Notes under the pieces: generated by a model
Seen by the model: the letters and a program-made list of their open reading frames with translations, nothing else
Databases searched by the model: none
What the model was told of the DNA's origin: nothing
Translations under genes and position numbers: made by a program
Assembly (NCBI GenBank): GCA_018434945.1
Contig: JAHDOI010000025.1
Location: 1 to 64,000, forward strand
DNA length: 64,000 nt
Reading direction: 5' to 3'
Source: Selenomonadales bacterium
GTDB lineage: Bacteria > Bacillota > Negativicutes > Sporomusales > UBA7701
In this document: positions 1 through 64,000 of the stretch, one piece after another
Layout: each line of letters opens with the position of its first letter
Numbering within the stretch: position 1 is the stretch's first letter

Positions 1-1
1 C

Positions 2-445
2 ATCCAGTGGAAAGAGATCGCCACCAACAGCTACCTGCCGTATAACACCAAGTTCCGCAACATGGGCATCGAGGCCGGCTACGAGCATACGCTGAACAAG
101 CGCTGGACGTATACCCTGGGGGTAAGCGTCAGCAACCCGCAGGAAAAAGCGGACGGCGAGGACTGGAAGCTGTCGCTGGCCAGGCTGCAGGTGACCGGCG
201 GCGTCCGCTACCGGTGCGACAAGTGGGCGGTCAACGTCAGCGCGTCTTACCATGGGGACCGCAAGGACGACCTCAAGCCGACTCTGCCGGTGAACGCCGA
301 GATCAAGTACCTGGCTGCCAAAGATACCGAGATTAAGCTGCGGATGGAGAACGTGCTCGATCGGAACGACATCGTTTCTAACGGCTCGTCCTTCTACCGG
401 GCGCTGCCGCGGACTTATTACCTCGGCGTTACCCAAAGGTTTTAG
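2..445 (+). CDS. TonB-dependent outer-membrane receptor, C-terminal part (cut by window start)
   Basis: The reading frame is open from the first bases and ends in a beta-barrel C-terminus. It shows alternating hydrophobic/polar strands, a penultimate-strand motif LRMENVLDRND and a terminal YYLGVTQRF ending in Phe, as expected for recognition by the outer-membrane assembly machinery. These are hallmarks of TonB-dependent receptors; the plug domain lies outside the window. It probably belongs to the same uptake cluster as the ECF genes that start 42 bp downstream. The substrate cannot be told from this fragment. Confidence 0.85.
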   Translation: MQWKEIATNSYLPYNTKFRNMGIEAGYEHTLNKRWTYTLGVSVSNPQEKADGEDWKLSLARLQVTGGVRYRCDKWAVNVSASYHGDRKDDLKPTLPVNAEIKYLAAKDTEIKLRMENVLDRNDIVSNGSSFYRALPRTYYLGVTQRF

Positions 446-487
446 CCGGGTTTTGCCCAAGGTAAGCGGCGAAAGAAAGGATCGGCC

Positions 488-2122
488 ATGAAAAATTATC
501 TAACCGCTCTTGCCCTCGGGCTGGTCCTCTTCTGCCACGGCCAGGCTATGGCGCAGCCCCGGGAGGACATATCCCTTAGCGTGGATATCCCCTATAAATT
601 CTCCGCCGGCGCGGGCGAAAACCGTGGTGGTTTGCCGCTGAAGGCGCTCGTTGCCGTGGAGAATACCGGTCCGGACGATAAGGACGTGCACATCGCCATC
701 AGCCTGCCGGCCGGACTTGTGCCCGCGAAGCTTCCCGACGGCTGGCGGGCGGAGGGCGGCATCGTCGGCGGCGAGATCCGCCTGCCGGGGGGATACGGGC
801 AATGGTTCGACCTGTTGACGTTCGACACCGGCGCCCTGGCTGCCGGCGAGCATGCGGTGTCGGTTACGGTTTCCGCCGGGGACTGGCGGCGGACTGTAAC
901 CAGCAAAGTAGCGGTAGGGCAACAGGTTGCGATGGGTGGCAAGGGACTGTCGATCGCCAGCGTCGTCCTGCCGGTGGACCGCGCCGGCAATCCCGAAGAG
1001 CGCCAAAGCCCCGGCACGCTAGTTCTCCGCGACAAAACGCTCGACTACTATAAAAGCGTTCTGCGGGGCAGAGGAGCATACAGCGAGGCTGCCGAAGCGG
1101 TGCATCCGCTGACAAGCATGAACGTCGAGTTTCTTAACCCTGACGGCGACGAGCGACTGCTGACCGTCGTCGCGCGGCTGTTTGACCGTGAGGGCCGGCC
1201 GGTGGCCGGCATGTTCACGCCGGCGGCGGGCATCGACGACCGGGAGGGCGGCGGCTTCGCCGGCAGCGGGGAGGGGACAACGGCGTTTATTGCCCTGTCC
1301 GGCGAGATCAGTCAGACGGTGAGGCTGCCGGTATATATAGACGAGCGTTTGCTCGCCGGCGGCCAGTATATTCTCCGCGTCGAAGCGCGGGAAGGCGGGC
1401 GGCCGGTGGCTGCGGCCGACAGGGAGGTCACGGTGATCGCCCGCGACGGCAAGGCGGCGGCGCTGACGCTGGCGGCCGCTCTCATGGTGCTCTGCGGACT
1501 GGTCGTTGCCGCTCGCTGGCGGCGCAGCCTGTTCGCCGGCCTGAAAACCCGCTGGCTGATTACGATAACACTGTTCGGGGCGGTCTGCTTCGCAGCGGTC
1601 AATGTGCCGACAACTCTTCTGGGCGAAGTGCTGCACGTGCTGCTGGGGCCGCTCGCTTTTCTGGCTACCGGCATGTTTCACGGCGTCGTCCTCTATATGC
1701 TGGTGGCCGCCCTGGTGGTGCTCATTCCCCGGCCGGGGGTCGTGGCGCTGCTATTGGCGGTGCGGATGCTCCTCGGGCTGCTGGCCTTCGGCCACGCGTC
1801 GCCGGTGGCGCTGCTGCTCGTCGGCACCCAGGCCGTGCTGCTTGAGTGTTTTTTGTATTTGGCCGGGATAACGGCCGGAGGGGCCGGCGGCGAAGGAGCC
1901 GAAAGTTTGCGCCGCTGCCTGCCGGTGGCGCTCGCCTGCGCCGCCGCCGACGGGATAAGCACTTACCTTAACTTGCATGCCCTGTCTTTTCTGTACCGGA
2001 TTTTCTACGCCGACTGGTACATTTATGCCGCCGTTGCCGTGAACGGCGTCCTCTACTCGGGCATCGGCGGGTTTTGCGGCGTGGTGCTCGGCAAAAAGCT
2101 GCGGACGGTGGGGAGCGACTGA
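488..2122 (+). CDS. ECF transporter S-component-like membrane protein with a large extracytoplasmic N-terminal domain
   Basis: 544 aa. Residues 1-22 form a signal peptide ending AMA|QP. About 23-315 is an extracytoplasmic region of beta-rich, Ig/NEW3-like character with repeated DVHIAISLPAG- and HAVSVTVSAG-type strands. Residues 320-345 form a membrane segment, followed by about six hydrophobic segments to 535. The C-terminal half resembles an energy-coupling-factor (ECF) S-component in length and helix pattern. The next gene is a double ECF ATPase overlapping by 1 bp and then EcfT, which supports a substrate-binding role in an ECF importer. S-components are normally under 220 aa without an exported domain, so the fusion is unusual. 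The domain may dock to a TonB receptor or bind the substrate in the periplasm (inference). Substrate unknown. Confidence 0.7.
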   Translation: MKNYLTALALGLVLFCHGQAMAQPREDISLSVDIPYKFSAGAGENRGGLPLKALVAVENTGPDDKDVHIAISLPAGLVPAKLPDGWRAEGGIVGGEIRLPGGYGQWFDLLTFDTGALAAGEHAVSVTVSAGDWRRTVTSKVAVGQQVAMGGKGLSIASVVLPVDRAGNPEERQSPGTLVLRDKTLDYYKSVLRGRGAYSEAAEAVHPLTSMNVEFLNPDGDERLLTVVARLFDREGRPVAGMFTPAAGIDDREGGGFAGSGEGTTAFIALSGEISQTVRLPVYIDERLLAGGQYILRVEAREGGRPVAAADREVTVIARDGKAAALTLAAALMVLCGLVVAARWRRSLFAGLKTRWLITITLFGAVCFAAVNVPTTLLGEVLHVLLGPLAFLATGMFHGVVLYMLVAALVVLIPRPGVVALLLAVRMLLGLLAFGHASPVALLLVGTQAVLLECFLYLAGITAGGAGGEGAESLRRCLPVALACAAADGISTYLNLHALSFLYRIFYADWYIYAAVAVNGVLYSGIGGFCGVVLGKKLRTVGSD

Positions 2123-3786
2123 TGGCGCCGTTGATCGAAATCGACAATCTGACCTTTACTTATGGCAGCCGTAGTTCACCCACCATCGCCGACGTAACGC
2201 TTACGGTGGACGAAGGCGAGTTCGTCCTGATAACCGGCCGGACGGGCTGCGGCAAGAGCACGCTGCTCAGAGCTCTCAACGGGCTTATTCCCCACGAGAG
2301 CGGCGGCACGATGACCGGCTGCGTCCGTCTTTGCGGCCGGGACACCCGGGACCTGACGGTGCAGGAGTTGAGCCGGTCAGTAGGCCTTGTTTTCCAGAAT
2401 CCCGAGGATCAGATATTCGCCACCAGGGTTTACGACGAGGTGGCCTTCGTGCTGGAAAACGCCGGCCTGGATCCCGGGCTCATCGCTTGCCGGGTGAAGG
2501 AAACACTGCGGGATGTGGGCCTGGCCGGCAAGGAAAACGACAGCGTCCACACCCTGTCGGGCGGCCAGAAGCAGCGGCTGGCGCTGGCAGCCGTGCTGGC
2601 CGCCCGGCCGCGGGCGATCGTGCTCGACGAGCCGATCAGCCAGGTCGACGCCCAGGGAGCGTCCGAGCTTCTCCATCTGCTGGTACGCCTCAACCGGGAG
2701 ACGGGAATCACGGTGGTTGTCGTCGAGCACCGGCTGCAGGAGGTTACCGCCGTCTGCCGGCGGGCTATCCTGATGGAAGCCGGCCGGATCGTCTGGGACG
2801 GAGCCACGGCCGACCTCCTGAGCCGGCCGCATATATTGCGGGACAAAGGACTGCGTCTGCCCCAGCCGGTGGAGGTCTGCCTGGGTCTGAACATTTTGCC
2901 GCCGGCGACATCTACCAGCGGGGCGGTTCGCAGGATAAGAGCGTCCCTTCCCGGCCTGGCCCCGGAGGCCATTGCCGAACCGGCCGCTGCCGCAACACAG
3001 CCGGAAGGCGAAGTGCTGATAAGCCTGAAGGATGTGTATTTCCGCTACCGCGAACAGGGAGCCGACGTGCCCGACGGCGTATCGCTCACCGTCCGCAAGG
3101 GCGAGGTCGTAGCCGTCATGGGCGCAAACGGTGCCGGCAAAAGCACGCTGCTCCAACTGCTCAACGGCCTGCTCGCCCCGCGGTCCGGCGAGGTCCGGGT
3201 GCTCGGCGCCCGACCCGTGGCCGGCCGCGGCAGGGTTGGCCAGGTGATGCAGAACCCCGATCTCATGCTGTTCTGCCCCACGGTCGAGGCGGAAGTAGCC
3301 TTCGGGGCGACCGACAGGGCGACCGTAGCCCCGCTGCTGGCAAAACTGGGGCTGGCAGAGCTGGCGGGTGATTTCCCGCTGGCTCTCAGCCGGGGGCAGC
3401 GACTGCGGACGGCGCTGGCCGCCGTGTTGGCCTGCCGGCCGGCGGTGCTGCTGCTGGACGAGCCGACAACGGGGCAGGACTACGCCCATATCGGCGCGAT
3501 CGCCCGTATGGCCGGCGATTTCGCCGCCGCCGGCGGCGCGGTGGTCTTCTGCACCCACGATGCGGAAATCGCCGCCGGTTATGCGACCAGGATAATTGTC
3601 ATGAAAGAGGGCCGGCTGCTGTTGGACAGCAGGCCAAGGCAGGTTTTCGCCCAGGGCGGCCTGCTGGCGGCCGCCGGCGTCAGACCGCCGCCGGCGGCGG
3701 TCATCGGCGAGGCGCTGTTTGCCAAAACGCTGCTCTCGTCCGAGGAGGTGATAGCCCATGTTCGCCAGGCAATTATGGGAGGCTGA
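2122..3786 (+). CDS. Fused double ECF-transporter ATPase (EcfA-EcfA')
   Basis: 554 aa with two complete ABC ATPase domains. Domain 1 has Walker A GRTGCGKST (about 39-47), signature LSGGQKQR (about 146) and Walker B AIVLDEP. Domain 2 has Walker A GANGAGKST (about 334), a modified signature LSRGQRLR (about 422) and VLLLDEPTTGQD (about 443). This is the energy-coupling pair of an ECF vitamin or metal importer in one chain. The start is the ATG overlapping the upstream TGA by one base (translational coupling); an in-frame upstream start at 2074 would lie inside the S-component gene. It overlaps ecfT by 29 bp. The second domain's LSRGQ replaces the usual LSGGQ, suggesting asymmetric ATP sites. Confidence 0.9.
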   Translation: MAPLIEIDNLTFTYGSRSSPTIADVTLTVDEGEFVLITGRTGCGKSTLLRALNGLIPHESGGTMTGCVRLCGRDTRDLTVQELSRSVGLVFQNPEDQIFATRVYDEVAFVLENAGLDPGLIACRVKETLRDVGLAGKENDSVHTLSGGQKQRLALAAVLAARPRAIVLDEPISQVDAQGASELLHLLVRLNRETGITVVVVEHRLQEVTAVCRRAILMEAGRIVWDGATADLLSRPHILRDKGLRLPQPVEVCLGLNILPPATSTSGAVRRIRASLPGLAPEAIAEPAAAATQPEGEVLISLKDVYFRYREQGADVPDGVSLTVRKGEVVAVMGANGAGKSTLLQLLNGLLAPRSGEVRVLGARPVAGRGRVGQVMQNPDLMLFCPTVEAEVAFGATDRATVAPLLAKLGLAELAGDFPLALSRGQRLRTALAAVLACRPAVLLLDEPTTGQDYAHIGAIARMAGDFAAAGGAVVFCTHDAEIAAGYATRIIVMKEGRLLLDSRPRQVFAQGGLLAAAGVRPPPAAVIGEALFAKTLLSSEEVIAHVRQAIMGG

Positions 3787-4645
3787 AGCGGGCTCTACGC
3801 CCATCCACCGCCTCGACGGGCGCATCAAGCTTGTGCTGCTGGCCGTTCTGGGCACGGGAGTCATCCTGATCGACAGCCCGCGGACGTTGTTTCTGCTCCT
3901 GGCGGCGACGCTGGCCGGGCACACGGCGGCAAAAACGTCGCTGCGGCGCTGGGTGTTGCTGGCGTTGTTCCTGCTTATCGCCGCCTGGGGTTCGATGGTC
4001 AGCCAGGCGATGTTTTACAATCAGGAGCCGCGCAACCCCATCGCTTGTCTGATCGCCCCGGCTACTCCGATTCTCGGGAGGCTGACGGACGGCGTCTATA
4101 TCTACCAGGAAGGCTTGGCCTACGGAGCGGTACAGGCGATGAGGTCGTGTATAATGCTGACATACGGCTTCCTGCTGTGCTGGACGACCGACCCACGGGA
4201 ACTGCTGCGCAGTCTGGTATTCTGGCGGCTGCCCTACGAGCTGTCCTTCATGGCTGTCACCGGTCTTCGCTTCCTGCCGGTGGTTCTGAGCGAAACGGCG
4301 ACGGTCATAACGGCGCAGCGCCTGCGCGGCTTTGCCGCCAGCAAAGCCATGTCGCCAGCCGGCGCGGTAAGGACGGCCTTCCGGACGCTGTGGCCGGTCT
4401 TGGCGCGGTCGCTCCGGCGCGCTGTGACCCTGGCCATGTCGGTGGAAAGTCGGGGCTTCGGCAGCTCGTGGCGGATGGCCGCGATGCCACCGCTGACGCC
4501 GGGAGGCAAGACGGCGCTGGCCGGCTGCCTCGCCGCCGCCCTACTGGCGGGTGCCGCCAAACTGCTGTACGTTTTTCAGTTCAACGGCTGGGCGCATTTT
4601 GCCGGTTGCCGTTTCGTCTATGATTTCGCCAGGCAATGGCTGTGA
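3758..4645 (+). CDS. ECF transporter transmembrane component EcfT
   Basis: 295 aa, with several membrane helices and the CbiQ/EcfT-family cytoplasmic coupling region. The Ala-Arg-Gly-type coupling motifs are represented by RLRGFAA (about residues 188-194) and MSVESRGFGSS (about 226-236). It couples ATP hydrolysis by the upstream fused ATPase to the S-component. The gene starts inside the ATPase gene (29-bp overlap), consistent with one operon. It is the scaffold for the S-component at 488 and possibly for the smaller S-component at 8179, which has no ATPase or T gene of its own. Confidence 0.88.
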   Translation: MFARQLWEAEAGSTPIHRLDGRIKLVLLAVLGTGVILIDSPRTLFLLLAATLAGHTAAKTSLRRWVLLALFLLIAAWGSMVSQAMFYNQEPRNPIACLIAPATPILGRLTDGVYIYQEGLAYGAVQAMRSCIMLTYGFLLCWTTDPRELLRSLVFWRLPYELSFMAVTGLRFLPVVLSETATVITAQRLRGFAASKAMSPAGAVRTAFRTLWPVLARSLRRAVTLAMSVESRGFGSSWRMAAMPPLTPGGKTALAGCLAAALLAGAAKLLYVFQFNGWAHFAGCRFVYDFARQWL

Positions 4646-4655
4646 GGGGTGGCTG

Positions 4656-6086
4656 ATGAGAACAAGCGACTTGTGGCGATGGTTCATAGTGCTTATCTTC
4701 GCGGCCAGCCTGGCGGCCTTGGGCTGGTACGTGTTTCTGGCCGATTCGGGGACGCGGCGCACGGCGGGGCGGGAAGCGGGCGGCGGGTCTTACCGCCAGG
4801 TCGCCCAGCTCCCCCTTGGGCAGGTAGAAGTGAAAAACTATCAGCGGATGGGTTTCACTCGCGGCATCCTGCGTTTTTCGCCCGACAGCGGCCGGCTGGC
4901 CGTGGGGACGGAAAATGGCCAGGTGATCATGCTGTCCCGGGAGGGCGAGGTGCTGTGGCGTCGGCCGGCCGGCGTGGGCAAGATAACGGCGCTGGAGTTC
5001 TCCCCCGGCGGCGACCGCCTGTACGTGGGCGAAACCAGCGCCGACGGCAGCCTGTACTGCTTTGACGCCGCCAGCGGGCGCGAGCGGTGGAAAAACAATG
5101 TGGCCGCCGGACTGGGCGTCGACCTCAGACGCAAGAGCCACCCCGGCGTCATACGGCTGCTCGTCGACCGAGCCGGCCGCGTCTTCGCCCTGGGACAGCG
5201 CTACGACCGCACCGCCGCCGGTGAGAGCGTTTACCGCGGCCAGATATTCTGCCTTAGCCCGGAGGGTGCGGAACTGTGGCGCTTTCCCGCCGCCGGAGCC
5301 ATGGACGCCTGGGTAAACTGGATGGGCGCCGACGAGCTGGGGCGGCGGATCGTCTTCGGCACCGCCAACTTCGATACCGACAGGCGCTATCGCTACGACA
5401 AGAACATCTACTGCCTCGATGCCGTCAGCGGCGCTGAGGCGTGGAGCGCAAGCATCGACCCGGCGCCGCCTTTCCAGCGGACCATCCTGCGGGGCAGCCC
5501 CAATATCGCCGCCGACGGCGAATACGTAGCCGCGATGGCCAGCGACGGTCGGGCCTTTTTTTTCGACGCCCGGGGGCGGGAGCTTTGGCGCCGTCACCTC
5601 AGCGCGCCGAAAAAGCTCGACGAAATCTATCTGAACGCCGTCGGCCGGGATGCGTACGTGCTCGGCGGGTTCGCCGTCTTCACCACAATTAATACCTACA
5701 ACAATGCCAACTGGCAACTGCCCACGCCGGTTGAGCACCCCGCCAGCAACAGCCTGTTCGTTTTCGACACTGCCGGGAAGTTCGTCGCCAGGTGGCGGGC
5801 CGGCGGCGGCATCGAGGAGATAGCGTTTGCGAGCCCCCGGCAGATTGCGGTCGCGGTCGGCCGCAACACCAAGACCAAGGACCCTGGCGTCCACGGGATA
5901 TATGTGCTCGATTTGCCGGACGCAGCGGCGGCGGAAAAACTGGCGACTGCGGGTCCGTGCGCGGCAGTCGCCGTAAGCCCGGACGAACGGCTGGTGGCAG
6001 GCGTAGAGGCGCCGCTGCAGCTCGACGATGGGACGATCATCGGCGGTTACCGGCTATGGCTGTGGAAAAAGACGGGCTCCCGGTAA
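4656..6086 (+). CDS. Membrane-anchored beta-propeller (PQQ/WD40-like) protein
   Basis: 476 aa. The start is the ATG preceded by GAGGGGTGG; the longer in-frame ORF would run into ecfT. Residues about 8-28 form one membrane anchor, and the rest is predicted to face the outside. The body has repeated propeller blades with lines such as GTENGQVIMLSREGEVLW, LYCFDAASGRERW and IYCLDAVSGAEAW, typical of PQQ-like/WD40 folds that end blades on a Trp. It sits 10 bp after ecfT, so it is probably co-transcribed. It may be a scaffold or sensor for the uptake complex between the membranes (inference). No enzyme active site is seen. Confidence 0.75.
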   Translation: MRTSDLWRWFIVLIFAASLAALGWYVFLADSGTRRTAGREAGGGSYRQVAQLPLGQVEVKNYQRMGFTRGILRFSPDSGRLAVGTENGQVIMLSREGEVLWRRPAGVGKITALEFSPGGDRLYVGETSADGSLYCFDAASGRERWKNNVAAGLGVDLRRKSHPGVIRLLVDRAGRVFALGQRYDRTAAGESVYRGQIFCLSPEGAELWRFPAAGAMDAWVNWMGADELGRRIVFGTANFDTDRRYRYDKNIYCLDAVSGAEAWSASIDPAPPFQRTILRGSPNIAADGEYVAAMASDGRAFFFDARGRELWRRHLSAPKKLDEIYLNAVGRDAYVLGGFAVFTTINTYNNANWQLPTPVEHPASNSLFVFDTAGKFVARWRAGGGIEEIAFASPRQIAVAVGRNTKTKDPGVHGIYVLDLPDAAAAEKLATAGPCAAVAVSPDERLVAGVEAPLQLDDGTIIGGYRLWLWKKTGSR

Positions 6087-6126
6087 TCCGGCCGGTTGGG
6101 GCAAAAATAACGCAGTTGAATAATAG

Positions 6127-6309
6127 ATGGCGCATGTTGACAGGGGTAGCGGTTTGAAGTAGAATGGTTAAAGGCAAACATTGGAATAGTGGCAGGCACG
6201 ATGCCCGCCGATATCACCTGAAGGTTCGCTCCGGTCACAGTAAAAGGTTGTTCCGACATGCGCCATGAAGGGCTTACCCCACGAAGGGTAGTCTGTTCAT
6301 GGTTTTTTT
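6127..6309 (+). promoter_or_regulatory. Structured RNA leader with transcription terminator upstream of exbB (unassigned riboswitch candidate)
   Basis: An 11-bp closing stem joins 6127-6137 (ATGGCGCATGT) to 6256-6266 (ACATGCGCCAT). It encloses about 118 nt with internal hairpins, for example GGCAGGC/GCCCGCC near 6198-6215. A terminator hairpin follows (CCATGAA at 6263-6269 with TTCATGG at 6296-6302) with seven T's from 6303. The 3' arm of the closing stem and the 5' arm of the terminator share four bases, so the two folds exclude each other, as in an ON-type riboswitch. It matches none of the cobalamin, TPP, FMN, SAM or glycine signatures that I can recall. Confidence 0.55.
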
Positions 6310-6354
6310 ATTTAATTGCCGCAGAATCTTTGTTGGCAAATACGGAGGCTTACA

Positions 6355-6990
6355 ATGGAGTTATTAGCTAACGCTACAGCCTTGTTCCAAAAAGGCGGGC
6401 TGGTGATGTATCCGCTGGCGGCGTGCTCGATAACCGTCGTCGCCGTCGCTGTCGAGCGCTTTCTGTTTTTCCGGGCCGCGGAAACCGACATCGACGGACT
6501 GGTTGCCCGGATCGAACACCTACTGGCAAAAGGCGACCGGCTCAATGCCCTGGAGGAATGCCGGAACGCCGAAGGACTGACGGCCGGAATCCTCGCGGCG
6601 GGGCTGAAACGGCCGTACGCCGACAGCCGGAGTATGGAAAATACCCTGTCCGGAGCCGCGTCGCTGGCGGCGGCGGCGCTCAGGGAACGCCTGGGGTTCC
6701 TCGATACCATCGTTACCCTGGCGCCGCTGCTGGGCCTTTTGGGCACCGTTATCGGGATGATTTCTTCCTTCAGCGTGATGAATATCCGCGCGGGCCAACC
6801 GCAGGCGGTAACCGACGGCGTAGGCGAAGCGCTGGTGGCCACGGCGGCGGGGCTGTGCGTGGCCGTGCTGGCGCTGGCGGTCCACAGCTATTTCGTCCAC
6901 AGGCTCGACGGGTTGGTTACGGGAATGGAGCGCGGCTGCAATTATCTGCTCGATGCCTGCAGCCGGGGTGAAGAGCATGAAACTGCGTAA
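6355..6990 (+). CDS. exbB: ExbB / MotA-TolQ family proton channel
   Basis: 211 aa with three membrane segments, near 18-38, 120-145 and 160-185. It has the family stretch LAPLLGLLGTVIGMISSF followed by GVGEALVATAAGLCVAV, typical of ExbB/TolQ. ExbB with ExbD harvests the proton gradient and energises TonB. The start is the ATG with GGAGG 6 bp upstream, and 14 bp of its 3' end overlap exbD. It follows the structured leader, so expression of the whole energising module is probably set by that RNA. Confidence 0.93.
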   Translation: MELLANATALFQKGGLVMYPLAACSITVVAVAVERFLFFRAAETDIDGLVARIEHLLAKGDRLNALEECRNAEGLTAGILAAGLKRPYADSRSMENTLSGAASLAAAALRERLGFLDTIVTLAPLLGLLGTVIGMISSFSVMNIRAGQPQAVTDGVGEALVATAAGLCVAVLALAVHSYFVHRLDGLVTGMERGCNYLLDACSRGEEHETA

Positions 6991-7387
6991 CCTGCGCATT
7001 GAACGGTCGCCGAAGCTGATGATCATCCCGATGATCGATATAATCTTTTTCCTGCTGGTGTTTTTTATGATGAGTACCCTCTACATGGTCGAGCAACGGA
7101 CGCTGCCGGTCAGCCTGCCGCAGGCGGCGGCCAGCCAGGCCGATTTGCAGAAGCACACGGCCATCACCGTCACCCGCGACGGCCGCGTGCTGGTGGAGCA
7201 GGAAGCCATACCGCCCGGACTGCTGCGGCCGCGCATCGAGGCCCAACTGGCCCGGCAGGCCGACACCGCTTTTATCCTGCGGGCTGACAAGCAGGCGGAG
7301 TACGGCAGGGTGCTGGCGGTGTTGGACGAGCTGAAAGCTCTGGGCGTGCGGCGGATTGCCGTGGCGACCGAAGCCGCCGGGAGGTAA
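6977..7387 (+). CDS. exbD: ExbD / TolR family biopolymer transport protein
   Basis: 136 aa. One N-terminal membrane helix (about 16-36, MIDIIFFLLVFFMM) carries the conserved Asp of ExbD/TolR, essential for proton coupling, followed by a periplasmic domain. The start is the ATG giving MKLRNL, 14 bp inside exbB; an in-frame GTG-region start 24 bp earlier gives an unlikely extension. Partner of ExbB and TonB in the neighbouring genes. Confidence 0.93.
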   Translation: MKLRNLRIERSPKLMIIPMIDIIFFLLVFFMMSTLYMVEQRTLPVSLPQAAASQADLQKHTAITVTRDGRVLVEQEAIPPGLLRPRIEAQLARQADTAFILRADKQAEYGRVLAVLDELKALGVRRIAVATEAAGR

Positions 7388-7390
7388 GCC

Positions 7391-8056
7391 ATGCCGAAAG
7401 GGGACAGGTGGCGCAAAGCCCTGGCGATATCCGTCCTCGTCCATTGCCTGCTGCTGGCCGGCGCCGGCTGGCTAGGCGACGGCTTCCTGAAAGTCGCCCG
7501 GCTGTCAGATTTGATCGAAGTGGAGCTTATAAGCGACCCGGGACGAGGCAAACAAACTGCGGCGGCGGCCGCACCGGCCGCGCCGGCCCGGCCGTCTATT
7601 CGCGAGACGGCGGCTGCCGCGAGACACGAAACTGTCGCTACGGTTGCGGCTGCGGCCATAGCCGAGGCCGTGTCCGATGCGTCCGCGGGAGCTCCCGCCG
7701 CGTTGCCGGCCGCCGGCGCGCCTGCGGGCGGGTCGGGGGCGCCGGTGGCCGCGGGTGTGGCTGAGGCGCCGAAAACTATAGCCGCGCCGCGCCTTCTGGC
7801 CAAGACCGAGCCCGAATACCCCGAGGAGGCCCGCCGCGCCGGGGCCGAGGGAACGGTTTCGGTAAGGATCGAGATAAAGGAAAACGGGCAGCCGGGCGAG
7901 ATCACGATAGCCCGCTCATCCGGCCGGCCGTCTTTCGACGCTGCGGCCATCGAGGCGGTAAGGACCTGGCGCTTCGTCCCCGCCCAGGAGGCGGAGACCG
8001 GCCGGGCGGTGAAATGCTACTCGACGGTATCATTGGTCTTCAGGCTGAGGAATTAG
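7391..8056 (+). CDS. tonB: TonB energy transducer
   Basis: 221 aa. There is a short N-terminal cytoplasmic stretch, a membrane anchor near 12-28, and a long Ala/Pro-rich periplasmic spacer (about 55-130). A TonB C-terminal domain follows, with PEYPEEARRAGAEGTVSVRI and a terminal AAIEAVRTWRFVPA motif. TonB carries energy from ExbBD to outer-membrane receptors such as those at the window start and at 8704. The spacer is richer in Ala than the usual Pro-Lys/Pro-Glu spacer. The gene begins 3 bp after exbD. Confidence 0.93.
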   Translation: MPKGDRWRKALAISVLVHCLLLAGAGWLGDGFLKVARLSDLIEVELISDPGRGKQTAAAAAPAAPARPSIRETAAAARHETVATVAAAAIAEAVSDASAGAPAALPAAGAPAGGSGAPVAAGVAEAPKTIAAPRLLAKTEPEYPEEARRAGAEGTVSVRIEIKENGQPGEITIARSSGRPSFDAAAIEAVRTWRFVPAQEAETGRAVKCYSTVSLVFRLRN

Positions 8057-8178
8057 TTTTCGAATGACGTGGATGCGGATAAATGATGTCCGCAAAGACG
8101 ATTTGCCGACTAGCCGGGAAGGATCTGGCTCATGAAGAGGAGAACGCCTGGCTTCTATTTTCGAGAAGGAGTGATGCC

Positions 8179-8688
8179 GTGACGAAGACTTTTAAATTGG
8201 TCGCCAGCTCCGTACTGGTGGCAACAGGTGTATTGCTGCCGATGGTTTTCCACATGGCAGGGGCGGCGGGGTCCATTTTTTTGCCGATGCATATTCCCGC
8301 CCTGCTCGCCGGCTTCCTGCTCGGGCCTTACTGCGGCCTGTGCGTGGGTCTGCTGGCGCCTTTGCTCAGCAGCCTGTCCACCGGAATGCCGCCTGTTCCC
8401 GTCCTGCCTGTCATGACAGTCGAGCTGGCGGTATACGGCGCGGTCGGCGGCTGGCTTTACCGCGACCGCAAACTGAGTATCTGGCTTTCGCTGATAGCAG
8501 CCATGACGGCTGGCAGGCTGGCGGCAGCCCTTAGCGCCTACATACTCGTTAAGCTGCTGGCCGTAAAGCTCAATCCGCTCACTTTTATCACCGGCGCGGT
8601 CCTGACCGGGCTGCCGGGCATAACTGTCCAGCTGATGCTGGTGCCGCTCTTAGTCCGAAGACTAGAAGCAACGGTTCGGAATAAGTAG
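8179..8688 (+). CDS. ECF transporter S-component (substrate-binding membrane protein)
   Basis: 169 aa, with five or six hydrophobic segments and the S-component pattern FLPMHIPALLAGFLLGP...LLSSLSTGMPP, known from generic ECF_trnsprt (DUF3816-type) members. The start is a GTG preceded by AAGGAGTG. An in-frame extension to 8083 lacks such a site and is hydrophilic. It has no ATPase or EcfT of its own, so it probably shares those at 2122 and 3758 (group II-style sharing). It lies between tonB and a TonB receptor, suggesting that receptor and S-component handle one substrate. Substrate unknown. Confidence 0.82.
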   Translation: MTKTFKLVASSVLVATGVLLPMVFHMAGAAGSIFLPMHIPALLAGFLLGPYCGLCVGLLAPLLSSLSTGMPPVPVLPVMTVELAVYGAVGGWLYRDRKLSIWLSLIAAMTAGRLAAALSAYILVKLLAVKLNPLTFITGAVLTGLPGITVQLMLVPLLVRRLEATVRNK

Positions 8689-8703
8689 CGAAGGGTGAGA
8701 GAG

Positions 8704-10740
8704 ATGAAAAAGACAGGATTTATAGTATTGGTTTTGCTCGCTATGGCGCTAGCCGGCTTGCCGGTATGCGCGGCCGGCACTCCCGGCTATGACATGGAAG
8801 AAATCGTCATTACGGCCGACGCCTACCGGCCCGCCGTGGCCGACAGCACGGTGAACGTCAAATTGATAACTCCCGGTAAGGCGACAACCATCCCGGAGAT
8901 CCTCCGCCAGTCCGCCGGCATCGATGTCCAGAGCCGGTCGCTTGCCGGCGACAACCAGGACGGGACGGTCAAGCTGCGCGGCTTCGACGCCAGGCGCTTC
9001 ACCGTCATGCTCAACGGCCGGCCGATCAATTCGGCCGGGGTGATGGGCGGCCAGTACATAGACTGGACAACCATACCGCTGAGCACCGTGGAAAAAATCC
9101 AGATCATCAAAGGCGCGAAATCCGCCGGCCACGGCAATACGCTGGGCGGCGTGATCAATATAATCACCAGGGAGGACGCCGCGGGCGGCAACTTGAACCT
9201 CCTCACAGGCCAGAACGGCCGCTACGACTATCTGTTAAACTACGCCGGCAAGGCCGATAAGCTGCGTTTCGAAATCACGGCCAACAAGACCGGGGCCGAC
9301 GCTTACCTGCGCAACAACAGCTACGACGCCACCCAGCTCGGCGTAAGGCTGGCCTATAAAGCCGACGGCGCCGACTCTTTCGAGTTCGGCGTCAGCAATA
9401 CCGAAGCCAAGCGGGGCTACATCGTGGCCAACAGTCCCGACAACCCGGGGGGAGTGCCTTACGATCCCGCATACCCCGTCAGCGGCGGTGACACGCTCTC
9501 TCCTGGCGGCGCCGGCATTCCGGCCGTTCCCAGGCCGGGATCGTACTGGAAAAAGTACAATACCTATTACGACTTCAGCTACAAGCACCGCCATGAACGC
9601 GGCCACTGGCAGCTCGCCTACTGGAAGAACGACGAGAAGCGGCGCGAAGTCAACGTCAGCGGTACCGGCGCCATCACCCTCGATCGCACGGTGGTCAGCG
9701 ACAGGTCTGACAGCTTCGGACTCAGCGGCCAGTATACCGCGAAAGGCCATACTTTCGGGTACGGGGCCGAATACAAACGGCTGCGCTACGGCTACGGCTG
9801 GTACGATTACCGGCCGGCAGGCGCCGCCGATATCTACCCGTCCCAGAAGGTCAACCTGTTCGGCGCCTATATCGACGATAGCTGGCAGCTCGACCGCCGC
9901 TGGGCCGCTTATGTGGGACTGAGGTTCGACAAGTTCGAGGGCCGCAGGGACGACAGCCGGGCGACGGCAATGCGGGATTTCGACGCCAGTGCCCTGTCGC
10001 CGAAGCTGAGTTTCTCCTTCCGCAACAACGCCGACACGACCACCTTCATATCGCTCAACCGCCTCTGGCGGGCGCCGTCAATGGCTGAATTCTACTGGTG
10101 GGGACAGAACTTTTCTGCGGCGGTTATTGGCGGTAAGGCCAACCCGTCCTACCAGACCCAGCTCAAGCCGGAGAAGGGCATGAGCTACGAGGTGGGGACA
10201 GAGCACCGCTTCAACGCCAGGTATACGAGCAAAATCACATTTTACTACCAGGACATCAACGATTATATCAACTTCCAGCACGTCTACCCCTACTTCTGCT
10301 ACAACATCGACCGCGCGAAGGTTTGGGGCGCCGAGTGGGAAAATACCTACAAGATGAATGCGGCCAGCAGGCTGATATTCAGTTATACCAACCAGCACAC
10401 GAAAAAGGTCGGCACGGCCGCGGTAGACAGCGTCGGCCTGCGGGGCGAGCTCGATTACCGGCCGCGCCACAAGGCGGCGCTCACATATATGTACGACAAG
10501 CAGCCCTGGAAGTTCCGCTACTCAGTCAACTACGTCGGCCGCCAGATCGACGGATCGAGCGGCGCGGTGGTGGCCATCGGCGGCTACGTTGTGCACAACA
10601 TGGCGGTGGTGCGCGAGCTCGACGCCAAACGGACCCTCGGCCTCTATATCGACAACCTCTTCGACAAGAGCTATATGGAGCAGTATAATTATCCCATGGC
10701 CGGGCGTCTGGTCAGCGTGGCCTACAGTCAGAAAATATAA
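8704..10740 (+). CDS. TonB-dependent outer-membrane receptor
   Basis: 678 aa. Residues 1-24 form a signal peptide (VCA|AG). A TonB-box-like EEIVITA lies at about 32-38. A plug domain follows with TIPEILRQSAGIDVQSR and VEKIQIIKGAKSAGHGNT (...GGVINIIT), then a 22-strand-type barrel ending VAYSQKI. This architecture is of the BtuB/FepA class. Tyr/Asn-rich loops around 200-290 and 440-520 would form the extracellular face. It is expressed with tonB and the S-component just upstream. The substrate is open; corrinoid, heme or a chelated metal are plausible by context only. Confidence 0.92.
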   Translation: MKKTGFIVLVLLAMALAGLPVCAAGTPGYDMEEIVITADAYRPAVADSTVNVKLITPGKATTIPEILRQSAGIDVQSRSLAGDNQDGTVKLRGFDARRFTVMLNGRPINSAGVMGGQYIDWTTIPLSTVEKIQIIKGAKSAGHGNTLGGVINIITREDAAGGNLNLLTGQNGRYDYLLNYAGKADKLRFEITANKTGADAYLRNNSYDATQLGVRLAYKADGADSFEFGVSNTEAKRGYIVANSPDNPGGVPYDPAYPVSGGDTLSPGGAGIPAVPRPGSYWKKYNTYYDFSYKHRHERGHWQLAYWKNDEKRREVNVSGTGAITLDRTVVSDRSDSFGLSGQYTAKGHTFGYGAEYKRLRYGYGWYDYRPAGAADIYPSQKVNLFGAYIDDSWQLDRRWAAYVGLRFDKFEGRRDDSRATAMRDFDASALSPKLSFSFRNNADTTTFISLNRLWRAPSMAEFYWWGQNFSAAVIGGKANPSYQTQLKPEKGMSYEVGTEHRFNARYTSKITFYYQDINDYINFQHVYPYFCYNIDRAKVWGAEWENTYKMNAASRLIFSYTNQHTKKVGTAAVDSVGLRGELDYRPRHKAALTYMYDKQPWKFRYSVNYVGRQIDGSSGAVVAIGGYVVHNMAVVRELDAKRTLGLYIDNLFDKSYMEQYNYPMAGRLVSVAYSQKI

Positions 10741-10752
10741 GCGGGGGAAAGC

Positions 10753-11382
10753 ATGAGCGAACGGGGAAAAGACTTCTTCAACGGCCTGGCCGAGCGGTGG
10801 GACGACATGCGGGCGGCCGACAACAAAAAAATAGCCGGCCTGGTTCGTCTGGCCGGTATCAAACCCGGGGAGACCGTTATCGATATCGGCTGCGGCACCG
10901 GGGTGCTGCTACCCCATCTGCTGGCCGCGGTCGGCGAGACCGGCAGGGTAACTGCGATCGACTTTGCCGATAATATGATCGCAAAAGCGCGGGCGAAAAT
11001 CGGCCATCGTGATAACGTCGCCTGCCTCGCCGGCGACATCTGGTCCTTCGAGCCGAAAGCGTTCTATGACGCCGCCTTTTGCTTCAACTTCTTCCCCCAT
11101 GCGGGCGATAAACCGCGGTTCGTGGCGAGAATGCGCAGCTTGCTGAACCCGGGCGGAGCGCTGATTATAATGCACGACATGTCGCGGGCCGCCGTTAACG
11201 CCATCCACCAAAGCAGCCGGGTGGTGACCGAAGACCGCCTGCCGGAAGGCGCGGCGGTGGCCGATATGCTTATCGGGGCAGGCTATGAGGTGCGCGAAGT
11301 AATAGATGATGAGGAAAAGTACTTTATTAAAGCGTTCAGCCCGGTGGAGAGGACCCTCGGGAAGGGCGTAGAGATTCGTTAA
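10753..11382 (+). CDS. Class I SAM-dependent methyltransferase (UbiE-like)
   Basis: 209 aa. Motif I VIDIGCGTGVLLPHLL (about 41-56) and the acidic strand TAIDFADNM define a Rossmann-type SAM methyltransferase. A FCFNFFPHAGDK region follows motif II. It starts 12 bp after the TonB receptor and ends the operon, so it may modify the imported compound or its chelator (inference). Similar UbiE-like methyltransferases are often next to TonB or ABC metallophore uptake genes. No specific substrate is indicated. Confidence 0.85.
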   Translation: MSERGKDFFNGLAERWDDMRAADNKKIAGLVRLAGIKPGETVIDIGCGTGVLLPHLLAAVGETGRVTAIDFADNMIAKARAKIGHRDNVACLAGDIWSFEPKAFYDAAFCFNFFPHAGDKPRFVARMRSLLNPGGALIIMHDMSRAAVNAIHQSSRVVTEDRLPEGAAVADMLIGAGYEVREVIDDEEKYFIKAFSPVERTLGKGVEIR

Positions 11383-11399
11383 CAATACCGTCCGTCGCC

Positions 11400-11434
11400 G
11401 GCCAGTAAGTCCTTGGTTACAAGGATTTACTGAC
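11400..11434 (+). terminator. Terminator-like hairpin after the uptake operon
   Basis: Inverted repeat CAGTAAGTCCTTG / CAAGGATTTACTG with a 4-nt loop, 18 bp after the methyltransferase stop. A second hairpin (AAGGCT / AGCCTT, about 11523-11557) followed by ATTTCTTTT lies further on. Together they fill most of the gap before the convergent uracil-DNA glycosylase gene. Confidence 0.6.
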
Positions 11435-11571
11435 AATGTAATTGTGTAGTGGACACCATTAGCTTGAATGGCACTCAGGCGGCCGACTAGCAGCTCCAGC
11501 TAACTTGAAACGGTAAAGGCAAGGCTTTCGGTACATTCGGGAGCCTTGATTTCTTTTCGGAAACGCAACCC

Positions 11572-12243
11572 TTATCGGCCCTGGCGGCGCTCCTGGCGCC
11601 GGCCTTCGTACATGGCGAGCAGGTCGGGCTTTTCGGGGGAGGCTAGTTGGCAGCCGGGGGCGAGTTCGCGGGTTTTTTCGACGGCGGCTTTGAGGTCGTA
11701 GAAGACTTCCCATTTGGCTTTTACCTGATCGTGGCCGGTGAGGCGGAGGAGGTAGGCGGGGTGGTAGGTGGCGATGGCGGGGATGCCGTATTTTGTGTCG
11801 AACCAGCGGCCGCGGTCTTTTGTGATGCGGGCTTCGGGGCCGAGGAGGTATTTGAGGGCGACGCCGCCGAGGGCGACAATGACTTTGGGTTTGACGAGGC
11901 CGAGTTCCTCGTCGAGCCAGTTGAGGGCGCAGACGCGGCTTTCATCGACGGTGGGGGTGCGGTTGCCTTTGGGGCGGCATTTTATGATGTTGGTGACGTA
12001 GATTCTGTCGCGGGTCACGCCGACGCTGCCGAGCGCTTTGTCGAGGAGCTGACCGGAGGGGCCGACGAGCGGGACGCCGTATTCGTCCTCGACGCCGCCG
12101 GGGCCTTCGCCGACGACGGCCAGGGGCGCGTCGACGGTGCCGTTATAGGAGGTCGGCCCGATGGCGTCCGCACGGAGGGGGCACCTGTCGCACGCCAGCA
12201 GGGCCTGCTCGAGCTCGGCGTGGCTGGAGAAGGTCGAAAACAC
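11572..12243 (-). CDS. Type-4 (family 4) uracil-DNA glycosylase
   Basis: 223 aa from a GTG preceded by AGGTGAT; longer in-frame starts to 12438 add Pro/Arg-rich sequence with no family support. It shows the family-4 motif GEGPGGVEDEYGVPLVGPSG, a C-terminal YHPAYLLR motif, and Cys residues (C18, C21 and two more further on, in IIKCRPKG and SRVCALNW) fitting the [4Fe-4S] cluster of these enzymes. It removes uracil from DNA at the start of base-excision repair. Monocistronic, convergent with the methyltransferase operon and divergent from serS. Confidence 0.9.
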   Translation of the reverse strand: MFSTFSSHAELEQALLACDRCPLRADAIGPTSYNGTVDAPLAVVGEGPGGVEDEYGVPLVGPSGQLLDKALGSVGVTRDRIYVTNIIKCRPKGNRTPTVDESRVCALNWLDEELGLVKPKVIVALGGVALKYLLGPEARITKDRGRWFDTKYGIPAIATYHPAYLLRLTGHDQVKAKWEVFYDLKAAVEKTRELAPGCQLASPEKPDLLAMYEGRRQERRQGR

Positions 12244-12472
12244 CGTAATCACCTCGCTGGCTAGATTCGCGTTGCGGCCAAAAAAATCCTCCGTGGGCCG
12301 CGCGCGGGCCGTAATGCCGCCCCGCTGCGCTTGACTGGCCAGGCGGGCAAAGGTAAAATTAAGTAGTAGGCATCTGGCGGATTTTGCCATGGAGGGCGGA
12401 GTTCCCCCGGGCGTGTATAGTGCGGCCGCCGGCCGCATACAATAACGGGCAGACCACTAAGGAGGATCTGAC

Positions 12473-13744
12473 ATGCTTGACAGCAAATTCGTACGCGAGA
12501 ACCCGGACAAGGTCGTGGCAGCTTTGAAAAACCGCGGGCTCGATCTCAGTCTCGACGGCTTCCTGGCGCTGGAGAAACAGCGGCGGGAGCTGCTCGTCGA
12601 GGTGGAGGCCCTCAAGAGTAAACGCAACACCGTCAGCCAGGAGATCAGCCGCCTGAAGAAGAGCGGCGCCCCCGCCGAGGACATGATCGCCGAGATGCGC
12701 GCCGTGGGCGACCGTATCGCTCTCCTGGACAACAAGGTCAAGGAGACGGAGAACGGTCTCGAGGACATCCTGATGAATATCCCCAACGTGCCGCATGAGT
12801 CGGTGCCGGCGGGGTCGGACGAGACGGCCAACCCCGAGATGCGCCGCTGGGGAACGCCGAAGGCGTTCGATTTCGAGCCGCTGGCCCACTGGGATATCGG
12901 CGAGAAACTCGGCATCCTCGATTTCGAGCGCGGCGGCAAGGTCACCGGCGCCCGCTTCACGTTTTACCGCGGCCTGGGCTCCCGCCTGGAGCGGTCGCTG
13001 ATCAATTTCATGCTTGATCTGCATACCCGCGAGCACGGCTATACCGAGTTTTTCCCGCCGTTCATCGTCAACCGCGACAGCATGGTCGGCACCGGCCAGC
13101 TGCCTAAGTTCGCCGCCGATATGTTCAAGCTGGAGGGGCTCGATTATTATCTCATACCCACCGCCGAGGTGCCGGTGACGAACCTGCACCGCCAGGAGAT
13201 TCTCGACGCCAAGGATCTGCCGCTGCTCTATACCGCTTACAGCGCCTGCTTCCGGGCCGAGGCCGGGGCGGCCGGGCGCGATACCCGCGGCCTTATCCGC
13301 CAGCATCAGTTCAATAAGGTGGAGCTGGTCAAGTTCAGCCTGCCGGAGAATTCGTACGCCGAGCTTGAGGCGCTGACCGCCAACGCGGAGAAGGTCCTTC
13401 AGCTGCTCGGCCTGCCTTACCGCGTGGTGCTGCTGTGTACAGGCGATATGGGCTTTTCGTCGGCGAAGACGTACGATCTCGAGGTGTGGCTGCCGAGCTT
13501 CAACCGTTACCGGGAGATTTCCTCGTGTTCGAATTTCGAGGATTTCCAGGCCCGCCGCGCGGATATCAAATTCCGCCGCGACGCCAAGTCCAAGCCGGAG
13601 TTCGTCCATACGCTCAACGGGTCGGGCGTGGCCATTGGCCGCACGGTGGCGGCAATCCTCGAGAACTACCAGCAGCCGGACGGCTCGGTCGTCGTCCCCG
13701 AGGCGCTGCGGCCGTATATGGGTGTCGATGTGATAAGGGCTTGA
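12473..13744 (+). CDS. serS: Seryl-tRNA synthetase
   Basis: 423 aa, full length. There is an N-terminal coiled-coil arm (about 27-100, rich in Lys/Glu/Ala). The class II core follows, with motif 2 [20 protein letters not shown] and motif 3 [18 protein letters not shown]. It charges tRNA-Ser (and tRNA-Sec where present). The start has AAGGAGGAT 7 bp upstream. No T-box leader is visible in the short upstream gap, unlike many Firmicute serS genes. Confidence 0.97.
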
Positions 13745-13802
13745 CAGTGACGCCGGCATAAAATACAATTTTAAGGGAATAAACAATTGCATATAATGGG
13801 AA

Positions 13803-14052
13803 AGGTGCCTTACGGCTTAATAGGGAAGCTTGGTGCAATGCCAACACGGTCCCGCCGCTGTAATGGGGAGCAAGCCTGCATGATTCGCCACTGGGACGGC
13901 TATCCGTCCTGGGAAGGCGCAGGCGCGCGATGATCCTGAGTCAGAAGAACTGCCTTTCCGACAATCACCGCTTTAACCCACGAGCGATGGGGAGGGGATT
14001 TTGACGGCTAACAGGCAAAATCTCTACTTCCCGCGGGGGTAGGGATTTTTTT
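13803..14052 (+). promoter_or_regulatory. Cobalamin riboswitch with terminator upstream of cbiM
   Basis: Typical cobalamin-element blocks are present in order. GGTGCC (13804) and AATAGGGAAGC come first, then GCAATGCCAACACGGTCCCG and CCGCTGTAA, then the B12-box region GCCACTGGG with GGGAAGGCGCAGGCG, and finally TGAGTCAGAAGAACTGCC. A terminator hairpin (AATCTCTAC / GTAGGGATT, about 14019-14046) with a T-run follows 21 bp before the cbiM start. Known members switch genes off at high coenzyme B12, so cobalt import should fall when B12 is plentiful. Confidence 0.93.
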
Positions 14053-14073
14053 GTTGGGAAAGAAGGCTGTGTT

Positions 14074-14814
14074 ATGGGTATGAAGGTTTTGGCGGTCGGC
14101 GCGCTGCTGCTGGCGGCGCCCGCTCCCGCGGCGGCGATGCATATCATGGAGGGCTTCCTGCCGAAGGAGTACGCGATCGGCTGGCTGCTGGCGGTTTTGC
14201 CGTTCGTCGTCGTCGGCATCCGCAAAATCAATAAGGTGCTGACCGATTACCCGGAGCGGAAGATGCTGCTGGGACTGGCGGCGGCGTTCATTTTCGTGCT
14301 GTCCGCGCTGAAGATTCCGTCGGTGGCCGGTTCGAGCTCCCACCCGACCGGGGTCGGCCTGGGCGCAATCCTCTTCGGCCCGGCGGTGTCGAGCGTGTTG
14401 AGCGGCATCGTGCTGCTTTTCCAGGCGTTGCTGCTCGCCCACGGCGGCCTGACGACCTGGGGGGCGAATACGTTCGCGATGGGGGTGGCCGGGTCTTTCG
14501 CCGCCTGGGGCGCTTTCCGCCTGGCGCTGGCCCTGGGCTGCCCGGAGAAGGGGGCGGTTTTTACGGCCGCCCTGCTCGGCGACTGGCTTACATATGCGGT
14601 GACCGCCGGTCAGCTGGCGTTCGCTTTCCCCGACCCTGTCGGCGGCTTCGCGGCCGCATACGGAAAATTCCTCGGGATTTTCGCCCTGACCCAGCTGCCG
14701 CTGGCTGTCTGTGAAGGACTTATCAGCGTGGTGGTTTACAGCGCGCTGCTGCGGTACGGCGAGCAGGGGATTATCCCGCTGTGGTGGAAGAAAAGCGATC
14801 CCGTCGGCCGTTGA
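14074..14814 (+). CDS. cbiM: Cobalt ECF transporter S-component CbiM
   Basis: 246 aa. After a cleavable-looking leader ([11 protein letters not shown]), the mature N-terminus MHIMEGFLP is the invariant metal-binding N-terminal loop of CbiM/NikM, whose His2 equivalent binds Co2+. The helix-rich body contains [18 protein letters not shown], a family hallmark. First gene of cbiMNQO under the cobalamin riboswitch, which supports Co2+ rather than Ni2+. Confidence 0.95.
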
Positions 14815-14870
14815 TGACGTGCCGCCTTTTCGGCGGCGGCAGAACGTTGTTTTGAAAAGAGGCTTTGTAT

Positions 14871-15137
14871 ATGAAAACCGGACGCATCGTGGTTTACTTG
14901 CTTGTCGCGGCGGTCTTCGTGCTGGCGCCGGTGGTCATCAGCGGCGATTTCGCGGGCACCGACGACCAGGCGACCGCCGCCATCGGCCAGCTGAGGCCGG
15001 ATTATAAGCCGTGGACCGCCGCGCTGTGGGAGCCTTCCGAGGAGGCCGAGCCGTGGCTGTTCGCGCTGCAGGCCGCTATAGGGGTGGGCTTTTTCGGCTA
15101 CTTCGCCTACCGCCATCGCCGCCGCACGGCGGGCTGA
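14871..15137 (+). CDS. cbiN: Cobalt transport protein CbiN
   Basis: 88 aa with two membrane helices (about 5-25 and 62-80). The connecting loop carries the family pattern FAGTDDQATAAIGQLRPDY...PWTAALWEPSEEAEPWLFALQA, split here for brevity. CbiN assists CbiM in metal loading. The ATG at 14871 has an AGAGG site; an in-frame TTG at 14865 is less likely. It ends one base before cbiQ starts. Confidence 0.95.
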   Translation: MKTGRIVVYLLVAAVFVLAPVVISGDFAGTDDQATAAIGQLRPDYKPWTAALWEPSEEAEPWLFALQAAIGVGFFGYFAYRHRRRTAG

Positions 15138-15138
15138 C

Positions 15139-15900
15139 ATGCTTTATCTCGATTACCTGGCTTATAATAACGCCCTGAAAAGGGTCAGTATCGGCGAGAA
15201 GCTCCTGCTCGGCGGCGGGTCGCTGGCGCTGGCGCTGGCGCTGCCGCGCCCGGCCGTGCTTGTCGCGGTTTTCGCGGCGATGCACGCCGTGATGGCGCTG
15301 GCCCGCATTCCGGCGGGATATGTCCTGCGGCTGTGGCTGGCGCCCTGCGCTTTCTTGGCGGCCGGCCTGGCCGGCGTGGCGGTGAGCGTCGCCGCCGCGC
15401 CTTTCGACGCCCTCGCTTCCGTGGAGGTGGGGGGTTTTTATGTCGGTGTGACGGGGTCCGGATTGGCCGCGGCGGGCGAGTTAATGCTCCGCAGCCTGGC
15501 GGCGGTGTCCTGCCTGCTGATGCTGGCGACGACGACGCCGGCGGCGTATATGGCCGCGTGGTTCGCCCGTTTCCCCGGGCTGAGGCCGGTGAGCGAGATC
15601 GCGCTGCTGACCTACAGGTTCATTTTTGTCTTTCTGTCGGCCGCCGGGCAGATCTATACGGCGCAGCAGTCGCGCCTGGGTTACGCGGGCCCGCGGCGGT
15701 CGCTCAACTCGCTGGCCCTGCTGGCCGCGAATGTGGGCCGCAAGGCTTTCCTGTCCGCGAACGATCTTTGGAGCGCGCTGACGGCCCGCAACTACCAGGG
15801 CCAGCTGACCCACTATTACCCGCCCCAGGTAGCCAGCCCAGTGCGACTGGTCGCCATTGCCGCTTTTTTGGCCGTTTTGGCGGCCGCTGGGGTATTCTAG
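15139..15900 (+). CDS. cbiQ: Cobalt ECF transporter T-component CbiQ
   Basis: 253 aa membrane protein beginning LDYLAYNNALKRVSIGEKLL, followed by four or five hydrophobic segments and the CbiQ coupling region around SRLGYAGPRRSLNS (about 176-189) and ARNYQGQL. It connects CbiMN with the ATPase CbiO. Directly adjacent to cbiN and 16 bp before cbiO. Confidence 0.93.
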   Translation: MLYLDYLAYNNALKRVSIGEKLLLGGGSLALALALPRPAVLVAVFAAMHAVMALARIPAGYVLRLWLAPCAFLAAGLAGVAVSVAAAPFDALASVEVGGFYVGVTGSGLAAAGELMLRSLAAVSCLLMLATTTPAAYMAAWFARFPGLRPVSEIALLTYRFIFVFLSAAGQIYTAQQSRLGYAGPRRSLNSLALLAANVGRKAFLSANDLWSALTARNYQGQLTHYYPPQVASPVRLVAIAAFLAVLAAAGVF

Positions 15901-15916
15901 CTACGCGGAGGAGAAT

Positions 15917-16762
15917 ATGACTACTACGCCCCTTATTGCCGCCGATAATTTGACCTTCCGCTACCGTCCGGGCAACCTGGCTCTGGACGGCGCGACGCTT
16001 GCGATCCCGGCCGGTACGAGGGTGGCGCTGGTTGGTCCGAACGGCGCCGGCAAGTCGACTCTTTTCCTCCATATCAACGCCATCCTGCGGCCGCTTGCCG
16101 GCCAGCTGAGCTATATGGGGCGACCTTACCGCTACAGCGGGGAGTTCCTGGCCGCCCTGCGCCAGAAGGTCGGGCTTGTTTTCCAGGACCCCGATACCCA
16201 GCTGTTCGCCGGCAACGTGCTCGATGATGTGATCTTCGGGCCGATGAATATGGGCCTGACGGCGGGGGAAGCGGTGCGGCGGGCCGAGGCCGCCCTCGAG
16301 GCGGTCGGCATGCTGGATCAGCGGACGGCACCTGTCCATTTCCTCAGCCAGGGGCAGAAGAAGCGGGTCGCGATCGCCGGGGTGCTGGCGATGGACCCGG
16401 AGGCGCTGGTGATGGACGAGCCGACCGCCGGCCTCGATTACCCCGGGCTGACGAGCCTGAAGGAGACGCTGACAATGCTGCACACGGCCGGCAAGACGCT
16501 GCTGGTCGCCACCCACGATATCGACTGGGCGTGGGGCTGGGCCGATCTGGTCTTCGTGCTCGCCGGCGGACGGACGATAGCCGCCGGCGCTCCGGCCGAC
16601 ATCCTGGCCCGCGCCGACCATGCGGAATTGGGGTTCGCCCGCCCTGTTCTCGCCGAGGTCGCCGCCGCTCTTGGCGAGCGGAGCATCCTCCCCGCCGGCG
16701 CCGTCCCCCGCACCGCCGGAGAGCTGGCCGCTCTCCTCGCCGGGCGGAAGGGCGGTCAATAG
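15917..16762 (+). CDS. cbiO: Cobalt ECF transporter ATPase CbiO
   Basis: 281 aa single ABC domain: Walker A GPNGAGKST (about 40-48), Q-loop region VFQDPDTQLFAG, signature LSQGQKKRVAIAG and Walker B ALVMDEPTAGLD. The start is the ATG with GCGGAGGAG upstream; the frame extends into cbiQ but without a site. It powers the CbiMNQ importer and is the last gene of the operon. Confidence 0.95.
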   Translation: MTTTPLIAADNLTFRYRPGNLALDGATLAIPAGTRVALVGPNGAGKSTLFLHINAILRPLAGQLSYMGRPYRYSGEFLAALRQKVGLVFQDPDTQLFAGNVLDDVIFGPMNMGLTAGEAVRRAEAALEAVGMLDQRTAPVHFLSQGQKKRVAIAGVLAMDPEALVMDEPTAGLDYPGLTSLKETLTMLHTAGKTLLVATHDIDWAWGWADLVFVLAGGRTIAAGAPADILARADHAELGFARPVLAEVAAALGERSILPAGAVPRTAGELAALLAGRKGGQ

Positions 16763-16769
16763 GAAAAGC

Positions 16770-16792
16770 AACGCCGCCCTCGCGGGCGGCGC
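16770..16792. terminator. GC hairpin, first of a duplicated pair
   Basis: Hairpin AACGCCGCC CTCG CGGGCGGCG just after cbiO. The same hairpin sequence recurs at 16939-16960. In the minus direction it is followed by a short U-rich tract (complement of GGAAAAGC), so it may serve the convergent trk operon, while the second copy serves cbiMNQO. Confidence 0.6.
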
Positions 16793-16794
16793 TT

Positions 16795-16920
16795 CAGACT
16801 GGCGAGAAAGGCCCATCTGCGGCGTTGCTCCTCAGAGCGCTTGCTTGCGTACGTCCCACAGTACGCGGCGCGGCGCGCTCTTCCGGTGCGCCTTGCATCT
16901 GGACCTTTCTCACCAGTCTG
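16795..16920 (-). repeat. Long structured intergenic repeat, copy 1 (inverted orientation)
   Basis: Outer arms CAGACTGGCGAGAAAGG and CCTTTCTCACCAGTCTG pair almost fully. The core carries the shared family elements in reverse: CATCTGCGGCGTTGCTCC, an apical GCGTAC/GTACGC stem and GGTGCGCCTTGCATCTGG. Four related copies lie at 48201, 55842, 56345 and 59114. It sits between the convergent 3' ends of cbiO and trkH and is flanked by the two identical GC hairpins. Confidence 0.8.
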
Positions 16921-16937
16921 ACTTTGTCAACAACCTG

Positions 16938-16968
16938 AACGCCGCCCTCGCGGGCGGCGTTTTTTATT
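16938..16968 (+). terminator. Intrinsic terminator after cbiMNQO
   Basis: Hairpin AACGCCGCC CTCG CGGGCGGCG followed by six T's, on the plus strand. It is the second copy of the hairpin at 16770 and immediately precedes the trkH stop on the opposite strand. Confidence 0.85.
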
Positions 16969-18436
16969 CCCGGGATATTATCCGGCGCGTGACGTAGGGC
17001 TGCCAGAATTCGGGATGAAAGAGGACGAGGATGGTGAACAGCTCCAGGCGGCCGAGCAGCATGTCGGCGGTGAGTATCAGTTTGGCGAACGGGTGGAGGT
17101 CTGTGTAGGTGGTGGTGGGGCCGACGATGCCGAACCCGGGACCGACGTTGCCGAGGGTGGCGGCGACGGCCCCCATGGCTTCGAAGGGTTCAAGCCCGGT
17201 CGCGATGACCAGGGCGACGGAGATGGCGAATATTATTATGAGCAGGAAGAAGAACTGCAGCACCATGTGGGTTACGGCGGCTTCGACCGGCTTGCCGTCG
17301 ATCTTAAGCGTGGCGACGGCGCGGGGATGGACGGCGCGCAGGAGCGACCAGGCGGCATCCTTGAAGAGGATGAGCAGCCGCACGACTTTCATGCCGCCGG
17401 CGGTCGAGCCGGCGCAGCCGCCGATGAGCATCAGCGCCAGGAGGATGAATTTCGTCGCACCCGGCCACTGGTCGAAGTCGGCGGTGGCGAAGCCGGTGGT
17501 GGTCATGATCGAGACGACGGTGAACAGCGCGTCGCGGAGCGCGGCTGCGGGACCGAGGCCCGGGCCGAGAAAGAGGATGGCGGCGATGGAGACGGTGGAG
17601 AAGAGGGCGATGGCGAGGTAAAGCCTGAACTCGCTGTCCTGCCATATTTTTTTGATGCCTTTTTGCGACGCCAGGTAGTAGAGGGCGAAGTTGCCGCCGG
17701 CCAGGAACATGAAGAAGGCGATGATGAGTTCGATGGCGAGGCTGTCGTAGTATTTGATGCTGGCGTTTTTGGTGGAGAAGCCGCCGGTGGCCATGGTGGC
17801 GAAGGCGTGGTTGACGGAGTCGAACAGGTCCATGCCGGCGACCCACAGAAGGGCGCCCAGCACGACCGTCATGCCGACGTACATCCGCCACAGCGTGCGG
17901 GCCATGGTGCTGATGCGCGGCATCACCCGGTCGACGGTAGGGCCGGGGGATTCGGCCCGGAAAAGTTTTACGGCGTCGGCGCCGACGTTGGCCAGGAAGA
18001 CGACGAACAGGACGATGATGCCCATGCCGCCCAGCCATTGGGTCATGCTGCGCCACAGGAGCAGGCTGCGGGGCAGGATTTCGACTTCGGGGATGATGCT
18101 GGCCCCGGTGGTGGTGAGGCCGGAGACGGTCTCGAAGACGGCGTCGAGGTAGGTGGGCACCCAGCCGGAGAACCAGTAGGGCAGGGCGCCGAGCATACTG
18201 GCGAAAAACCATGTCCCGGCGACGACGAGGTAGCCTTCGCGGACACCGATGCGCCCCGGTTCCTGGCCGCGGCTAAAAAGCAGCGCCCCGAAAGCCGCGG
18301 TGATGCAGACGGTGAAAATAAAGGATTGATAGACAGGCTCGCCGAGGACGAGGGCGTAAACGAGCGGTACGGCCATGAAGAGCGCGTAGGCGCCCAGCAG
18401 TCTGCCGAGGAGGCGGACGACGATTCTTGTTCCCAT
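16964..18436 (-). CDS. trkH: Potassium uptake channel subunit TrkH/KtrB
   Basis: 490 aa, full length. The four quasi-repeated pore loops are visible: SGLTTTGASII, MATGGFSTKN, TTTGFATADF and GNVGPGFGIVGP. A GGCAGSTAGGMKVVR segment typical of TrkH lies between the third and fourth. It forms the K+ translocating channel, gated by the TrkA protein encoded 8 bp upstream on the same strand. Confidence 0.95.
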   Translation of the reverse strand: MGTRIVVRLLGRLLGAYALFMAVPLVYALVLGEPVYQSFIFTVCITAAFGALLFSRGQEPGRIGVREGYLVVAGTWFFASMLGALPYWFSGWVPTYLDAVFETVSGLTTTGASIIPEVEILPRSLLLWRSMTQWLGGMGIIVLFVVFLANVGADAVKLFRAESPGPTVDRVMPRISTMARTLWRMYVGMTVVLGALLWVAGMDLFDSVNHAFATMATGGFSTKNASIKYYDSLAIELIIAFFMFLAGGNFALYYLASQKGIKKIWQDSEFRLYLAIALFSTVSIAAILFLGPGLGPAAALRDALFTVVSIMTTTGFATADFDQWPGATKFILLALMLIGGCAGSTAGGMKVVRLLILFKDAAWSLLRAVHPRAVATLKIDGKPVEAAVTHMVLQFFFLLIIIFAISVALVIATGLEPFEAMGAVAATLGNVGPGFGIVGPTTTYTDLHPFAKLILTADMLLGRLELFTILVLFHPEFWQPYVTRRIISRE

Positions 18437-18444
18437 GGTTGAGC

Positions 18445-19788
18445 TCAGTCCTTGCTTTCTACGAAGTCGAGAATCTTCGCGGCGCTTTCCGGCAGGGTGA
18501 ACAGGACGACTCTGTCGCCTGCTTCCAGTACGCTTTTGCCGTTGGGGATGAAGGTGGAGCCGTTCCTGACGACCGCACCGACCAGCACCCGCCGAGGGAA
18601 CTTGATGTCTCTGAGCGGTTTGCCGATAACGCGGCTGCCGTCGCGCAGGTCGACTTCGATGGCTTCGGCCTTGGCACCCTCGAGGAGGGTCACGGCCACG
18701 ATCTCTTCGCGCCGTACCTGGCGCAGGATGGCCCCCGCGGTGACAAGGCGGGGCGAGAAAACGACGTCGACGCCCACCTGCTCCATCAGGGGGATGAATT
18801 CCGGCCGGCCGACGCGGGCGAAGGTCTTCTGGGCCCCCAGATTTTTCGCCATGAGGGCGACGAGCAGGTTCAGCTTGTCATCGTCGGTCAGGCAGACGAC
18901 GGCGTCGTAGTCGCCGATGCCTTCCTCGGCGAGCAGGTCGGCGTCGGTGCCGTCGCCGCAGATGACGAGGGTATCGTCGACGACTTTGGCGAGTTCTTCG
19001 CAGCGGCGGCGGTCTTTTTCGATGACTTTGACCTTGTAGCCGCCTTCTTCCATGAGGAGCGCCAGGTTGCGGCCGATGCGGCCGGCGCCGATGATGAGGA
19101 TGCGCTCCACCCGCGTGCGTTTCTGGACGAAGAGCGGCTCCATGCGGCAGATGGCGTCTTTTTCGCCGAGGAAGAAAACGCTGTCGTTGTCCTCGACGGC
19201 GTCGCTGCCGATGGGGATGATCATCCTGTCTTTGCGCAGTATCCCGGCGATGAGCACGTTCTCGGGCAGGTGCAGGTCGCGCAGCGGCACGCCGCTGAAC
19301 GGCGAGTTGTGGCGCACCTTGACCTCGAGCAGGCGGACCTTGTCGCCGGCGAAGTCTTCGACGTCTAGGGCGGCGGGGGTCTTGAGGATCTCGCTGATTT
19401 CCACAGCCGTCACCATCTCGGGGTTGATGATCAGATCGATGCCGAGCGTGCGGCCGAACACCCGGCAGTCTTCCTCGAGGTACTCCGTGTTCCGTACCCT
19501 GGCGATGACTTTGGGGACGCCGTGCTGCTTGGCGGCCACGCAGGCGATCATGTTGACCTCATCGCTGTCGGTGACGGCGATCATCAGGCCGACGTCGCCG
19601 AGGCCGATCTCGGACAGGACCCTGGGGCTGGCGCCATTGCCGGCGAGGGTCATGACATCGAGGTGATGCTCGATGATCGACCGCCGCTCGTCATCCTGTT
19701 CGACGACGATGACGTCGTGGTCCTCCTGGGTCAGCTTCTGCGCCAGCGTGTACCCTACCTTGCCGGCGCCCACGATTACGATTTTCAT
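18445..19788 (-). CDS. trkA: Trk system potassium uptake regulatory protein TrkA
   Basis: 447 aa made of two tandem RCK units. The first NAD-binding site is MKIVIVGAGKVGYTLAQKL (residues 1-19) and the second is RILIIGAGRIGRNLALL (about 231). Each is followed by a TrkA_C domain. It gates TrkH in response to nucleotide binding. The start is the ATG at MKIVIVGAG with AGGTGGAC upstream; the ORF continues 33 codons further without support. First gene of trkA-trkH. Confidence 0.95.
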   Translation of the reverse strand: MKIVIVGAGKVGYTLAQKLTQEDHDVIVVEQDDERRSIIEHHLDVMTLAGNGASPRVLSEIGLGDVGLMIAVTDSDEVNMIACVAAKQHGVPKVIARVRNTEYLEEDCRVFGRTLGIDLIINPEMVTAVEISEILKTPAALDVEDFAGDKVRLLEVKVRHNSPFSGVPLRDLHLPENVLIAGILRKDRMIIPIGSDAVEDNDSVFFLGEKDAICRMEPLFVQKRTRVERILIIGAGRIGRNLALLMEEGGYKVKVIEKDRRRCEELAKVVDDTLVICGDGTDADLLAEEGIGDYDAVVCLTDDDKLNLLVALMAKNLGAQKTFARVGRPEFIPLMEQVGVDVVFSPRLVTAGAILRQVRREEIVAVTLLEGAKAEAIEVDLRDGSRVIGKPLRDIKFPRRVLVGAVVRNGSTFIPNGKSVLEAGDRVVLFTLPESAAKILDFVESKD

Positions 19789-19935
19789 TGTCCACCTCGA
19801 ACTAACCGGATACAAAATAGCATTGTATAATTCTACCTGCTGTGACAAAAACCTTCTCAAGGACGGAGACCGGCGCATGGTGAGCACGGTATTTCAGCAG
19901 ATGGACCCTGGCGGCCACGCGCTGCCCAAAGAAAA

Positions 19936-19968
19936 AACGCCGCCAGGGCCGGGAGCTCCTGTCGGCGC
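19936..19968 (-). terminator. Intrinsic terminator of the minus-strand operon ending at 19970
   Basis: In the minus direction, CGCCG and GGCGGCG pair around a GC-rich loop and are followed by a run of T's (the complement of AAAGAAAAAACG). It lies directly after the stop of the gene at 19970. Confidence 0.65.
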
Positions 19969-19969
19969 C

Positions 19970-20443
19970 TCATGCCGGCGGAAGAGGCTGTTCCTGATAT
20001 CTGGCAAGCCCCAGAGCCTGATGCCGCTCAAGGGTTTTTTCCACAGTTTCGGCCTGATGTTCGTCGCAGCGCACCAGCAACAGCACCGGGATCAGGTTGC
20101 TTTGCCGGCCGGTGTCGATGCGGCGGGCCGTCACGACCCAGTCGGCGGCCAGCCCGGACGCCCCGCCCAGCGCCAGCCCGGCCAGTCCCCATATTATCGG
20201 GCCCCAGTGATGCACCGAGCCGTAGATCACGCCGGCAATCATGCCGACGGTAGCGGCCAGAGCCGCCCCGTCAAGGATGCTGAAGCCGTCGGCGCGATAA
20301 ACCCGGTCGAACACCGATAGTTTTCGCGTGGTGCGGCGGAGCGGAACCGCCAGGATGTGCTTTGTCGTCAACCCGATTCTCGTGAGGTCGGCGATGGCTA
20401 TTTCCAGGTGGGGGCCATGGGCAAATGAGGCGAAGATGTACAT
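19970..20443 (-). CDS. Unknown membrane-associated protein, glycine-rich middle
   Basis: 157 aa, not recognised. The start is the ATG with GGAGG upstream. The N-terminal part MYIFASFAHGPHLEIAIADL resembles soluble domains that sense or modify quinol or membrane redox proteins, but this is weak. A central hydrophobic Gly/Ala segment (about 60-105, with GMIAGVIYGSVHHWGPIIWG) looks like a glycine-zipper hairpin in the membrane. The C-terminal third (IPVLLLVRCDEHQAETVEKT) is soluble. It starts 17 bp after the gene at 20461, so the two are probably co-expressed. Confidence 0.6.
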   Translation of the reverse strand: MYIFASFAHGPHLEIAIADLTRIGLTTKHILAVPLRRTTRKLSVFDRVYRADGFSILDGAALAATVGMIAGVIYGSVHHWGPIIWGLAGLALGGASGLAADWVVTARRIDTGRQSNLIPVLLLVRCDEHQAETVEKTLERHQALGLARYQEQPLPPA

Positions 20444-20460
20444 CGGTTCCTCCAAGATAG

Positions 20461-21225
20461 TTACAGCGGCATAGTGAAGTCGGGGGTCATGTACTCCTGC
20501 CCGAGATAACGCGACTGCTCGGCGTCGTAGAACTTGTTTATTTCCACCACGGCCGCGTACGAAGCGTAGGCAGAATAGCAATAGAGCGACGGCATGAACA
20601 GCAGCCATCCGTAATCCACGACCGCCCCGGCGCGGGCGAAGTCGCCTGTCAGCGAATACTGGGCCGCCTCGTTCATGTGCGACATGTAGGCGGTGACTAT
20701 ATTCATGACGATAATGATCGCCCCTTCTTCCATTTTGCGCGCGTAGACATGGCCGAGACCCGGGGTCAGGAACGACCACAGCAGCGCCAGCAGGGGTTTT
20801 CTTTTTCTGGCGAAGCCGAATTCCAGCGGGGTCACTTTGACCGGCGAGATCGGGTAGTCTTCGCGTTCGGCGATGACGTAAAATTTATTCTGCTCGATCG
20901 TCTCGGTATAGCTGTCCCATATCGCGTAGACGTAGACCGCCGTATAAATAAGCAGCCACCTCGGATCGACGACTTCCCGCGCCTCCTGGAAGCGGCCGGT
21001 GAAAGACAGGACGATGGCCGTATTGATATGGGCCTGGGTGTTGACGATGAACTCCCAGACGATCAGAATGATGCCGGTAAGGTGGTTGCTTACCAGAAGG
21101 TGCCCGAACCCCGGCATCGCCGCCGACCACCAGCCGGTGACCCACGGATTGCGAAGATGGGTCCCCAACGCGCCGAAAGCCGTCAGGGTCGCCTTAGGGT
21201 GCCTGGGAAACCTGTTTTTGTCCAT
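20461..21225 (-). CDS. Unknown membrane protein with an internal duplication
   Basis: 254 aa. Two similar halves are visible. Residues about 28-115 have WWSAAMPGFGHLLVSNHLTG...VVDPRWLLIYTAVYVYAIWDSY, and about 145-235 have LWSFLTPGLGHVYARKMEEG...VVDYGWLLFMPSLYCYSAYASY. Each half has two or three hydrophobic segments and a P-G-[FL]-G-H motif resembling TM2/DUF6677-like small membrane domains. The start is the ATG at MDKNRFP; the longer ORF lacks a site. Function unknown. It may work with the downstream gene. Confidence 0.65.
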   Translation of the reverse strand: MDKNRFPRHPKATLTAFGALGTHLRNPWVTGWWSAAMPGFGHLLVSNHLTGIILIVWEFIVNTQAHINTAIVLSFTGRFQEAREVVDPRWLLIYTAVYVYAIWDSYTETIEQNKFYVIAEREDYPISPVKVTPLEFGFARKRKPLLALLWSFLTPGLGHVYARKMEEGAIIIVMNIVTAYMSHMNEAAQYSLTGDFARAGAVVDYGWLLFMPSLYCYSAYASYAAVVEINKFYDAEQSRYLGQEYMTPDFTMPL

Positions 21226-21372
21226 ATTTTCCCCTTGCCGGTTCTCGGTAATATTATATAAATACCCAACCAACCGGCAAATTATCGGCACCGCAACACG
21301 CATTTTCGCGCCGGTTATCGACGTTGCCCTGCTCCCGAGAATGAGGCAATATATTTCAGCGTCATATTCTTC

Positions 21373-21476
21373 TTGACATGCAAGCAGCCTTCTCCTATAA
21401 TCAAATTGAGAATAATTTTCAATAGGCCGTGAGGGCCGAATTTTTTGCCCAGTCAATGAGAATGATTATCATATTT
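21373..21476 (+). promoter_or_regulatory. feo promoter with two Fur boxes
   Basis: A near-perfect housekeeping promoter: TTGACA at 21373-21378, 17-bp spacer, TATAAT at 21396-21401. Two Fur-box-like palindromes follow, TTGAGAATAATTTTCAA (about 21406-21422) and TGAGAATGATTATCATATT (about 21457-21475). Fur with Fe2+ should block transcription of feoAB when iron is sufficient. Confidence 0.85.
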
Positions 21477-21493
21477 AACGGAGAGTGATCAGC

Positions 21494-21712
21494 ATGACTC
21501 TAGCTCAAGCCACGCGCGGACAGCGCATCGAAGTCGTCGCTATCCCCGACCCCGCCGTCAGGGCCCAGGCCATCCGTTTCGGGATTTCCGCCGGAGAACG
21601 GGTGGAATGCGCCGAGAAACTGCCCGCCGGGCCTGTCATTATCGCGAAGGGCCGGCAGGAGATCGCGGTCGGCCGGCGGCTGGCGGAGAGCATCGAGGTG
21701 CGGCCGGCATAG
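21494..21712 (+). CDS. feoA: Ferrous iron transport protein FeoA
   Basis: 72 aa SH3-like FeoA domain: MTLAQATRGQRIEVVAIPD followed by RAQAIRFGISAGERVE and PVIIAKGRQEIAVGRRLAE. FeoA is a cytosolic partner of FeoB. The ATG at 21494 lies after GGAGAGTGATC; an in-frame start three codons earlier is possible. It lies 21 bp before feoB under the double Fur-box promoter. Confidence 0.95.
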   Translation: MTLAQATRGQRIEVVAIPDPAVRAQAIRFGISAGERVECAEKLPAGPVIIAKGRQEIAVGRRLAESIEVRPA

Positions 21713-21733
21713 CGGCCAGAAGGAGAATACAGC

Positions 21734-23578
21734 ATGCACTGTCATAACTGTCTCAGCCATATAAACATTCCCGCCGGCGCGAAAAAGATCGTCCTCGTAG
21801 GCAACCCCAATGTGGGCAAGTCGGTATTCTTCAACGCTTTTACCGGCATGTACGTCGATGTGTCCAATTTCCCCGGCACGACGGTGGATATTTCCCACGG
21901 CCGGTACGGCGGCGACGTAATACTCGACACCCCCGGCATCTACGGCATCTCGTCTTTCAACGACGAGGAGCGGGTTGCCCGGGACGTGGTGCTGGCGGCC
22001 GACCTGGTGGTCAACGTCGTCGACGCTGTCCATCTGGAACGCGATCTTTTCCTGACCCTTCAGTTAGTCGATACAGGTCTGCCGGTGATCGTGGCGCTAA
22101 ATATGATGGATGAGGCGAAGACGCGAGGTATTGCGGTCGACGCCGACCTGCTCGAGCACCTGCTGGGGGTGCCGGTAGTCCCGACCGTTGCTGTGAAGGG
22201 TCAGGGGCTTGATGACCTCAAGGCTCGCCTGCCTGAAGCCCGCCCCGGCATCGTGCCCCCGGAGCTTCAGAAGGAGCTGCGGGAGATGATGCGCACCGTC
22301 GCCGCTTCGCCTGAGGCGCTGCTGGTTCTCGAGGGCGACGAGGAGGTGGCCGGGCGCCACGGCCTGTCGGCCGGCGGCCGGCGGGAGGATTTTTATCAGG
22401 AACGGCGGCGGCGGGTCAACGATATCGTCGGCCACGTGGTCCGCGAGGTTACGGATGGCGCCGGGTTCGCCGCCCGCCTCGGCCGCTGGATGCTGCGCCC
22501 CCTGACCGGGGTGCCGATTTTCGCTCTTATATTGTATGCGATGTATTATATTATCGGTGTTTTGGTCGCCCAGGATATCGTCGGCTTTACGGAGGAGACG
22601 CTGATGCAGGGCTTGTATGAGCCCGCCGTCCGCGGCTTCGTCGGCCGGTTCGCGAGCGAGGAGTCGGTGATCGGCACTATTCTTGTCGGCGAGTTCGGCC
22701 TGCTGACGATGACGGTGACTTATATCCTCGGGCTGCTGCTGCCGCTGGTGGTCGGTTTTTACCTGGTGCTGTCGGTGATGGAGGATTCGGGGTACCTGCC
22801 CCGCCTGGCGACGCTTGTCGACCGGCTGATGAACGCCATCGGTCTCAACGGCCGGGCCGTCATCCCGATGATTCTCGGCTTCGGCTGTGTGACGATGGCC
22901 ACGATCACGACCCGCATCCTCGGTTCGCAGCGCGAGCGCACGATTGCGACCGCGGTTCTCGGCCTCGCCATCCCGTGCTCGGCCCAGCTGGGCGTTATCG
23001 CCGGCATGCTGGCCGGCCTGGGCCCGGAGTATATAGCGATCTATACCGGTGTCATCGTGCTTATCCTCGGTCTCGTCGGCAAGGTGCTCCACAGCGTCCT
23101 GCCCGGCGAGTCGACCGACCTCCTCATCGATCTGCCGCCGCTCCGCCTGCCGCGGGGCGAGAATGTGCTCAAAAAGACGGTGACAAAGTCGTATGCTTTT
23201 CTCCGGGAGGCTGCGCCGCTTTTCATGCTCGGCGCGCTGCTGATCACCGTCCTTCAGGTTACCGGTCTGCTGGAAGTCATCCAGGACGGCCTGGCGCCCC
23301 TTACGAACGGCCTGCTGAAGCTGCCGCGCGAGACGGCTACCGTTTTCATCATGGGCATGATCAGGCGCGACTTCGGCGCCGCCGGTCTCGAGGACATGGC
23401 CCTCGGCCCGGCCGAGACACTGGTGTCGCTTACCGTGATCACGCTGTTCGTGCCGTGCATCGCCGCCCTGATCGTCATTCTCAAGGAGCGGGGCCTGAAG
23501 GAGGGCGCGCTCATCTGGCTCGGCTCGTGGCTTGCGGCATTCGCCGTCGGCGGCATCGTGGCCCATATTCTGATCTGA
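21734..23578 (+). CDS. feoB: Ferrous iron transporter FeoB
   Basis: 614 aa. A short Cys/His-containing lead (MHCHNCLSHI) is followed by a G-protein domain: G1 GNPNVGKSVF with Ser where Thr is usual, G3 DTPGIYG and G4 NMMD. A multi-helix membrane domain with two Gate motifs follows (VIPMILGFGCVTMATITTR and the later FIMGMIRRDFGAAG). It imports Fe2+ across the inner membrane. It is shorter than the 700-plus aa typical of enterobacterial FeoB, as is common in Firmicutes. The N-terminal CxxC pair is an uncommon extra. Confidence 0.96.
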   Translation: MHCHNCLSHINIPAGAKKIVLVGNPNVGKSVFFNAFTGMYVDVSNFPGTTVDISHGRYGGDVILDTPGIYGISSFNDEERVARDVVLAADLVVNVVDAVHLERDLFLTLQLVDTGLPVIVALNMMDEAKTRGIAVDADLLEHLLGVPVVPTVAVKGQGLDDLKARLPEARPGIVPPELQKELREMMRTVAASPEALLVLEGDEEVAGRHGLSAGGRREDFYQERRRRVNDIVGHVVREVTDGAGFAARLGRWMLRPLTGVPIFALILYAMYYIIGVLVAQDIVGFTEETLMQGLYEPAVRGFVGRFASEESVIGTILVGEFGLLTMTVTYILGLLLPLVVGFYLVLSVMEDSGYLPRLATLVDRLMNAIGLNGRAVIPMILGFGCVTMATITTRILGSQRERTIATAVLGLAIPCSAQLGVIAGMLAGLGPEYIAIYTGVIVLILGLVGKVLHSVLPGESTDLLIDLPPLRLPRGENVLKKTVTKSYAFLREAAPLFMLGALLITVLQVTGLLEVIQDGLAPLTNGLLKLPRETATVFIMGMIRRDFGAAGLEDMALGPAETLVSLTVITLFVPCIAALIVILKERGLKEGALIWLGSWLAAFAVGGIVAHILI

Positions 23579-23602
23579 GTTTATCGCTCGAGGTGAACTG
23601 AC

Positions 23603-23737
23603 ATGCAGCAAAAACCCTGCCCCCAGTGCGGCGGCCCCGTAAACGCCCAGGCGGCGCGCTGCCCGCGCTGCAATAAGCTGCTCCTTGCGCCCTGCGGCGG
23701 GAACTGCGGCAGCTGCCGCAAGGGCGCCTGCCACTGA
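23603..23737 (+). CDS. Small zinc-ribbon/Cys-rich protein downstream of feoB
   Basis: 44 aa: MQQKPCPQCGGPVNAQAARC, then PRCNKLLLAPCGGNCGSCRK and GACH. Two CxxC pairs in the first half form a zinc ribbon (CPQCG...CPRCN), and a Cys cluster ends the protein. AGGTGAACTGAC precedes the ATG. It follows feoB by 24 bp within the same operon, and Cys-rich small proteins are known partners of FeoB (FeoC or FeoB-associated types). A metal-sensing or chaperone role is inferred. Confidence 0.8.
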   Translation: MQQKPCPQCGGPVNAQAARCPRCNKLLLAPCGGNCGSCRKGACH

Positions 23738-23748
23738 GCTGCAACGAC

Positions 23749-23791
23749 AAAGATGCCCGCCGGCCTACATGTGCCGGCGGGCATCTTTGTT
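23749..23791. terminator. Bidirectional terminator between feo and the symporter gene
   Basis: A long perfect hairpin AAGATGCCCGCCGGC / GCCGGCGGGCATCTT with T's on one side and A's on the other, between two convergent transcription units. Confidence 0.9.
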
Positions 23792-23818
23792 CCCTGCTGG
23801 TCGCGCCGAGGGGCGGCA

Positions 23819-25393
23819 TCAACCGGAATAGCCCGATCCTTGAGGGGGGGCGGTTTTCTCCCCCGCCGCTCCCGTAAAGACCTGTTCCAGCCGCGCGGCG
23901 CTCGGCGCGTATTGCTGCGTTAGCTTGCTGACGACGACGAAGATGACGATGCTGATGAGGAAGGCCGGGAAGATTTCGTGGATGTCTCTCATGCCCGGCA
24001 CGTCGAAGCGGATGAAATATCGCCAGACGATGCATGACAGCAGCCCCGCGAGCATCGAGTAGAAAGCGCCGTGGCCGGTTCCCCAGCGCCAGTAAAGCCC
24101 GCCGTACACCGCCGGGAAGTAGCTGGCGCCGAAGATCGCCCCCGAGAAGGCCGTCAGTTCGACGATGCCGGCCGGGGGCTTGATGGTGACGACGAATACC
24201 AGGAAGCAGTATACCAGCATGGCGATTTTCGTCCAGACGATCGTCGCGCCGGCCGTCAGCGGCTGCCCCATGATGTTGCGGATGTCCTGGACACAGGCGG
24301 TGCCGACGATGAGGGTGACGGACGCCAGCGACGACATACCGGCCGCGAACAGACCGACGATGCAGATACCCGACAGCCAGGTGCTGTCATATTTGTCAAG
24401 CATGTAGCCGATTACTTTGTCGGTGTTCTTCATCAGCATGGCCGCTTCTTTGCCGTCGACCATGGCGTGAACGTAGGCACCGATGCCAAAGACGCAGATC
24501 AGGGATATGCCCATGAGGATGGGCGTCCACAGCATCGCCGTCTTCATGGCGGCTTTGTCCTTGATGGAGTAGAAGCGTATCAGACAGCGGGGCTCGGCGA
24601 CCTGCTTGATGCCGACCGATGCTGCAATGCCCAGCACATAGGCCGGGGCGACCAGGGCGCCGAATTCCAGCAGACCGCTGCCGATTGGTTTGCCGGCGGC
24701 CGTTAGGTGGGTGGTCGTCCGCATGGCTTCGAATACGGCGCCGATGTCGCCGACGTACATGAACGGCACCGCCGCCATCAGGATGGCGACGAAGAACATG
24801 ATTATCCCCTGCATGGCGTCAGTCCAGAGGACGCTGTACATGCCGCCCCAGACGGTGTATAGGGCGGTCAGGAATATAACGCCGAACGCCCCGGCCCAGT
24901 AAGGGATGCCGAGGATGGAGTCGAGCAGGTGGGCGCAGCCTTTGGCGATCGCCACCATGTACCACAGCGTCGAGAAGACGATGATAACTGCGGCGAGGAT
25001 TCTGATGTGTTTCGACAGCGGGCTCTGGTAGCGGAAGTCAAAGTAGTCGGGAAGAGTCACCGAGCCCAGTCTCGCCGTCTGGTTGCGCAGCCGCGGCCCG
25101 AGTACGTGCCAGGATATGATGCAGAATATCGTCCAGATAACCGCTTGCCATATCCAGGTCAGGCCGAATTTGAACGCCGCTCCGGCCTGGCCGATATAGG
25201 TGTTCGTGCTGATGAAGGTGGAATAAAACGCCAAACTGACGACCCAGCCAGGGATCTCACGTTTGGCAACATAGTATTCTGATACGCCTTTTTGCGCTTT
25301 ATTCTTGAAGTAGTAGCCGATCCAGAGAGAGAAGACCATATAGACGATCATCATGGCGATGATTACGCCGTATTTGGACAGATAGTCCCCCAT
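23819..25393 (-). CDS. Sodium:solute symporter (SSS family)
   Basis: 524 aa with about 13 membrane segments. The SSS pattern is present: an early SLWIGYYFKNKAQKGVSEYY, then GWVVSLAFYSTFISTNTYIG, and a GGMYSVLWTDAMQGIIM Na+-site region. It imports an organic solute or anion with Na+; residues visible here do not fix which. The start has AAGGAGGAACGGATC upstream. A 42-aa ORF lies directly upstream, as for several Firmicute symporters with a small accessory protein. Confidence 0.9.
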   Translation of the reverse strand: MGDYLSKYGVIIAMMIVYMVFSLWIGYYFKNKAQKGVSEYYVAKREIPGWVVSLAFYSTFISTNTYIGQAGAAFKFGLTWIWQAVIWTIFCIISWHVLGPRLRNQTARLGSVTLPDYFDFRYQSPLSKHIRILAAVIIVFSTLWYMVAIAKGCAHLLDSILGIPYWAGAFGVIFLTALYTVWGGMYSVLWTDAMQGIIMFFVAILMAAVPFMYVGDIGAVFEAMRTTTHLTAAGKPIGSGLLEFGALVAPAYVLGIAASVGIKQVAEPRCLIRFYSIKDKAAMKTAMLWTPILMGISLICVFGIGAYVHAMVDGKEAAMLMKNTDKVIGYMLDKYDSTWLSGICIVGLFAAGMSSLASVTLIVGTACVQDIRNIMGQPLTAGATIVWTKIAMLVYCFLVFVVTIKPPAGIVELTAFSGAIFGASYFPAVYGGLYWRWGTGHGAFYSMLAGLLSCIVWRYFIRFDVPGMRDIHEIFPAFLISIVIFVVVSKLTQQYAPSAARLEQVFTGAAGEKTAPPQGSGYSG

Positions 25394-25411
25394 GATCCGT
25401 TCCTCCTTTCC

Positions 25412-25540
25412 TTATCCTTCCGGGCCTTCACGCGGCTGGTGCTCCTGGTCGATTTCCACGTCCCGGGATAGAACAAGGTAAGTATTAAAACAGATCAATA
25501 AAACTGTTATGATATACCCCGCAGCAACCATTGCGTCCAA
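25412..25540 (-). CDS. Small single-helix protein upstream of the SSS symporter (accessory candidate)
   Basis: 42 aa from a TTG with AGGGGGTGA eight bases upstream (39 aa if the internal ATG at 25531 is used). Residues about 5-24 (AAGYIITVLLICFNTYLVLS) form one membrane helix, followed by an acidic tail with DVEIDQEHQPREG. It ends 18 bp before the symporter start and lies under the same promoter. I recall database entries named symporter small accessory protein with this layout; assignment is by analogy. Confidence 0.65.
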   Translation of the reverse strand: MDAMVAAGYIITVLLICFNTYLVLSRDVEIDQEHQPREGPEG

Positions 25541-25606
25541 TGTCGGTCACCCCCTTTCCGATTCCATGGGGAGCTTTGCGTCGGCGGAGTTTCTGTCGGC
25601 GACTAA

Positions 25607-25635
25607 ATTATATCATCGCAAGCGCCGGCGGACAA
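25607..25635 (-). promoter_or_regulatory. Promoter of the symporter operon
   Basis: Read on the minus strand: TTGTCC at 25635-25630, 17-bp spacer, TATAAT at 25612-25607. It lies about 70 bp upstream of the small accessory ORF. Confidence 0.7.
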
Positions 25636-25654
25636 TTTATTTCAAAAATTTGTA

Positions 25655-25697
25655 AAAAAATAATCCAGCAGCCGGAGAAGCTGCCGGATAATAACCG
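25655..25697 (-). terminator. Intrinsic terminator of the GH26-like gene
   Basis: Minus strand hairpin CCGGCAGC TTCT CCGGCTGCTGG followed by ATTATTTTTTTA, about 30 bp beyond the stop codon. Confidence 0.85.
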
Positions 25698-25722
25698 AGG
25701 CCAGTCACGCCAGGCATCGGTT

Positions 25723-27315
25723 TTACTTTTTGTATTCTTTGAGTCTGGTCTTAAAGGCGTCAAGGATTTCTTCGCTTTCGTTGATGAGGTATATCCGCCC
25801 GGGGTTGCCCTGCTGGTCGAAGTCGACGCCGCTCCACCAGACGGCGACTTTGAGGCGGTCGAGCTTCTTTATGCCGTCGAACATGCCGTGGATCCAGGCG
25901 ACTTTATCGCCGCCGACGGAATTGGCGGCGAATTCGGTGATCATGAAGGGCTTGTCGAAGTGGTTGGCATATTCGTCGTGGAGGGCGGGGTAGATTTCGG
26001 CAAACTCCCGCCAGCGCTCGCCGGGGAAGTAGGTGCCGTTGTTGTAGCCGGTGAGGCCGATGATGTCGACGTAGGCGTCGCCGGGGTAATAAGCGAGGTA
26101 GTTGTTCCATTTGAAGGCCGGCAAGGATACGTCGTGGGGATTCCAGACCCAGAGGACGTTGTCGACGCCGCGGGCGACAAAGAGGTCGTGGATGTAGCGC
26201 CACAGGGCCTGGTAGAGGTCGGTGTCCTTGCCGGTGTAGAAGGCGGAGTACCAGCACCAGTCGCCGTTCATTTCGTTGTTGAGGCGGAAGAGGACGGGAT
26301 GGCCGAAGGCTTTGAGGTTGTCGGCGTAGGCTGCGAAGTAGTCGTCGTACTGGCCGTCCAGGATGGCGTAGACCATGCCGGCGTTGCTGTTCTCGGTGGC
26401 CCACAGGGCGTTTACCTGGCCGGAGAAGGTGGTCTGGAGGGTGAGTTCGACGTATTTGCCGCTGCGGTAGGCGTTGTCGAGGCCCCAGGTGGGGAAACGC
26501 TCGTCGAACATCTGGTAATGGAGCAGGACGGGGAAGGTGAAATCGAGGCGCTTTTCCAGGGTGGCCAGGGGTTCGAGGGTCTGGGGGGCGGAGGGTTCGA
26601 AGATGCCCCAGGTGAGGGGGGCGCGGTCGCCGAAGTAGCGGCTGTGGAAGGCGGCGGTCTCGGCGTTCATGGGGGTGCGGGAAGGGGCGAAGCGTTTGTA
26701 GTTGCGGGGGTCGCCCCGGCGGTCGACGAGGGCGAAGCCGGCGAGGATGCCGGCGGGATTATCGATCGGTGCGGCGGATTTGATGAAGATGGTGTATACT
26801 TCGTTGTCGCTGGCGACGATTTCGAGGGAGGCGTAGTGGTTCTTGTCGCCGGGCACGCGGGCCAGCGGCGGCCGCGTCCAGGCGAGGAGGTGGACCTGCC
26901 GGCCGCCGGCCTGCAGCCATCGGTCGGCGAGGACGGTGTGGTGAGGGGAGGCTGTGACGTATTTGTTGCCGTAGTGGATGTAGTCGGCGGCAGTGGCGGC
27001 GGTGCCGCGGAAGTCGTCGCGGTAGATTTCGATGCGGGTGGTGTCGTCGGCGAAGACTGTGCGGACGGCGGACAGCGACCAGTCGGCTGTCATGTGCGCG
27101 GGGTAGCGGAGGCTGAAGCCGGCGGCGTGGTCGGTGTAGATGCTGTGGCCGTCGCCGGCGGGGACGATGGTTTTGACGTCGTCCTCGGGGAAGCGGCGGC
27201 CGGCTTCGTCCTGGTAGCCGTTGACGATGACAACGGGGGCGGCGGCGGCGGAGAGGACGGGCAGGATAAAAACGGTGAATAGACAAAGGACGAGCAGCGT
27301 TCTTTTCGTGAGCAT
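25723..27315 (-). CDS. Secreted glycoside hydrolase, GH26-like, with an N-terminal accessory domain
   Basis: 530 aa from the ATG at MLTKRTLL. Signal peptide residues 1-24 (ending AAA|AP). Residues about 30-200 form an unassigned beta-rich domain. A TIM-barrel region from about 235 follows, with WGIFEPSAP, HPVLFRLNNEMNGDWCWYSA (acid/base Glu in NEMN) and FDKPFMITEFAAN (nucleophile Glu in TEF). This pattern fits clan-A GH26 mannanase/lichenase-like enzymes. It acts outside the inner membrane on a polysaccharide, possibly an exopolysaccharide. The exact substrate is unknown. Monocistronic. Confidence 0.75.
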   Translation of the reverse strand: MLTKRTLLVLCLFTVFILPVLSAAAAPVVIVNGYQDEAGRRFPEDDVKTIVPAGDGHSIYTDHAAGFSLRYPAHMTADWSLSAVRTVFADDTTRIEIYRDDFRGTAATAADYIHYGNKYVTASPHHTVLADRWLQAGGRQVHLLAWTRPPLARVPGDKNHYASLEIVASDNEVYTIFIKSAAPIDNPAGILAGFALVDRRGDPRNYKRFAPSRTPMNAETAAFHSRYFGDRAPLTWGIFEPSAPQTLEPLATLEKRLDFTFPVLLHYQMFDERFPTWGLDNAYRSGKYVELTLQTTFSGQVNALWATENSNAGMVYAILDGQYDDYFAAYADNLKAFGHPVLFRLNNEMNGDWCWYSAFYTGKDTDLYQALWRYIHDLFVARGVDNVLWVWNPHDVSLPAFKWNNYLAYYPGDAYVDIIGLTGYNNGTYFPGERWREFAEIYPALHDEYANHFDKPFMITEFAANSVGGDKVAWIHGMFDGIKKLDRLKVAVWWSGVDFDQQGNPGRIYLINESEEILDAFKTRLKEYKK

Positions 27316-27485
27316 GGCGTTCCTCCCTGGCAACATTAAGTTAAGTTTACCGCACCGCCGTCCGCCTGGCAATCCCTTCCGCCGTCAGGAAAGGGACGCC
27401 GCGGAGCCGCGGGTTATTTTTCCGCCGCGCCGGAAGCACCTTCCGGCCGGGACGGCATATTATACAATGAAACAGCATACCGCCC

Positions 27486-27586
27486 GTAAAGGGGAGTAGC
27501 TAACGGAGAAACACCGTGAGTGGAATCGACACACTGGCTTCGGCCCGGTTCCACTGGCAGCGCCACTGCTATAGCGAGACCTTTAT
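27486..27586 (+). promoter_or_regulatory. yybP-ykoY manganese riboswitch, orphan, facing the 3' end of mntH
   Basis: The aptamer blocks AAAGGGGAGTAGC (27488) and GACACACTGGC (27528) and the closing AGCGAGACCTTTA (27573) match the yybP-ykoY class. They match the second copy at about 29944-30034 almost block by block. P1 pairs TAAAGG with CCTTTA. A TATTATACAAT promoter-like stretch lies at 27458-27468. No plus-strand gene follows; transcription would run antisense into mntH. Confidence 0.9.
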
Positions 27587-27623
27587 TTCCGCCTGCGGGG
27601 GGAAATAAAGGTCTCTTGCAATT
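27576..27623 (+). terminator. Expression-platform terminator of the orphan Mn riboswitch
   Basis: Hairpin GAGACCTTTATTTCC / GGAAATAAAGGTCTC with a GC-rich loop, then TTGCAATTTT. Its 5' arm contains the 3' half of aptamer stem P1, so folding of the aptamer and of the terminator exclude each other, as in the usual Mn-ON arrangement. 27624-27713 holds further hairpins near the mntH stop but no gene. Confidence 0.88.
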
Positions 27624-27713
27624 TTCTCCTCTGGAAAAGCAGCCTTTTTTTCTCCAGCCGATATAGACGCAGGGTCCGCCGGATGAGCGGCGAACCCTGC
27701 TGGCTCCGGGCCG

Positions 27714-28991
27714 TTATGCCTGCCCGGTGAGGAGGAGGTAGAGGAGCGCGCCGTTGAGGGCGACGATGAGGCTGACGATGACCCAGCCGGCAAAGGTGGT
27801 GAGGCGGCTGTTGGCGAACTCGCCCATGATGTCGCGCCGGGCGGTGATGAGCATGAGGGGGATGACGGCCGCCGGCAGGGCGAAGCTTAGGGCGACCTGA
27901 CTGAGGACGAGGGCGATGATGGGGTTTACGCCCATGAGGATGATGATGAACCCGGGCAGCATGGTGATGAGGCGGCGGATGTTGATGGGGATGTCGAGGC
28001 CGACGAAGCCCCCGAGGATGACCTGCCCCGCCATTGTGCCGACGGTAGCCGAGGAAAGGCCGGAGGCGAGCAGGGCGGCACCGAAGGCGGCGGCGGCGAA
28101 TTCGCCCATCAGCGGCCCGAGGGTCTGATAGGCGCCTTCGATGCTGTCGATCTCGTAGCCATTGGCGTTGAAGACGGCCGCCGAGACGATCACCATCGCG
28201 GCGTTGACTACAAAGGCCATGTTCATGGCGATGAAGACGTCAATTTTGGCCATCTTGAGGTGGTGGCGGCAGTCGGGGAGGTCACAGTTCCGCCGGGGCT
28301 GCACGAGGTAGGAATGAAGGTAGATGACATGGGGCATGACGGTGGCGCCGAGCATGCCGACGGCGACGAGGACGCTGTCGGGGGTGAGCATGGGGACGGC
28401 GAGGTGGTAGCCGGCTTCACGCCAGTCGGGTCTGGCGATGAAGAGTTCCCAGATGTAGGCGATGCTGATGACCGCGACCATGGCGGTGATGACTTTTTCG
28501 ACCGTCCGGTGGCCGTATTTCTCCAGGTGACAGATGATGTAGGTGACGACGACGGTGAGGACCGCGGCCCAGCCGAGCGGTATCTTGAGCAACAGGTGAA
28601 ACCCGAGCACGCCGCCGAGGAATTCGGCGAGGTCGGTGGCCATGGCTGCCACCGTGGCTACCGACCAGAGTCCCCAGTTGACCGGGCGGCTGAACACCCG
28701 GCCGCAGTGGTCGGGGAGGTTGCCGCCGGTGGCGATGCCGAGTTTGGCGGACAGAATCTGGATGAATATGGCCATGATGTTGCTCCAGAGGATGACCCAG
28801 AGCAGGTTGTAGCCGAAGTGGGAACCGCCGCTGATGTTGGTGCCGAAGTTGCCGGGGTCCATGTAGGCGACGCTGACCACGAAGGCGGGGCCGAGGTATT
28901 TCATCAGGCCTTTGGCTTTGGCCCTGATCTTTTCGCCGTCGAGTCCGGGCAAATCGAGCGGCAATCCTGCCGCGACTTCTTCCTCCTTCAA
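27714..28991 (-). CDS. mntH: Nramp-family manganese/divalent metal importer MntH
   Basis: 425 aa from a TTG with AAAGGGGTGG upstream; a GTG three codons earlier (29000) is the alternative. Eleven or so membrane helices. The Nramp metal-site motifs DPGN (in YMDPGNFGTN) and MPH (in GATVMPHVIYLHS) are intact. It imports Mn2+ (or Fe2+) with H+. Its own upstream region has no riboswitch. Instead a Mn riboswitch on the other strand points into its 3' end, and a Mn exporter gene with the same switch lies upstream. Confidence 0.94.
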   Translation of the reverse strand: MKEEEVAAGLPLDLPGLDGEKIRAKAKGLMKYLGPAFVVSVAYMDPGNFGTNISGGSHFGYNLLWVILWSNIMAIFIQILSAKLGIATGGNLPDHCGRVFSRPVNWGLWSVATVAAMATDLAEFLGGVLGFHLLLKIPLGWAAVLTVVVTYIICHLEKYGHRTVEKVITAMVAVISIAYIWELFIARPDWREAGYHLAVPMLTPDSVLVAVGMLGATVMPHVIYLHSYLVQPRRNCDLPDCRHHLKMAKIDVFIAMNMAFVVNAAMVIVSAAVFNANGYEIDSIEGAYQTLGPLMGEFAAAAFGAALLASGLSSATVGTMAGQVILGGFVGLDIPINIRRLITMLPGFIIILMGVNPIIALVLSQVALSFALPAAVIPLMLITARRDIMGEFANSRLTTFAGWVIVSLIVALNGALLYLLLTGQA

Positions 28992-29082
28992 TAGAACCAC
29001 CCCTTTGCTGCGTGTTTTCCAATCACCTCACAAAAAAAAAGACGGCACTGCGCAAAAGAATAGGCGTAGCTATTGTAAAATA

Positions 29083-29136
29083 TGACGGGCGGCGGCGAAT
29101 GGTACTTAGTCCACCAGCGGCCGCCGTTTTTTTGCC
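29083..29136 (+). terminator. Plus-strand terminator-like hairpin upstream of mntH
   Basis: ACGGGCGGCGGC and GCGGCCGCCGT pair (with a bulge), followed by seven T's in the plus direction. No plus-strand gene ends here. The T-run is on the plus strand only, so it would end an antisense transcript that crossed mntH. Confidence 0.6.
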
Positions 29137-29184
29137 TGTATAATGAGACAACCGCCCCGGAAGGAGCGGCTGTCAGTCTGCGTA

Positions 29185-29868
29185 TTATTTCTTGGTCGCG
29201 GCGGCCGTTTTCTCGGCGGCGGCGCCGCCTCCTCCCCAGCGGGAGACGAGGTACATGGCGGCGGCCAGCGATATCCCGGTGGCGGTGATGACGGGGGCGG
29301 TGAGGATGCTGGCCGGCAGGGCCTCGTACAGGCCGGCGAGGCCGAAGGCGATGAAGATGAGGGCGGCGACCCATTTGACGGTGCGCTCGGGGATTTTTTT
29401 GCCCATGACGATGCCGAAGATGATGCCGATGCCGTCGGCGATGAGCATGCCGGTGGTCGTGCCGAGCCACACCGGGACGATGCTGCCGTACTGGGCGGCG
29501 AGGGCGACGGTGGCGAGCTGGGTTTTGTCGCCCATTTCGGCGAAGAAGAAGGCGACGGCGACCGTCCAGAAAGGACTGCGGCCAGTTTTCTTGTCTTCGC
29601 CGTCGAGCGAGTCGCCGCGGATGGTCCAGAGGCCGAAGATGACGAACGAGGCGGCGGCGGCGATCTGGATGTAGCTGAGGGGAACGATGCTGGTGAGGTA
29701 ACTGCCGACGATGACGGCGAACAGGTGGTTGAGGATGGTGGCGGCGAATACGCCCCACATCACGGTGCGCCAGGGGTACCGGGCGGCGAAGGCCATTGCG
29801 AGGAGCTGGGTTTTGTCGCCCATCTCGGCGAGAACGACGAAGAGCATCGAGGCGATGTAGGCTGTCAC
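29185..29868 (-). CDS. TMEM165/GDT1 (UPF0016) family manganese exporter
   Basis: 227 aa from a GTG (VTAYIA) that has GAGGAGG 8 bp upstream; a GTG two codons earlier is too close to that site. Six or seven membrane helices. The two family signatures are present in both halves: VLAEMGDKTQLLAMAFAARY and FFAEMGDKTQLATVALAAQY. Members export Mn2+ and are commonly controlled by yybP-ykoY riboswitches, as here. It opposes MntH, so the two together set cell Mn. Confidence 0.92.
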   Translation of the reverse strand: MTAYIASMLFVVLAEMGDKTQLLAMAFAARYPWRTVMWGVFAATILNHLFAVIVGSYLTSIVPLSYIQIAAAASFVIFGLWTIRGDSLDGEDKKTGRSPFWTVAVAFFFAEMGDKTQLATVALAAQYGSIVPVWLGTTTGMLIADGIGIIFGIVMGKKIPERTVKWVAALIFIAFGLAGLYEALPASILTAPVITATGISLAAAMYLVSRWGGGGAAAEKTAAATKK

Positions 29869-29895
29869 AGGCACGTCCTCCTCGGGTGGTTGATT

Positions 29896-29951
29896 AACAA
29901 AAAACAAGACCTTTAGTCTGGCCGCGACGAAACGGCCACACTAAAGGTCTC
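29896..29951 (-). terminator. Expression-platform terminator of the exporter's Mn riboswitch
   Basis: Minus strand: AGACCTTTAGT / ACTAAAGGTCT with an inner GGCCG/CGGCC stem, then TTGTTTTTTGTT. Its 5' arm overlaps the P1 3' half of the aptamer, giving the Mn-ON logic. Confidence 0.9.
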
Positions 29952-30034
29952 GCTTATCGGCTGGGCCGACGGCAGAGCCAGGCGTCGCCGCCAGTGTGTT
30001 GACTCTGCCTCGCAAGCTACTCCCCTTCAGGGCG
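29944..30034 (-). promoter_or_regulatory. yybP-ykoY manganese riboswitch of the exporter gene
   Basis: Read on the minus strand: CTGAAGGGGAGTAGC, GTCAACACACTGGC, and AGCGAGACCTTTAG. These are the conserved loops and P1 of the yybP-ykoY class. It lies 75-165 bp upstream of the exporter start. Mn2+ binding should free the exporter gene from termination. Confidence 0.94.
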
Positions 30035-30065
30035 CAATAATGCTTGTCTTTTGTACTGTACCTAC

Positions 30066-30094
30066 AGTTTAATCGCCGCAATGGGGTTTGTCAA
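30066..30094 (-). promoter_or_regulatory. Promoter of the Mn exporter unit
   Basis: Minus strand TTGACA (30094-30089), 17-bp spacer, TAAACT (30071-30066), about 30 bp upstream of the riboswitch. Confidence 0.65.
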
Positions 30095-30210
30095 GCAGGC
30101 TCAAGCCAGGCGGTAAGCTGGAGGAATTTTTGCTGGCGCGCTGAAGTATATGGGTAGCCAACCGGCCGGCGGTGCCGGGACGGGATGCGGAGGGTCGGGG
30201 AGGTGGCGCC

Positions 30211-31686
30211 ATGAGGCGTCAGTTGGACGAGGTTGTATTGCGGATAGCGAATAAGGCCGATTATCTGCCACTGGCGCTGGACAATACGACGGCCATCGCC
30301 CGGATGCTGGGGTTCGGCGCCGAGGCGACGGGGAAGATCAGGCTGGGGGTGGAGGAGGCGCTGACGTATGTCGTCAGGTACGGCTATCTCCCCGGGGAGC
30401 TTGCGTGGTTCGATGTCGTGTATGAGACGGTGCCGCTCGGCCTGCAGATAACGATCAGGGAAAAAGGGGTGCCGCTCGACGAGCAGAAGGTGGCGGAGGA
30501 GCCGGCAAGCGGGCCCGACTGGCTGCTTGACGGGCCGGGCCTTGGCCTGCGGGTGCTGAAAAACAGCGTTGACGGTGTGTCGTTCCGCAACCTGGGGAAA
30601 AGCGGCCAGGAGATCCGCCTGGTAAAGTATTTTCCGGAGGCGCCCGAGGCCGGCGGCGACGAGGAGCCGGCGGCCGAGCCATCACGCCCCGTCGCCGCGG
30701 TCGATTACACCGTCCGCCCGATGGCCCCCGGGGAAGCGGTGGAGGTGGCGAAGTGCGCCTATAGTTCGTACGGTTATTCTTACGGTAACGAGCATATATA
30801 TTACCCCGAACGGATAAGGGAGCTCAACAGGACGGGCAAACTGCTGTCTTATGTGGCGGTGACGACCGGCGGAGAGCCGGAGATCATCGGCCATGCCGCG
30901 CTGGAGATGGGCGACGAGCGCCACGGGGTGGAGATGGGGATGGCGTTCGTGAAGCCGGCCTTCCGTGGCAACGGCTGCCTGCTGAAGATCAGCGAGGCGC
31001 TGATCGAGGCGGCCCGGGCGGCGGGTACGGACAGCCTTTTCATCACGGCGGTCACGACGCATCCGATGTCGCAGAAGCCGGCCCGCAGGATGGGGTTCAC
31101 CGAGACGGCGCTGCTGGTGTCGCGCGTGACGCTGGAGTCGATGCGGGGGATCAGGGAAGACTGCATTCAGCGGGAAAGCCTGCTGGTTTTCACCCGTTAT
31201 CTTAAGGGCGGGCCTGGCGATGCCGCGCTTTACCCGCCGCCCCGCCACCGCGAGATGATCGCGCGGATTTACGGATACAGCGGGGCGGCGAGGACGCTGG
31301 CCGCGGCGGGGAAAGGCGGCGCGCGCGGCCAGGCGGTGGTGGAGGCGTCGACCGACAGTTTTCAGGCCGCGCATATCTATGTGCACCGCTACGGGGCGGA
31401 CGTGCGGGAGAAGGTGGCGGAGGCGCTGCGGACGCTGTGCATCAACAGGGTGGAGACGGTTTATTTATATCTGAGCCTCACCGACCCGGAGACGGCCCGG
31501 CAGACGGCCAGGTTCGAGGAGAGCGGCTTTTTCTTTGCCGGGATTTTCCCGGGGCGGGGCGGCCTGGACTGGCTGGTGCTGCAGTATCTTAACAATCAGC
31601 GCATCGATTACGGCCAGTTATGCATTGCGTCGGAGGCCGGCCGGGAGATCGCGGAGTATGTGAGGGCGTGCGACCCCAACAAATGA
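30211..31686 (+). CDS. RsbW-like anti-sigma ATPase domain fused to a GNAT acetyltransferase domain
   Basis: 491 aa. Residues about 10-135 are a histidine-kinase-like ATPase of the RsbW/SpoIIAB type: KIRLGVEEALTYVVRYGY for the N-box and DGPGLGLRVLKNSVDG for the G-box. From about 165 a GNAT-like domain follows (PMAPGEAVEVAKCAYSSYGY, EMGMAFVKPAFRGNG with the acetyl-CoA R/Q-x-x-G-type loop), then a third, weaker domain. The start is the ATG after GGGGAGGTGG. RsbW-like proteins bind and inhibit sigma factors or act as phosphorelay parts; what the fusion senses or acetylates is unknown. Confidence 0.8.
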   Translation: MRRQLDEVVLRIANKADYLPLALDNTTAIARMLGFGAEATGKIRLGVEEALTYVVRYGYLPGELAWFDVVYETVPLGLQITIREKGVPLDEQKVAEEPASGPDWLLDGPGLGLRVLKNSVDGVSFRNLGKSGQEIRLVKYFPEAPEAGGDEEPAAEPSRPVAAVDYTVRPMAPGEAVEVAKCAYSSYGYSYGNEHIYYPERIRELNRTGKLLSYVAVTTGGEPEIIGHAALEMGDERHGVEMGMAFVKPAFRGNGCLLKISEALIEAARAAGTDSLFITAVTTHPMSQKPARRMGFTETALLVSRVTLESMRGIREDCIQRESLLVFTRYLKGGPGDAALYPPPRHREMIARIYGYSGAARTLAAAGKGGARGQAVVEASTDSFQAAHIYVHRYGADVREKVAEALRTLCINRVETVYLYLSLTDPETARQTARFEESGFFFAGIFPGRGGLDWLVLQYLNNQRIDYGQLCIASEAGREIAEYVRACDPNK

Positions 31687-31697
31687 ACTGGTGTATC

Positions 31698-31734
31698 GAA
31701 AGCCCCGCGGCGATATGCCGCGGGGCTTTTGGCA
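31698..31734 (+). terminator. Intrinsic terminator after the RsbW-GNAT gene
   Basis: Hairpin AAAGCCCCGCGGC / GCCGCGGGGCTTTT between convergent genes; the MscS gene ends 40 bp further on. Confidence 0.88.
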
Positions 31735-31774
31735 GACGAGGACACAGTTGCGGGAGAAGTCAAGGATGCCGCCG

Positions 31775-32827
31775 TCAGGCTTTTTCCGCTTCGACAGCCT
31801 GTTTCACATGAACGGTGCGGATCGGGAAGGGTATCTCAATCCCTTCGAGGCTATAGCGGCGGTGGAGGCGCTTGACGAAGTCGTGTGTGATTAGGTACTG
31901 GTCGGTATATTCCTTGACTCTGAGAATGACGTTGAAATTGACGCTGGACTCCCCGAAGGTGTGAAAACGCACCGCCGGCTCGAAGCTCTTAACCCCGCCG
32001 GCGAGGTCGCGCAGCACTTCTCTGGCCACTTCGACGGTTACTCTCTCGACATGCTCCAAGTCACTGTCGTAGCTGACGCCGACAGGCACGACCAGGCTCA
32101 TTTCCTTGTCCGGGAAAAAGAAATTCGTAATTGTGGCGGAGGCGATTTTTTGGTTCGGCAGGATGATGACATTGTTGGCCAGCGCTTTAATGACGGTGCT
32201 CCGCCAGGTGATGTCCAGAACATGACCTTCTTCGCCGGTACTCAGTCTGATGTAGTCACCCACCCGGAACTGCCTGGACAAAAGAATATAGAGCCCGGAA
32301 AACAGGTTGGACAGAGTTTCCTGCAAGGCCAGGGCTATTGCCAGGCCGCCGACGCCCAAGGCAGTTAGTACCGGCGTAACGGAAACGCCGTTTGTCTGCA
32401 GGATGATCAGGCCGCCGAAGATATAGACAACCAGTTGGACGGCGTTGATCAGAATGGACGTCGACGGCAGCACTTCTTCGGCTTTTCGGGCGTAGAGCAC
32501 CGCGGCACGGGAAAATATCCGCGACGCTACTACGGTGCCGGAGAATATGACCGCGGTAAGCAGGATGTTCCCCAACAGATTCAGCCAGTATTCGTCCATA
32601 TGGACGAAATGGATCAGGCCGTAAACGCCGCAGACGGCCCCTGCGACGATGGGCATGTCTTTCAGCGAGCCGGCGGCGATTTCCCCGTAGTCTTCCGATG
32701 CCTTGGCGATGATCCGGCTAAGCCGGACAAAAGCGAATTGGCTGATGATATAGCCTGTCAGCATTGATGCCAAAAACACGCCGATGGGCAGGGCGGCCGC
32801 ATGAAGAAAGCTTATTTTTTCAAACAT
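31775..32827 (-). CDS. MscS-family mechanosensitive channel
   Basis: 350 aa from the ATG with CAGGAGAAG upstream. Four membrane helices are visible. The last runs into the pore helix and beta domain typical of MscS: ALGVGGLAIALALQETLSNL, then FRVGDYIRL, VLDITWRSTVIKAL and IILPNQKIASATI. It opens under membrane tension to release solutes on down-shock. Placement next to an osmoprotectant importer fits an osmotic-balance neighbourhood. Confidence 0.93.
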   Translation of the reverse strand: MFEKISFLHAAALPIGVFLASMLTGYIISQFAFVRLSRIIAKASEDYGEIAAGSLKDMPIVAGAVCGVYGLIHFVHMDEYWLNLLGNILLTAVIFSGTVVASRIFSRAAVLYARKAEEVLPSTSILINAVQLVVYIFGGLIILQTNGVSVTPVLTALGVGGLAIALALQETLSNLFSGLYILLSRQFRVGDYIRLSTGEEGHVLDITWRSTVIKALANNVIILPNQKIASATITNFFFPDKEMSLVVPVGVSYDSDLEHVERVTVEVAREVLRDLAGGVKSFEPAVRFHTFGESSVNFNVILRVKEYTDQYLITHDFVKRLHRRYSLEGIEIPFPIRTVHVKQAVEAEKA

Positions 32828-32868
32828 GTAACTTCTCCTGTTGTGTTCTGGCAAACGGGGCGGAACAA

Positions 32869-32897
32869 CCCGGCGGAGTCCGCTGCGGACTCCGCCG
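32869..32897. terminator. GC hairpin after the osmoprotectant operon
   Basis: Perfect inverted repeat GGCGGAGTCCGC / GCGGACTCCGCC in the 92-bp gap between the binding-protein gene and mscS. No clear T-run in either direction. Confidence 0.55.
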
Positions 32898-32919
32898 GTA
32901 GTGACTCAGTTATTTTTGC

Positions 32920-33813
32920 TTACTTAATCAGACCTTGCGATTTCAGCCACTGTTTGGCGACATCTTTGGCGTCCTTTTTATCCAGGTCGACCTGGGCATT
33001 CAGGGCGGCCATCTGTTTATTGTCCAGTTTGCCGGCCAGCAGGTTGAGCGCATCGGCGATCTGCGGATGCTTCTTCAGTAGATCCTCGCGTACTATCGGC
33101 GCGGCGTAGTACGGGGGGAAGAACTGCTTATCGTCTTCCAGCACCTTCAGTTTGAACGCCGGGATACGCCCGTCGGTCGCAAAGCCGTCGATGACATCCA
33201 CCTTGCCGTCCCTCGCCGCGGCGTAGGTCAGCCCCGGGTCCATCCCGTTGACGCTTTTGAAGTTCATCCCATATACTTTTTGCAGTCCTTTGTATCCGTC
33301 CGACCGCTCGAGGAATTCCTGCGTGCAGCCGAGCACCAAGTCGGGGGCTTTGGCTACAAGGTCGCTGAATTTTTCTATTCCCAGCTCCGCCGCCTTGTCC
33401 TCCCGCATCGTCAGGGTGTAGGTGTTGTTGAACCCGAACGGCTTGAGCCAGACGATCTGCTTCTTATCTTTGTATATTTGCTTGACTTTATCGTAAGCCT
33501 GTTGCGGGTCGTTGATGAGCGGCTGCTGGAGCAGGTTGATGAGAGCTGTCCCCGTGTATTCCGCGTATATCTGGATATCGCCGCGCTCCAGCGCTTGCGC
33601 TACCACGCTGGTACCTCCCAGAAAGGGTTTTGTGTCCACCTTGAGGCCGGTTTTGTCTTCGATGACGTACTTCATCAAATATACCAGGATGTCCTGTTCG
33701 GTGAAATTCTTGCCGCCGATGACGATGCGTTCGCTTTTTTCGCCGCCAGACGAGCAACCGCCGATGGCGACAGCCAGAAGAATTACCAGTAGCAAAACAG
33801 AAACTTTTCTCAT
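32920..33813 (-). CDS. opuCC: Osmoprotectant ABC transporter substrate-binding lipoprotein (OpuCC/ProX-type)
   Basis: 297 aa. A lipoprotein signal with lipobox AIGG|C at about residue 19. The fold markers RIVIGGKNFTEQDILVYLM and the late DPGLTYAAARDGKVDVIDGF match glycine-betaine/choline/carnitine-binding OpuC/OsmX proteins. It delivers the compatible solute to the permease. Last gene of the operon. Confidence 0.92.
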   Translation of the reverse strand: MRKVSVLLLVILLAVAIGGCSSGGEKSERIVIGGKNFTEQDILVYLMKYVIEDKTGLKVDTKPFLGGTSVVAQALERGDIQIYAEYTGTALINLLQQPLINDPQQAYDKVKQIYKDKKQIVWLKPFGFNNTYTLTMREDKAAELGIEKFSDLVAKAPDLVLGCTQEFLERSDGYKGLQKVYGMNFKSVNGMDPGLTYAAARDGKVDVIDGFATDGRIPAFKLKVLEDDKQFFPPYYAAPIVREDLLKKHPQIADALNLLAGKLDNKQMAALNAQVDLDKKDAKDVAKQWLKSQGLIK

Positions 33814-33828
33814 GAAACCCCTCCTCGA

Positions 33829-34476
33829 TTATCTTTGCAGGCCTTTGGGTTGAGCATAAAGCTCCACCCGCTTGAGCGCATGGTCGAATATCAGGGCGAG
33901 CAGCGCCGCAGGCAGGGCCCCGGCCAGAATCAGTTCGGAATTGGCCATGGAGATGCCCCGGAAGATAAGGTCACCCAACCCTCCCGCGCCTATCAGCGCC
34001 GCCAGGGTCGCCACGCCTATCAGCAGGACGGTCGCCGTGCGTATCCCCGCCATGATTACGGGCAGGGCCATGGGGAGTTCGACCATGAACAGCACCTGCC
34101 GCGACGTCATGCCCATGCCTATCCCCGCTTCGACGACCGCCGGGGTGACGCCCACGATGCCGGTATAGGTGTTGCGCAGGATCGGCAGTAAGCCGTATAT
34201 GGTCAAGGCGACTATGGCGGGAACTTTGCCGATGCCCATGAGCGGTATCATGAAGCCGAGCAGCGCCAGGCTGGGTATTGTCTGAAATACCGCCGTCACG
34301 CCGATGACCGGTTCGGACCACCGCCGGTAACGGGTCAGGAGGATTCCCAGCGGCACGGCGATTAAATTTGCGAAAATGAGCGAAATGATCGTCAGTTCGA
34401 TGTGCTGTATTGTCGCCAGTAATATATCCTCCCAGCGATTTTGCATGATTGCCAGCAGCTCTGCGATAATATCCAC
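33829..34476 (-). CDS. opuCB: Osmoprotectant ABC transporter permease (OpuCB-type)
   Basis: 215 aa with five or six helices and the permease-coupling motif GVTPAVVEAGIGMGMTSRQ. The start is uncertain. The GTG at 34476 sits inside its own AGGAGGTG site, leaving no spacer, while an ATT eight bases beyond AGGAGG is in frame. Only one permease gene is present here, whereas OpuC systems usually have two (OpuCB and OpuCD), so this one may form a homodimer. Confidence 0.92.
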   Translation of the reverse strand: MDIIAELLAIMQNRWEDILLATIQHIELTIISLIFANLIAVPLGILLTRYRRWSEPVIGVTAVFQTIPSLALLGFMIPLMGIGKVPAIVALTIYGLLPILRNTYTGIVGVTPAVVEAGIGMGMTSRQVLFMVELPMALPVIMAGIRTATVLLIGVATLAALIGAGGLGDLIFRGISMANSELILAGALPAALLALIFDHALKRVELYAQPKGLQR

Positions 34477-34495
34477 CTCCTCTTTGACCTGTTAT

Positions 34496-35617
<1,122 letters not shown>

Positions 35618-35670
35618 CCCATCCCCCCTGATTAATATTATTTACTATTGCTAACGCATAATTCATTTAA

Positions 35671-35733
35671 AACCAGCAACCGACAACCTCATTATAAGTT
35701 TTAAGTTGTTGGTTGTCAAACCATTCGCTGGTT
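35671..35733 (-). promoter_or_regulatory. opuC promoter bracketed by nested inverted repeats
   Basis: Minus-strand promoter TTGACA (35719-35714), 17-bp spacer, TATAAT (35696-35691). Inverted repeats surround it: AACCAGC (35671) with GCTGGTT (35727), and GACAACC (35682) with GGTTGTC (35711). The inner repeat overlaps the -35 box. It is a plausible operator for the adjacent GntR/TrkA_C regulator. Confidence 0.75.
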
Positions 35734-35796
35734 TTTTATTACTACAGTATGCCTGATCAAGAAGACTTATTCCGCGTAATGCCTTTTCGCCTGTCG

Positions 35797-35828
35797 CAAA
35801 AAAACAACCGCCCAGGGCGGTTGCCATA
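35797..35828 (-). terminator. Intrinsic terminator after the GntR/TrkA_C gene
   Basis: Minus-strand hairpin GGCAACCGCCC / GGGCGGTTGTT followed by seven T's. Confidence 0.88.
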
Positions 35829-35831
35829 GAT

Positions 35832-36455
35832 TCATCCCGTAGATATTATTCTTTCCACCCGTTTCAGTATGCCCGTGTCGCCGATACCCAGTATTATATC
35901 CATCGGCATGAAGCAGGCATAAGGTCCCGGCGATATGATCAGTCTTCCTTCACGCTTGATACCGACGATGGTCGCACCTGTTTTCTGCCAGAATTGCACT
36001 TCGGAGATCATTTTCCCGATCAGCGGCGATTCGAGCGGGATTTCGAATTCCATGATATTGACGGGATTCGTATGCCTCAGACGCTCACTGAGATCAAACA
36101 TGTGCTCTATTCTTTCCGATATCTTCTGGTTCAGCCGTTCGCGCTCGTCGATCAGTTCGTATATCTCGGCTTTGAGATCGCGCAAGTCCTTGCCGAGGTT
36201 ATATTTGTCGATATACTCCAGCGCGTTCTGGCGGGACTGGATGATCACCCCGCTGCCGGCGATGACATCGACAATTCCCATGTCCTCGAGAAGCCGGAGA
36301 GATCTTCGTATCGTCTCGGGGGAGACGTTGTATTGCCCGGCTAGTATAGACCGCCCCGCTATCTTCGTTCCTTCCCGCAGTTCGCCTTTGGCGATGCAAG
36401 TGGCTAAGTCCAGCGCGATCTGGGAGTAAACCGGACCTTCTACACTGTTCTTCAT
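35832..36455 (-). CDS. GntR-family regulator with C-terminal TrkA_C (RCK_C) sensor domain
   Basis: 207 aa. N-terminal winged helix (residues about 5-72: YSQIALDLATCIAKGELREG, then YNVSPETIRRSLRLLEDMGI). A coiled coil at about 85-125 follows, then a TrkA_C domain at about 130-205 (FEIPLESPLIGKMISEVQ). RCK_C domains of this type bind c-di-AMP in known K+/osmolyte regulators, so c-di-AMP control of the neighbouring opuC operon is likely. An inverted repeat ACACCT/AGGTGT (36468-36492) overlaps its own promoter region. Confidence 0.9.
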   Translation of the reverse strand: MKNSVEGPVYSQIALDLATCIAKGELREGTKIAGRSILAGQYNVSPETIRRSLRLLEDMGIVDVIAGSGVIIQSRQNALEYIDKYNLGKDLRDLKAEIYELIDERERLNQKISERIEHMFDLSERLRHTNPVNIMEFEIPLESPLIGKMISEVQFWQKTGATIVGIKREGRLIISPGPYACFMPMDIILGIGDTGILKRVERIISTG

Positions 36456-36529
36456 GCGTTTTCACACCTCAAAAACAATTATAAGGTGTTTTTCTAAAAT
36501 AAGCCAGCACATGTCATCCGCTACGGGGC

Positions 36530-36625
36530 TTAAAGCGTATGTACGTTTCCTAACCGCCGGGCGATTTTCAACAGGTTTCCCTCTTTAAGACGCACGGCGT
36601 TTTCGGGACAATGCTCCTGGCGGCA
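36530..36625 (-). pseudogene. Remnant 3' end of a DUF362/ferredoxin gene
   Basis: The minus strand reads CRQEHCPENAVRLKEG, a few more residues (NLLKIARRL) and a stop. This closely parallels the C-terminus CCQEHCPENAVHLREG of the gene at 37038, and the DNA matches in GGCGTTTTCGGGACAATGCT. No start or upstream part is present. It is a leftover of a duplication, separated from the intact gene by the NHLP precursor gene. The rest of 36456-36657 holds the GntR promoter region and nothing else recognisable. Confidence 0.8.
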
Positions 36626-36657
36626 GTTAAGTAACACGCCGTGATGTTGGGCGACTA

Positions 36658-36993
36658 CTACTGAAAAATAATAATATCACTATTATTGCGATCGTTGGAT
36701 TGGTTGATGAAGCCCCCCGTTACCGCGCTGAGCGCTTCATGGGAAAGTTCACTCGCTTGGGCTGCAGGCAGCACAAGATACAGGGCATTCGCCGGTTGCT
36801 CGATGACCTTGACCTCCATAGTCGCGGGAAGTTTAGCCCCTTCCTTTAATTTGCCCATTTCCCTTTCAACAACTGCCTTGGGATTGGCCAGCAATTCTTG
36901 GTGGAAACTCCTGTCTTTCATGGCCTTTACTATCAGCATGCTCTGGAACTCCCGCCATGTGGGCAGTTTTTTAGTGTTTTCTTTTTCATTCAT
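36658..36993 (-). CDS. NHLP-type RiPP precursor peptide (nitrile-hydratase-like leader)
   Basis: 111 aa. The leader resembles the alpha subunit of nitrile hydratase as in the NHLP/proteusin leader family: FHQELLANPKAVVEREMGKL (about 30-49), then LPATMEVKVIEQPANALYLV, and LSHEALSAVTGG ending in the double-Gly cleavage site (about residue 94). The core is FINQSNDRNNSDIIIFQ, 17 aa, Asn/Ile-rich and without Cys or Thr. AAGGAGGAAAG precedes the start. No LanM, YcaO, radical-SAM or peptidase-exporter gene is nearby, so maturation, if any, must be encoded elsewhere. Confidence 0.88.
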   Translation of the reverse strand: MNEKENTKKLPTWREFQSMLIVKAMKDRSFHQELLANPKAVVEREMGKLKEGAKLPATMEVKVIEQPANALYLVLPAAQASELSHEALSAVTGGFINQSNDRNNSDIIIFQ

Positions 36994-37037
36994 TTTTCAC
37001 TTTCCTCCTTTTTCTCCCGTTAAAGCCGGTTCAAAGG

Positions 37038-38156
37038 TCATAGCAACCGCCGCGCTAGTCTAAGCGCCCCCCCTTCCCGCAAATGCACGGCGTTTTCGGG
37101 ACAATGCTCCTGGCAGCAGTAGCAGCGAATGCATTTGGCGTAATCGATGCGGACTTTGCCGCCCTCTACGATCATGGCTCCCGGCGGGCAGTGGGCGGCG
37201 CAGAGGCCGCAGCCGATGCAGGTGTCGTCGATCTCCGGCCGGGCGGTGAGCTGGCTGCGGCCGAGCTCGGCGGCCCAGCCGGGGATGCGGTCGGCGAGTG
37301 TCAGCATGCTGCGGGGCGGGACGAATTTGCGTCTGACGCTGCTGGCGCTGCCGACGAGCTCGATGCCGGCGAGGGGCGGCGTGAGGCTCCGTTCGAGGGC
37401 GAGAGCGGTGAGCGGCAGGCGCGCCGGGTCGAAGCCCATGATTTCGGCCATGACGACATCCACCGCGAAACAATCCGTCCCGGCCAGAATAACCCCGGCG
37501 CTGACCGGGTTCCCGTTGCGCGGGCCGTTGCCTTCCATGCCAACGATGCCGTCGACAATCGACAGGGCTGGTTTTATCAGGCTCGCCAGGTCGATGAGCA
37601 TGGCGGCGAATTCGGGGCGGGCCTGCATGCGCAGATGAAACTGGGCTTTGCGTATGCCGACGATGAAGCCGAACAGGTTTTTGGCGGCGCCAGTGATACC
37701 CATGAAGGTATGTGTCTTCATCTTGGCGAGGGAAATGATTTTGTCCGCTGTGGCGTACGGCCGGGCGAGGGCGAACTTCTGGACGGTCGTGCCTGCGGGG
37801 TACGGTATGTCGACGGTGGTGTCGAACGGGACGAGCGGGACATCGAGTTCGCGGCAGGCGGCGGCCAGGCCGCATTTTTCGGCTGCTTTGAGGGTGCCGG
37901 TGGTGCCGGGCGAGTCGCCGACAAAGGGTTCGGCGCCGCCGGCTTTGACGGCCAGGAGGACGGCCCGCAGCACCTCGGGATGGGTGGTGACCGCTTTTTC
38001 GGGGGGCAGGCCTTCGAGCATGTTGGGTTTGACGAGGACTTTGTCGCCGGGGGCGACGAATTTTTCCACGCCGCCGAGGAGGCCGAGCGCTTCGTCAAGG
38101 CCTTGTTCCACTACGGCGCGGTCATAGCTAGGGGCGTTGACAGCGGCGACTTTCAT
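37038..38156 (-). CDS. DUF362 protein with C-terminal double [4Fe-4S] ferredoxin domain
   Basis: 372 aa from the ATG at MKVAAVNAPSY. Residues 1-300 are the DUF362 domain (VLVKPNMLEGLPPEKAVTTH, KMKTHTFMGITGAAKNLFG). The C-terminal ferredoxin has clusters CIGCGLCAAHCPPG and CIRCYCCQEHCPEN. The family is common in anaerobes, with an iron-sulfur or redox role that is not established. The frame extends 124 codons upstream through the isochorismatase gene but without coding character. It lies 45 bp downstream of the NHLP gene's 5' side and may be co-transcribed with it. Confidence 0.88.
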   Translation of the reverse strand: MKVAAVNAPSYDRAVVEQGLDEALGLLGGVEKFVAPGDKVLVKPNMLEGLPPEKAVTTHPEVLRAVLLAVKAGGAEPFVGDSPGTTGTLKAAEKCGLAAACRELDVPLVPFDTTVDIPYPAGTTVQKFALARPYATADKIISLAKMKTHTFMGITGAAKNLFGFIVGIRKAQFHLRMQARPEFAAMLIDLASLIKPALSIVDGIVGMEGNGPRNGNPVSAGVILAGTDCFAVDVVMAEIMGFDPARLPLTALALERSLTPPLAGIELVGSASSVRRKFVPPRSMLTLADRIPGWAAELGRSQLTARPEIDDTCIGCGLCAAHCPPGAMIVEGGKVRIDYAKCIRCYCCQEHCPENAVHLREGGALRLARRLL

Positions 38157-38175
38157 GGCGACCACTCCCAAGGGT

Positions 38176-38748
38176 TTATCGGACAAGGGCAAGAATTTCG
38201 CCGGTTGTGGCGACACGGCAGTATTCGTCCGCGAGGTTGGCGAGCGACATTGCGTGTACTTCGGCGGCGGTGCGGAGATAGCCGTCGTAGTCGGGCCGGG
38301 CGAAGGTGAAGGCGGCGTCGTGGGCGAGTAAGGTGTCGAAGCCGAGGTTGCCGGCCATGCGGACGGTGGCTTCGACGGAGTTGTTGGTGATGACGCCGCA
38401 GACAACGAGACATTGTATGCCGGCGGCCCGCAGGGTCTCCGCCAGGCCGGTGCCGACGAAGGCGCTGTTGACGTGTTTGACGACGACGCTTTCGCCGGGG
38501 AGGGGCGCGGCGCAGGGCTTGAAGTCACAGCCCGGCTGGCCGGGGCGGTAGGTGGAACCTGGCTCGAGTGATTCGTGCCTGACGTGGAAGACCGCGCGCC
38601 CGGAGCGGCGCCAGGCGGCTAGCAGGGCGGCGATGTTATCCTCGGCGCCGGGGTTGTTGCGCGGGCCGTGTTTGGCCCACGCGGGGTCGTCGATGGCTTT
38701 CTGGACGTCGATGATTAGCAGGGCGGCACTTTCCGGCAGGCGGTTCAC
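38176..38748 (-). CDS. Isochorismatase-family cysteine hydrolase
   Basis: 190 aa from a GTG overlapping the preceding stop by 4 bp (GTGA). The catalytic triad motifs are visible: Asp in ALLIIDVQKA, Lys in VVVKHVNSAF and Cys in LVVCGVITNNSVEAT, the last with the cis-peptide pattern of the family. Such enzymes hydrolyse isochorismate, nicotinamide or small amides; the substrate is not fixed here. Translationally coupled to the old-yellow-enzyme gene, suggesting joint action. Confidence 0.9.
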   Translation of the reverse strand: MNRLPESAALLIIDVQKAIDDPAWAKHGPRNNPGAEDNIAALLAAWRRSGRAVFHVRHESLEPGSTYRPGQPGCDFKPCAAPLPGESVVVKHVNSAFVGTGLAETLRAAGIQCLVVCGVITNNSVEATVRMAGNLGFDTLLAHDAAFTFARPDYDGYLRTAAEVHAMSLANLADEYCRVATTGEILALVR

Positions 38749-39761
38749 AGGAATTTCCCCCGCAGGTAGGGTTCGGGCCAGTCGGTTTCCTGGCCGAGGA
38801 CGAAGGCGGCCCTGAGCGGCCAGTAGGGACTGCGCATCAGCTCGCGGCCGAGGAAGACGAGGTCGACGCCGGTTTTGACGATCTGCTGGGCCTGGATGGG
38901 GTCGGTGATGAGGCCGCCGCCGATGACGGGCAGGCCGGTTTTTTCTTTGATGGTGAGGGCGAAGGGTATCTGATAGCCGGGGAAGGCCCGCGGCACGGCG
39001 GGGGTGACGGCGCCGGAGCTGACGTTGACGATGTCGATGCCTTCCCCTTTGACGAGGTTGAGCATGGCGGCCACCGATTCGGGGGTATTGCCGCCTTCTT
39101 CCCAGTCGGAGGCCGAGACTCTGACGATGATCGGCATGGCGGCCGGAAGGACGGCGCGCACGGAGGCGACGATCTCGCCGAGCAGGCGGGCCCGCCCCGC
39201 CGGGGAGCCGCCGTAGCTGTCGTCGCGCTTGTTGCTGAGCGGCGAGAGGAACTGGCTGATGAGGTAGCCGTGGGCGCCATGGATTTCGACGGCGTCGTAG
39301 CCGGCGGCGGCGGCGCGGCGGGCGGCGGCGGCGAAGCGCTCGACGATGGCGGCGATTTCGGCGGCGGTGAGGGCGCGGGGGGTGCGGTGCTTGTCGCTGA
39401 AGGGGATTGCCGACGGTCCGACCGGCTCCAGGTATTCGACTTCGCTTTTGCGGCCGGCATGGTTGAGCTGGACGGCGATTTTCGCGCCGTGCTGATGGAC
39501 GGCGGCGACGATGCGCGCCAGGCCGTCCCGCTGGCCGTCGTTCCAGAGGCCGAGATCGCGAGCGGTGATGCGGCCGCCGTCCTCGACGCCGGTGGCTTCC
39601 TGGATGATGAGACCGACGCCGCCGACGGCGCGGGTGGCGTAATGGATGTAATGCCAGTCGGTGGCGAGGCCGACGCGGCCGGCGACATAGTTGCACATCG
39701 GCGGCATGACGATGCGGTTTTTCAGGGTCAGTCCCTTGGCGGTGAACGGGGTGAACAGCAT
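38745..39761 (-). CDS. Old yellow enzyme family NADH/NADPH:flavin oxidoreductase (YqjM-like)
   Basis: 338 aa from the ATG with GAGGGAGGC upstream. FMN TIM-barrel landmarks: KNRIVMPPMCNY, QLNHAGRKS, EIHGAHGYLISQFLSP with NKRDDSYGG, and a late PVIGGGLITDP phosphate-binding strand. The short C-terminus without the Fe-S and second flavin domains makes it the YqjM/NamA class of ene-reductases. First gene of the two-gene unit with the isochorismatase. Confidence 0.93.
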   Translation of the reverse strand: MLFTPFTAKGLTLKNRIVMPPMCNYVAGRVGLATDWHYIHYATRAVGGVGLIIQEATGVEDGGRITARDLGLWNDGQRDGLARIVAAVHQHGAKIAVQLNHAGRKSEVEYLEPVGPSAIPFSDKHRTPRALTAAEIAAIVERFAAAARRAAAAGYDAVEIHGAHGYLISQFLSPLSNKRDDSYGGSPAGRARLLGEIVASVRAVLPAAMPIIVRVSASDWEEGGNTPESVAAMLNLVKGEGIDIVNVSSGAVTPAVPRAFPGYQIPFALTIKEKTGLPVIGGGLITDPIQAQQIVKTGVDLVFLGRELMRSPYWPLRAAFVLGQETDWPEPYLRGKFL

Positions 39762-39922
39762 TGCGGATGCCTCCCTCGGGTATGGTATCTGTTTCAATAT
39801 TTCCGGACGGAGGGTTTTTATTCCTGTTTCCGGCTGACACCTCGCGGGAAAACTTCTATAATGGATTTGCCGAAGTGGATTTGCCGAGGCGGCGATATCG
39901 CCTGGCGCAGAAGGAGCATCCC

Positions 39923-40399
39923 ATGAGGACGAACAAGACCAGCGCCGGCCTGATGATGTTCCGGCGGAAATGCGGTGTTTTGGAGGTCTTCCTGGCCCAC
40001 CCCGGCGGGCCGTACCTGAAAACCAAGGATCTGGGCTATTGGGGCATCCCCAAGGGGGAGATCGAGGCCGGCGAGGACCTGCTGGCGGCCGCGGTCCGCG
40101 AGTTCGCCGAGGAGACGGGCATGACGGCGACGGGAGACTTCCTGCCGCTGGGGTCGGTGGTGCAGGCGAGCGGCAAAGTGGTGCACGCGTGGGCGTTCGA
40201 GGGCGACTGGGAGGAGGGCCGGACGCCGGCGAGCAATCTTTTTCCGCTGGAGTGGCCGCCCAAGTCGGGGCTGGAGCAGTGGTTTCCGGAGATCGACCGG
40301 GCGGCTTTTTTCCCCGTGCCGGCGGCGATGCGAAAGATAAACAGGGCGCAGGGGGAATTTATCGTGAGGCTGCAGGAACTGCTTGGTGACGGCCGTTGA
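39923..40399 (+). CDS. Nudix hydrolase
   Basis: 158 aa from the ATG with AAGGAGCATC upstream. Nudix box GEIEAGEDLLAAAVREFAEETG (shown split: GEIEAGEDLLAAAVR and EFAEETG), with the substrate-side motif WGIPKG before it. It starts TSAGLMMFRRKCGVLEVFLAHP, as in NTP pyrophosphohydrolases of the MutT/diadenosine group. It may cleave damaged or dinucleoside phosphates. Confidence 0.92.
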   Translation: MRTNKTSAGLMMFRRKCGVLEVFLAHPGGPYLKTKDLGYWGIPKGEIEAGEDLLAAAVREFAEETGMTATGDFLPLGSVVQASGKVVHAWAFEGDWEEGRTPASNLFPLEWPPKSGLEQWFPEIDRAAFFPVPAAMRKINRAQGEFIVRLQELLGDGR

Positions 40400-40467
40400 T
40401 AAGGCCTTAACTTTGGATATATTTCACCCCTTTCCGGGCTACACTATCGGGGAAAGGGGTGATTGTT

Positions 40468-40593
40468 TTGCTTTCCCAGCGTGAGCAGTCTGTCAGCGGC
40501 GGCGAGAGCGCTTCCTGCGCGGTCGATAAGGACGTGCTGAGCGGCGAGGCCTGCGTGAAGTGCGGGTTCAAGTGTATCGAAGGGTGCTCTTAG
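40468..40593 (+). CDS. Small Cys-rich protein
   Basis: 41 aa from a TTG with AAAGGGGTG seven bases upstream. The sequence is MLSQREQSVSGGESASCAVD, then KDVLSGEACVKCGFKCIEGC and S. Five Cys in the last 25 residues (C, CxxC, C, C) suggest a metal- or Fe-S-binding mini protein. I do not recognise a family. It is followed 23 bp later by another tiny ORF with a strong site. Confidence 0.6.
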   Translation: MLSQREQSVSGGESASCAVDKDVLSGEACVKCGFKCIEGCS

Positions 40594-40616
40594 CAAGGCT
40601 GTAAGGAGGGAATTCG

Positions 40617-40736
40617 GTGGCCAAGAATAAGGATAAGAATCCGCAGGGCAGCCCAGTGCAGGGCGATTTCGCAACTTTTTCCGGCTTTGAGGAGAAGTGC
40701 GGCAGCAAGGGCGGCAAGAATAAAGCCGGGAAGTAG
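40617..40736 (+). CDS. Small basic protein, Lys/Gly-rich
   Basis: 39 aa from a GTG with TAAGGAGGG six bases upstream: MAKNKDKNPQGSPVQGDFAT, then FSGFEEKCGSKGGKNKAGK. The single Cys in EEKCGSKGG and the charged ends suggest a soluble, disordered, metal- or RNA-associated peptide. No family recognised. It pairs with the Cys-rich ORF just upstream and precedes panB by 138 bp. A GGGTGG/CCACCC hairpin lies between. Confidence 0.6.
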   Translation: MAKNKDKNPQGSPVQGDFATFSGFEEKCGSKGGKNKAGK

Positions 40737-40874
40737 CCGAAAGGGTGGGGAACCACCCTTTCGCTTGCGGTTGGCGGCAGGGAATTATTTCCCGGCAGCG
40801 AATTAGTTTCAGTAGACATCGGCGGCGTTACGCGCATCGACCGGTATTTATTATTCGATTGGAGGAAACGTCCT

Positions 40875-41711
40875 ATGGCTAAGCAGAAGGTGACTATCCC
40901 GGCGCTCAAGGAGATGAAGGAGCAGGGCAAGAAAATCCGCATGGTTACGGCCTACGATTATCCCACCGGCATCCTGGTGGACAAGACCGACATCGAACTG
41001 ATTCTTGTCGGCGATTCGCTGGGCATGGTGGTGTTGGGCTACGACGGCACCGTGCCGGTGACGATGGAGGAGATGCTCCACCATTGCAAGGCAACGGTCC
41101 GCGGCGCGAGAAATACTCTGATCGTCGGCGATCTGCCGTTCGGCTCGTACAATACGAGCATCAGCGACGCGGTTTATAACGCCACCCGGATGATGAAGGA
41201 GGGCGGCGCCGACTGCATTAAGCTGGAGGGCGGCCTGACGGTGGTGGAGACGGTGAGGGCGATCGTCAACGGCGGCGTCCCGGTTATGGCCCATATCGGC
41301 CTTACACCGCAGACGGCTTCGGCTCTCGGCGGTTTCAAGGTGCAGGGCAAGGACACGGCGGCGGCCGAGCGGATGATAGACGAGGCGCTGAAGCTGGAAG
41401 AGGCCGGCGCTTTCGCGATCGTGCTCGAGGCCATCCCCGCACCGCTTGCGGAGATTATCACCAAGAAGCTGACTATCCCGACGATCGGCATCGGCGCCGG
41501 CGTCCACTGCGACGGCCAGGTGCTCGTCACCCATGATCTCATCGGCCTGTTCGACCGCTTCGTGCCGAAGTTCGTCAAGCAGTACGCTAACGTCAGCCAG
41601 GATATCGTCGCCGCTTTCAACGCTTACGCCGAGGAAGTGGCCACCGGCAAGTTCCCCGGGCCGGAGCACAGCTTCACGATGAAGGACGAAGTGCTTAAGC
41701 GCCTTTATTAA
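40875..41711 (+). CDS. panB: 3-methyl-2-oxobutanoate hydroxymethyltransferase
   Basis: 278 aa, full length. PanB landmarks: KIRMVTAYDYPTG, ILVGDSLGMVVLGYDGTVPV with the Mg-site Asp, HIGLTPQTASALGG, and IGIGAGVHCDGQVLV. It makes ketopantoate from 2-oxoisovalerate, the valine-pathway intermediate. The adjacent panE gives the next step, so the pair supplies pantoate for coenzyme A. Start with GGAGGAAAC upstream. Confidence 0.97.
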   Translation: MAKQKVTIPALKEMKEQGKKIRMVTAYDYPTGILVDKTDIELILVGDSLGMVVLGYDGTVPVTMEEMLHHCKATVRGARNTLIVGDLPFGSYNTSISDAVYNATRMMKEGGADCIKLEGGLTVVETVRAIVNGGVPVMAHIGLTPQTASALGGFKVQGKDTAAAERMIDEALKLEEAGAFAIVLEAIPAPLAEIITKKLTIPTIGIGAGVHCDGQVLVTHDLIGLFDRFVPKFVKQYANVSQDIVAAFNAYAEEVATGKFPGPEHSFTMKDEVLKRLY

Positions 41712-41726
41712 CCCGGGGGTGAGATT

Positions 41727-42656
41727 GTGAAGATCGCCATTATCGGCGCCGGCGCGATGGGCAGCCTGTTCGGCGGCCGCCTGGCGCTGGCGGGGGAAGA
41801 GGTCTGGTTGCTGGATGTGTGGGAAGAACATGTCCGCACCATCAATGATAAGGGGCTTTCGATCGCTTCGCCGGCCGGGGATACAGTCGCCCGGCCGAAG
41901 GCGACGACAAAACCCGAGGATATCGGCACCGCCGAGCTTGTGATCGTTTTTGTGAAGTCGACCGCCACCGCCAAGGCGGCCGAGACGGCAGCCGCCCTTC
42001 TCGGCCCGGATACGGCGGTGCTGACGCTGCAGAACGGCTACGGCAACGCCGAGACGATCGCCGCGGCGGTAGGCGCCGCCAGGGTGATCGCCGGGACGAC
42101 AGCCCAGGGGGCGACACTGCTGGGACCGGGGCGGATAATGCACGCCGGCGGCGGCGAGACCCATATCGGCGAGCTGGGCGGCGGGCTGACCGAGCGCCTG
42201 CAGAAAATTGCCGCCTGCCTGTCGAAGGCGGGTATTGCGACAATCGCCGACGACAACGTGGCTTCGCTCATCTGGGGCAAGCTGATCGTGAATGTGGGTA
42301 TCAACGCCCTCACCGGCATCACCGGCCTGAAGAACGGCGAGCTGGCCGACCACGAGGAGACCCGTCAGGTGCTGGCGCTGGCGGTGGAGGAAGCGGTGAG
42401 GGTGGCGGACGCCGCCGGGGTGAAGCTGCCGTACGGCAACCCGGTGGAGAAGGTGCTGGCCGTCGCCGTGGCCACGGCGCAGAACCGTTCGTCGATGCTG
42501 CAGGATTTGTCGGGCGGACGGATGACGGAGATCGAGGCGATCAACGGCGCGCTTGTCCGCGAGGGCGAGCGCTTCGGGGTGGAAACGCCGGTCAACAGGG
42601 TGCTGACGCTGCTGATCAAAGCGCTGGAGAAGCTGCCGCGCGAAAACCGCCCGTAG
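41727..42656 (+). CDS. panE: 2-dehydropantoate 2-reductase
   Basis: 309 aa. NADPH-binding motif MKIAIIGAGAMGSLFGGRLA (residues 1-20), TLQNGYGNAE, and catalytic Lys in IWGKLIVNVGINALTGI. It reduces ketopantoate to pantoate. It starts 15 bp after panB, forming one operon ended by the terminator at 42680. Confidence 0.95.
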   Translation: MKIAIIGAGAMGSLFGGRLALAGEEVWLLDVWEEHVRTINDKGLSIASPAGDTVARPKATTKPEDIGTAELVIVFVKSTATAKAAETAAALLGPDTAVLTLQNGYGNAETIAAAVGAARVIAGTTAQGATLLGPGRIMHAGGGETHIGELGGGLTERLQKIAACLSKAGIATIADDNVASLIWGKLIVNVGINALTGITGLKNGELADHEETRQVLALAVEEAVRVADAAGVKLPYGNPVEKVLAVAVATAQNRSSMLQDLSGGRMTEIEAINGALVREGERFGVETPVNRVLTLLIKALEKLPRENRP

Positions 42657-42678
42657 TTCATAGAAAGCCCCGAAATTA

Positions 42679-42717
42679 TGCAACCCCGCCTCACTTCAAT
42701 AAGTGAGGCGGGGTTTT
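42679..42717 (+). terminator. Intrinsic terminator after panBE
   Basis: Hairpin AACCCCGCCTCACTT / AAGTGAGGCGGGGTT then TTCC, just after panE. Confidence 0.88.
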
Positions 42718-42774
42718 CCGCTCATAATACTTTGCTCCCCGGCTACACAGAATAAACCCGAGGAGGGGAGTAAT

Positions 42775-43413
42775 GTGACCGCGGGCGAAATAATGCACCA
42801 GCTCAGGCTGGAACTTTGGCACATCACTTATGCGCGTTATCTGGAGCAAGAGCTTTTCTCGTGGCAGTGGTGGGCAATCGCCGCCTTTCTGGCGGTGTTG
42901 TATGTCGTATGGTGGCGGTTTGTCGATAAGGGAAGGCTGGTGGAAATACTACTGTTCGGTTCGTTCGTGTCCGTGATGTCGGCGGTGGTCGATATATGGG
43001 GGGTGACGACGGCCCACTGGCAGTACAACATCAGGCTGCTGCCCCTGCTGCCGGCGCCTTTCCCGTTCGATTATACCGCGGTTCCGATCGCGATGATGCT
43101 CGTTTATCAGTATTGCCCGCGGTGGAGCAGTTACCTTGCCTGGTCGGCGGCGATTGCCGCTTTGTTCAGCTTCGGGCTGGCGCCCCTACTGAGAGTTGCC
43201 GGGATAAACACTTTCTTTAACTGGAACTTCGGCTATTATTTCGTGATTCTGATGGCGTACGCGACGATAGCGCGGTCTGTCATCCTGCTGACGCTGAAGG
43301 CGGCGGCGGCCGACAGGGCGGAAACGCGTTATGCCAGCCGCTTCCCGCCGCTCGCCCAGCCAGCGGCCAAGCCGCTGCCGGACGAGGAGGCGGAAGGCAA
43401 CTCTGAGGAATAG
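42775..43413 (+). CDS. CBO0543-family membrane protein
   Basis: 212 aa from a GTG with GAGGAGGGGAG upstream. Six or so hydrophobic segments. The pattern WWRFVDKGRLVEILLFGSFV and PLLPAPFPFDYTAVPIAMML resembles CBO0543-type membrane proteins of Firmicutes, whose function is unknown; some are linked to sporulation. The acidic C-terminal tail (PDEEAEGNSEE) is cytoplasmic. Confidence 0.7.
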   Translation: MTAGEIMHQLRLELWHITYARYLEQELFSWQWWAIAAFLAVLYVVWWRFVDKGRLVEILLFGSFVSVMSAVVDIWGVTTAHWQYNIRLLPLLPAPFPFDYTAVPIAMMLVYQYCPRWSSYLAWSAAIAALFSFGLAPLLRVAGINTFFNWNFGYYFVILMAYATIARSVILLTLKAAAADRAETRYASRFPPLAQPAAKPLPDEEAEGNSEE

Positions 43414-43502
43414 TTTTTCGCGAGAACACGAGCTTTCGCACGGACGGAACCCCCGGCCATCGCATACCTTGTAGCAGTAGCAAGGAGAGGAGCGGAGCCG
43501 CG

Positions 43503-43760
43503 ATGTGGAAGCTTGTCGTCAATGCCCCGAACTTGTGCGTCGGAGCGATCACGGTCGTTTTCCTGTTTATCTGGCTGACGGCCTGGACGCTGAACGCGCT
43601 GAAGAATACGCATTTCGATCTCAGCAGTTTGCGGGATATGTATATCTGGCTGATGACCCAGCTGAACGCGACCCATGCGATCAATTCGGTTTTCAACAGC
43701 CCCCGCGGCAATATGCCCCGCTGGGACAATCAGCCCGCCGCCCGCGCTAACGGCGACTGA
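43503..43760 (+). CDS. Small membrane protein, unknown
   Basis: 85 aa. The start is an ATG with AAGGAGAGG upstream. One hydrophobic helix (about 12-33, LCVGAITVVFLFIWLTAWTL), then an amphipathic segment and a disordered tail. No family recognised. Its last 14 bp overlap the 3' end of the convergent hexokinase gene. Confidence 0.6.
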   Translation: MWKLVVNAPNLCVGAITVVFLFIWLTAWTLNALKNTHFDLSSLRDMYIWLMTQLNATHAINSVFNSPRGNMPRWDNQPAARANGD

Positions 43761-44922
43761 CGGCCAGCGCGGCGGCGATCGCCGCTCCCGCCCCGGAGCC
43801 GTCTTTGACGAGGACGGGGGAGATACCGAGCGCGGCGGCCAGCATCCCGGCGTAGCCGGGCATTTTTTCGTACAGCGAGCCGTCGATGGCGATGGTGTGC
43901 CTGTTTTTCCGGTGAGGGTCGATGTGGTCGAGGACGCCGCGGAAGGTGGCGGCGACGAGCCTGGCGGACCGCCCGGCGACGAGGGCGGCAAGGCGGCGGC
44001 GCGGGCCGTCCGGTCCCGCGAGCCAGCCGGCGAGGTCTTCGGCGGTGAGCGAGTAGGGCGGGCCGGTCTCGCCGCCGGCATCGGCGATGATAAGGCGGGC
44101 GATTTCGCCGAGGTAGCGGCCGGCAGCCGCCTTTTCGAGGCGCTGGGCGCCGGGGTGCCCGCTGGCGGCGTCGAGGATGTCGTCCCAGGAGCTGAGGGGC
44201 AGGGTGGCGAAGTTGCCTGATTCCATGTTGATGATAGTGCCGCGGCCGGCGTCGTAGTAGCAGGTGTTGTGGCCGGTGCCGCAGATGGCGGCGATGTCGG
44301 CGGCGGGATCGCGGTAGGCGGCGGCGAGCAGCGTGCCGACGGTGTCGTTGATGACGGCGACGGGGCGCACATGCGCGAGCTCCCGGCGGGCGAGGGCGGC
44401 TGCCAGGAGGCTGCTCACTTCGCGGCCTTCGACGCCGGCGGTCTTTATTTCCTTTGTCCAGCCGAGCAGGATGGCGCTGCCGAGGTCGGGCTGGCGGGAG
44501 GGGAAGGAGAAGGTGTGGCCGAGGTAGTAGTCGCGCCCGTCGCCGACGAGGGGAGCGATCTGGGCGGCGAGGAAGTCGAAGAGCTGTTCTTCGCTGGCGG
44601 CGGCGGCGGTGTGGTCGTAGGCGCCCGCCGGATCCCTGAGCGGAGCGGCGGTTTGGCCGCGGACGAGCCATTTACCCGCGCCGCAGAGCTCGACGAGCTG
44701 GACGCGGACGTTGCTGCCGCCGAAGTCGAGGGCGAGGAAGAGGCCGCGCTCGTGGCCGCCCGGTTTGCCGAGGTGGGAGGGCAGCATTTTGAGGGTGCTC
44801 TGTTCGCCGGCCAGCCCGGCGGCCATGGCGGCGGCAAATTGGCGGGCTATGGCGTCCTCCTGGGCCGGGGTGATGGTGAGGGCGCGCTCGGCGCGGGCGA
44901 GGATGTCGGCGGGGATGTGCAT
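43747..44922 (-). CDS. Hexokinase of the eukaryotic type
   Basis: 391 aa. Phosphate-1 loop LALDFGGSNVRVQL, the sugar-binding region HTFSFPSRQ with LGWTKEIKT, the NDTVGTLLAAAY motif and an adenosine-binding IAIDGSLYEKMPGY. These are the motifs of the eukaryotic hexokinase family (PF00349/PF03727), not of bacterial ROK or Glk kinases. It phosphorylates glucose or another hexose with ATP. Eukaryotic-type hexokinases are rare in bacteria but occur in some Clostridia and Negativicutes. Confidence 0.88.
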   Translation of the reverse strand: MHIPADILARAERALTITPAQEDAIARQFAAAMAAGLAGEQSTLKMLPSHLGKPGGHERGLFLALDFGGSNVRVQLVELCGAGKWLVRGQTAAPLRDPAGAYDHTAAAASEEQLFDFLAAQIAPLVGDGRDYYLGHTFSFPSRQPDLGSAILLGWTKEIKTAGVEGREVSSLLAAALARRELAHVRPVAVINDTVGTLLAAAYRDPAADIAAICGTGHNTCYYDAGRGTIINMESGNFATLPLSSWDDILDAASGHPGAQRLEKAAAGRYLGEIARLIIADAGGETGPPYSLTAEDLAGWLAGPDGPRRRLAALVAGRSARLVAATFRGVLDHIDPHRKNRHTIAIDGSLYEKMPGYAGMLAAALGISPVLVKDGSGAGAAIAAALAVSRR

Positions 44923-44945
44923 GGCGATGCCTCCCTTTAAAAAAG

Positions 44946-44984
44946 AACGGCCAACGAATATGTAGTATATTCGTTGGCCGTTTC
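44946..44984. terminator. Strong terminator between pdxST and hexokinase
   Basis: Perfect hairpin AACGGCCAACGAATAT / ATATTCGTTGGCCGTT with T-runs on both strands. Confidence 0.92.
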
Positions 44985-44992
44985 CTTTTAAC

Positions 44993-45568
44993 CTATGCTT
45001 TGCCTTGGATCATTTTTATGAAATATCTGTGGATGCGGTCGTCGTCGGTGAGTTCGGGGTGGAAGGCGGTGGCCAGGAGGTTGCCCTGGCGGGCGATGAC
45101 GATGTGGTCGCCGACGGCGGCGAGGACTTTGACATCCGGCCCGGCTAGTTCGATGAAGGGGGCGCGGATGAATACGGCCCTCACCGGTTCGGCGCCGAAT
45201 TCGGGGACGTTGAGGTCGGCTTCGAAGCTCTCGCGCTGGCGTCCGAAGGCGTTGCGCCTGACGGTGACGTCCATGAGGCCGAGACGCGGCTGGTCGCTGC
45301 CGACGATTTCTCTGGCGAGGAGGATCATGCCGGCGCAGGTGCCGTAAACGGCCATGCCTGCTGCGGCCCGCTCCCTGATTTTATCCATGAGGCCCCATTC
45401 GACAAGCAGTTTGCCGATGGTGGTGCTTTCGCCGCCGGGGATGACGAGGCCGGCGAGGTCGTCGAGGTCTTCCGGCTTCCTGACTTCGACGGCTTCGGCG
45501 CCGCAGCGTTCGAGCATCCAGCGGTGTTCGCGGAAGGCGCCCTGGAGGGCGAGTACGCCGATTTTCAC
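44993..45568 (-). CDS. pdxT: Pyridoxal 5'-phosphate synthase glutaminase subunit
   Basis: 191 aa. Class I glutaminase: GGESTTIGKLL, nucleophile Cys in YGTCAGMILLA, and the His-x-Glu pair in FHPELTDD. It supplies ammonia to PdxS. It starts 2 bp after pdxS. Confidence 0.96.
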   Translation of the reverse strand: MKIGVLALQGAFREHRWMLERCGAEAVEVRKPEDLDDLAGLVIPGGESTTIGKLLVEWGLMDKIRERAAAGMAVYGTCAGMILLAREIVGSDQPRLGLMDVTVRRNAFGRQRESFEADLNVPEFGAEPVRAVFIRAPFIELAGPDVKVLAAVGDHIVIARQGNLLATAFHPELTDDDRIHRYFIKMIQGKA

Positions 45569-45570
45569 TG

Positions 45571-46452
45571 TTACCAGCCCCGCTCCTGCATCCGCTCGTG
45601 GGGAGCGATGGTGGAGATCTCCAGGCCGGGCATGGCTTCGCCCAGCCCGCGGGAGACTTCGGCGAGGACTTTGGGGTCGTTGTGGTAGGTGGTGGCGGCG
45701 ACGATGGCTTTTGCTCTCGCTGCCGGGTCGGAGGATTTGAAGATGCCGGAGCCGACGAAGATGCCGTCGCAGCCGAGCTGCATCATGAGGGCGGCGTCGG
45801 CCGGGGTGGCGATGCCGCCGGCGGCGAAGTTGACGACCGGCAGGCGGCCGAGTTTCTTTGTTTCGTGGACGAGCTCGATGGGGGCGGCGATGTTTTTGGC
45901 GAAGGCGGCGACTTCTTCTTCGGGGAGATTCTGGAGAAGGCGGATTTCGCTCATGACCATGCGGATGTGCTTGACGGCTTCGACGACGTTGCCGGTGCCG
46001 GGCTCGCCCTTGGTGCGGATCATGGCCGCGCCTTCGCCGATGCGGCGGAGGGCTTCGCCGAGGTTTTTGGCGCCGCAGACGAAGGGTACTTTGAAGTCGT
46101 GTTTGTTGATATGGAATTTGTCGTCGGCGGGGGTGAGGACTTCGCTCTCGTCAATGTAGTCGGCGCCGAGGGCTTCGAGGATGCGGGCCTCGACGAAGTG
46201 GCCGATGCGGGCTTTGGCCATTACGGGGATGGTGACGGCTTCCATGATCCTCTGGACGATGGTGGGGTCGGCCATGCGGGCAACGCCGCCGGCGGCGCGG
46301 ATATCGGCCGGGACCCTTTCGAGGGCCATAACGGCGCAGGCGCCGGCCTGTTCGGCGATCTTAGCCTGTTCGGGAGTGGTCACGTCCATGATTACGCCGC
46401 CTTTGAGCATCTCGGCCAGGCCGGCTTTTACGCGAAAGGTTCCTTGTTCCAT
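45571..46452 (-). CDS. pdxS: Pyridoxal 5'-phosphate synthase lyase subunit
   Basis: 293 aa from the ATG at MEQGTFRVK. PdxS TIM barrel with the active-site Lys in [13 protein letters not shown] and the phosphate site [16 protein letters not shown]. It makes PLP from ribose 5-phosphate, glyceraldehyde 3-phosphate and ammonia. It is followed directly by pdxT. The MocR-type gene upstream on the same strand is the likely regulator. Confidence 0.97.
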
Positions 46453-46558
46453 TGTGTTTCTACCTCCTGTATCGTGCATCAACTTTAACATGGGGTCATT
46501 TCGGGCAATTTATACGACGGTCAGCGGCAAAGCCGCCGGGGCCGGGGGTTTTTGCGCG

Positions 46559-48043
46559 TCAGGCGGGGCTGTGGATCTGGCGGAGCGCGGCGGCGAGGCG
46601 CCGCACGCCTTCGGTGATTTCTCCCTCGTCAAGGGGGGAGATGGAGAGGCGCAGGTATGTATCGGGGGTTTCGCCGTAGAAGAAGCTGCCGCCGGTGGTC
46701 GCTTCGACGCCGTGGGCAGCGAGGTGGGCTTTCCAGTCGGCCGGCGGGCGGGGTGGCGGCTTGAGCTTGAGCCAGATGAGGAAGCCGCCGCTGGGTTCGG
46801 TCCATTCGGCCCAGGCGGGGTCGATGTGGCGCTGGAGAGCGCGGACGGCGGTCTGCATCCTTTTGCGGTAGGCGCGGTGCATCCTGCCGATGTGGCGGTC
46901 GTAGTGGCCGCTCTGGCAGAATTCGTGGATGGCCGCCTGGAGGATCATGCTGGGGGCGAGTTCGCTGAAGCGGTGGATGGCGGCGAGCCGCTCGACGCAC
47001 TCTTTTTCGGCTGCCAGCCAGCCGACGCGGGCGCCGGGGAAGAGGACTTTGGAGAATGTGCCGCAGTAGATGACGAGGTGGTGTCTGTCCATCGATTTGA
47101 CGGGCAGGACAATGCGGCCGCTGTATTTCATTTCTTCCTCGAAACCGTCTTCGAGGATGGGGATGCGGTGCTGTTCGCACAGCGAGAGCAGCCGTTCGCG
47201 ATGGGCCTGGCCGGTGCTGATGCCGGTGGGGTTCTGGAATGTGGGCATTGTGTAGACGAGGACGGGGCGGTCTGCGGCGATAGCGGCGGCGAGGGCGTCG
47301 AGGTCCATACCGTCACGCCGGACGGGGATCTCGACTGGCCGGAGACCGTAGAAGCGCAGCAACGGCAGGACGTAGTCGTAGGTGGGGGCTTCGATGGCGA
47401 CGGTCTTGCCGGGGGCGGCGATCATGCGGAAGACGAGGTCGATACCCTGCTGCGAGCCGTTGGTGATGAGGATCTCGTCGGCGGTTACGGATATGCCGTG
47501 GCTCTGGAGACGACGGGCTATGTATTCGCGGAGGGGGCGGAAGCCGGCCCTGGCACCGTAGCCTAACAGGACGTCGCCGTGGTTTTTCATCGCGCGGTCG
47601 AGGCAGGCGCGGAAGCTTTCGAGGGGGAAGAGGCGGCTGTCCATGTTCATGCTGGCGAAATTGATGAGGGCGGGGGTGCTTTCCCGGCCGGGCGGGTCGA
47701 GCCGCCGGTAGGACTGCCAGAGGGCATCGCTGGGCTGCGAGGCGGTGGCCTGCCAGTCGACAAGGCCCTTTTCGCCGCGGTCGGCGGCGGTGGCGATCTG
47801 CATGCGGTCGCGGACGCGCGGGCAGGAGCCGGGACTGAGGTCGACGAAACCGAGAGCCCATAGTTCCTGGTAGGCGGCGGCGGCAGTGGAGCGGTGGATG
47901 GCAAGCTGGTCGGCCAGCCGTCGGGTGGAGGGGAGCTTTTCGCCGGGCAGCAGGACGCGGCCGGCGATCTTGTCCCTGATCTGGGCGATGATCTGCCGGT
48001 AGATGGGCTCGGGGCTGTGTTCGTCGACGGTGAGCAGCAGCAT
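46559..48043 (-). CDS. pdxR: MocR/PdxR-type GntR-aminotransferase regulator
   Basis: 494 aa from the ATG (MLLLTVDEH) with GGAGGTG upstream; a TTG 21 codons earlier is unsupported. N-terminal GntR winged helix (about 1-75, PSTRRLADQLAIHRSTAAAA) is joined to a class I aminotransferase domain with the PLP lysine in YCGTFSKVLFPGARVGW. PdxR proteins sense PLP and activate pdxST. Here the gene is co-oriented with pdxS, 106 bp upstream, rather than divergent as in most species. Confidence 0.88.
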   Translation of the reverse strand: MLLLTVDEHSPEPIYRQIIAQIRDKIAGRVLLPGEKLPSTRRLADQLAIHRSTAAAAYQELWALGFVDLSPGSCPRVRDRMQIATAADRGEKGLVDWQATASQPSDALWQSYRRLDPPGRESTPALINFASMNMDSRLFPLESFRACLDRAMKNHGDVLLGYGARAGFRPLREYIARRLQSHGISVTADEILITNGSQQGIDLVFRMIAAPGKTVAIEAPTYDYVLPLLRFYGLRPVEIPVRRDGMDLDALAAAIAADRPVLVYTMPTFQNPTGISTGQAHRERLLSLCEQHRIPILEDGFEEEMKYSGRIVLPVKSMDRHHLVIYCGTFSKVLFPGARVGWLAAEKECVERLAAIHRFSELAPSMILQAAIHEFCQSGHYDRHIGRMHRAYRKRMQTAVRALQRHIDPAWAEWTEPSGGFLIWLKLKPPPRPPADWKAHLAAHGVEATTGGSFFYGETPDTYLRLSISPLDEGEITEGVRRLAAALRQIHSPA

Positions 48044-48146
48044 CGGCACCTCCGGGCGGATTATCCGCCATGATGAAAATATACCGCTAATCCGGCCTGT
48101 CGTCAATCGCCAGTTTTGCTATATTTGGAACCGACCAGTTTGAGGG

Positions 48147-48181
48147 CGAAAAAAGAAACGCCCCGGATCGAGGCGTTCCTA
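48147..48181 (-). terminator. Intrinsic terminator after the ProC-like gene
   Basis: Minus-strand hairpin GGAACGCCTCG / CGGGGCGTTTC then TTTTTTC, lying between pdxR and the structured repeat. Confidence 0.85.
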
Positions 48182-48200
48182 ATTAATCATGCATTGCGCA

Positions 48201-48322
48201 AGGCCGTGGAGAAGGCCCCAGATGCAAGGCGCACCGGAGGATGACACCGGAAGCGTACACGGACGTACGCTGAGGATGGCAGCCGAGGAGCAACGCCGCA
48301 GATGGGGTCTTATCCGCGGCCT
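48201..48322 (+). repeat. Long structured intergenic repeat, copy 2
   Basis: Outer arms AGGCCGTGGAGAAGGCCCC and GGGGTCTTATCCGCGGCCT pair. The core CCAGATGCAAGGCGCACCGG...GCGTACACGGACGTACGC...GAGCAACGCCGCAGATGG is nearly identical to copies 3 and 4. It lies at the 3' end of the ProC-like gene. Confidence 0.88.
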
Positions 48323-48327
48323 GCCCC

Positions 48328-49011
48328 TTATTTTTTCATCTTAGCCCGTACCGCACGGACGATCTGGCGGGCGAAGGGTCCGAGATCCTGGTCGGCATAC
48401 GCTTTGAGCACACCGGCCGCGACCTGGCGGATGGCGCTTTTGACGATGTCGGGGTCGGTGACGTTTTGCTGGCGCAGGCTTTCTTCGATGTATACGGCCG
48501 CTTCGAGCGCTTTTTCGGCGGCGGTTGTGTTGATGAAGCTGACGATGTCGGCCTTGCCGACGATGACGTGGCCGGCGGCGGCGAATATTTCCTTGGCAAC
48601 CGGCACGAGGTCGGCCGGCCGGCTGTCGACGATAACGACCGGGTCGAGCCCGAGGGACATTTCGCCGGCGTGGCCGACAAATTTGACGTTGATGCAGCGG
48701 ACGGGCGGGACGGCCGTTTCTTCGAGGACATGCTGGGCGACGTTGGTGGCGATGTTGATGATGGTCACAGGGGTTTTGAGCTGGTTGAAATCTTTTATGC
48801 AGTTGATGACTTCGGGGTCGGGGACGGCGAGGATGACGGTACCAAGGGCCGCGAGCTCGTCGATGGAGCCGGCTGACGGCAGGCCGAGTTCGCTTTGCAT
48901 GCCCGCCAGGAAGGCGGGGTCGCGGTCGAAGATGGTTAGGTTTACGTGATTTTTAAGACGACGGGCAAGTTCCCTGCCCATGCGGCCAATGCCGATTATG
49001 CCGACTTGCAT
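48328..49011 (-). CDS. NAD(P)-binding dehydrogenase resembling pyrroline-5-carboxylate reductase (ProC-like)
   Basis: 227 aa. NAD(P) motif MQVGIIGIGRMGRELARRL (residues 1-19). The order of domains (Rossmann, then a short helical dimer domain with KAYADQDLGPFARQIVRAVR) fits ProC and related F420-like reductases, though it is shorter than ProC (about 265 aa). A reductase step, possibly in proline or a related pathway, is inferred. A 42-aa ORF ends 4 bp before its start. Confidence 0.75.
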   Translation of the reverse strand: MQVGIIGIGRMGRELARRLKNHVNLTIFDRDPAFLAGMQSELGLPSAGSIDELAALGTVILAVPDPEVINCIKDFNQLKTPVTIINIATNVAQHVLEETAVPPVRCINVKFVGHAGEMSLGLDPVVIVDSRPADLVPVAKEIFAAAGHVIVGKADIVSFINTTAAEKALEAAVYIEESLRQQNVTDPDIVKSAIRQVAAGVLKAYADQDLGPFARQIVRAVRAKMKK

Positions 49012-49015
49012 GCTT

Positions 49016-49144
49016 TCACCCCTGCTGCGTGTTGTTTGTACTAAGCCGGAGGATGTTATCGTATATCGCTTTGGAGACGACGTCTAGTATTTCGCAGACC
49101 GTGGCAAAGGATACGACGGCGGCGACAAGCAAGCGTTCGCTCAT
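49016..49144 (-). CDS. Small protein upstream of the ProC-like gene
   Basis: 42 aa: MSERLLVAAVVSFATVCEIL, then DVVSKAIYDNILRLSTNNTQ and QG. AGGGGGAAAG precedes the ATG. The N-terminal half is hydrophobic enough for one helix. It ends 4 bp before the next start, so the two are probably translated together. No family recognised. Confidence 0.6.
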   Translation of the reverse strand: MSERLLVAAVVSFATVCEILDVVSKAIYDNILRLSTNNTQQG

Positions 49145-49301
49145 TGATCTTTCCCCCTGACTGTTCCTGTTATTATTATAGCACAGGGTAAGTGATGTTC
49201 TCCCCTATATATAGAGGGTCAGGCTATAAACTTAGTGCAGATGTTGTGGTTTTCATTTATAATGGAAGCAGGTAGCACTTTTTGTCAAAAGGGGGATTCC
49301 T

Positions 49302-50687
49302 TTGAACAAGCATTATGTACTCGATACTAATGTTTTGCTTTATTCTCCCCAAGCTATCTTCGCTTTCAGCGAACACACGGTGATTATCCCCGAAGTGGTG
49401 CTGGAGGAGCTCGACAAGTTCAAGTCGGAGACGACCGAGCGCGGCGCCCATAGCCGCCAGGTAAGCCGCATCATCGACGAGCTGCGCTCTGAGGGCAATC
49501 TGCTGAACGGTGTTCCGCTCAACGATCAGGGCGGCATTCTGCGCATCGAGACAAACTGTCTGGAGATTAACCTGCCCCCCCACTGGGACCGGGCCAAGCC
49601 GGACAACCGCATCCTCCAGGTCTGCAAAGGTCTGGCTGACAACGGTGAGCATACGGTGCTGGTCAGCCGCGATACCAACCTGCGCGTCAAGGCGGTCATC
49701 CTCGATATCCAGGCGGAGGATTTCCGCAACGATAAGGTGGCGGCGATCGAGGATCAATATACGGGTCGCACGGTTGTCTATACATCGTCTGCTATGATCG
49801 ACAAGTTCCACCTCGACGACGGAAACTTCATTGATCCCGTCCAGCTCAACGAGTACAACGAGGCTGATCATACTCTCAGGCCGGCCGAGTTCGTGACCAA
49901 CCAGTTCATGCTGCTCCGGTCGACCGATAATGACCGCCATACCGCTCTGGGCCGCTTTGACGGGGAAAAGGTGGTTCACCTGAAGTACCGCAATCGCAAC
50001 CCGTTCGGCGTGACGCCGCGAAATATCGGCCAGGTTTTTATGCAGGAATGCCTGATGATGGATGCGGATGAGGCACCGCTGGTCATCATCAAGGGGCCGG
50101 CCGGGACGGCCAAGACGTTTTATTCGCTGGCGGTCGGGCTTTACAAGCACCTCGACTGCCGGCCCCGCGATTATCACCACCTGCTCATCTGCCGCCCCAA
50201 TATCCCCATGGATGAGGATATCGGCTTTCTGCCGGGATCGGAAAACGAGAAGATCAGCCCGTATATGCGCGGGGTGCGCGATAATATGTTCACCCTTATG
50301 TCGGGCCATATGATGACCGAGGCAAAGGAAATCTCCCAGGTGGAAGATACGGTGCAGATGCTGTTCGACAAGCGCATCATCCAGACGGAGGCGCTGGCTT
50401 ATCAGCGCGGCCGCTCGCTTTATAAGTACTGGATGATCCTCGACGAGATGCAGAACGCCACGCCGCGCCAGGCCAAAGGGGTTATCACCAGGCCGGGGGT
50501 GGGCACGAAGATTATTCTCCTCGGCGACCCGGAGCAGATCGACAATCCGTTCCTCGACAGCCGTTCCAACGGCCTGAGCTACGCGAGCGAGAAGATGCGC
50601 GGCTCGAAGCTGTGCTTCCAGGTGACGCTGCAGTACGACGAGTGCGAGCGTTCGCCCCTGGCTGCAGAAGCGGCGCTGCGCCTGTGA
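49302..50687 (+). CDS. PhoH-family ATPase with N-terminal PIN domain (PhoH2 type)
   Basis: 461 aa from a TTG with AAAAGGGGG upstream. PIN nuclease domain at 1-140 with catalytic acids in VLDTNVLLY and PDNRILQVCKGL. A PhoH ATPase follows, with Walker A GPAGTAKTF (about 266) and Walker B YWMILDEMQNATP. PIN-PhoH proteins unwind and cleave RNA. In Bacillus the related YlaK is linked to stress and toxin-like activity. Monocistronic here. Confidence 0.92.
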   Translation: MNKHYVLDTNVLLYSPQAIFAFSEHTVIIPEVVLEELDKFKSETTERGAHSRQVSRIIDELRSEGNLLNGVPLNDQGGILRIETNCLEINLPPHWDRAKPDNRILQVCKGLADNGEHTVLVSRDTNLRVKAVILDIQAEDFRNDKVAAIEDQYTGRTVVYTSSAMIDKFHLDDGNFIDPVQLNEYNEADHTLRPAEFVTNQFMLLRSTDNDRHTALGRFDGEKVVHLKYRNRNPFGVTPRNIGQVFMQECLMMDADEAPLVIIKGPAGTAKTFYSLAVGLYKHLDCRPRDYHHLLICRPNIPMDEDIGFLPGSENEKISPYMRGVRDNMFTLMSGHMMTEAKEISQVEDTVQMLFDKRIIQTEALAYQRGRSLYKYWMILDEMQNATPRQAKGVITRPGVGTKIILLGDPEQIDNPFLDSRSNGLSYASEKMRGSKLCFQVTLQYDECERSPLAAEAALRL

Positions 50688-50787
50688 CATAAATTATCAT
50701 TATTGCCGGAATTGCCGCGCTTTAATCTTGCGCGATTGAAAATAATGGATTAAAATAATATTTGAAGTGCTTATTGCCGCGGAGCTG

Positions 50788-50830
50788 GGAGGGGCCTGCA
50801 GAGTAGGTTTCCCCTGGCTTTGCTTTTTTG
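50788..50830 (+). terminator. Hairpin and T-run in the leader of permease copy 1
   Basis: GGGAGGGGCCT and AGGTTTCCCCT pair across an 8-nt loop, followed by GGCTTTGCTTTTTT. Located about 70 bp before the first permease. The rest of 50688-50897 is AT-rich at first and then GC-rich; nothing else is recognised. Confidence 0.6.
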
Positions 50831-50897
50831 TGCCCAAAAATGTCGCGCCCCACTGCGGCGCTTGCTATAGCAGACTATTTTGGGAGGAGTCTTCGGT

Positions 50898-52187
50898 ATG
50901 GATAAGCAGGTAATCATCGCTGTTTCAATCTTTCTCTTGGTGTATGCCCTGATAATCAGTGAGAAAATGCATCGCACCATTCTGGCCATGGCGGGCGGGA
51001 TGGCGCTTATCCTCGCCGGTGTTATTACCCAGGAGCGGGCCATCCACCATATCGATTTCAATACAATCGGCCTGCTGGTGGGGATGATGATCATCGTCGG
51101 CATAACGGCCGAGACAGGCTTATTCCGCTATCTGGCGATCTGGTCGGCCAAGAAGGTGGACGGCGACCCTGTCAAACTTTTTTACGCGCTCGCCACTCTG
51201 ACCGCCGTGTGCTCGGCTTTTCTCGATAACGTCACGACCGTGCTGCTGACCGTGCCTGTGACAATAAGCATCACCCGGCAGCTCAATATCTCGCCGATGC
51301 CTTTCCTTATCGCCCAGATAATCGCTTCGAACATCGGCGGCACAGCCACCCTGATCGGCGACCCGCCCAACATCATGATCGGCAGCGCCGTTAAGGAACT
51401 GACCTTCGTGGCGTTCGTCGAAAACCTGTTCCTTATCGCTTTCTTTATCCATTTTGTTACTATTCTTATTATGTCGCGCATTTACCGCGATAAGCTCCAT
51501 ACCACCGACGAGCTGCGCGCGAAGATCCGCGAGCTGGATGAAACCAAGCAGCTAACGAACATCCCTTTGCTCAAAACCTGCCTGTTCGTGCTGGCGTTTA
51601 CGATTTTCCTCTTCACCACCCACCAGTTGTTCCATCTCGACTCCGCCACCGCGGCTCTCTCCGGCGCCAGCCTGTTGCTGGTGCTGACCGCCAAGCATAC
51701 CGAGCACGGCCTGGAGCATGTTTTCCACAAGGTGGAGTGGGTGGCGCTGTTCTTCTTCGTCGGCCTGTTCGTGGTGGTCGGCGGCCTGGTGGATACCGGC
51801 GTCATCAAGTGGCTGGCGCAGGAGGCGGTCAAACTGACGGCCGGCAACGTGACGGCGACAGCGCTGCTCATCCTGTGGCTGAGCGCGATCGCGTCGGCGT
51901 TCGTGGACAATATCCCCTTTGTGGCGACGATGATCCCGCTGATCAAGGATATGGGCACGATGGGGGTGGCCAACCTCGAACCGCTGTGGTGGAGCCTGGC
52001 CCTCGGCGCCTGCCTGGGCGGCAACGGCACGATCATCGGCGCGAGCGCCAATATCATCGTCGCCGGGCTGGCGGCCCAGGAAGGCTACAATATCACTTTC
52101 AAGGGCTTCTTTAAGATCGCCTTCCCGTTGATGCTGATGTCGATTGCCATTTCGACGGTGTATGTGTACTTGCGTTACCTGATGTAG
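50898..52187 (+). CDS. ArsB/NhaD-type anion or cation permease, tandem copy 1
   Basis: 429 aa with about 11 membrane segments. Motifs NTIGLLVGMMIIVGI, FLDNVTTVLLTVPVTISI and IGDPPNIMIGSAVKELTF, plus the later FVDNIPFVATMIPLI and GNGTIIGASANIIV, are typical of the ArsB/NhaD permease superfamily. It probably moves an anion, or Na+ for H+. The first of three paralogues of identical length; the three share very similar 3' ends. Start ATG after GGGAGGAG. Confidence 0.88.
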   Translation: MDKQVIIAVSIFLLVYALIISEKMHRTILAMAGGMALILAGVITQERAIHHIDFNTIGLLVGMMIIVGITAETGLFRYLAIWSAKKVDGDPVKLFYALATLTAVCSAFLDNVTTVLLTVPVTISITRQLNISPMPFLIAQIIASNIGGTATLIGDPPNIMIGSAVKELTFVAFVENLFLIAFFIHFVTILIMSRIYRDKLHTTDELRAKIRELDETKQLTNIPLLKTCLFVLAFTIFLFTTHQLFHLDSATAALSGASLLLVLTAKHTEHGLEHVFHKVEWVALFFFVGLFVVVGGLVDTGVIKWLAQEAVKLTAGNVTATALLILWLSAIASAFVDNIPFVATMIPLIKDMGTMGVANLEPLWWSLALGACLGGNGTIIGASANIIVAGLAAQEGYNITFKGFFKIAFPLMLMSIAISTVYVYLRYLM

Positions 52188-52202
52188 TTTTTTCGGACCC
52201 TC

Positions 52203-52231
52203 TTGCCTGCAGCAGGAAAATGGGGTAAAAT
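52203..52231 (+). promoter_or_regulatory. Promoter of permease copy 2
   Basis: TTGCCT (52203-52208), 17-bp spacer, TAAAAT (52226-52231), ending 30 bp before the leader hairpin. Confidence 0.65.
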
Positions 52232-52260
52232 TTAACCTAAGCGCATATGGCCGGATTTTT

Positions 52261-52293
52261 GGAGGAGACTGTCACCAAGGTCCCCTCCTTTTT
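52261..52293 (+). terminator. Leader hairpin with T-run before permease copy 2 (attenuator candidate)
   Basis: GGAGGAGAC TGTCACCAA GGTCCCCTCC followed by TTTTTG, 44 bp before the start. The same hairpin with a conserved loop precedes copy 3. One mismatch here (A·C) is an A-T pair in copy 3. Confidence 0.75.
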
Positions 52294-52337
52294 GTTTGTC
52301 GGTATGCGTCTTTGATATTTGTCATGGAGGTAGGTTA

Positions 52338-53627
52338 ATGGACAAGCAGGTAATCTTCGCGGTAACGGTCTTTGTCGCTGTGTACGCCCTGATTATTTCC
52401 GAAAAAATCCACCGTACCGTCCTGGCGATGGTCGGCGGCATGCTGATGGTGGTTTTCGGCATCCTCAGCCAGGAGCAAGCCATCCATCATATCGATTTCA
52501 ACACTATCGGCCTGCTGGTGGGGATGATGGTCATCGTCGGCGTAACCGCCGAAACCGGCTTGTTCCGTTACCTGGCCATCTGGTCGGCCAAGAAGGTGAA
52601 CGGCGACCCGATCAAGCTTTTCATCGCTCTCGGCACGCTGACCGCGGTTTGCTCGGCGCTGTTGGACAACGTGACGACGGTGCTGCTGACCGTGCCGGTG
52701 ACGATCAGTATCACGCGCCAGCTCGAGGTGCCACCCATACCTTACCTCATCGCCCAGATCATCGCCTCCAATGTCGGCGGCACCGGGACGTTGATAGGCG
52801 ACCCGCCGAATATCATGATCGGCAGCGCGGTGAAAGAGCTGACGTTTATGGCTTTTATCGATAATCTGTTTCTGATCGCCTTCTTCATGCATTTCATCGT
52901 TATCGTGCTGATGGCCTGGGTTTACAGGAAAAAGCTCGTGACCACGGATGAGCTGCGGGAAAAGATAATGCATCTGGACGAAAAGAAGCAGTTGACCAAT
53001 ATAAAGCTGCTGAAAACCTGCCTGGCGGTCCTGACGTTCACGATCTTCCTCTTTACGACTCACCAGCTTTTCCACCTGGAGTCGGCGACCGTCGCCCTGT
53101 TCGGCGCCAGCATCCTCCTGCTCCTGGCCGCCAAGCAGTCCGAGCACGGCCTGGAACACATTTTCCACAAGGTGGAGTGGGTGGCGCTGTTTTTCTTCGT
53201 GGGGCTGTTCGTGCTGGTCGGCGGCCTGGTGGAGACGGGCGTCATTAAGTGGCTGGCCCAGGAGGCGATCAGGCTGACGGCCGGTAATGTGACGGCGACC
53301 GCGCTGCTCATCCTGTGGCTGAGCGCGATCGCGTCGGCGTTCGTGGACAATATCCCCTTCGTGGCGACGATGATCCCGCTGATCAAGGATATGGGCGCGA
53401 TGGGCGTGTCCAATCTCGAACCGCTGTGGTGGAGCCTGGCCCTCGGGGCCTGCCTGGGCGGCAACGGCACGATCATCGGCGCGAGCGCCAACATTATCGT
53501 CGCCGGGCTGGCGGCCCAGGAAGGCTACACCATCTCTTTCAAGGGCTTTTTCAAGATCGCTTTCCCGATCATGCTGCTGACGATCGTCATTTCGACGGTG
53601 TATGTGTACCTGCGTTACCTGATCTGA
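52338..53627 (+). CDS. ArsB/NhaD-type permease, tandem copy 2
   Basis: 429 aa from the ATG with GGAGGTAGG upstream. Membrane topology and all motifs are as in copy 1 (LDNVTTVLLTVPVTISI, GTGTLIGDPPNIMIGSAVKE, FVDNIPFVATMIPLI). It is closer to copy 3 in the N-terminal half (MLMVVFGILSQEQAIHH). Differences cluster in the loop at about 185-215 and in helix 6. A duplicated transporter with perhaps different specificity or expression. Confidence 0.88.
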   Translation: MDKQVIFAVTVFVAVYALIISEKIHRTVLAMVGGMLMVVFGILSQEQAIHHIDFNTIGLLVGMMVIVGVTAETGLFRYLAIWSAKKVNGDPIKLFIALGTLTAVCSALLDNVTTVLLTVPVTISITRQLEVPPIPYLIAQIIASNVGGTGTLIGDPPNIMIGSAVKELTFMAFIDNLFLIAFFMHFIVIVLMAWVYRKKLVTTDELREKIMHLDEKKQLTNIKLLKTCLAVLTFTIFLFTTHQLFHLESATVALFGASILLLLAAKQSEHGLEHIFHKVEWVALFFFVGLFVLVGGLVETGVIKWLAQEAIRLTAGNVTATALLILWLSAIASAFVDNIPFVATMIPLIKDMGAMGVSNLEPLWWSLALGACLGGNGTIIGASANIIVAGLAAQEGYTISFKGFFKIAFPIMLLTIVISTVYVYLRYLI

Positions 53628-53677
53628 TTTGACAGTCCGCTGCGCGGCGGGCCAAAATGCATAGTATACGGTGTTCG

Positions 53678-53714
53678 GGAGGAGACTGTCACTAAGGTCT
53701 CCTTCTGTTTTTTT
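53678..53714 (+). terminator. Leader hairpin with T-run before permease copy 3 (attenuator candidate)
   Basis: GGAGGAGAC TGTCACTAA GGTCTCCTTC, then GTTTTTTT, 41 bp before the start. The loop TGTCAC[CT]AA is shared with the hairpin at 52261. Confidence 0.75.
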
Positions 53715-53754
53715 GCCCTTCTCAGAATATTGAATGGCGGGGAGGTAGGTAGAT

Positions 53755-55044
53755 ATGGATTCCCAGGTAATGTTCGCGATAACGGTCTTTATCGTCGTGT
53801 ACGCCCTGATCATTTCCGAAAAAATCCACCGCACCGTCCTGGCGATGGTGGGCGGGATGCTGATGGTGGTTTTCGGCATCCTCAGCCAGGAGCAGGCTAT
53901 CCACCATATCGATTTCAACACTATCGGCCTGCTGGTGGGGATGATGATCATCGTCGGTGTTACGGCCGAGACCGGCCTGTTCCGCTTCCTGGCCATCTGG
54001 ACGGCCAAAAAGGTGGGCGGCGATCCGGTGAAGCTGTTTTACGCCCTCGCGACGCTTACCGCCGTCAGTTCGGCGCTTTTGGACAATGTGACGACCGTGC
54101 TGCTGACTGTGCCGGTGACGATCAGCATCACCCGGCAGCTCGACGTTTCCCCCATGCCTTACCTGATCACCCAGATTATCGCGTCAAACATCGGCGGTAC
54201 GGCGACGCTGATCGGCGACCCGCCGAATATCATGATCGGCAGCGCGGTGAAGGAGCTGACTTTCATGGCGTTTGTCGAGAATCTGGCGGCGTTCTCCTTC
54301 CTGACGCACTTTCTCGTCATCGCCATCCTGGCCCGGTTCTATCACAGCAAATTGAAAACGACCGCCGCGCTGCGGGAAAAGATAATGCATCTCGACGAGC
54401 GCAAGCAGCTGACTAATATCAAGCTGCTTAAGAGCTGTCTCGGGGTGCTGACGGGGACGATTCTGCTGTTCGCAACCCATCAGTTCTTTAATCTGGAGTC
54501 AGCGACCGTCGCCCTTTTTGGGGCGAGTATCCTGCTGCTCCTGGCCGCCAAACAGTCCGAGCACGGCCTGGAGCACGTTTTCCGCAAGGTGGAGTGGGTG
54601 GCGCTGTTTTTCTTCGTCGGGCTGTTCGTCCTGGTGGGCGGCCTGATAGAAACGGGGGTGATCAAGTGGCTGGCCCAGGAGGCGATCAGGCTGACGGCCG
54701 GCGATCTGACGGCGACTGCGCTGCTTATCCTGTGGCTAAGCGCGATAGCGTCGGCGTTCGTGGACAATATCCCCTTCGTGGCGACGATGATTCCGCTGAT
54801 CAAGGATATGGGCGCACTGGGGATCGCCAACCTGGAGCCGCTGTGGTGGAGTCTGGCTCTCGGGGCCTGCCTGGGGGGCAACGGCACGATTGTCGGCGCG
54901 AGCGCCAATATCATCGTCGTCGGGCTTGCGGCCCAGGAAGGGTACAACATCACTTTCAAGGGTTTCTTCAAGATCGCTTTTCCGATAATGCTGCTGACAA
55001 TCGTGCTGTCGACGGTGTATGTGTATTTCCGGTACCTCGTATGA
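53755..55044 (+). CDS. ArsB/NhaD-type permease, tandem copy 3
   Basis: 429 aa from the ATG with GGGGAGGTAGG upstream. Motifs are as in copies 1 and 2. Loop residues about 180-205 (ENLAAFSFLTHFLVIAILAR) differ most from the others. Three copies of identical length with long near-identical DNA stretches in the 3' third suggest recent duplication and gene conversion. Confidence 0.88.
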   Translation: MDSQVMFAITVFIVVYALIISEKIHRTVLAMVGGMLMVVFGILSQEQAIHHIDFNTIGLLVGMMIIVGVTAETGLFRFLAIWTAKKVGGDPVKLFYALATLTAVSSALLDNVTTVLLTVPVTISITRQLDVSPMPYLITQIIASNIGGTATLIGDPPNIMIGSAVKELTFMAFVENLAAFSFLTHFLVIAILARFYHSKLKTTAALREKIMHLDERKQLTNIKLLKSCLGVLTGTILLFATHQFFNLESATVALFGASILLLLAAKQSEHGLEHVFRKVEWVALFFFVGLFVLVGGLIETGVIKWLAQEAIRLTAGDLTATALLILWLSAIASAFVDNIPFVATMIPLIKDMGALGIANLEPLWWSLALGACLGGNGTIVGASANIIVVGLAAQEGYNITFKGFFKIAFPIMLLTIVLSTVYVYFRYLV

Positions 55045-55122
55045 GCCGGCCGCCCAAGGAGGATTCGCGGCGGCTGGCAGGGAATATTTCCCTAAATACG
55101 GTGCTGGCCGGGAGGTACGGAT

Positions 55123-55782
55123 ATGAGCAATAAAAAAACACCGCCCAAAGAAGGCGGCGCGCGGACGCCGATGGTCGTTTTCACTCCTTATAGTCCCTAT
55201 ATGGTTGTCGATGTCGAAAAAATGACCGGCCCGGACGGCCGGGATTTGCCGCTGGATGCGGTGACTTCTCTGTGCCGCTGCGGAGCCTCGGGCCACAAGC
55301 CTTATTGCGACGGCAGCCACAGCAGGATCGGCTTCGTCGGCAAACGGGAGAGAAACACGCCTGCCGGACGCAGCCAGGATTATGTCGGTAAGCAGATCAC
55401 CATCCATGACAACCGGCGCGCGTGCGCCCACTCGGGCGAGTGCCTGCGGGGGCTGCCGGCGGTGTTTAATAAGGACGCCAAGCCGTGGATAGACCCCGAC
55501 GGGGCGACGGCGGAGGAGATCATCAAGGTAATAGAGCGCTGTCCCTCGGGGGCGCTAAGCTATACGGTGGACGGCGAGCTCCACAAGGAATGGGGCGACG
55601 GACCGCCGGCGATCAAGGTCGACAAGGGTGGCCCGCTGCGCCTCACGGGCGGGATAGCGGTCAAGGACGCCGACGGCTCGGCGCCGGAGGCGAAGAGCCA
55701 CTATACCCTCTGCCGCTGCGGCAAGTCGGCGAACAAGCCGTTCTGCGACGGCCAGCACTGGAAGGAACGATTCGAGAGATAG
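55123..55782 (+). CDS. Double CDGSH iron-sulfur protein with a central ferredoxin-like domain
   Basis: 219 aa. CDGSH domain 1: SLCRCGASGHKPYCDGSH (about 50-66). The middle (about 95-150) has the divergent ferredoxin-like CAHSGECLRGLPAVF...RCPSGALSY (Fer4_19 type). CDGSH domain 2: LCRCGKSANKPFCDGQHW (about 195-211). CDGSH centres are [2Fe-2S] with Cys3-His1 ligands. Likely a redox or Fe-S protein, role unknown. Start ATG after GGGAGGTACGGAT. Confidence 0.9.
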   Translation: MSNKKTPPKEGGARTPMVVFTPYSPYMVVDVEKMTGPDGRDLPLDAVTSLCRCGASGHKPYCDGSHSRIGFVGKRERNTPAGRSQDYVGKQITIHDNRRACAHSGECLRGLPAVFNKDAKPWIDPDGATAEEIIKVIERCPSGALSYTVDGELHKEWGDGPPAIKVDKGGPLRLTGGIAVKDADGSAPEAKSHYTLCRCGKSANKPFCDGQHWKERFER

Positions 55783-55796
55783 GGCATAGCTACACG

Positions 55797-55829
55797 AAGC
55801 AGGCAGCGAAATCGCTGCCTGCTTTTTAA
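55797..55829 (+). terminator. Intrinsic terminator after the CDGSH gene
   Basis: GAAGCAGGCAGCGA / TCGCTGCCTGCTTTTT hairpin, ending in T's. Confidence 0.9.
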
Positions 55830-55841
55830 TCCTATTGCTTT

Positions 55842-55965
55842 GCGGTCGTTCAGAAAGCCCCGGATGCCAGGCGCACCGGAGGATGACACCGGAAGCGTAC
55901 ACGGACGTACGCTGAGGATGGCAGCCGAGGAGCAACGCCGCAGACGGGGCTTTATCAACGACCGC
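55842..55965 (+). repeat. Long structured intergenic repeat, copy 3
   Basis: Outer arms GCGGTCGTTCAGAAAGCCCC and GGGGCTTTATCAACGACCGC pair. The core matches copies 2 and 4. It follows the CDGSH terminator and precedes the transpeptidase gene. Confidence 0.9.
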
Positions 55966-55991
55966 GACATATTATGGAGGGAGGTGATTAT

Positions 55992-56327
55992 ATGGCTTAC
56001 GCTATCCGCATCTCCCTCTCCACCCGCACCCTGTCGCTGATCGGCAACGGCCGGCTGGTCAGGACTTATCCCGTCGGGGTAGGCCGGCCGGGCCACCAGA
56101 CGCCGTCGGGTTCTTACACCATCGTGGTGAAACGGCCCAATCCCGGCGGTCCTTTCGGGGCGATGTGGCTCGGGCTGAGCATCCCCCGCTATGGCATCCA
56201 CGGCACGAACAACCCTGCCTCGATCGGCGGCTATGTGTCGCGCGGCTGCATTCGCATGTATAACCGCGATGTGGTGGAGCTGGCGGGGATGGTGCCGGTG
56301 GGAACACCGGTGTACATTAGTCAGTAG
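55992..56327 (+). CDS. Minimal L,D-transpeptidase (YkuD domain only)
   Basis: 111 aa from the ATG with GGAGGGAGGTG upstream. The YkuD active-site region GIHGTNNPASIGGYVSRGCI holds the His and the nucleophile Cys (SRGCIRM). The N-terminus AIRISLSTRTLSLI begins the domain at once. There is no signal peptide, membrane helix or LysM domain. YkuD enzymes cross-link peptidoglycan outside the inner membrane, so how this one reaches its substrate is unclear. Confidence 0.88.
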   Translation: MAYAIRISLSTRTLSLIGNGRLVRTYPVGVGRPGHQTPSGSYTIVVKRPNPGGPFGAMWLGLSIPRYGIHGTNNPASIGGYVSRGCIRMYNRDVVELAGMVPVGTPVYISQ

Positions 56328-56344
56328 CTTATACCGAGTAGGAG

Positions 56345-56465
56345 GAAACTGCTAGGAAGCTCCAGATGCAAGGCGCACCGGAGGCGGACACCGGAAGCGT
56401 ACACGATCGTACGCTGAGGATGGCAGCCGAGGAGCAACGCCGCAGATGGACTTCCTAGCAGTTTC
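56345..56465 (+). repeat. Long structured intergenic repeat, copy 4
   Basis: Outer arms GAAACTGCTAGGAAG and CTTCCTAGCAGTTTC pair perfectly. The core CCAGATGCAAGGCGCACCGG...GCGTACACGATCGTACGC...GCAACGCCGCAGATGG is shared. It lies between the convergent transpeptidase and DUF445 genes; its last base is part of the DUF445 stop codon. Confidence 0.9.
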
Positions 56466-57769
56466 TATCTTATTAGAGAATGAACCAAAGGCACTACGTA
56501 AGGGTCATAGAAATAGTGCAGAAACAGAAAGAGCAGCAGCCCGACGACGCCGCCGACGACCGAGCCGTTGATGCGTATCCAGGCGAGGTCTTCGCCGGCC
56601 TTGTCTTCGATGAACATGTTGAGGTCATCGTCGCTGAGGCGGACGAGCGCATCTCTGACGACGGAGGCGACGAGGTCGCGCTCGCTGTCGATGAAGCGGC
56701 TCACAGCTGTCTGGAGGTGTTCTTCCACCCAGTCCCGCATGGCGGCGTCTGCCTTGAAGGTCGCCCACAGCTTTTCGGCCTGGCGGGCCGCCCACGCCGA
56801 CGGCCAGTCGGGCGGCGCGTTGCGGACCGCCAGCGTGCCGACGGCGATCAGCGCTTCCTCGAGACGAAGCCGGCCAGCCAGCCCTTTTCGCCAGGCGTCG
56901 ATACCCGCCGTCCAGGCAGGGTCGTCGCCCAGGCGGTCGGCGGCCGCCGCCAGCCTGGTCCGCACCCAGGCGCGGACGGGATGGTCGGCGGCGGCGAGAT
57001 CGCGGAGGAGGAGCAGGAGCTCGGCGTGGAGGACGGCGGCGGCCTCGGCGGTGTTGAGGGTGTTGGTGGCTTCGGCGAGGCCGAGGACGAGCTTCTGCCA
57101 CCAGGTGCGGGCCGCATTTTGCGAGTATTGTTCGAGGTAGCGCTCGATGGCCCGGCGGGTGCTGTCTTTGGCGGCCGCAGCGGTGATCTCGGCCAGCAGC
57201 TGCTCGATTATGCGGTCGGCCCGGCCGCTGGCGAGCAGCCACACCAGCCCATGCCGACTGTAGGCCGCCAGGTCGGCTTCGTGGAGGATGGCCTTGAGCC
57301 ATTTCTGCCCGTAGCGAGCGGCGGCCGGGATGTCGAGGTTGTCCCAGGCCGAGCGGGCGCAGCGGGCGGCGAGGTCGGGCAGAAGCGCCTGACGGTCGCC
57401 TTCTTCGAACCAGCCGACGATGAGGTCAACCAGCCGTACGCCGGTGAGGCGGCGTTTGATCGACTCTTTGCTGAGCAGTTCGTTCTGAACCGCCCCGGCG
57501 ATGGCGGTGACGATTTTGTCGCGGCTTTTGGGGATGAGGGCGGTGTGCCAGGGAAAGCCCAGCGGCCGCCGGAAGAGGGCGGTGACGGCGAACCAGTCGG
57601 CGATACCGCCGACGAGGGCGGCTTCAGCGACTATGAACAGCATTTTTACGGCCATGGTGTCAGGGTAGCGGTATTTCGCCGCCGCGGCGGCGGCGAACAG
57701 GGCGAAGACAAGCGCCAGTACCCTGTTGGCCTTGCGGCGGTATGCGGCGGCGCCCACGGCTACCACCAC
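56465..57769 (-). CDS. DUF445 family membrane-anchored protein
   Basis: 434 aa from a GTG. N-terminal membrane helices, then the DUF445 signature GGIADWFAVTALFRRPLGFPW. Long helical region, and a C-terminal membrane segment (RINGSVVGGVVGLLLFLFL). Overlaps the next gene by 10 bp. Family function unknown (DUF445, YjiN-like). It is paralogous to its upstream neighbour. Confidence 0.85.
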   Translation of the reverse strand: MVVAVGAAAYRRKANRVLALVFALFAAAAAAKYRYPDTMAVKMLFIVAEAALVGGIADWFAVTALFRRPLGFPWHTALIPKSRDKIVTAIAGAVQNELLSKESIKRRLTGVRLVDLIVGWFEEGDRQALLPDLAARCARSAWDNLDIPAAARYGQKWLKAILHEADLAAYSRHGLVWLLASGRADRIIEQLLAEITAAAAKDSTRRAIERYLEQYSQNAARTWWQKLVLGLAEATNTLNTAEAAAVLHAELLLLLRDLAAADHPVRAWVRTRLAAAADRLGDDPAWTAGIDAWRKGLAGRLRLEEALIAVGTLAVRNAPPDWPSAWAARQAEKLWATFKADAAMRDWVEEHLQTAVSRFIDSERDLVASVVRDALVRLSDDDLNMFIEDKAGEDLAWIRINGSVVGGVVGLLLFLFLHYFYDPYVVPLVHSLIR

Positions 57770-59010
57770 CGGGTCAGCAGGAAGATGAGCATGCCTGCCA
57801 CCCCTCCCACGACCGAGCCGTTTATGCGGATCATCTGCAGGTCGTTGCCGACGCGGCCTTCGATGAATTCCACCAGCGCAGCGGTCGAATATTGGTCGAG
57901 GCGTTCGCGGACCATCGTGCCGATGTGGGCGTGATGGGTGTCGATGAATGCCATGAGCGCCTGGCGGAGAAGCTGGGCAAGTGCCTGCTGCTGGCCGGCG
58001 TCGTCCCTGAAGGCCAGCACCAGGCGATCGACCTGGGCGGTCAGCCAGCGGCGCATGACGGCACGACCGGTGTCACCCGCCGCCGCTTCGAGGATGACGG
58101 CCACACCGCCGCCGATGCGCTCGGCCAGGTCGGCCCGCCCGGCCAGCCAGCCGTTCTTGGCCTGCTCGACCCGCTCCCGCAGCTCGGGATCGTTCTGCAG
58201 GCGCGCGGCGAGGTCGAGCGTCCACCGGCGCAGGTTTTCCCGCCAGGGATGGGCGGGATCCCGGAGGGTGCACAGCAGCTGGCCCCCTTCCCGTTGGGCG
58301 ATGGCGGCCATGGCGGCGGGTGTGAAGCCCAGCCCTTCGAGGAGCTGACCGGCGAACTGGCGGCGCCTGAGGTCGCGTTCGTAGACCAGCCGCGCTTCGC
58401 CGATGAAGGAGGCGAAGAGTTCGCCGACCTGGGGCTGGGCGACGAGGGCTTCGAGTTCGCCGAGAACGAAGTCGGCCAGCCGGTCGGCGTAGCCATGCCT
58501 TACCGACCATTCGATGGTCTGGGCAAGCAGCGGGGCTAGCTTTATCTGGCCGGCGTTATCGCGGACGAGGTTGGCCAGGAAACTGCCGATCTTGTCGGGG
58601 TTGATCTGGCCGACAGCATCGTCGCCCAGCCTGGCGAGGAATTCGCTTATGCGGGTTTTGCCGTCGTAGTCGGCGAGGTAGCGGACGACGAGGGCGGCGA
58701 TATCGTAGCGGCCGATGGTGGCGCGGATATTTTCACGGGTCAAGAGTTCGTCCTCGACCATGGCGATGATGGCCTCGGTGATGCGGGCGCGGTTGCGGGG
58801 GATTAGCTCGGTGCGGAAGGGGATGCCGAGGGGGCGGCGGAAGAGGGCGGACACGGCGAACCAGTCGGCGAGGCCGCCGACCATGGCGGCGCTGAACCCG
58901 CTGGCCAGCAGGCCGCCGGTGAATGTGTGGGCGAAGGGATGGCTGACGATGAAGCCGAGGGACACCAGCCCCAGCGTTATCGTTGCTTTGTTCCGGTTGG
59001 TAGCGGTCAT
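57760..59010 (-). CDS. DUF445 family membrane-anchored protein, second paralogue
   Basis: 416 aa from the ATG at MTATNRNKAT; a GTG four codons earlier sits on its own site. DUF445 signature GGLADWFAVSALFRRPLGIPF, helical middle, and C-terminal RINGSVVGGVAGMLIFLLT nearly repeating that of the partner. The pair is translationally coupled and could form a heteromer. Confidence 0.85.
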   Translation of the reverse strand: MTATNRNKATITLGLVSLGFIVSHPFAHTFTGGLLASGFSAAMVGGLADWFAVSALFRRPLGIPFRTELIPRNRARITEAIIAMVEDELLTRENIRATIGRYDIAALVVRYLADYDGKTRISEFLARLGDDAVGQINPDKIGSFLANLVRDNAGQIKLAPLLAQTIEWSVRHGYADRLADFVLGELEALVAQPQVGELFASFIGEARLVYERDLRRRQFAGQLLEGLGFTPAAMAAIAQREGGQLLCTLRDPAHPWRENLRRWTLDLAARLQNDPELRERVEQAKNGWLAGRADLAERIGGGVAVILEAAAGDTGRAVMRRWLTAQVDRLVLAFRDDAGQQQALAQLLRQALMAFIDTHHAHIGTMVRERLDQYSTAALVEFIEGRVGNDLQMIRINGSVVGGVAGMLIFLLTRWW

Positions 59011-59113
59011 GGCAGCAGGCACCTTCCGACAGGATTCTTCTATATATTATGTTTTCCCCCCGTGGTAAAAAACCCTCTATGGGGTAATCGGCAACCTCCA
59101 ATCTTGGTGCGCC

Positions 59114-59238
59114 GCGACCGTTCAGAAGCCCCCAGATGCTAGGCGGCTCCGTCGGGCGTGCAGCGCCGCGTACTCGGAACGTACGCAAGCAAGCGCCCGA
59201 CGGAACAACAACGCAGATGGGGGCTTATCAACGGTTGC
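59114..59238 (+). repeat. Long structured intergenic repeat, copy 5 (divergent core)
   Basis: Outer arms GCGACCGTTCAGAAGCCCCC and GGGGGCTTATCAACGGTTGC pair. The core CCAGATGCTAGGCGGCTCCG...GCGTACTCGGAACGTACGC...CGGAACAACAACGCAGATGG keeps the ends and the apical GCGTAC/GTACGC stem, but the middle is changed. It lies at the 3' end of ilvB1. Confidence 0.82.
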
Positions 59239-59239
59239 C

Positions 59240-60904
59240 TTATTTTACGTGGACGAATTCGTTTAACGCCGCCCCCGGCGCAATCATCGGCGTCACAATA
59301 TCCTTCGTCGCAATGTCGGCGGCGATGACGGCGGGGCCGCCGGATTCCCAGGCGGCGCTGAAGGCGGCGGTGAACTCGGCCGGGGTGGCGACCCGCCAGC
59401 CGGGGACGCCGCAGACTTCAGCGAAGGCGGCGAAGTCCATTTCGCGGGGGACGAGGCTGGAGGAGTAGCGCTCGCGGTAGAAAAGCTGCTGCCACTGGCG
59501 GACCATGCCGAGGCAGCGGTTGTCGAGGACGACGGCGATGACAGGCAGGTTGTAGGCGGCGAGGGTGTAGAGCTCCATGCCGGTCATCTTGAAGCCGCCG
59601 TCGCCGGCGACGAGGACGGCGCGGTGGCCGGGAGCGGCGACCTGCGCCCCGAGGGCGGCCGGGAGGCCGAAGCCCATGCAGCCGAGGCCGCCGGAGGTCA
59701 GCCAGGTGCCGGGAGTGTCGACGGACAGGTGCTGGGCGGCCCACATCTGGTGCTGGCCGACGTCGGTGGCGAAGACGACGGGCTGGCCGGCGGCGCGGCG
59801 GGATATCTCGCGCATTATCCAGGGGGCGTTGAGGCTTTCGGCGGTGTATTCGGGTTTGTTTTCTTCCCGCCAGGTCGCGACGGCGGCGTTCCAGGACGCG
59901 ATGTCGCCCGGTGCGGTCTGGGCGGCGAGACGGGCGAGCAGCGGCTTAAGTTCGCCGATGAGGGCGATGTGGCTGGCGACATTCTTGCCGACTTCGGAGC
60001 GGTCGATGTCGAGGTGGATGAAGGTTTTGCCGGCCGGATAACGCTTGGGGTCGCCGGTGACGCGGTCGCTGAAGCGGCTGCCGACGGCGATGACAAGGTC
60101 TGCTTCGTGGACGGTGCGGTTGGCGGCCACGTGACCGTGCATGCCGGTGAGGCCGAGCCACTGGGGGTGAGTGGACGGCAGGGCGCCGAGGCCCATGAGG
60201 GTGCTGACGACGGGCAGGCCGAGTTTTTCGGCGAGCAGCGCCGCTTCGCGGCTGGCCTGGCCGCGGATGACGCCGCCGCCCAGGACCATGACCGGCCGCC
60301 TGGCCGCCGTAATCGCCGCCGCCGCCCGCCTGACCGCGTCTTCGGTTCGTGTTTCGTCCGTTTCGCGCCTGACGGGTGCAGGCTCTTCGGGGTAGAAGGT
60401 CATTTTTCCCTGCTGGACGTCGCGCGGCAGGTCTACAAGCACCGGCCCCGGCCGCCCTGAGCGGGCGATACGGAAGGCGAGGCGCATCACTTCGGGGATG
60501 CGGGCCGCGTCGCGCACGAGGAAGTTGTGCTTTGTGACCGACATGGTGATGCCGGTGATGTCGACTTCCTGGAAGGAGTCGCGGCCGAGCATGCCGGTGG
60601 GCACCTGACCGGTGATGGCGACGAGCGGCACCGAGTCGAGGTAGGCGGCTGCCAGCCCGGTGACGAGGTTGGTAGCCCCGGGGCCTGAGGTGGCGATGCA
60701 CACCCCGACTCTGCCGCTGGCGCGGGCGTAGCCGTCGGCGGCGTGGACGGCCCCCTGCTCGTGGACGGTGAGGATATGCCTGAGGGGCGCGTCGTAGAGG
60801 GCGTCGTAGAGCGGCATGATCTGGCCGCCGGGGTAGCCGAACACGGTATCGACGCCTTCTTCCACGAGGCATTTTACGACAGCTTCCGCTCCGGTTAGCT
60901 GCAT
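59240..60904 (-). CDS. ilvB: Acetolactate synthase large subunit (copy 1)
   Basis: 554 aa. ThDP enzyme: catalytic Glu49 in TVHEQGAVHAADGYARASG. FAD region at the middle, and the ThDP-binding motif GDGGFKMTGMELYTLAAYNL near 437. Makes acetolactate/acetohydroxybutyrate, the first common step to Val, Leu and Ile. It follows a T-box leader on its own, without a small subunit gene of its own, so it presumably uses the IlvN encoded 1.5 kb upstream. Start with AAGGAGGTGCAGAC. Confidence 0.95.
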   Translation of the reverse strand: MQLTGAEAVVKCLVEEGVDTVFGYPGGQIMPLYDALYDAPLRHILTVHEQGAVHAADGYARASGRVGVCIATSGPGATNLVTGLAAAYLDSVPLVAITGQVPTGMLGRDSFQEVDITGITMSVTKHNFLVRDAARIPEVMRLAFRIARSGRPGPVLVDLPRDVQQGKMTFYPEEPAPVRRETDETRTEDAVRRAAAAITAARRPVMVLGGGVIRGQASREAALLAEKLGLPVVSTLMGLGALPSTHPQWLGLTGMHGHVAANRTVHEADLVIAVGSRFSDRVTGDPKRYPAGKTFIHLDIDRSEVGKNVASHIALIGELKPLLARLAAQTAPGDIASWNAAVATWREENKPEYTAESLNAPWIMREISRRAAGQPVVFATDVGQHQMWAAQHLSVDTPGTWLTSGGLGCMGFGLPAALGAQVAAPGHRAVLVAGDGGFKMTGMELYTLAAYNLPVIAVVLDNRCLGMVRQWQQLFYRERYSSSLVPREMDFAAFAEVCGVPGWRVATPAEFTAAFSAAWESGGPAVIAADIATKDIVTPMIAPGAALNEFVHVK

Positions 60905-60944
60905 GATGTCTGCACCTCCTTACAGAATGCCTGGCTTTAGTCAC

Positions 60945-61205
60945 GCCAGGAAAATAAAATGCCCCTATCGGCGCATAGGCGCCGATAGGGGCGGGTATCC
61001 GCGGTACCACCCTATCGTTTATTACTCTTATATACCGGCCTATCAGCCAGCTCCGCTGTAACGCGCGGTCGCGCTCCCGTCTAGGGCCTGAGGCCGTCGG
61101 GGAAGAGCTCGCGGGTGATCTGATATGCGGCAGCCGCGCCGGGCTCTCACCTACCCCGGCTCTCTGCGGCGACTGCTGGTCGCATACCCGTCCCGTTCAT
61201 CACTT
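60945..61205 (-). promoter_or_regulatory. T-box leader with terminator upstream of ilvB
   Basis: Minus strand: the T-box sequence AGGGTGGTACCGCGG (61013-60999) is followed by a terminator GCCCCTATCGGCGC / GCGCCGATAGGGGC (60992-60961) and ATTTTATTTT. Stem I features (AGAGAG..., GGTGAGAGCC) lie upstream at about 61130-61165. A possible specifier is ATC (Ile) in CATATCAGATCACC (about 61120), but this is a guess. Uncharged tRNA of a branched-chain amino acid should turn ilvB on. Confidence 0.93.
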
Positions 61206-61240
61206 TTATCGTAGTATTAATCCGTTGAGGAGAAAAGATC

Positions 61241-61339
61241 CTAGGCGATTCCGGCGAGGCGCAGCAGGTTCTGGTCCGCGTGCGGGTCGACGCCGCCGAG
61301 GTCGTCGCTGATCCCGCCAACATGCACTAAACGTTCCAT
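61241..61339 (-). CDS. Small ORF at the 3' end of the ilvNC unit, paralogous to the ORF at 63185
   Basis: 32 aa: MERLVHVGGISDDLGGVDPH, then ADQNLLRLAGIA. The start has AAGGAGGGATCGTG. Residues GVDPHADQNLLR match GIDPRADENLLR of the ORF at 63185; the rest differs. It lies 48 bp after ilvC and before the ilvB1 T-box. Two diverged copies with the same motif argue for a translated product. No family recognised. Confidence 0.75.
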   Translation of the reverse strand: MERLVHVGGISDDLGGVDPHADQNLLRLAGIA

Positions 61340-61387
61340 CACGATCCCTCCTTGCCTTTTATTCGGTATCCGCCGAGAGGATGATTG

Positions 61388-62360
<973 letters not shown>

Positions 62361-62380
<20 letters not shown>

Positions 62381-62888
62381 AGTATTCTCTCCTCTCGTAC
62401 TGGTGGATGTTGCTCGTGCCCCGGGCCAGACCGGCAAGGCCGGTGCGGACCATTTCGAGGATGCCGTAAGGGCCGAGCAGGTCGACGAAGGCGTCTATCT
62501 TGTCGTCGTCGCCGGTGATTTCGAAGGTGGCCGTTTGCTCGGAGATATCGACGATGTTGGCGCGGAACACTTCGGCGAGTTTGAGGACCTCGGCCCGCTT
62601 GTCGCCGCCGGCAGCGATCTTGACCATCGCTATCCCCCGCCGTACCGAGGCATCAGGGGGCAGGAGCTGGATGGCTTCGACTTCGACGAGTTTGTCGAGC
62701 TGTTTGACGACCTGATCGAGGATGCCGTTGTCGCCGCACACCACCACGGTAATTCGCGAGTATCTCGGGTCCTGGGTCGTGCCGACGGCCAGGCTGTGGA
62801 TGTTAAAACCCCGCCGGGAGAACATGCCCGCGACCCTGACCAGCACGCCGGGCTGATTGTAGACCAGTATCGACAGCACGTGTTTCAC
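62361..62888 (-). CDS. ilvN: Acetolactate synthase small (regulatory) subunit
   Basis: 175 aa from a GTG with GAGGAGGATCA upstream; the ORF reaches 62936 but the earlier start lacks a site. An N-terminal ACT domain ([34 protein letters not shown]) binds valine for feedback control. First gene after the ykkC-class switch. Confidence 0.95.
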
Positions 62889-62944
62889 GCTGATCCTCCT
62901 CTCGTTGTGTACAGGCATACTGAATACTGTATACAAAACTTTAG

Positions 62945-63095
62945 GGTATAAAAATGCCTGCGCAAAAGCCTCCTACTTCTTTCGTAAGAAACTTCCCGCA
63001 GGGTCTTTTATACCCACGGTGTAATGCGTTATCGCATTCTGCGCCGCTCGGTCCAGGCCCGTTTGTTAACGGCGGAACCCTAGACGCACTTCCTT
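62945..63095 (-). promoter_or_regulatory. ykkC-class riboswitch (ppGpp-type by context) with terminator, upstream of ilvN
   Basis: Minus strand: GTCTAGGGTTCCGCC, CTGGACCGAGCGGCGC, ACACCGTGGG and TATAAAAGACCC follow the conserved ykkC order. A terminator follows, with CCTGCG/CGCAGG outer and TTTCTT/AAGAAG inner stems and CATTTTTATA. The ykkC subtype that governs branched-chain amino-acid genes is the ppGpp riboswitch, so this is the best guess; guanidine or PRPP types cannot be excluded by eye. Confidence 0.8.
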
Positions 63096-63184
63096 ACATC
63101 ACATCATTGTAATGTTGTATACATTATCCACGGACTTAGGAGTTTTGTCAATACACTTTTTGATAAGTCCTTTATTCTTTTTCG

Positions 63185-63295
63185 TTATGCCCCGAGCGAC
63201 TGGCGCAACAGGTTTTCGTCGGCCCGCGGATCGATTCCGGGGATGGCTTCGGCGTCGGCGGTGACGACTGGCTGCACGGCGATGCTGACGGTCAC
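63185..63295 (-). CDS. Small ORF directly after ilvB2, paralogous to the ORF at 61241
   Basis: 36 aa from a GTG with AAAGGAGGTGG eight bases upstream: MTVSIAVQPVVTADAEAIPG, then IDPRADENLLRQSLGA. Motif GIDPRADENLLR matches the ORF at 61241. It lies 15 bp after the ilvB2 stop and its site is one of the strongest in the window. No family recognised. The rest of 63096-63184 up to the riboswitch shows nothing else. Confidence 0.78.
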   Translation of the reverse strand: MTVSIAVQPVVTADAEAIPGIDPRADENLLRQSLGA

Positions 63296-63310
63296 TTGGG
63301 CCACCTCCTT

Positions 63311-64000
63311 TCAAATGTCGAGATAGGCGTTGATGGCCGCCCCTGGCGGCACCATGGGGGTTACGAGGTCTTCGGGGGCGATGTTGGCGACGATCACCCG
63401 CGGGCCCGGCGAGGCGAGGGCGGCGGCGAAGGCGGCGGCGAATTCCTGCGGGGTGTCTGCGGTGGCGGCGCCGATGCCGAAGGCGGCGGCAAAGGCGGTG
63501 AAGTCGACGGCCGGCAGTTCGCAGGCGGTGTAGCGCTTGTCGAAGAAGGCGTGCTGGAGCTGGCGGATCATGCCGAGACCGCTGTTGTTGACGATGACGG
63601 AGATGACGGGCAGACGGCGGGCGGCGACGGTGTAGAGCTCGGCGCCGGTCATTTTGAAGCCGCCGTCGCCGGCGATGTGGATGACGCGCTTGCCGGGAGC
63701 GGCGATCTGCGCCCCCATGGCGGCCGGCAGTCCGAAGCCCATGGCGCCGAGGCCGCCGGACGTAAGCCAGGTGCGGGGGGTTTCGATCTTGAGGTGCTGG
63801 GCGGCCCACATCTGGTGCTGGCCGACGTCGGTGGCGAAGATGCAGTCGGCGCCGGCGGTCTGGGACGATATTTCCGTGAACAGCCACGGGGCGGTAAGAC
63901 GCCCGCTGTCGGGTTCTGAGCGGTAATCGGCCTGCCAGGCGGCGATCTTTTCCCACCAGGCTTCGGTGTCGCCGCTTGGTGTTCTCTCCCCCAGGAAGGC
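63311..64000 (-). CDS. ilvB: Acetolactate synthase large subunit (copy 2), C-terminal part (cut by window end)
   Basis: The frame is open to the window edge. ThDP-binding motif GDGGFKMTGAELYTVAARRL, preceded by FATDVGQHQMWAAQHLKIET, as in ilvB1 (VDTPGTWLTSGGLGCMGFG against ETPRTWLTSGGLGAMGFG). The C-terminus EDLVTPMVPPGAAINAYLDI is like ilvB1's. A second large subunit in the same cluster; it has no small subunit of its own in view. Confidence 0.93.
   Translation of the reverse strand, partial: AFLGERTPSGDTEAWWEKIAAWQADYRSEPDSGRLTAPWLFTEISSQTAGADCIFATDVGQHQMWAAQHLKIETPRTWLTSGGLGAMGFGLPAAMGAQIAAPGKRVIHIAGDGGFKMTGAELYTVAARRLPVISVIVNNSGLGMIRQLQHAFFDKRYTACELPAVDFTAFAAAFGIGAATADTPQEFAAAFAAALASPGPRVIVANIAPEDLVTPMVPPGAAINAYLDI

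Follow-up and report, generated by a model that had tools for sequence, protein, structure and literature searches.

Up to 2023, only two antisense-acting riboswitches had been described, both of which use ligand-dependent termination (PMC9943018). In Clostridium acetobutylicum, a SAM riboswitch lies antisense to ubiG-mccB-mccA, faces the 3' end of its target, carries its own terminator and represses by antisense read-through. In Listeria monocytogenes, a B12 riboswitch is convergent with pocR at the 3' end of that gene. Polymerase collision, duplex formation or supercoiling have been described for these two elements, and the rule used to recognise an antisense riboswitch allows it a distance of up to 500 nt from the target 3' end (PMC9943018). 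The nearest precedent for the element described here is a yybP-ykoY riboswitch of Carboxydocella thermautotrophica 019, predicted in 2023 to act in antisense on the Mn2+ transporter gene cthm-CFE_2050 (PMC9943018). The same source counts 5 antisense against 1,907 sense cases of yybP-ykoY, with antisense placement not enriched, and this speaks against the antisense model developed below. In a literature search that covered subscription journals thinly, no further paper on a Mn2+ riboswitch antisense to an importer was recognised.

The window, a 64,000-nt stretch of a single contig, carries a yybP-ykoY (Mn2+) aptamer at 27487–27585 (+). The corresponding cmscan match to RF00080 spans 27479–27645 (+), covers the full model and scores 39.3 bits (E 2e-8). 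Invariant or nearly invariant alignment columns contain the conserved loops, namely GGGGAGUAG and the region CGACA..CUGG. By its sequence, the element belongs to the yybP-ykoY (Mn2+) riboswitch family, and Mn2+ binding is predicted. Its score is lower than the curated RF00080 gathering score of 45 bits, as is that of a second copy at the nearby exporter gene (33.6 bits), and neither the window nor any of 13 loci gave a Mn2+ riboswitch in an Rfam scan at the gathering threshold. All antisense aptamers picked up by Rfam score below this threshold; annotation at that cut-off therefore misses them, and surveys may underestimate the size of the class.

The aptamer is joined to an expression platform. 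The 5' strand of its P1 helix, TAAAGG (27487–27492), pairs with CCTTTA (27580–27585), and this 3' strand falls inside the first arm (27576–27590) of a 15-bp terminator hairpin at 27576–27615 (+), whose second arm is 27601–27615. P1 and the terminator are therefore mutually exclusive. Together, aptamer and terminator span 27487–27615 (+), and the plus-strand RNA fold of the region beats 200 of 200 shuffles (z −5.08). Judged by sequence and covariation, the element has the ligand-controlled terminator/antiterminator of an antisense-acting riboswitch. The first-pass annotation had claimed a plus-strand yybP-ykoY aptamer with its own terminator, and both the RF00080 match and the overlap of the terminator with the switch helix bear this out. 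Two features of the window sequence count against the antisense model. The terminator is followed by a weak U-tract, TTGCAATTTTCT (27616–27627 (+); tail TTGCAATTTTC), with fuller U-tracts found in other lineages. Upstream, a −10-like TATTAT at 27458 (+) marks a candidate −10 region of the riboswitch promoter (TATTATACAAT, 27458–27468 (+)), a consensus −35 is absent, and a promoter scan found no plus-strand site near 27458 that meets its rule. A promoter-like site of the form GTGTCA-18 nt-TANNAT precedes the aptamer in 6 of 19 mntH loci with a convergent switch (RS+; loci without it are termed RS−); among these 19 loci, the window has the −10-like part without the GTGTCA part, and other lineages have no clear promoter site.

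The proposed target is mntH, a gene for an Nramp-type Mn2+ importer (PF01566, NF001923) at 27714–29000 (−), with either GTG at 29000 or TTG at 28991 as its start codon. The terminator stem ends 98 nt from the mntH stop codon, and the riboswitch is transcribed towards mntH, a placement that is conserved. In position and direction, the element is thus as the 500-nt rule describes an antisense-acting riboswitch. Between the two lies a hairpin past the mntH stop (27669–27700 (−)), a candidate terminator of mntH, and in many relatives the counterpart of this hairpin runs into a T-rich stretch on the mntH strand. The window riboswitch has no co-directional gene directly downstream and is not a sense leader in that respect. 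The absence of a plus-strand gene up to 30.2 kb, also asserted from the first inspection of the sequence, holds: seven plus-strand ORFs of at least 50 aa start between the terminator and 30.17 kb, none has a Pfam match at E 0.1 and none is convincing.

An end point for an antisense RNA is less firmly placed. A terminator-like hairpin with a T7 run had been claimed at 29083–29136 as the plus-strand end. The hairpin itself (29086–29133 (+), T7 at 29127–29133) is real and strong, at about −21 kcal/mol; as an end point it is only partly conserved, with the T-run kept in three of the four genus genomes that have the locus and lost in the fourth (L037/L009). Where the divergent gene beyond mntH is known, antisense-strand terminators beyond mntH occur in 3 of 5 RS+ and 7 of 45 RS− loci, a weak test. 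An earlier version of this comparison gave 6/18 against 9/97, with naive gene calling that took a shadow ORF in the window for a gene and made neighbour calls unreliable. The poor conservation of the end point counts against the antisense model.

On balance, the riboswitch just past the mntH stop codon probably works as a Mn2+-turned-on antisense switch that represses the importer at high Mn2+. A promoter near 27460 would start a plus-strand RNA. At low Mn2+, the terminator would capture the 3' strand of P1, with which it overlaps in sequence, and transcription would end near 27620. At high Mn2+, the aptamer would hold P1, the terminator would not form and transcription would continue across mntH in antisense. 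Polymerase collision, an mRNA-antisense duplex or both may then lower mntH expression. The direction of the switch is modelled on the Mn2+ riboswitch of Lactococcus lactis, where Mn2+ stabilises P1.1, the 3' segment of which otherwise joins a terminator (PMC11087558); the same overlap at mntH suggests that Mn2+ allows read-through. The two elements share the P1 switch helix and the alternative use of its 3' segment and differ in that the L. lactis riboswitch precedes a downstream gene in sense (PMC11087558). A review of Clostridioides difficile riboswitches calls Mn2+ riboswitches OFF switches (PMC11477304), a label that does not fit the overlap seen at the mntH switch and that counts against the model.

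Compared with the earlier antisense systems, the mntH switch shares with the SAM riboswitch its own terminator, its orientation towards the 3' end of the target and, as proposed, repression by antisense read-through, and with the B12 riboswitch its convergent placement at the target 3' end. Both earlier elements are terminated by their ligands (PMC9943018). At ubiG-mccB-mccA the target is on with ligand, whereas at mntH the ligand would release the antisense RNA and the target would be off; the target of the B12 element is a transcription factor gene and not a transporter of the ligand. Release by the ligand would be fitting for an importer, since import should cease at high Mn2+. The C. thermautotrophica prediction has the same aptamer class, the same position, where a Mn2+ transporter gene ends, the same antisense orientation and the same proposed logic; it differs in that it concerns one genome and comes without covariation, and the account given of it does not mention MntR (PMC9943018).

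The neighbouring gene at 29185–29868 (−, start codon inferred) encodes a GDT1-family divalent cation/proton antiporter (PF01169), which is likely a Mn2+ exporter. It is headed by a sense yybP-ykoY riboswitch at 29893–30039 (−), matched by RF00080 at 30031–29875 (−) with 33.6 bits (E 9.6e-7) and by the covariance model R1 described below with 74.8 bits. A matching riboswitch for the exporter, 2.4 kb away, had been proposed in the first-pass annotation, and the sense copy agrees with it. By turning on the exporter through this copy, Mn2+ would control import and export oppositely.

The convergent arrangement is not confined to the window. When 60 related genomes were searched with the mntH protein and the loci compared by motif and alignment, the element proved to be convergent with mntH in many relatives, and R1 was built from 16 convergent sites. 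Among the 28 genomes of the order, 11 contain mntH loci of 70–100% identity, 12 loci in total, and every one of these has a convergent R1 match with scores of 151.8–170.5 bits, the next match scoring 77.6; in one of them mntH is truncated (G010) and in another it is a fragment at a contig end (G012). The 14 distant Nramp paralogues (32–38% identity) have no convergent switch within the locus fetched, and neither do loci L014 and L040, the mntH genes of which are 71–72% identical. Among 80 named mntH loci (of 578), eight are RS+ (L037, L038, L039 from a Pelosinus MAG, L041–L044 and L095), six of which lie on contigs of genomes already counted, such that the sets overlap. Of 398 genomes sampled from the phylum, 121 contain an R1 match and 61 an mntH-like gene at E ≤ 1e-50; among the matches listed, and with adjacency judged by eye, switch and mntH are adjacent and convergent in at least five genomes of four families: G000, G203 (74% identity), G063 and G109 (52%, one genus) and G227 (40%). 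The last four took no part in R1 training, and three of the four families were unseen when the model was built; their scores are 132 (G203), 83.8 (G063), 83.8 (G109) and 56.2 bits (G227). The Nramp stop codon of G227 is separated from the terminator stem by about 9 nt.

The first-pass annotation had suggested looking for yybP-ykoY elements convergent with mntH in related genomes, and these exist in several lineages, including all 12 close orthologues in the order. It had also named a Mn-responsive sense gene directly downstream in relatives as evidence to the contrary; such a gene was looked for and is absent from the 19 RS+ loci read, none of which has any gene between terminator and mntH. 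No ORF opposite mntH is kept in place across the 17 loci examined, and the riboswitch-strand genes beyond mntH vary: G007 has mntR there, three loci encode a small membrane protein and L044 has a different gene. One case counts against the antisense model: in G010 (L221, 4181–4720), mntH is cut to about its first third and the adjoining antisense riboswitch is intact. L223, L013 and L043 encode a similar small membrane protein of ~70 aa divergently from mntH, on the riboswitch strand beyond the mntH start.

Conservation and covariation point to selection on the switch itself. In the 16 sequences, aptamer pairs are intact in 95.2% of alignment cells and 11 pairs are changed on both sides, against at most 3 when partners are slid; terminator pairs are intact in 99.2% of cells with 3 doubly changed pairs, against at most 1 when slid, all of these covariation counts being inflated by the relatedness of the sequences. 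Within the genus, riboswitch identity is 91–98% and spacer identity 60–77%; at four loci outside the genus, the respective ranges are 73–85% and 43–49%. On these grounds, the possibility of a chance match or a degenerate remnant was rejected. A hidden sense gene was likewise rejected, as no riboswitch-strand ORF is positionally kept and the seven ORFs of the window lack Pfam matches.

Other roles for the conserved element have to be weighed against antisense read-through. The short terminated RNA of about 130 nt could itself be the functional product, pairing with the 3' end of the mntH mRNA or acting in trans as a Mn2+-dependent small RNA, with read-through incidental. The terminators of G227 and G063/G109 come to within about 9 to 30 nt of the mntH stop codon, where an mntH 3' UTR could overlap them, and the Bordetella pertussis sRNA BprK turned out to be a terminated yybP-ykoY leader (PMC8546581). 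However, a conserved switchable terminator/P1 platform is relevant only if read-through matters, and at many loci mntH has a separate terminator of its own ahead of the riboswitch, which makes a short-RNA function unlikely. The same separate terminators, together with the lack of a T-run after the window stem on the mntH strand, led to the rejection of a shared bidirectional terminator as the main role. They also bear on the idea that the hairpin is kept mainly as a 3'-end terminator or stabiliser of the mntH mRNA, with its likeness to an aptamer secondary. The RS+ loci read do have a long symmetric hairpin in the mntH 3' region; the missing T-run and an aptamer core that is nearly invariant on the riboswitch strand leave this explanation with the least credence of those considered.

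The element could alternatively be a leader, stranded or very long, that belongs to a plus-strand gene on the far side of mntH and does nothing to mntH itself. In favour of this, Mn2+ riboswitches usually precede a sense gene, and G007 has mntR past mntH on the strand of the riboswitch. Yet the genes beyond mntH vary among loci, the window has none that starts before about 30.2 kb, terminator-like hairpins intervene in some loci, and the conservation of the element speaks against a stranded remnant; a leader of this kind is very improbable. The antisense switch remains the preferred reading.

MntR is the usual manganese repressor protein, and the antisense switch tends to occur where mntR is absent, a pattern limited by relatedness. 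The neighbourhood of mntH includes an mntR-like gene at 1 of 17 RS+ loci and at 66 of 99 RS− loci (Fisher p 2e-6, relatedness ignored). The 17 omit L019 and L221 (partial mntH), L220 (a near-duplicate of L219) and second copies of contigs. The 99 include duplicates: 92 remain without identical mntH, and 79, with 16 RS+, when 1 kb is required on both sides, for which the counts are 1/16 against 52/79 (p 1e-5, relatedness again ignored). In an mntH tree of 122 rows, 14 of the 17 RS+ rows fall in one 16-row set with support 100, and L219, L217 and L095 sit on long branches; the RS label needs five changes on the tree, at least three of which are forced by supported branches. The two RS− members of the 16-row set are L040 and L014, in which an mntR-like gene is convergent about 16 or 61 nt past mntH, at the place of the riboswitch. 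In Thermincola (L068, L191), outside the riboswitch clade, an mntR-like gene is convergent 33 nt past mntH.

Genome-wide within the order, a DtxR/MntR-family gene (PF02742) is present in 3 of 11 RS+ genomes (G002, G007, G023) and 13 of 17 RS− genomes (p 0.019), two of the four RS− genomes without it being 58% and 65% complete. Outside the order, a PF02742-type gene is absent from G038, G063, G109 and G227 and present in G046 and G203. Since 5 of 17 RS+ genomes overall have a DtxR/MntR-family gene, switch and MntR are able to coexist. Of five pairs in an independent-pairs test of switch against mntR, two are supported, a number too small to reach 0.05; the pairs that differ in mntR do so in the expected direction. 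With two supported pairs, the exchange is a pattern and not a tested correlation. Tentatively, an ON-type Mn2+ riboswitch against mntH may have taken over the job of MntR in several Bacillota lineages, more than once and even at mntR's place. If so, an RNA sensor and a protein repressor would have been exchanged at one locus, with the same ligand and the same target.

No DtxR/MntR-family gene was found in the genome of the window; it encodes four Fur-family proteins, which could also control mntH and count against the antisense model. In L044, L043 and L041, an operator-like near-palindrome around AAAGTAGCTACTTT lies upstream of mntH near its likely promoter, with a weaker counterpart in the window at about 29065–29080; the palindrome near the promoters of these relatives likewise counts against the model.

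An antisense yybP-ykoY riboswitch at one Mn2+ transporter gene is thus already known as a prediction in one genome (PMC9943018). What is added here is the conserved clade, the finding that the arrangement recurs in other lineages, aptamer scores that fall below the threshold, and an apparent exchange of the switch with mntR. If the model is right, the locus uses a mirror logic, in which an ON riboswitch renders its target ligand-repressed and one aptamer class controls importer and exporter oppositely. The distribution suggests that a metal-dependent repressor protein can be replaced in its role by RNA.

Several other elements were observed alongside. In one genome of the set, two R1 matches stand in tandem, 15 nt apart (G005:C11:16064–16207 and 16222–16365 (+)). 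In G007 (L224), a cobalamin riboswitch at 4807–4986 (−) is back to back with the antisense Mn2+ riboswitch at 5111–5269 (+). The sole riboswitch listed in the window at the gathering threshold is a cobalamin riboswitch at 13786–13971 (+), with 110.7 bits. The plus-strand gene at 30211–31686 encodes a protein in which an ATPase domain resembling that of anti-sigma factors (HATPase_c_2) is fused to regions that match GNAT acetyltransferases.
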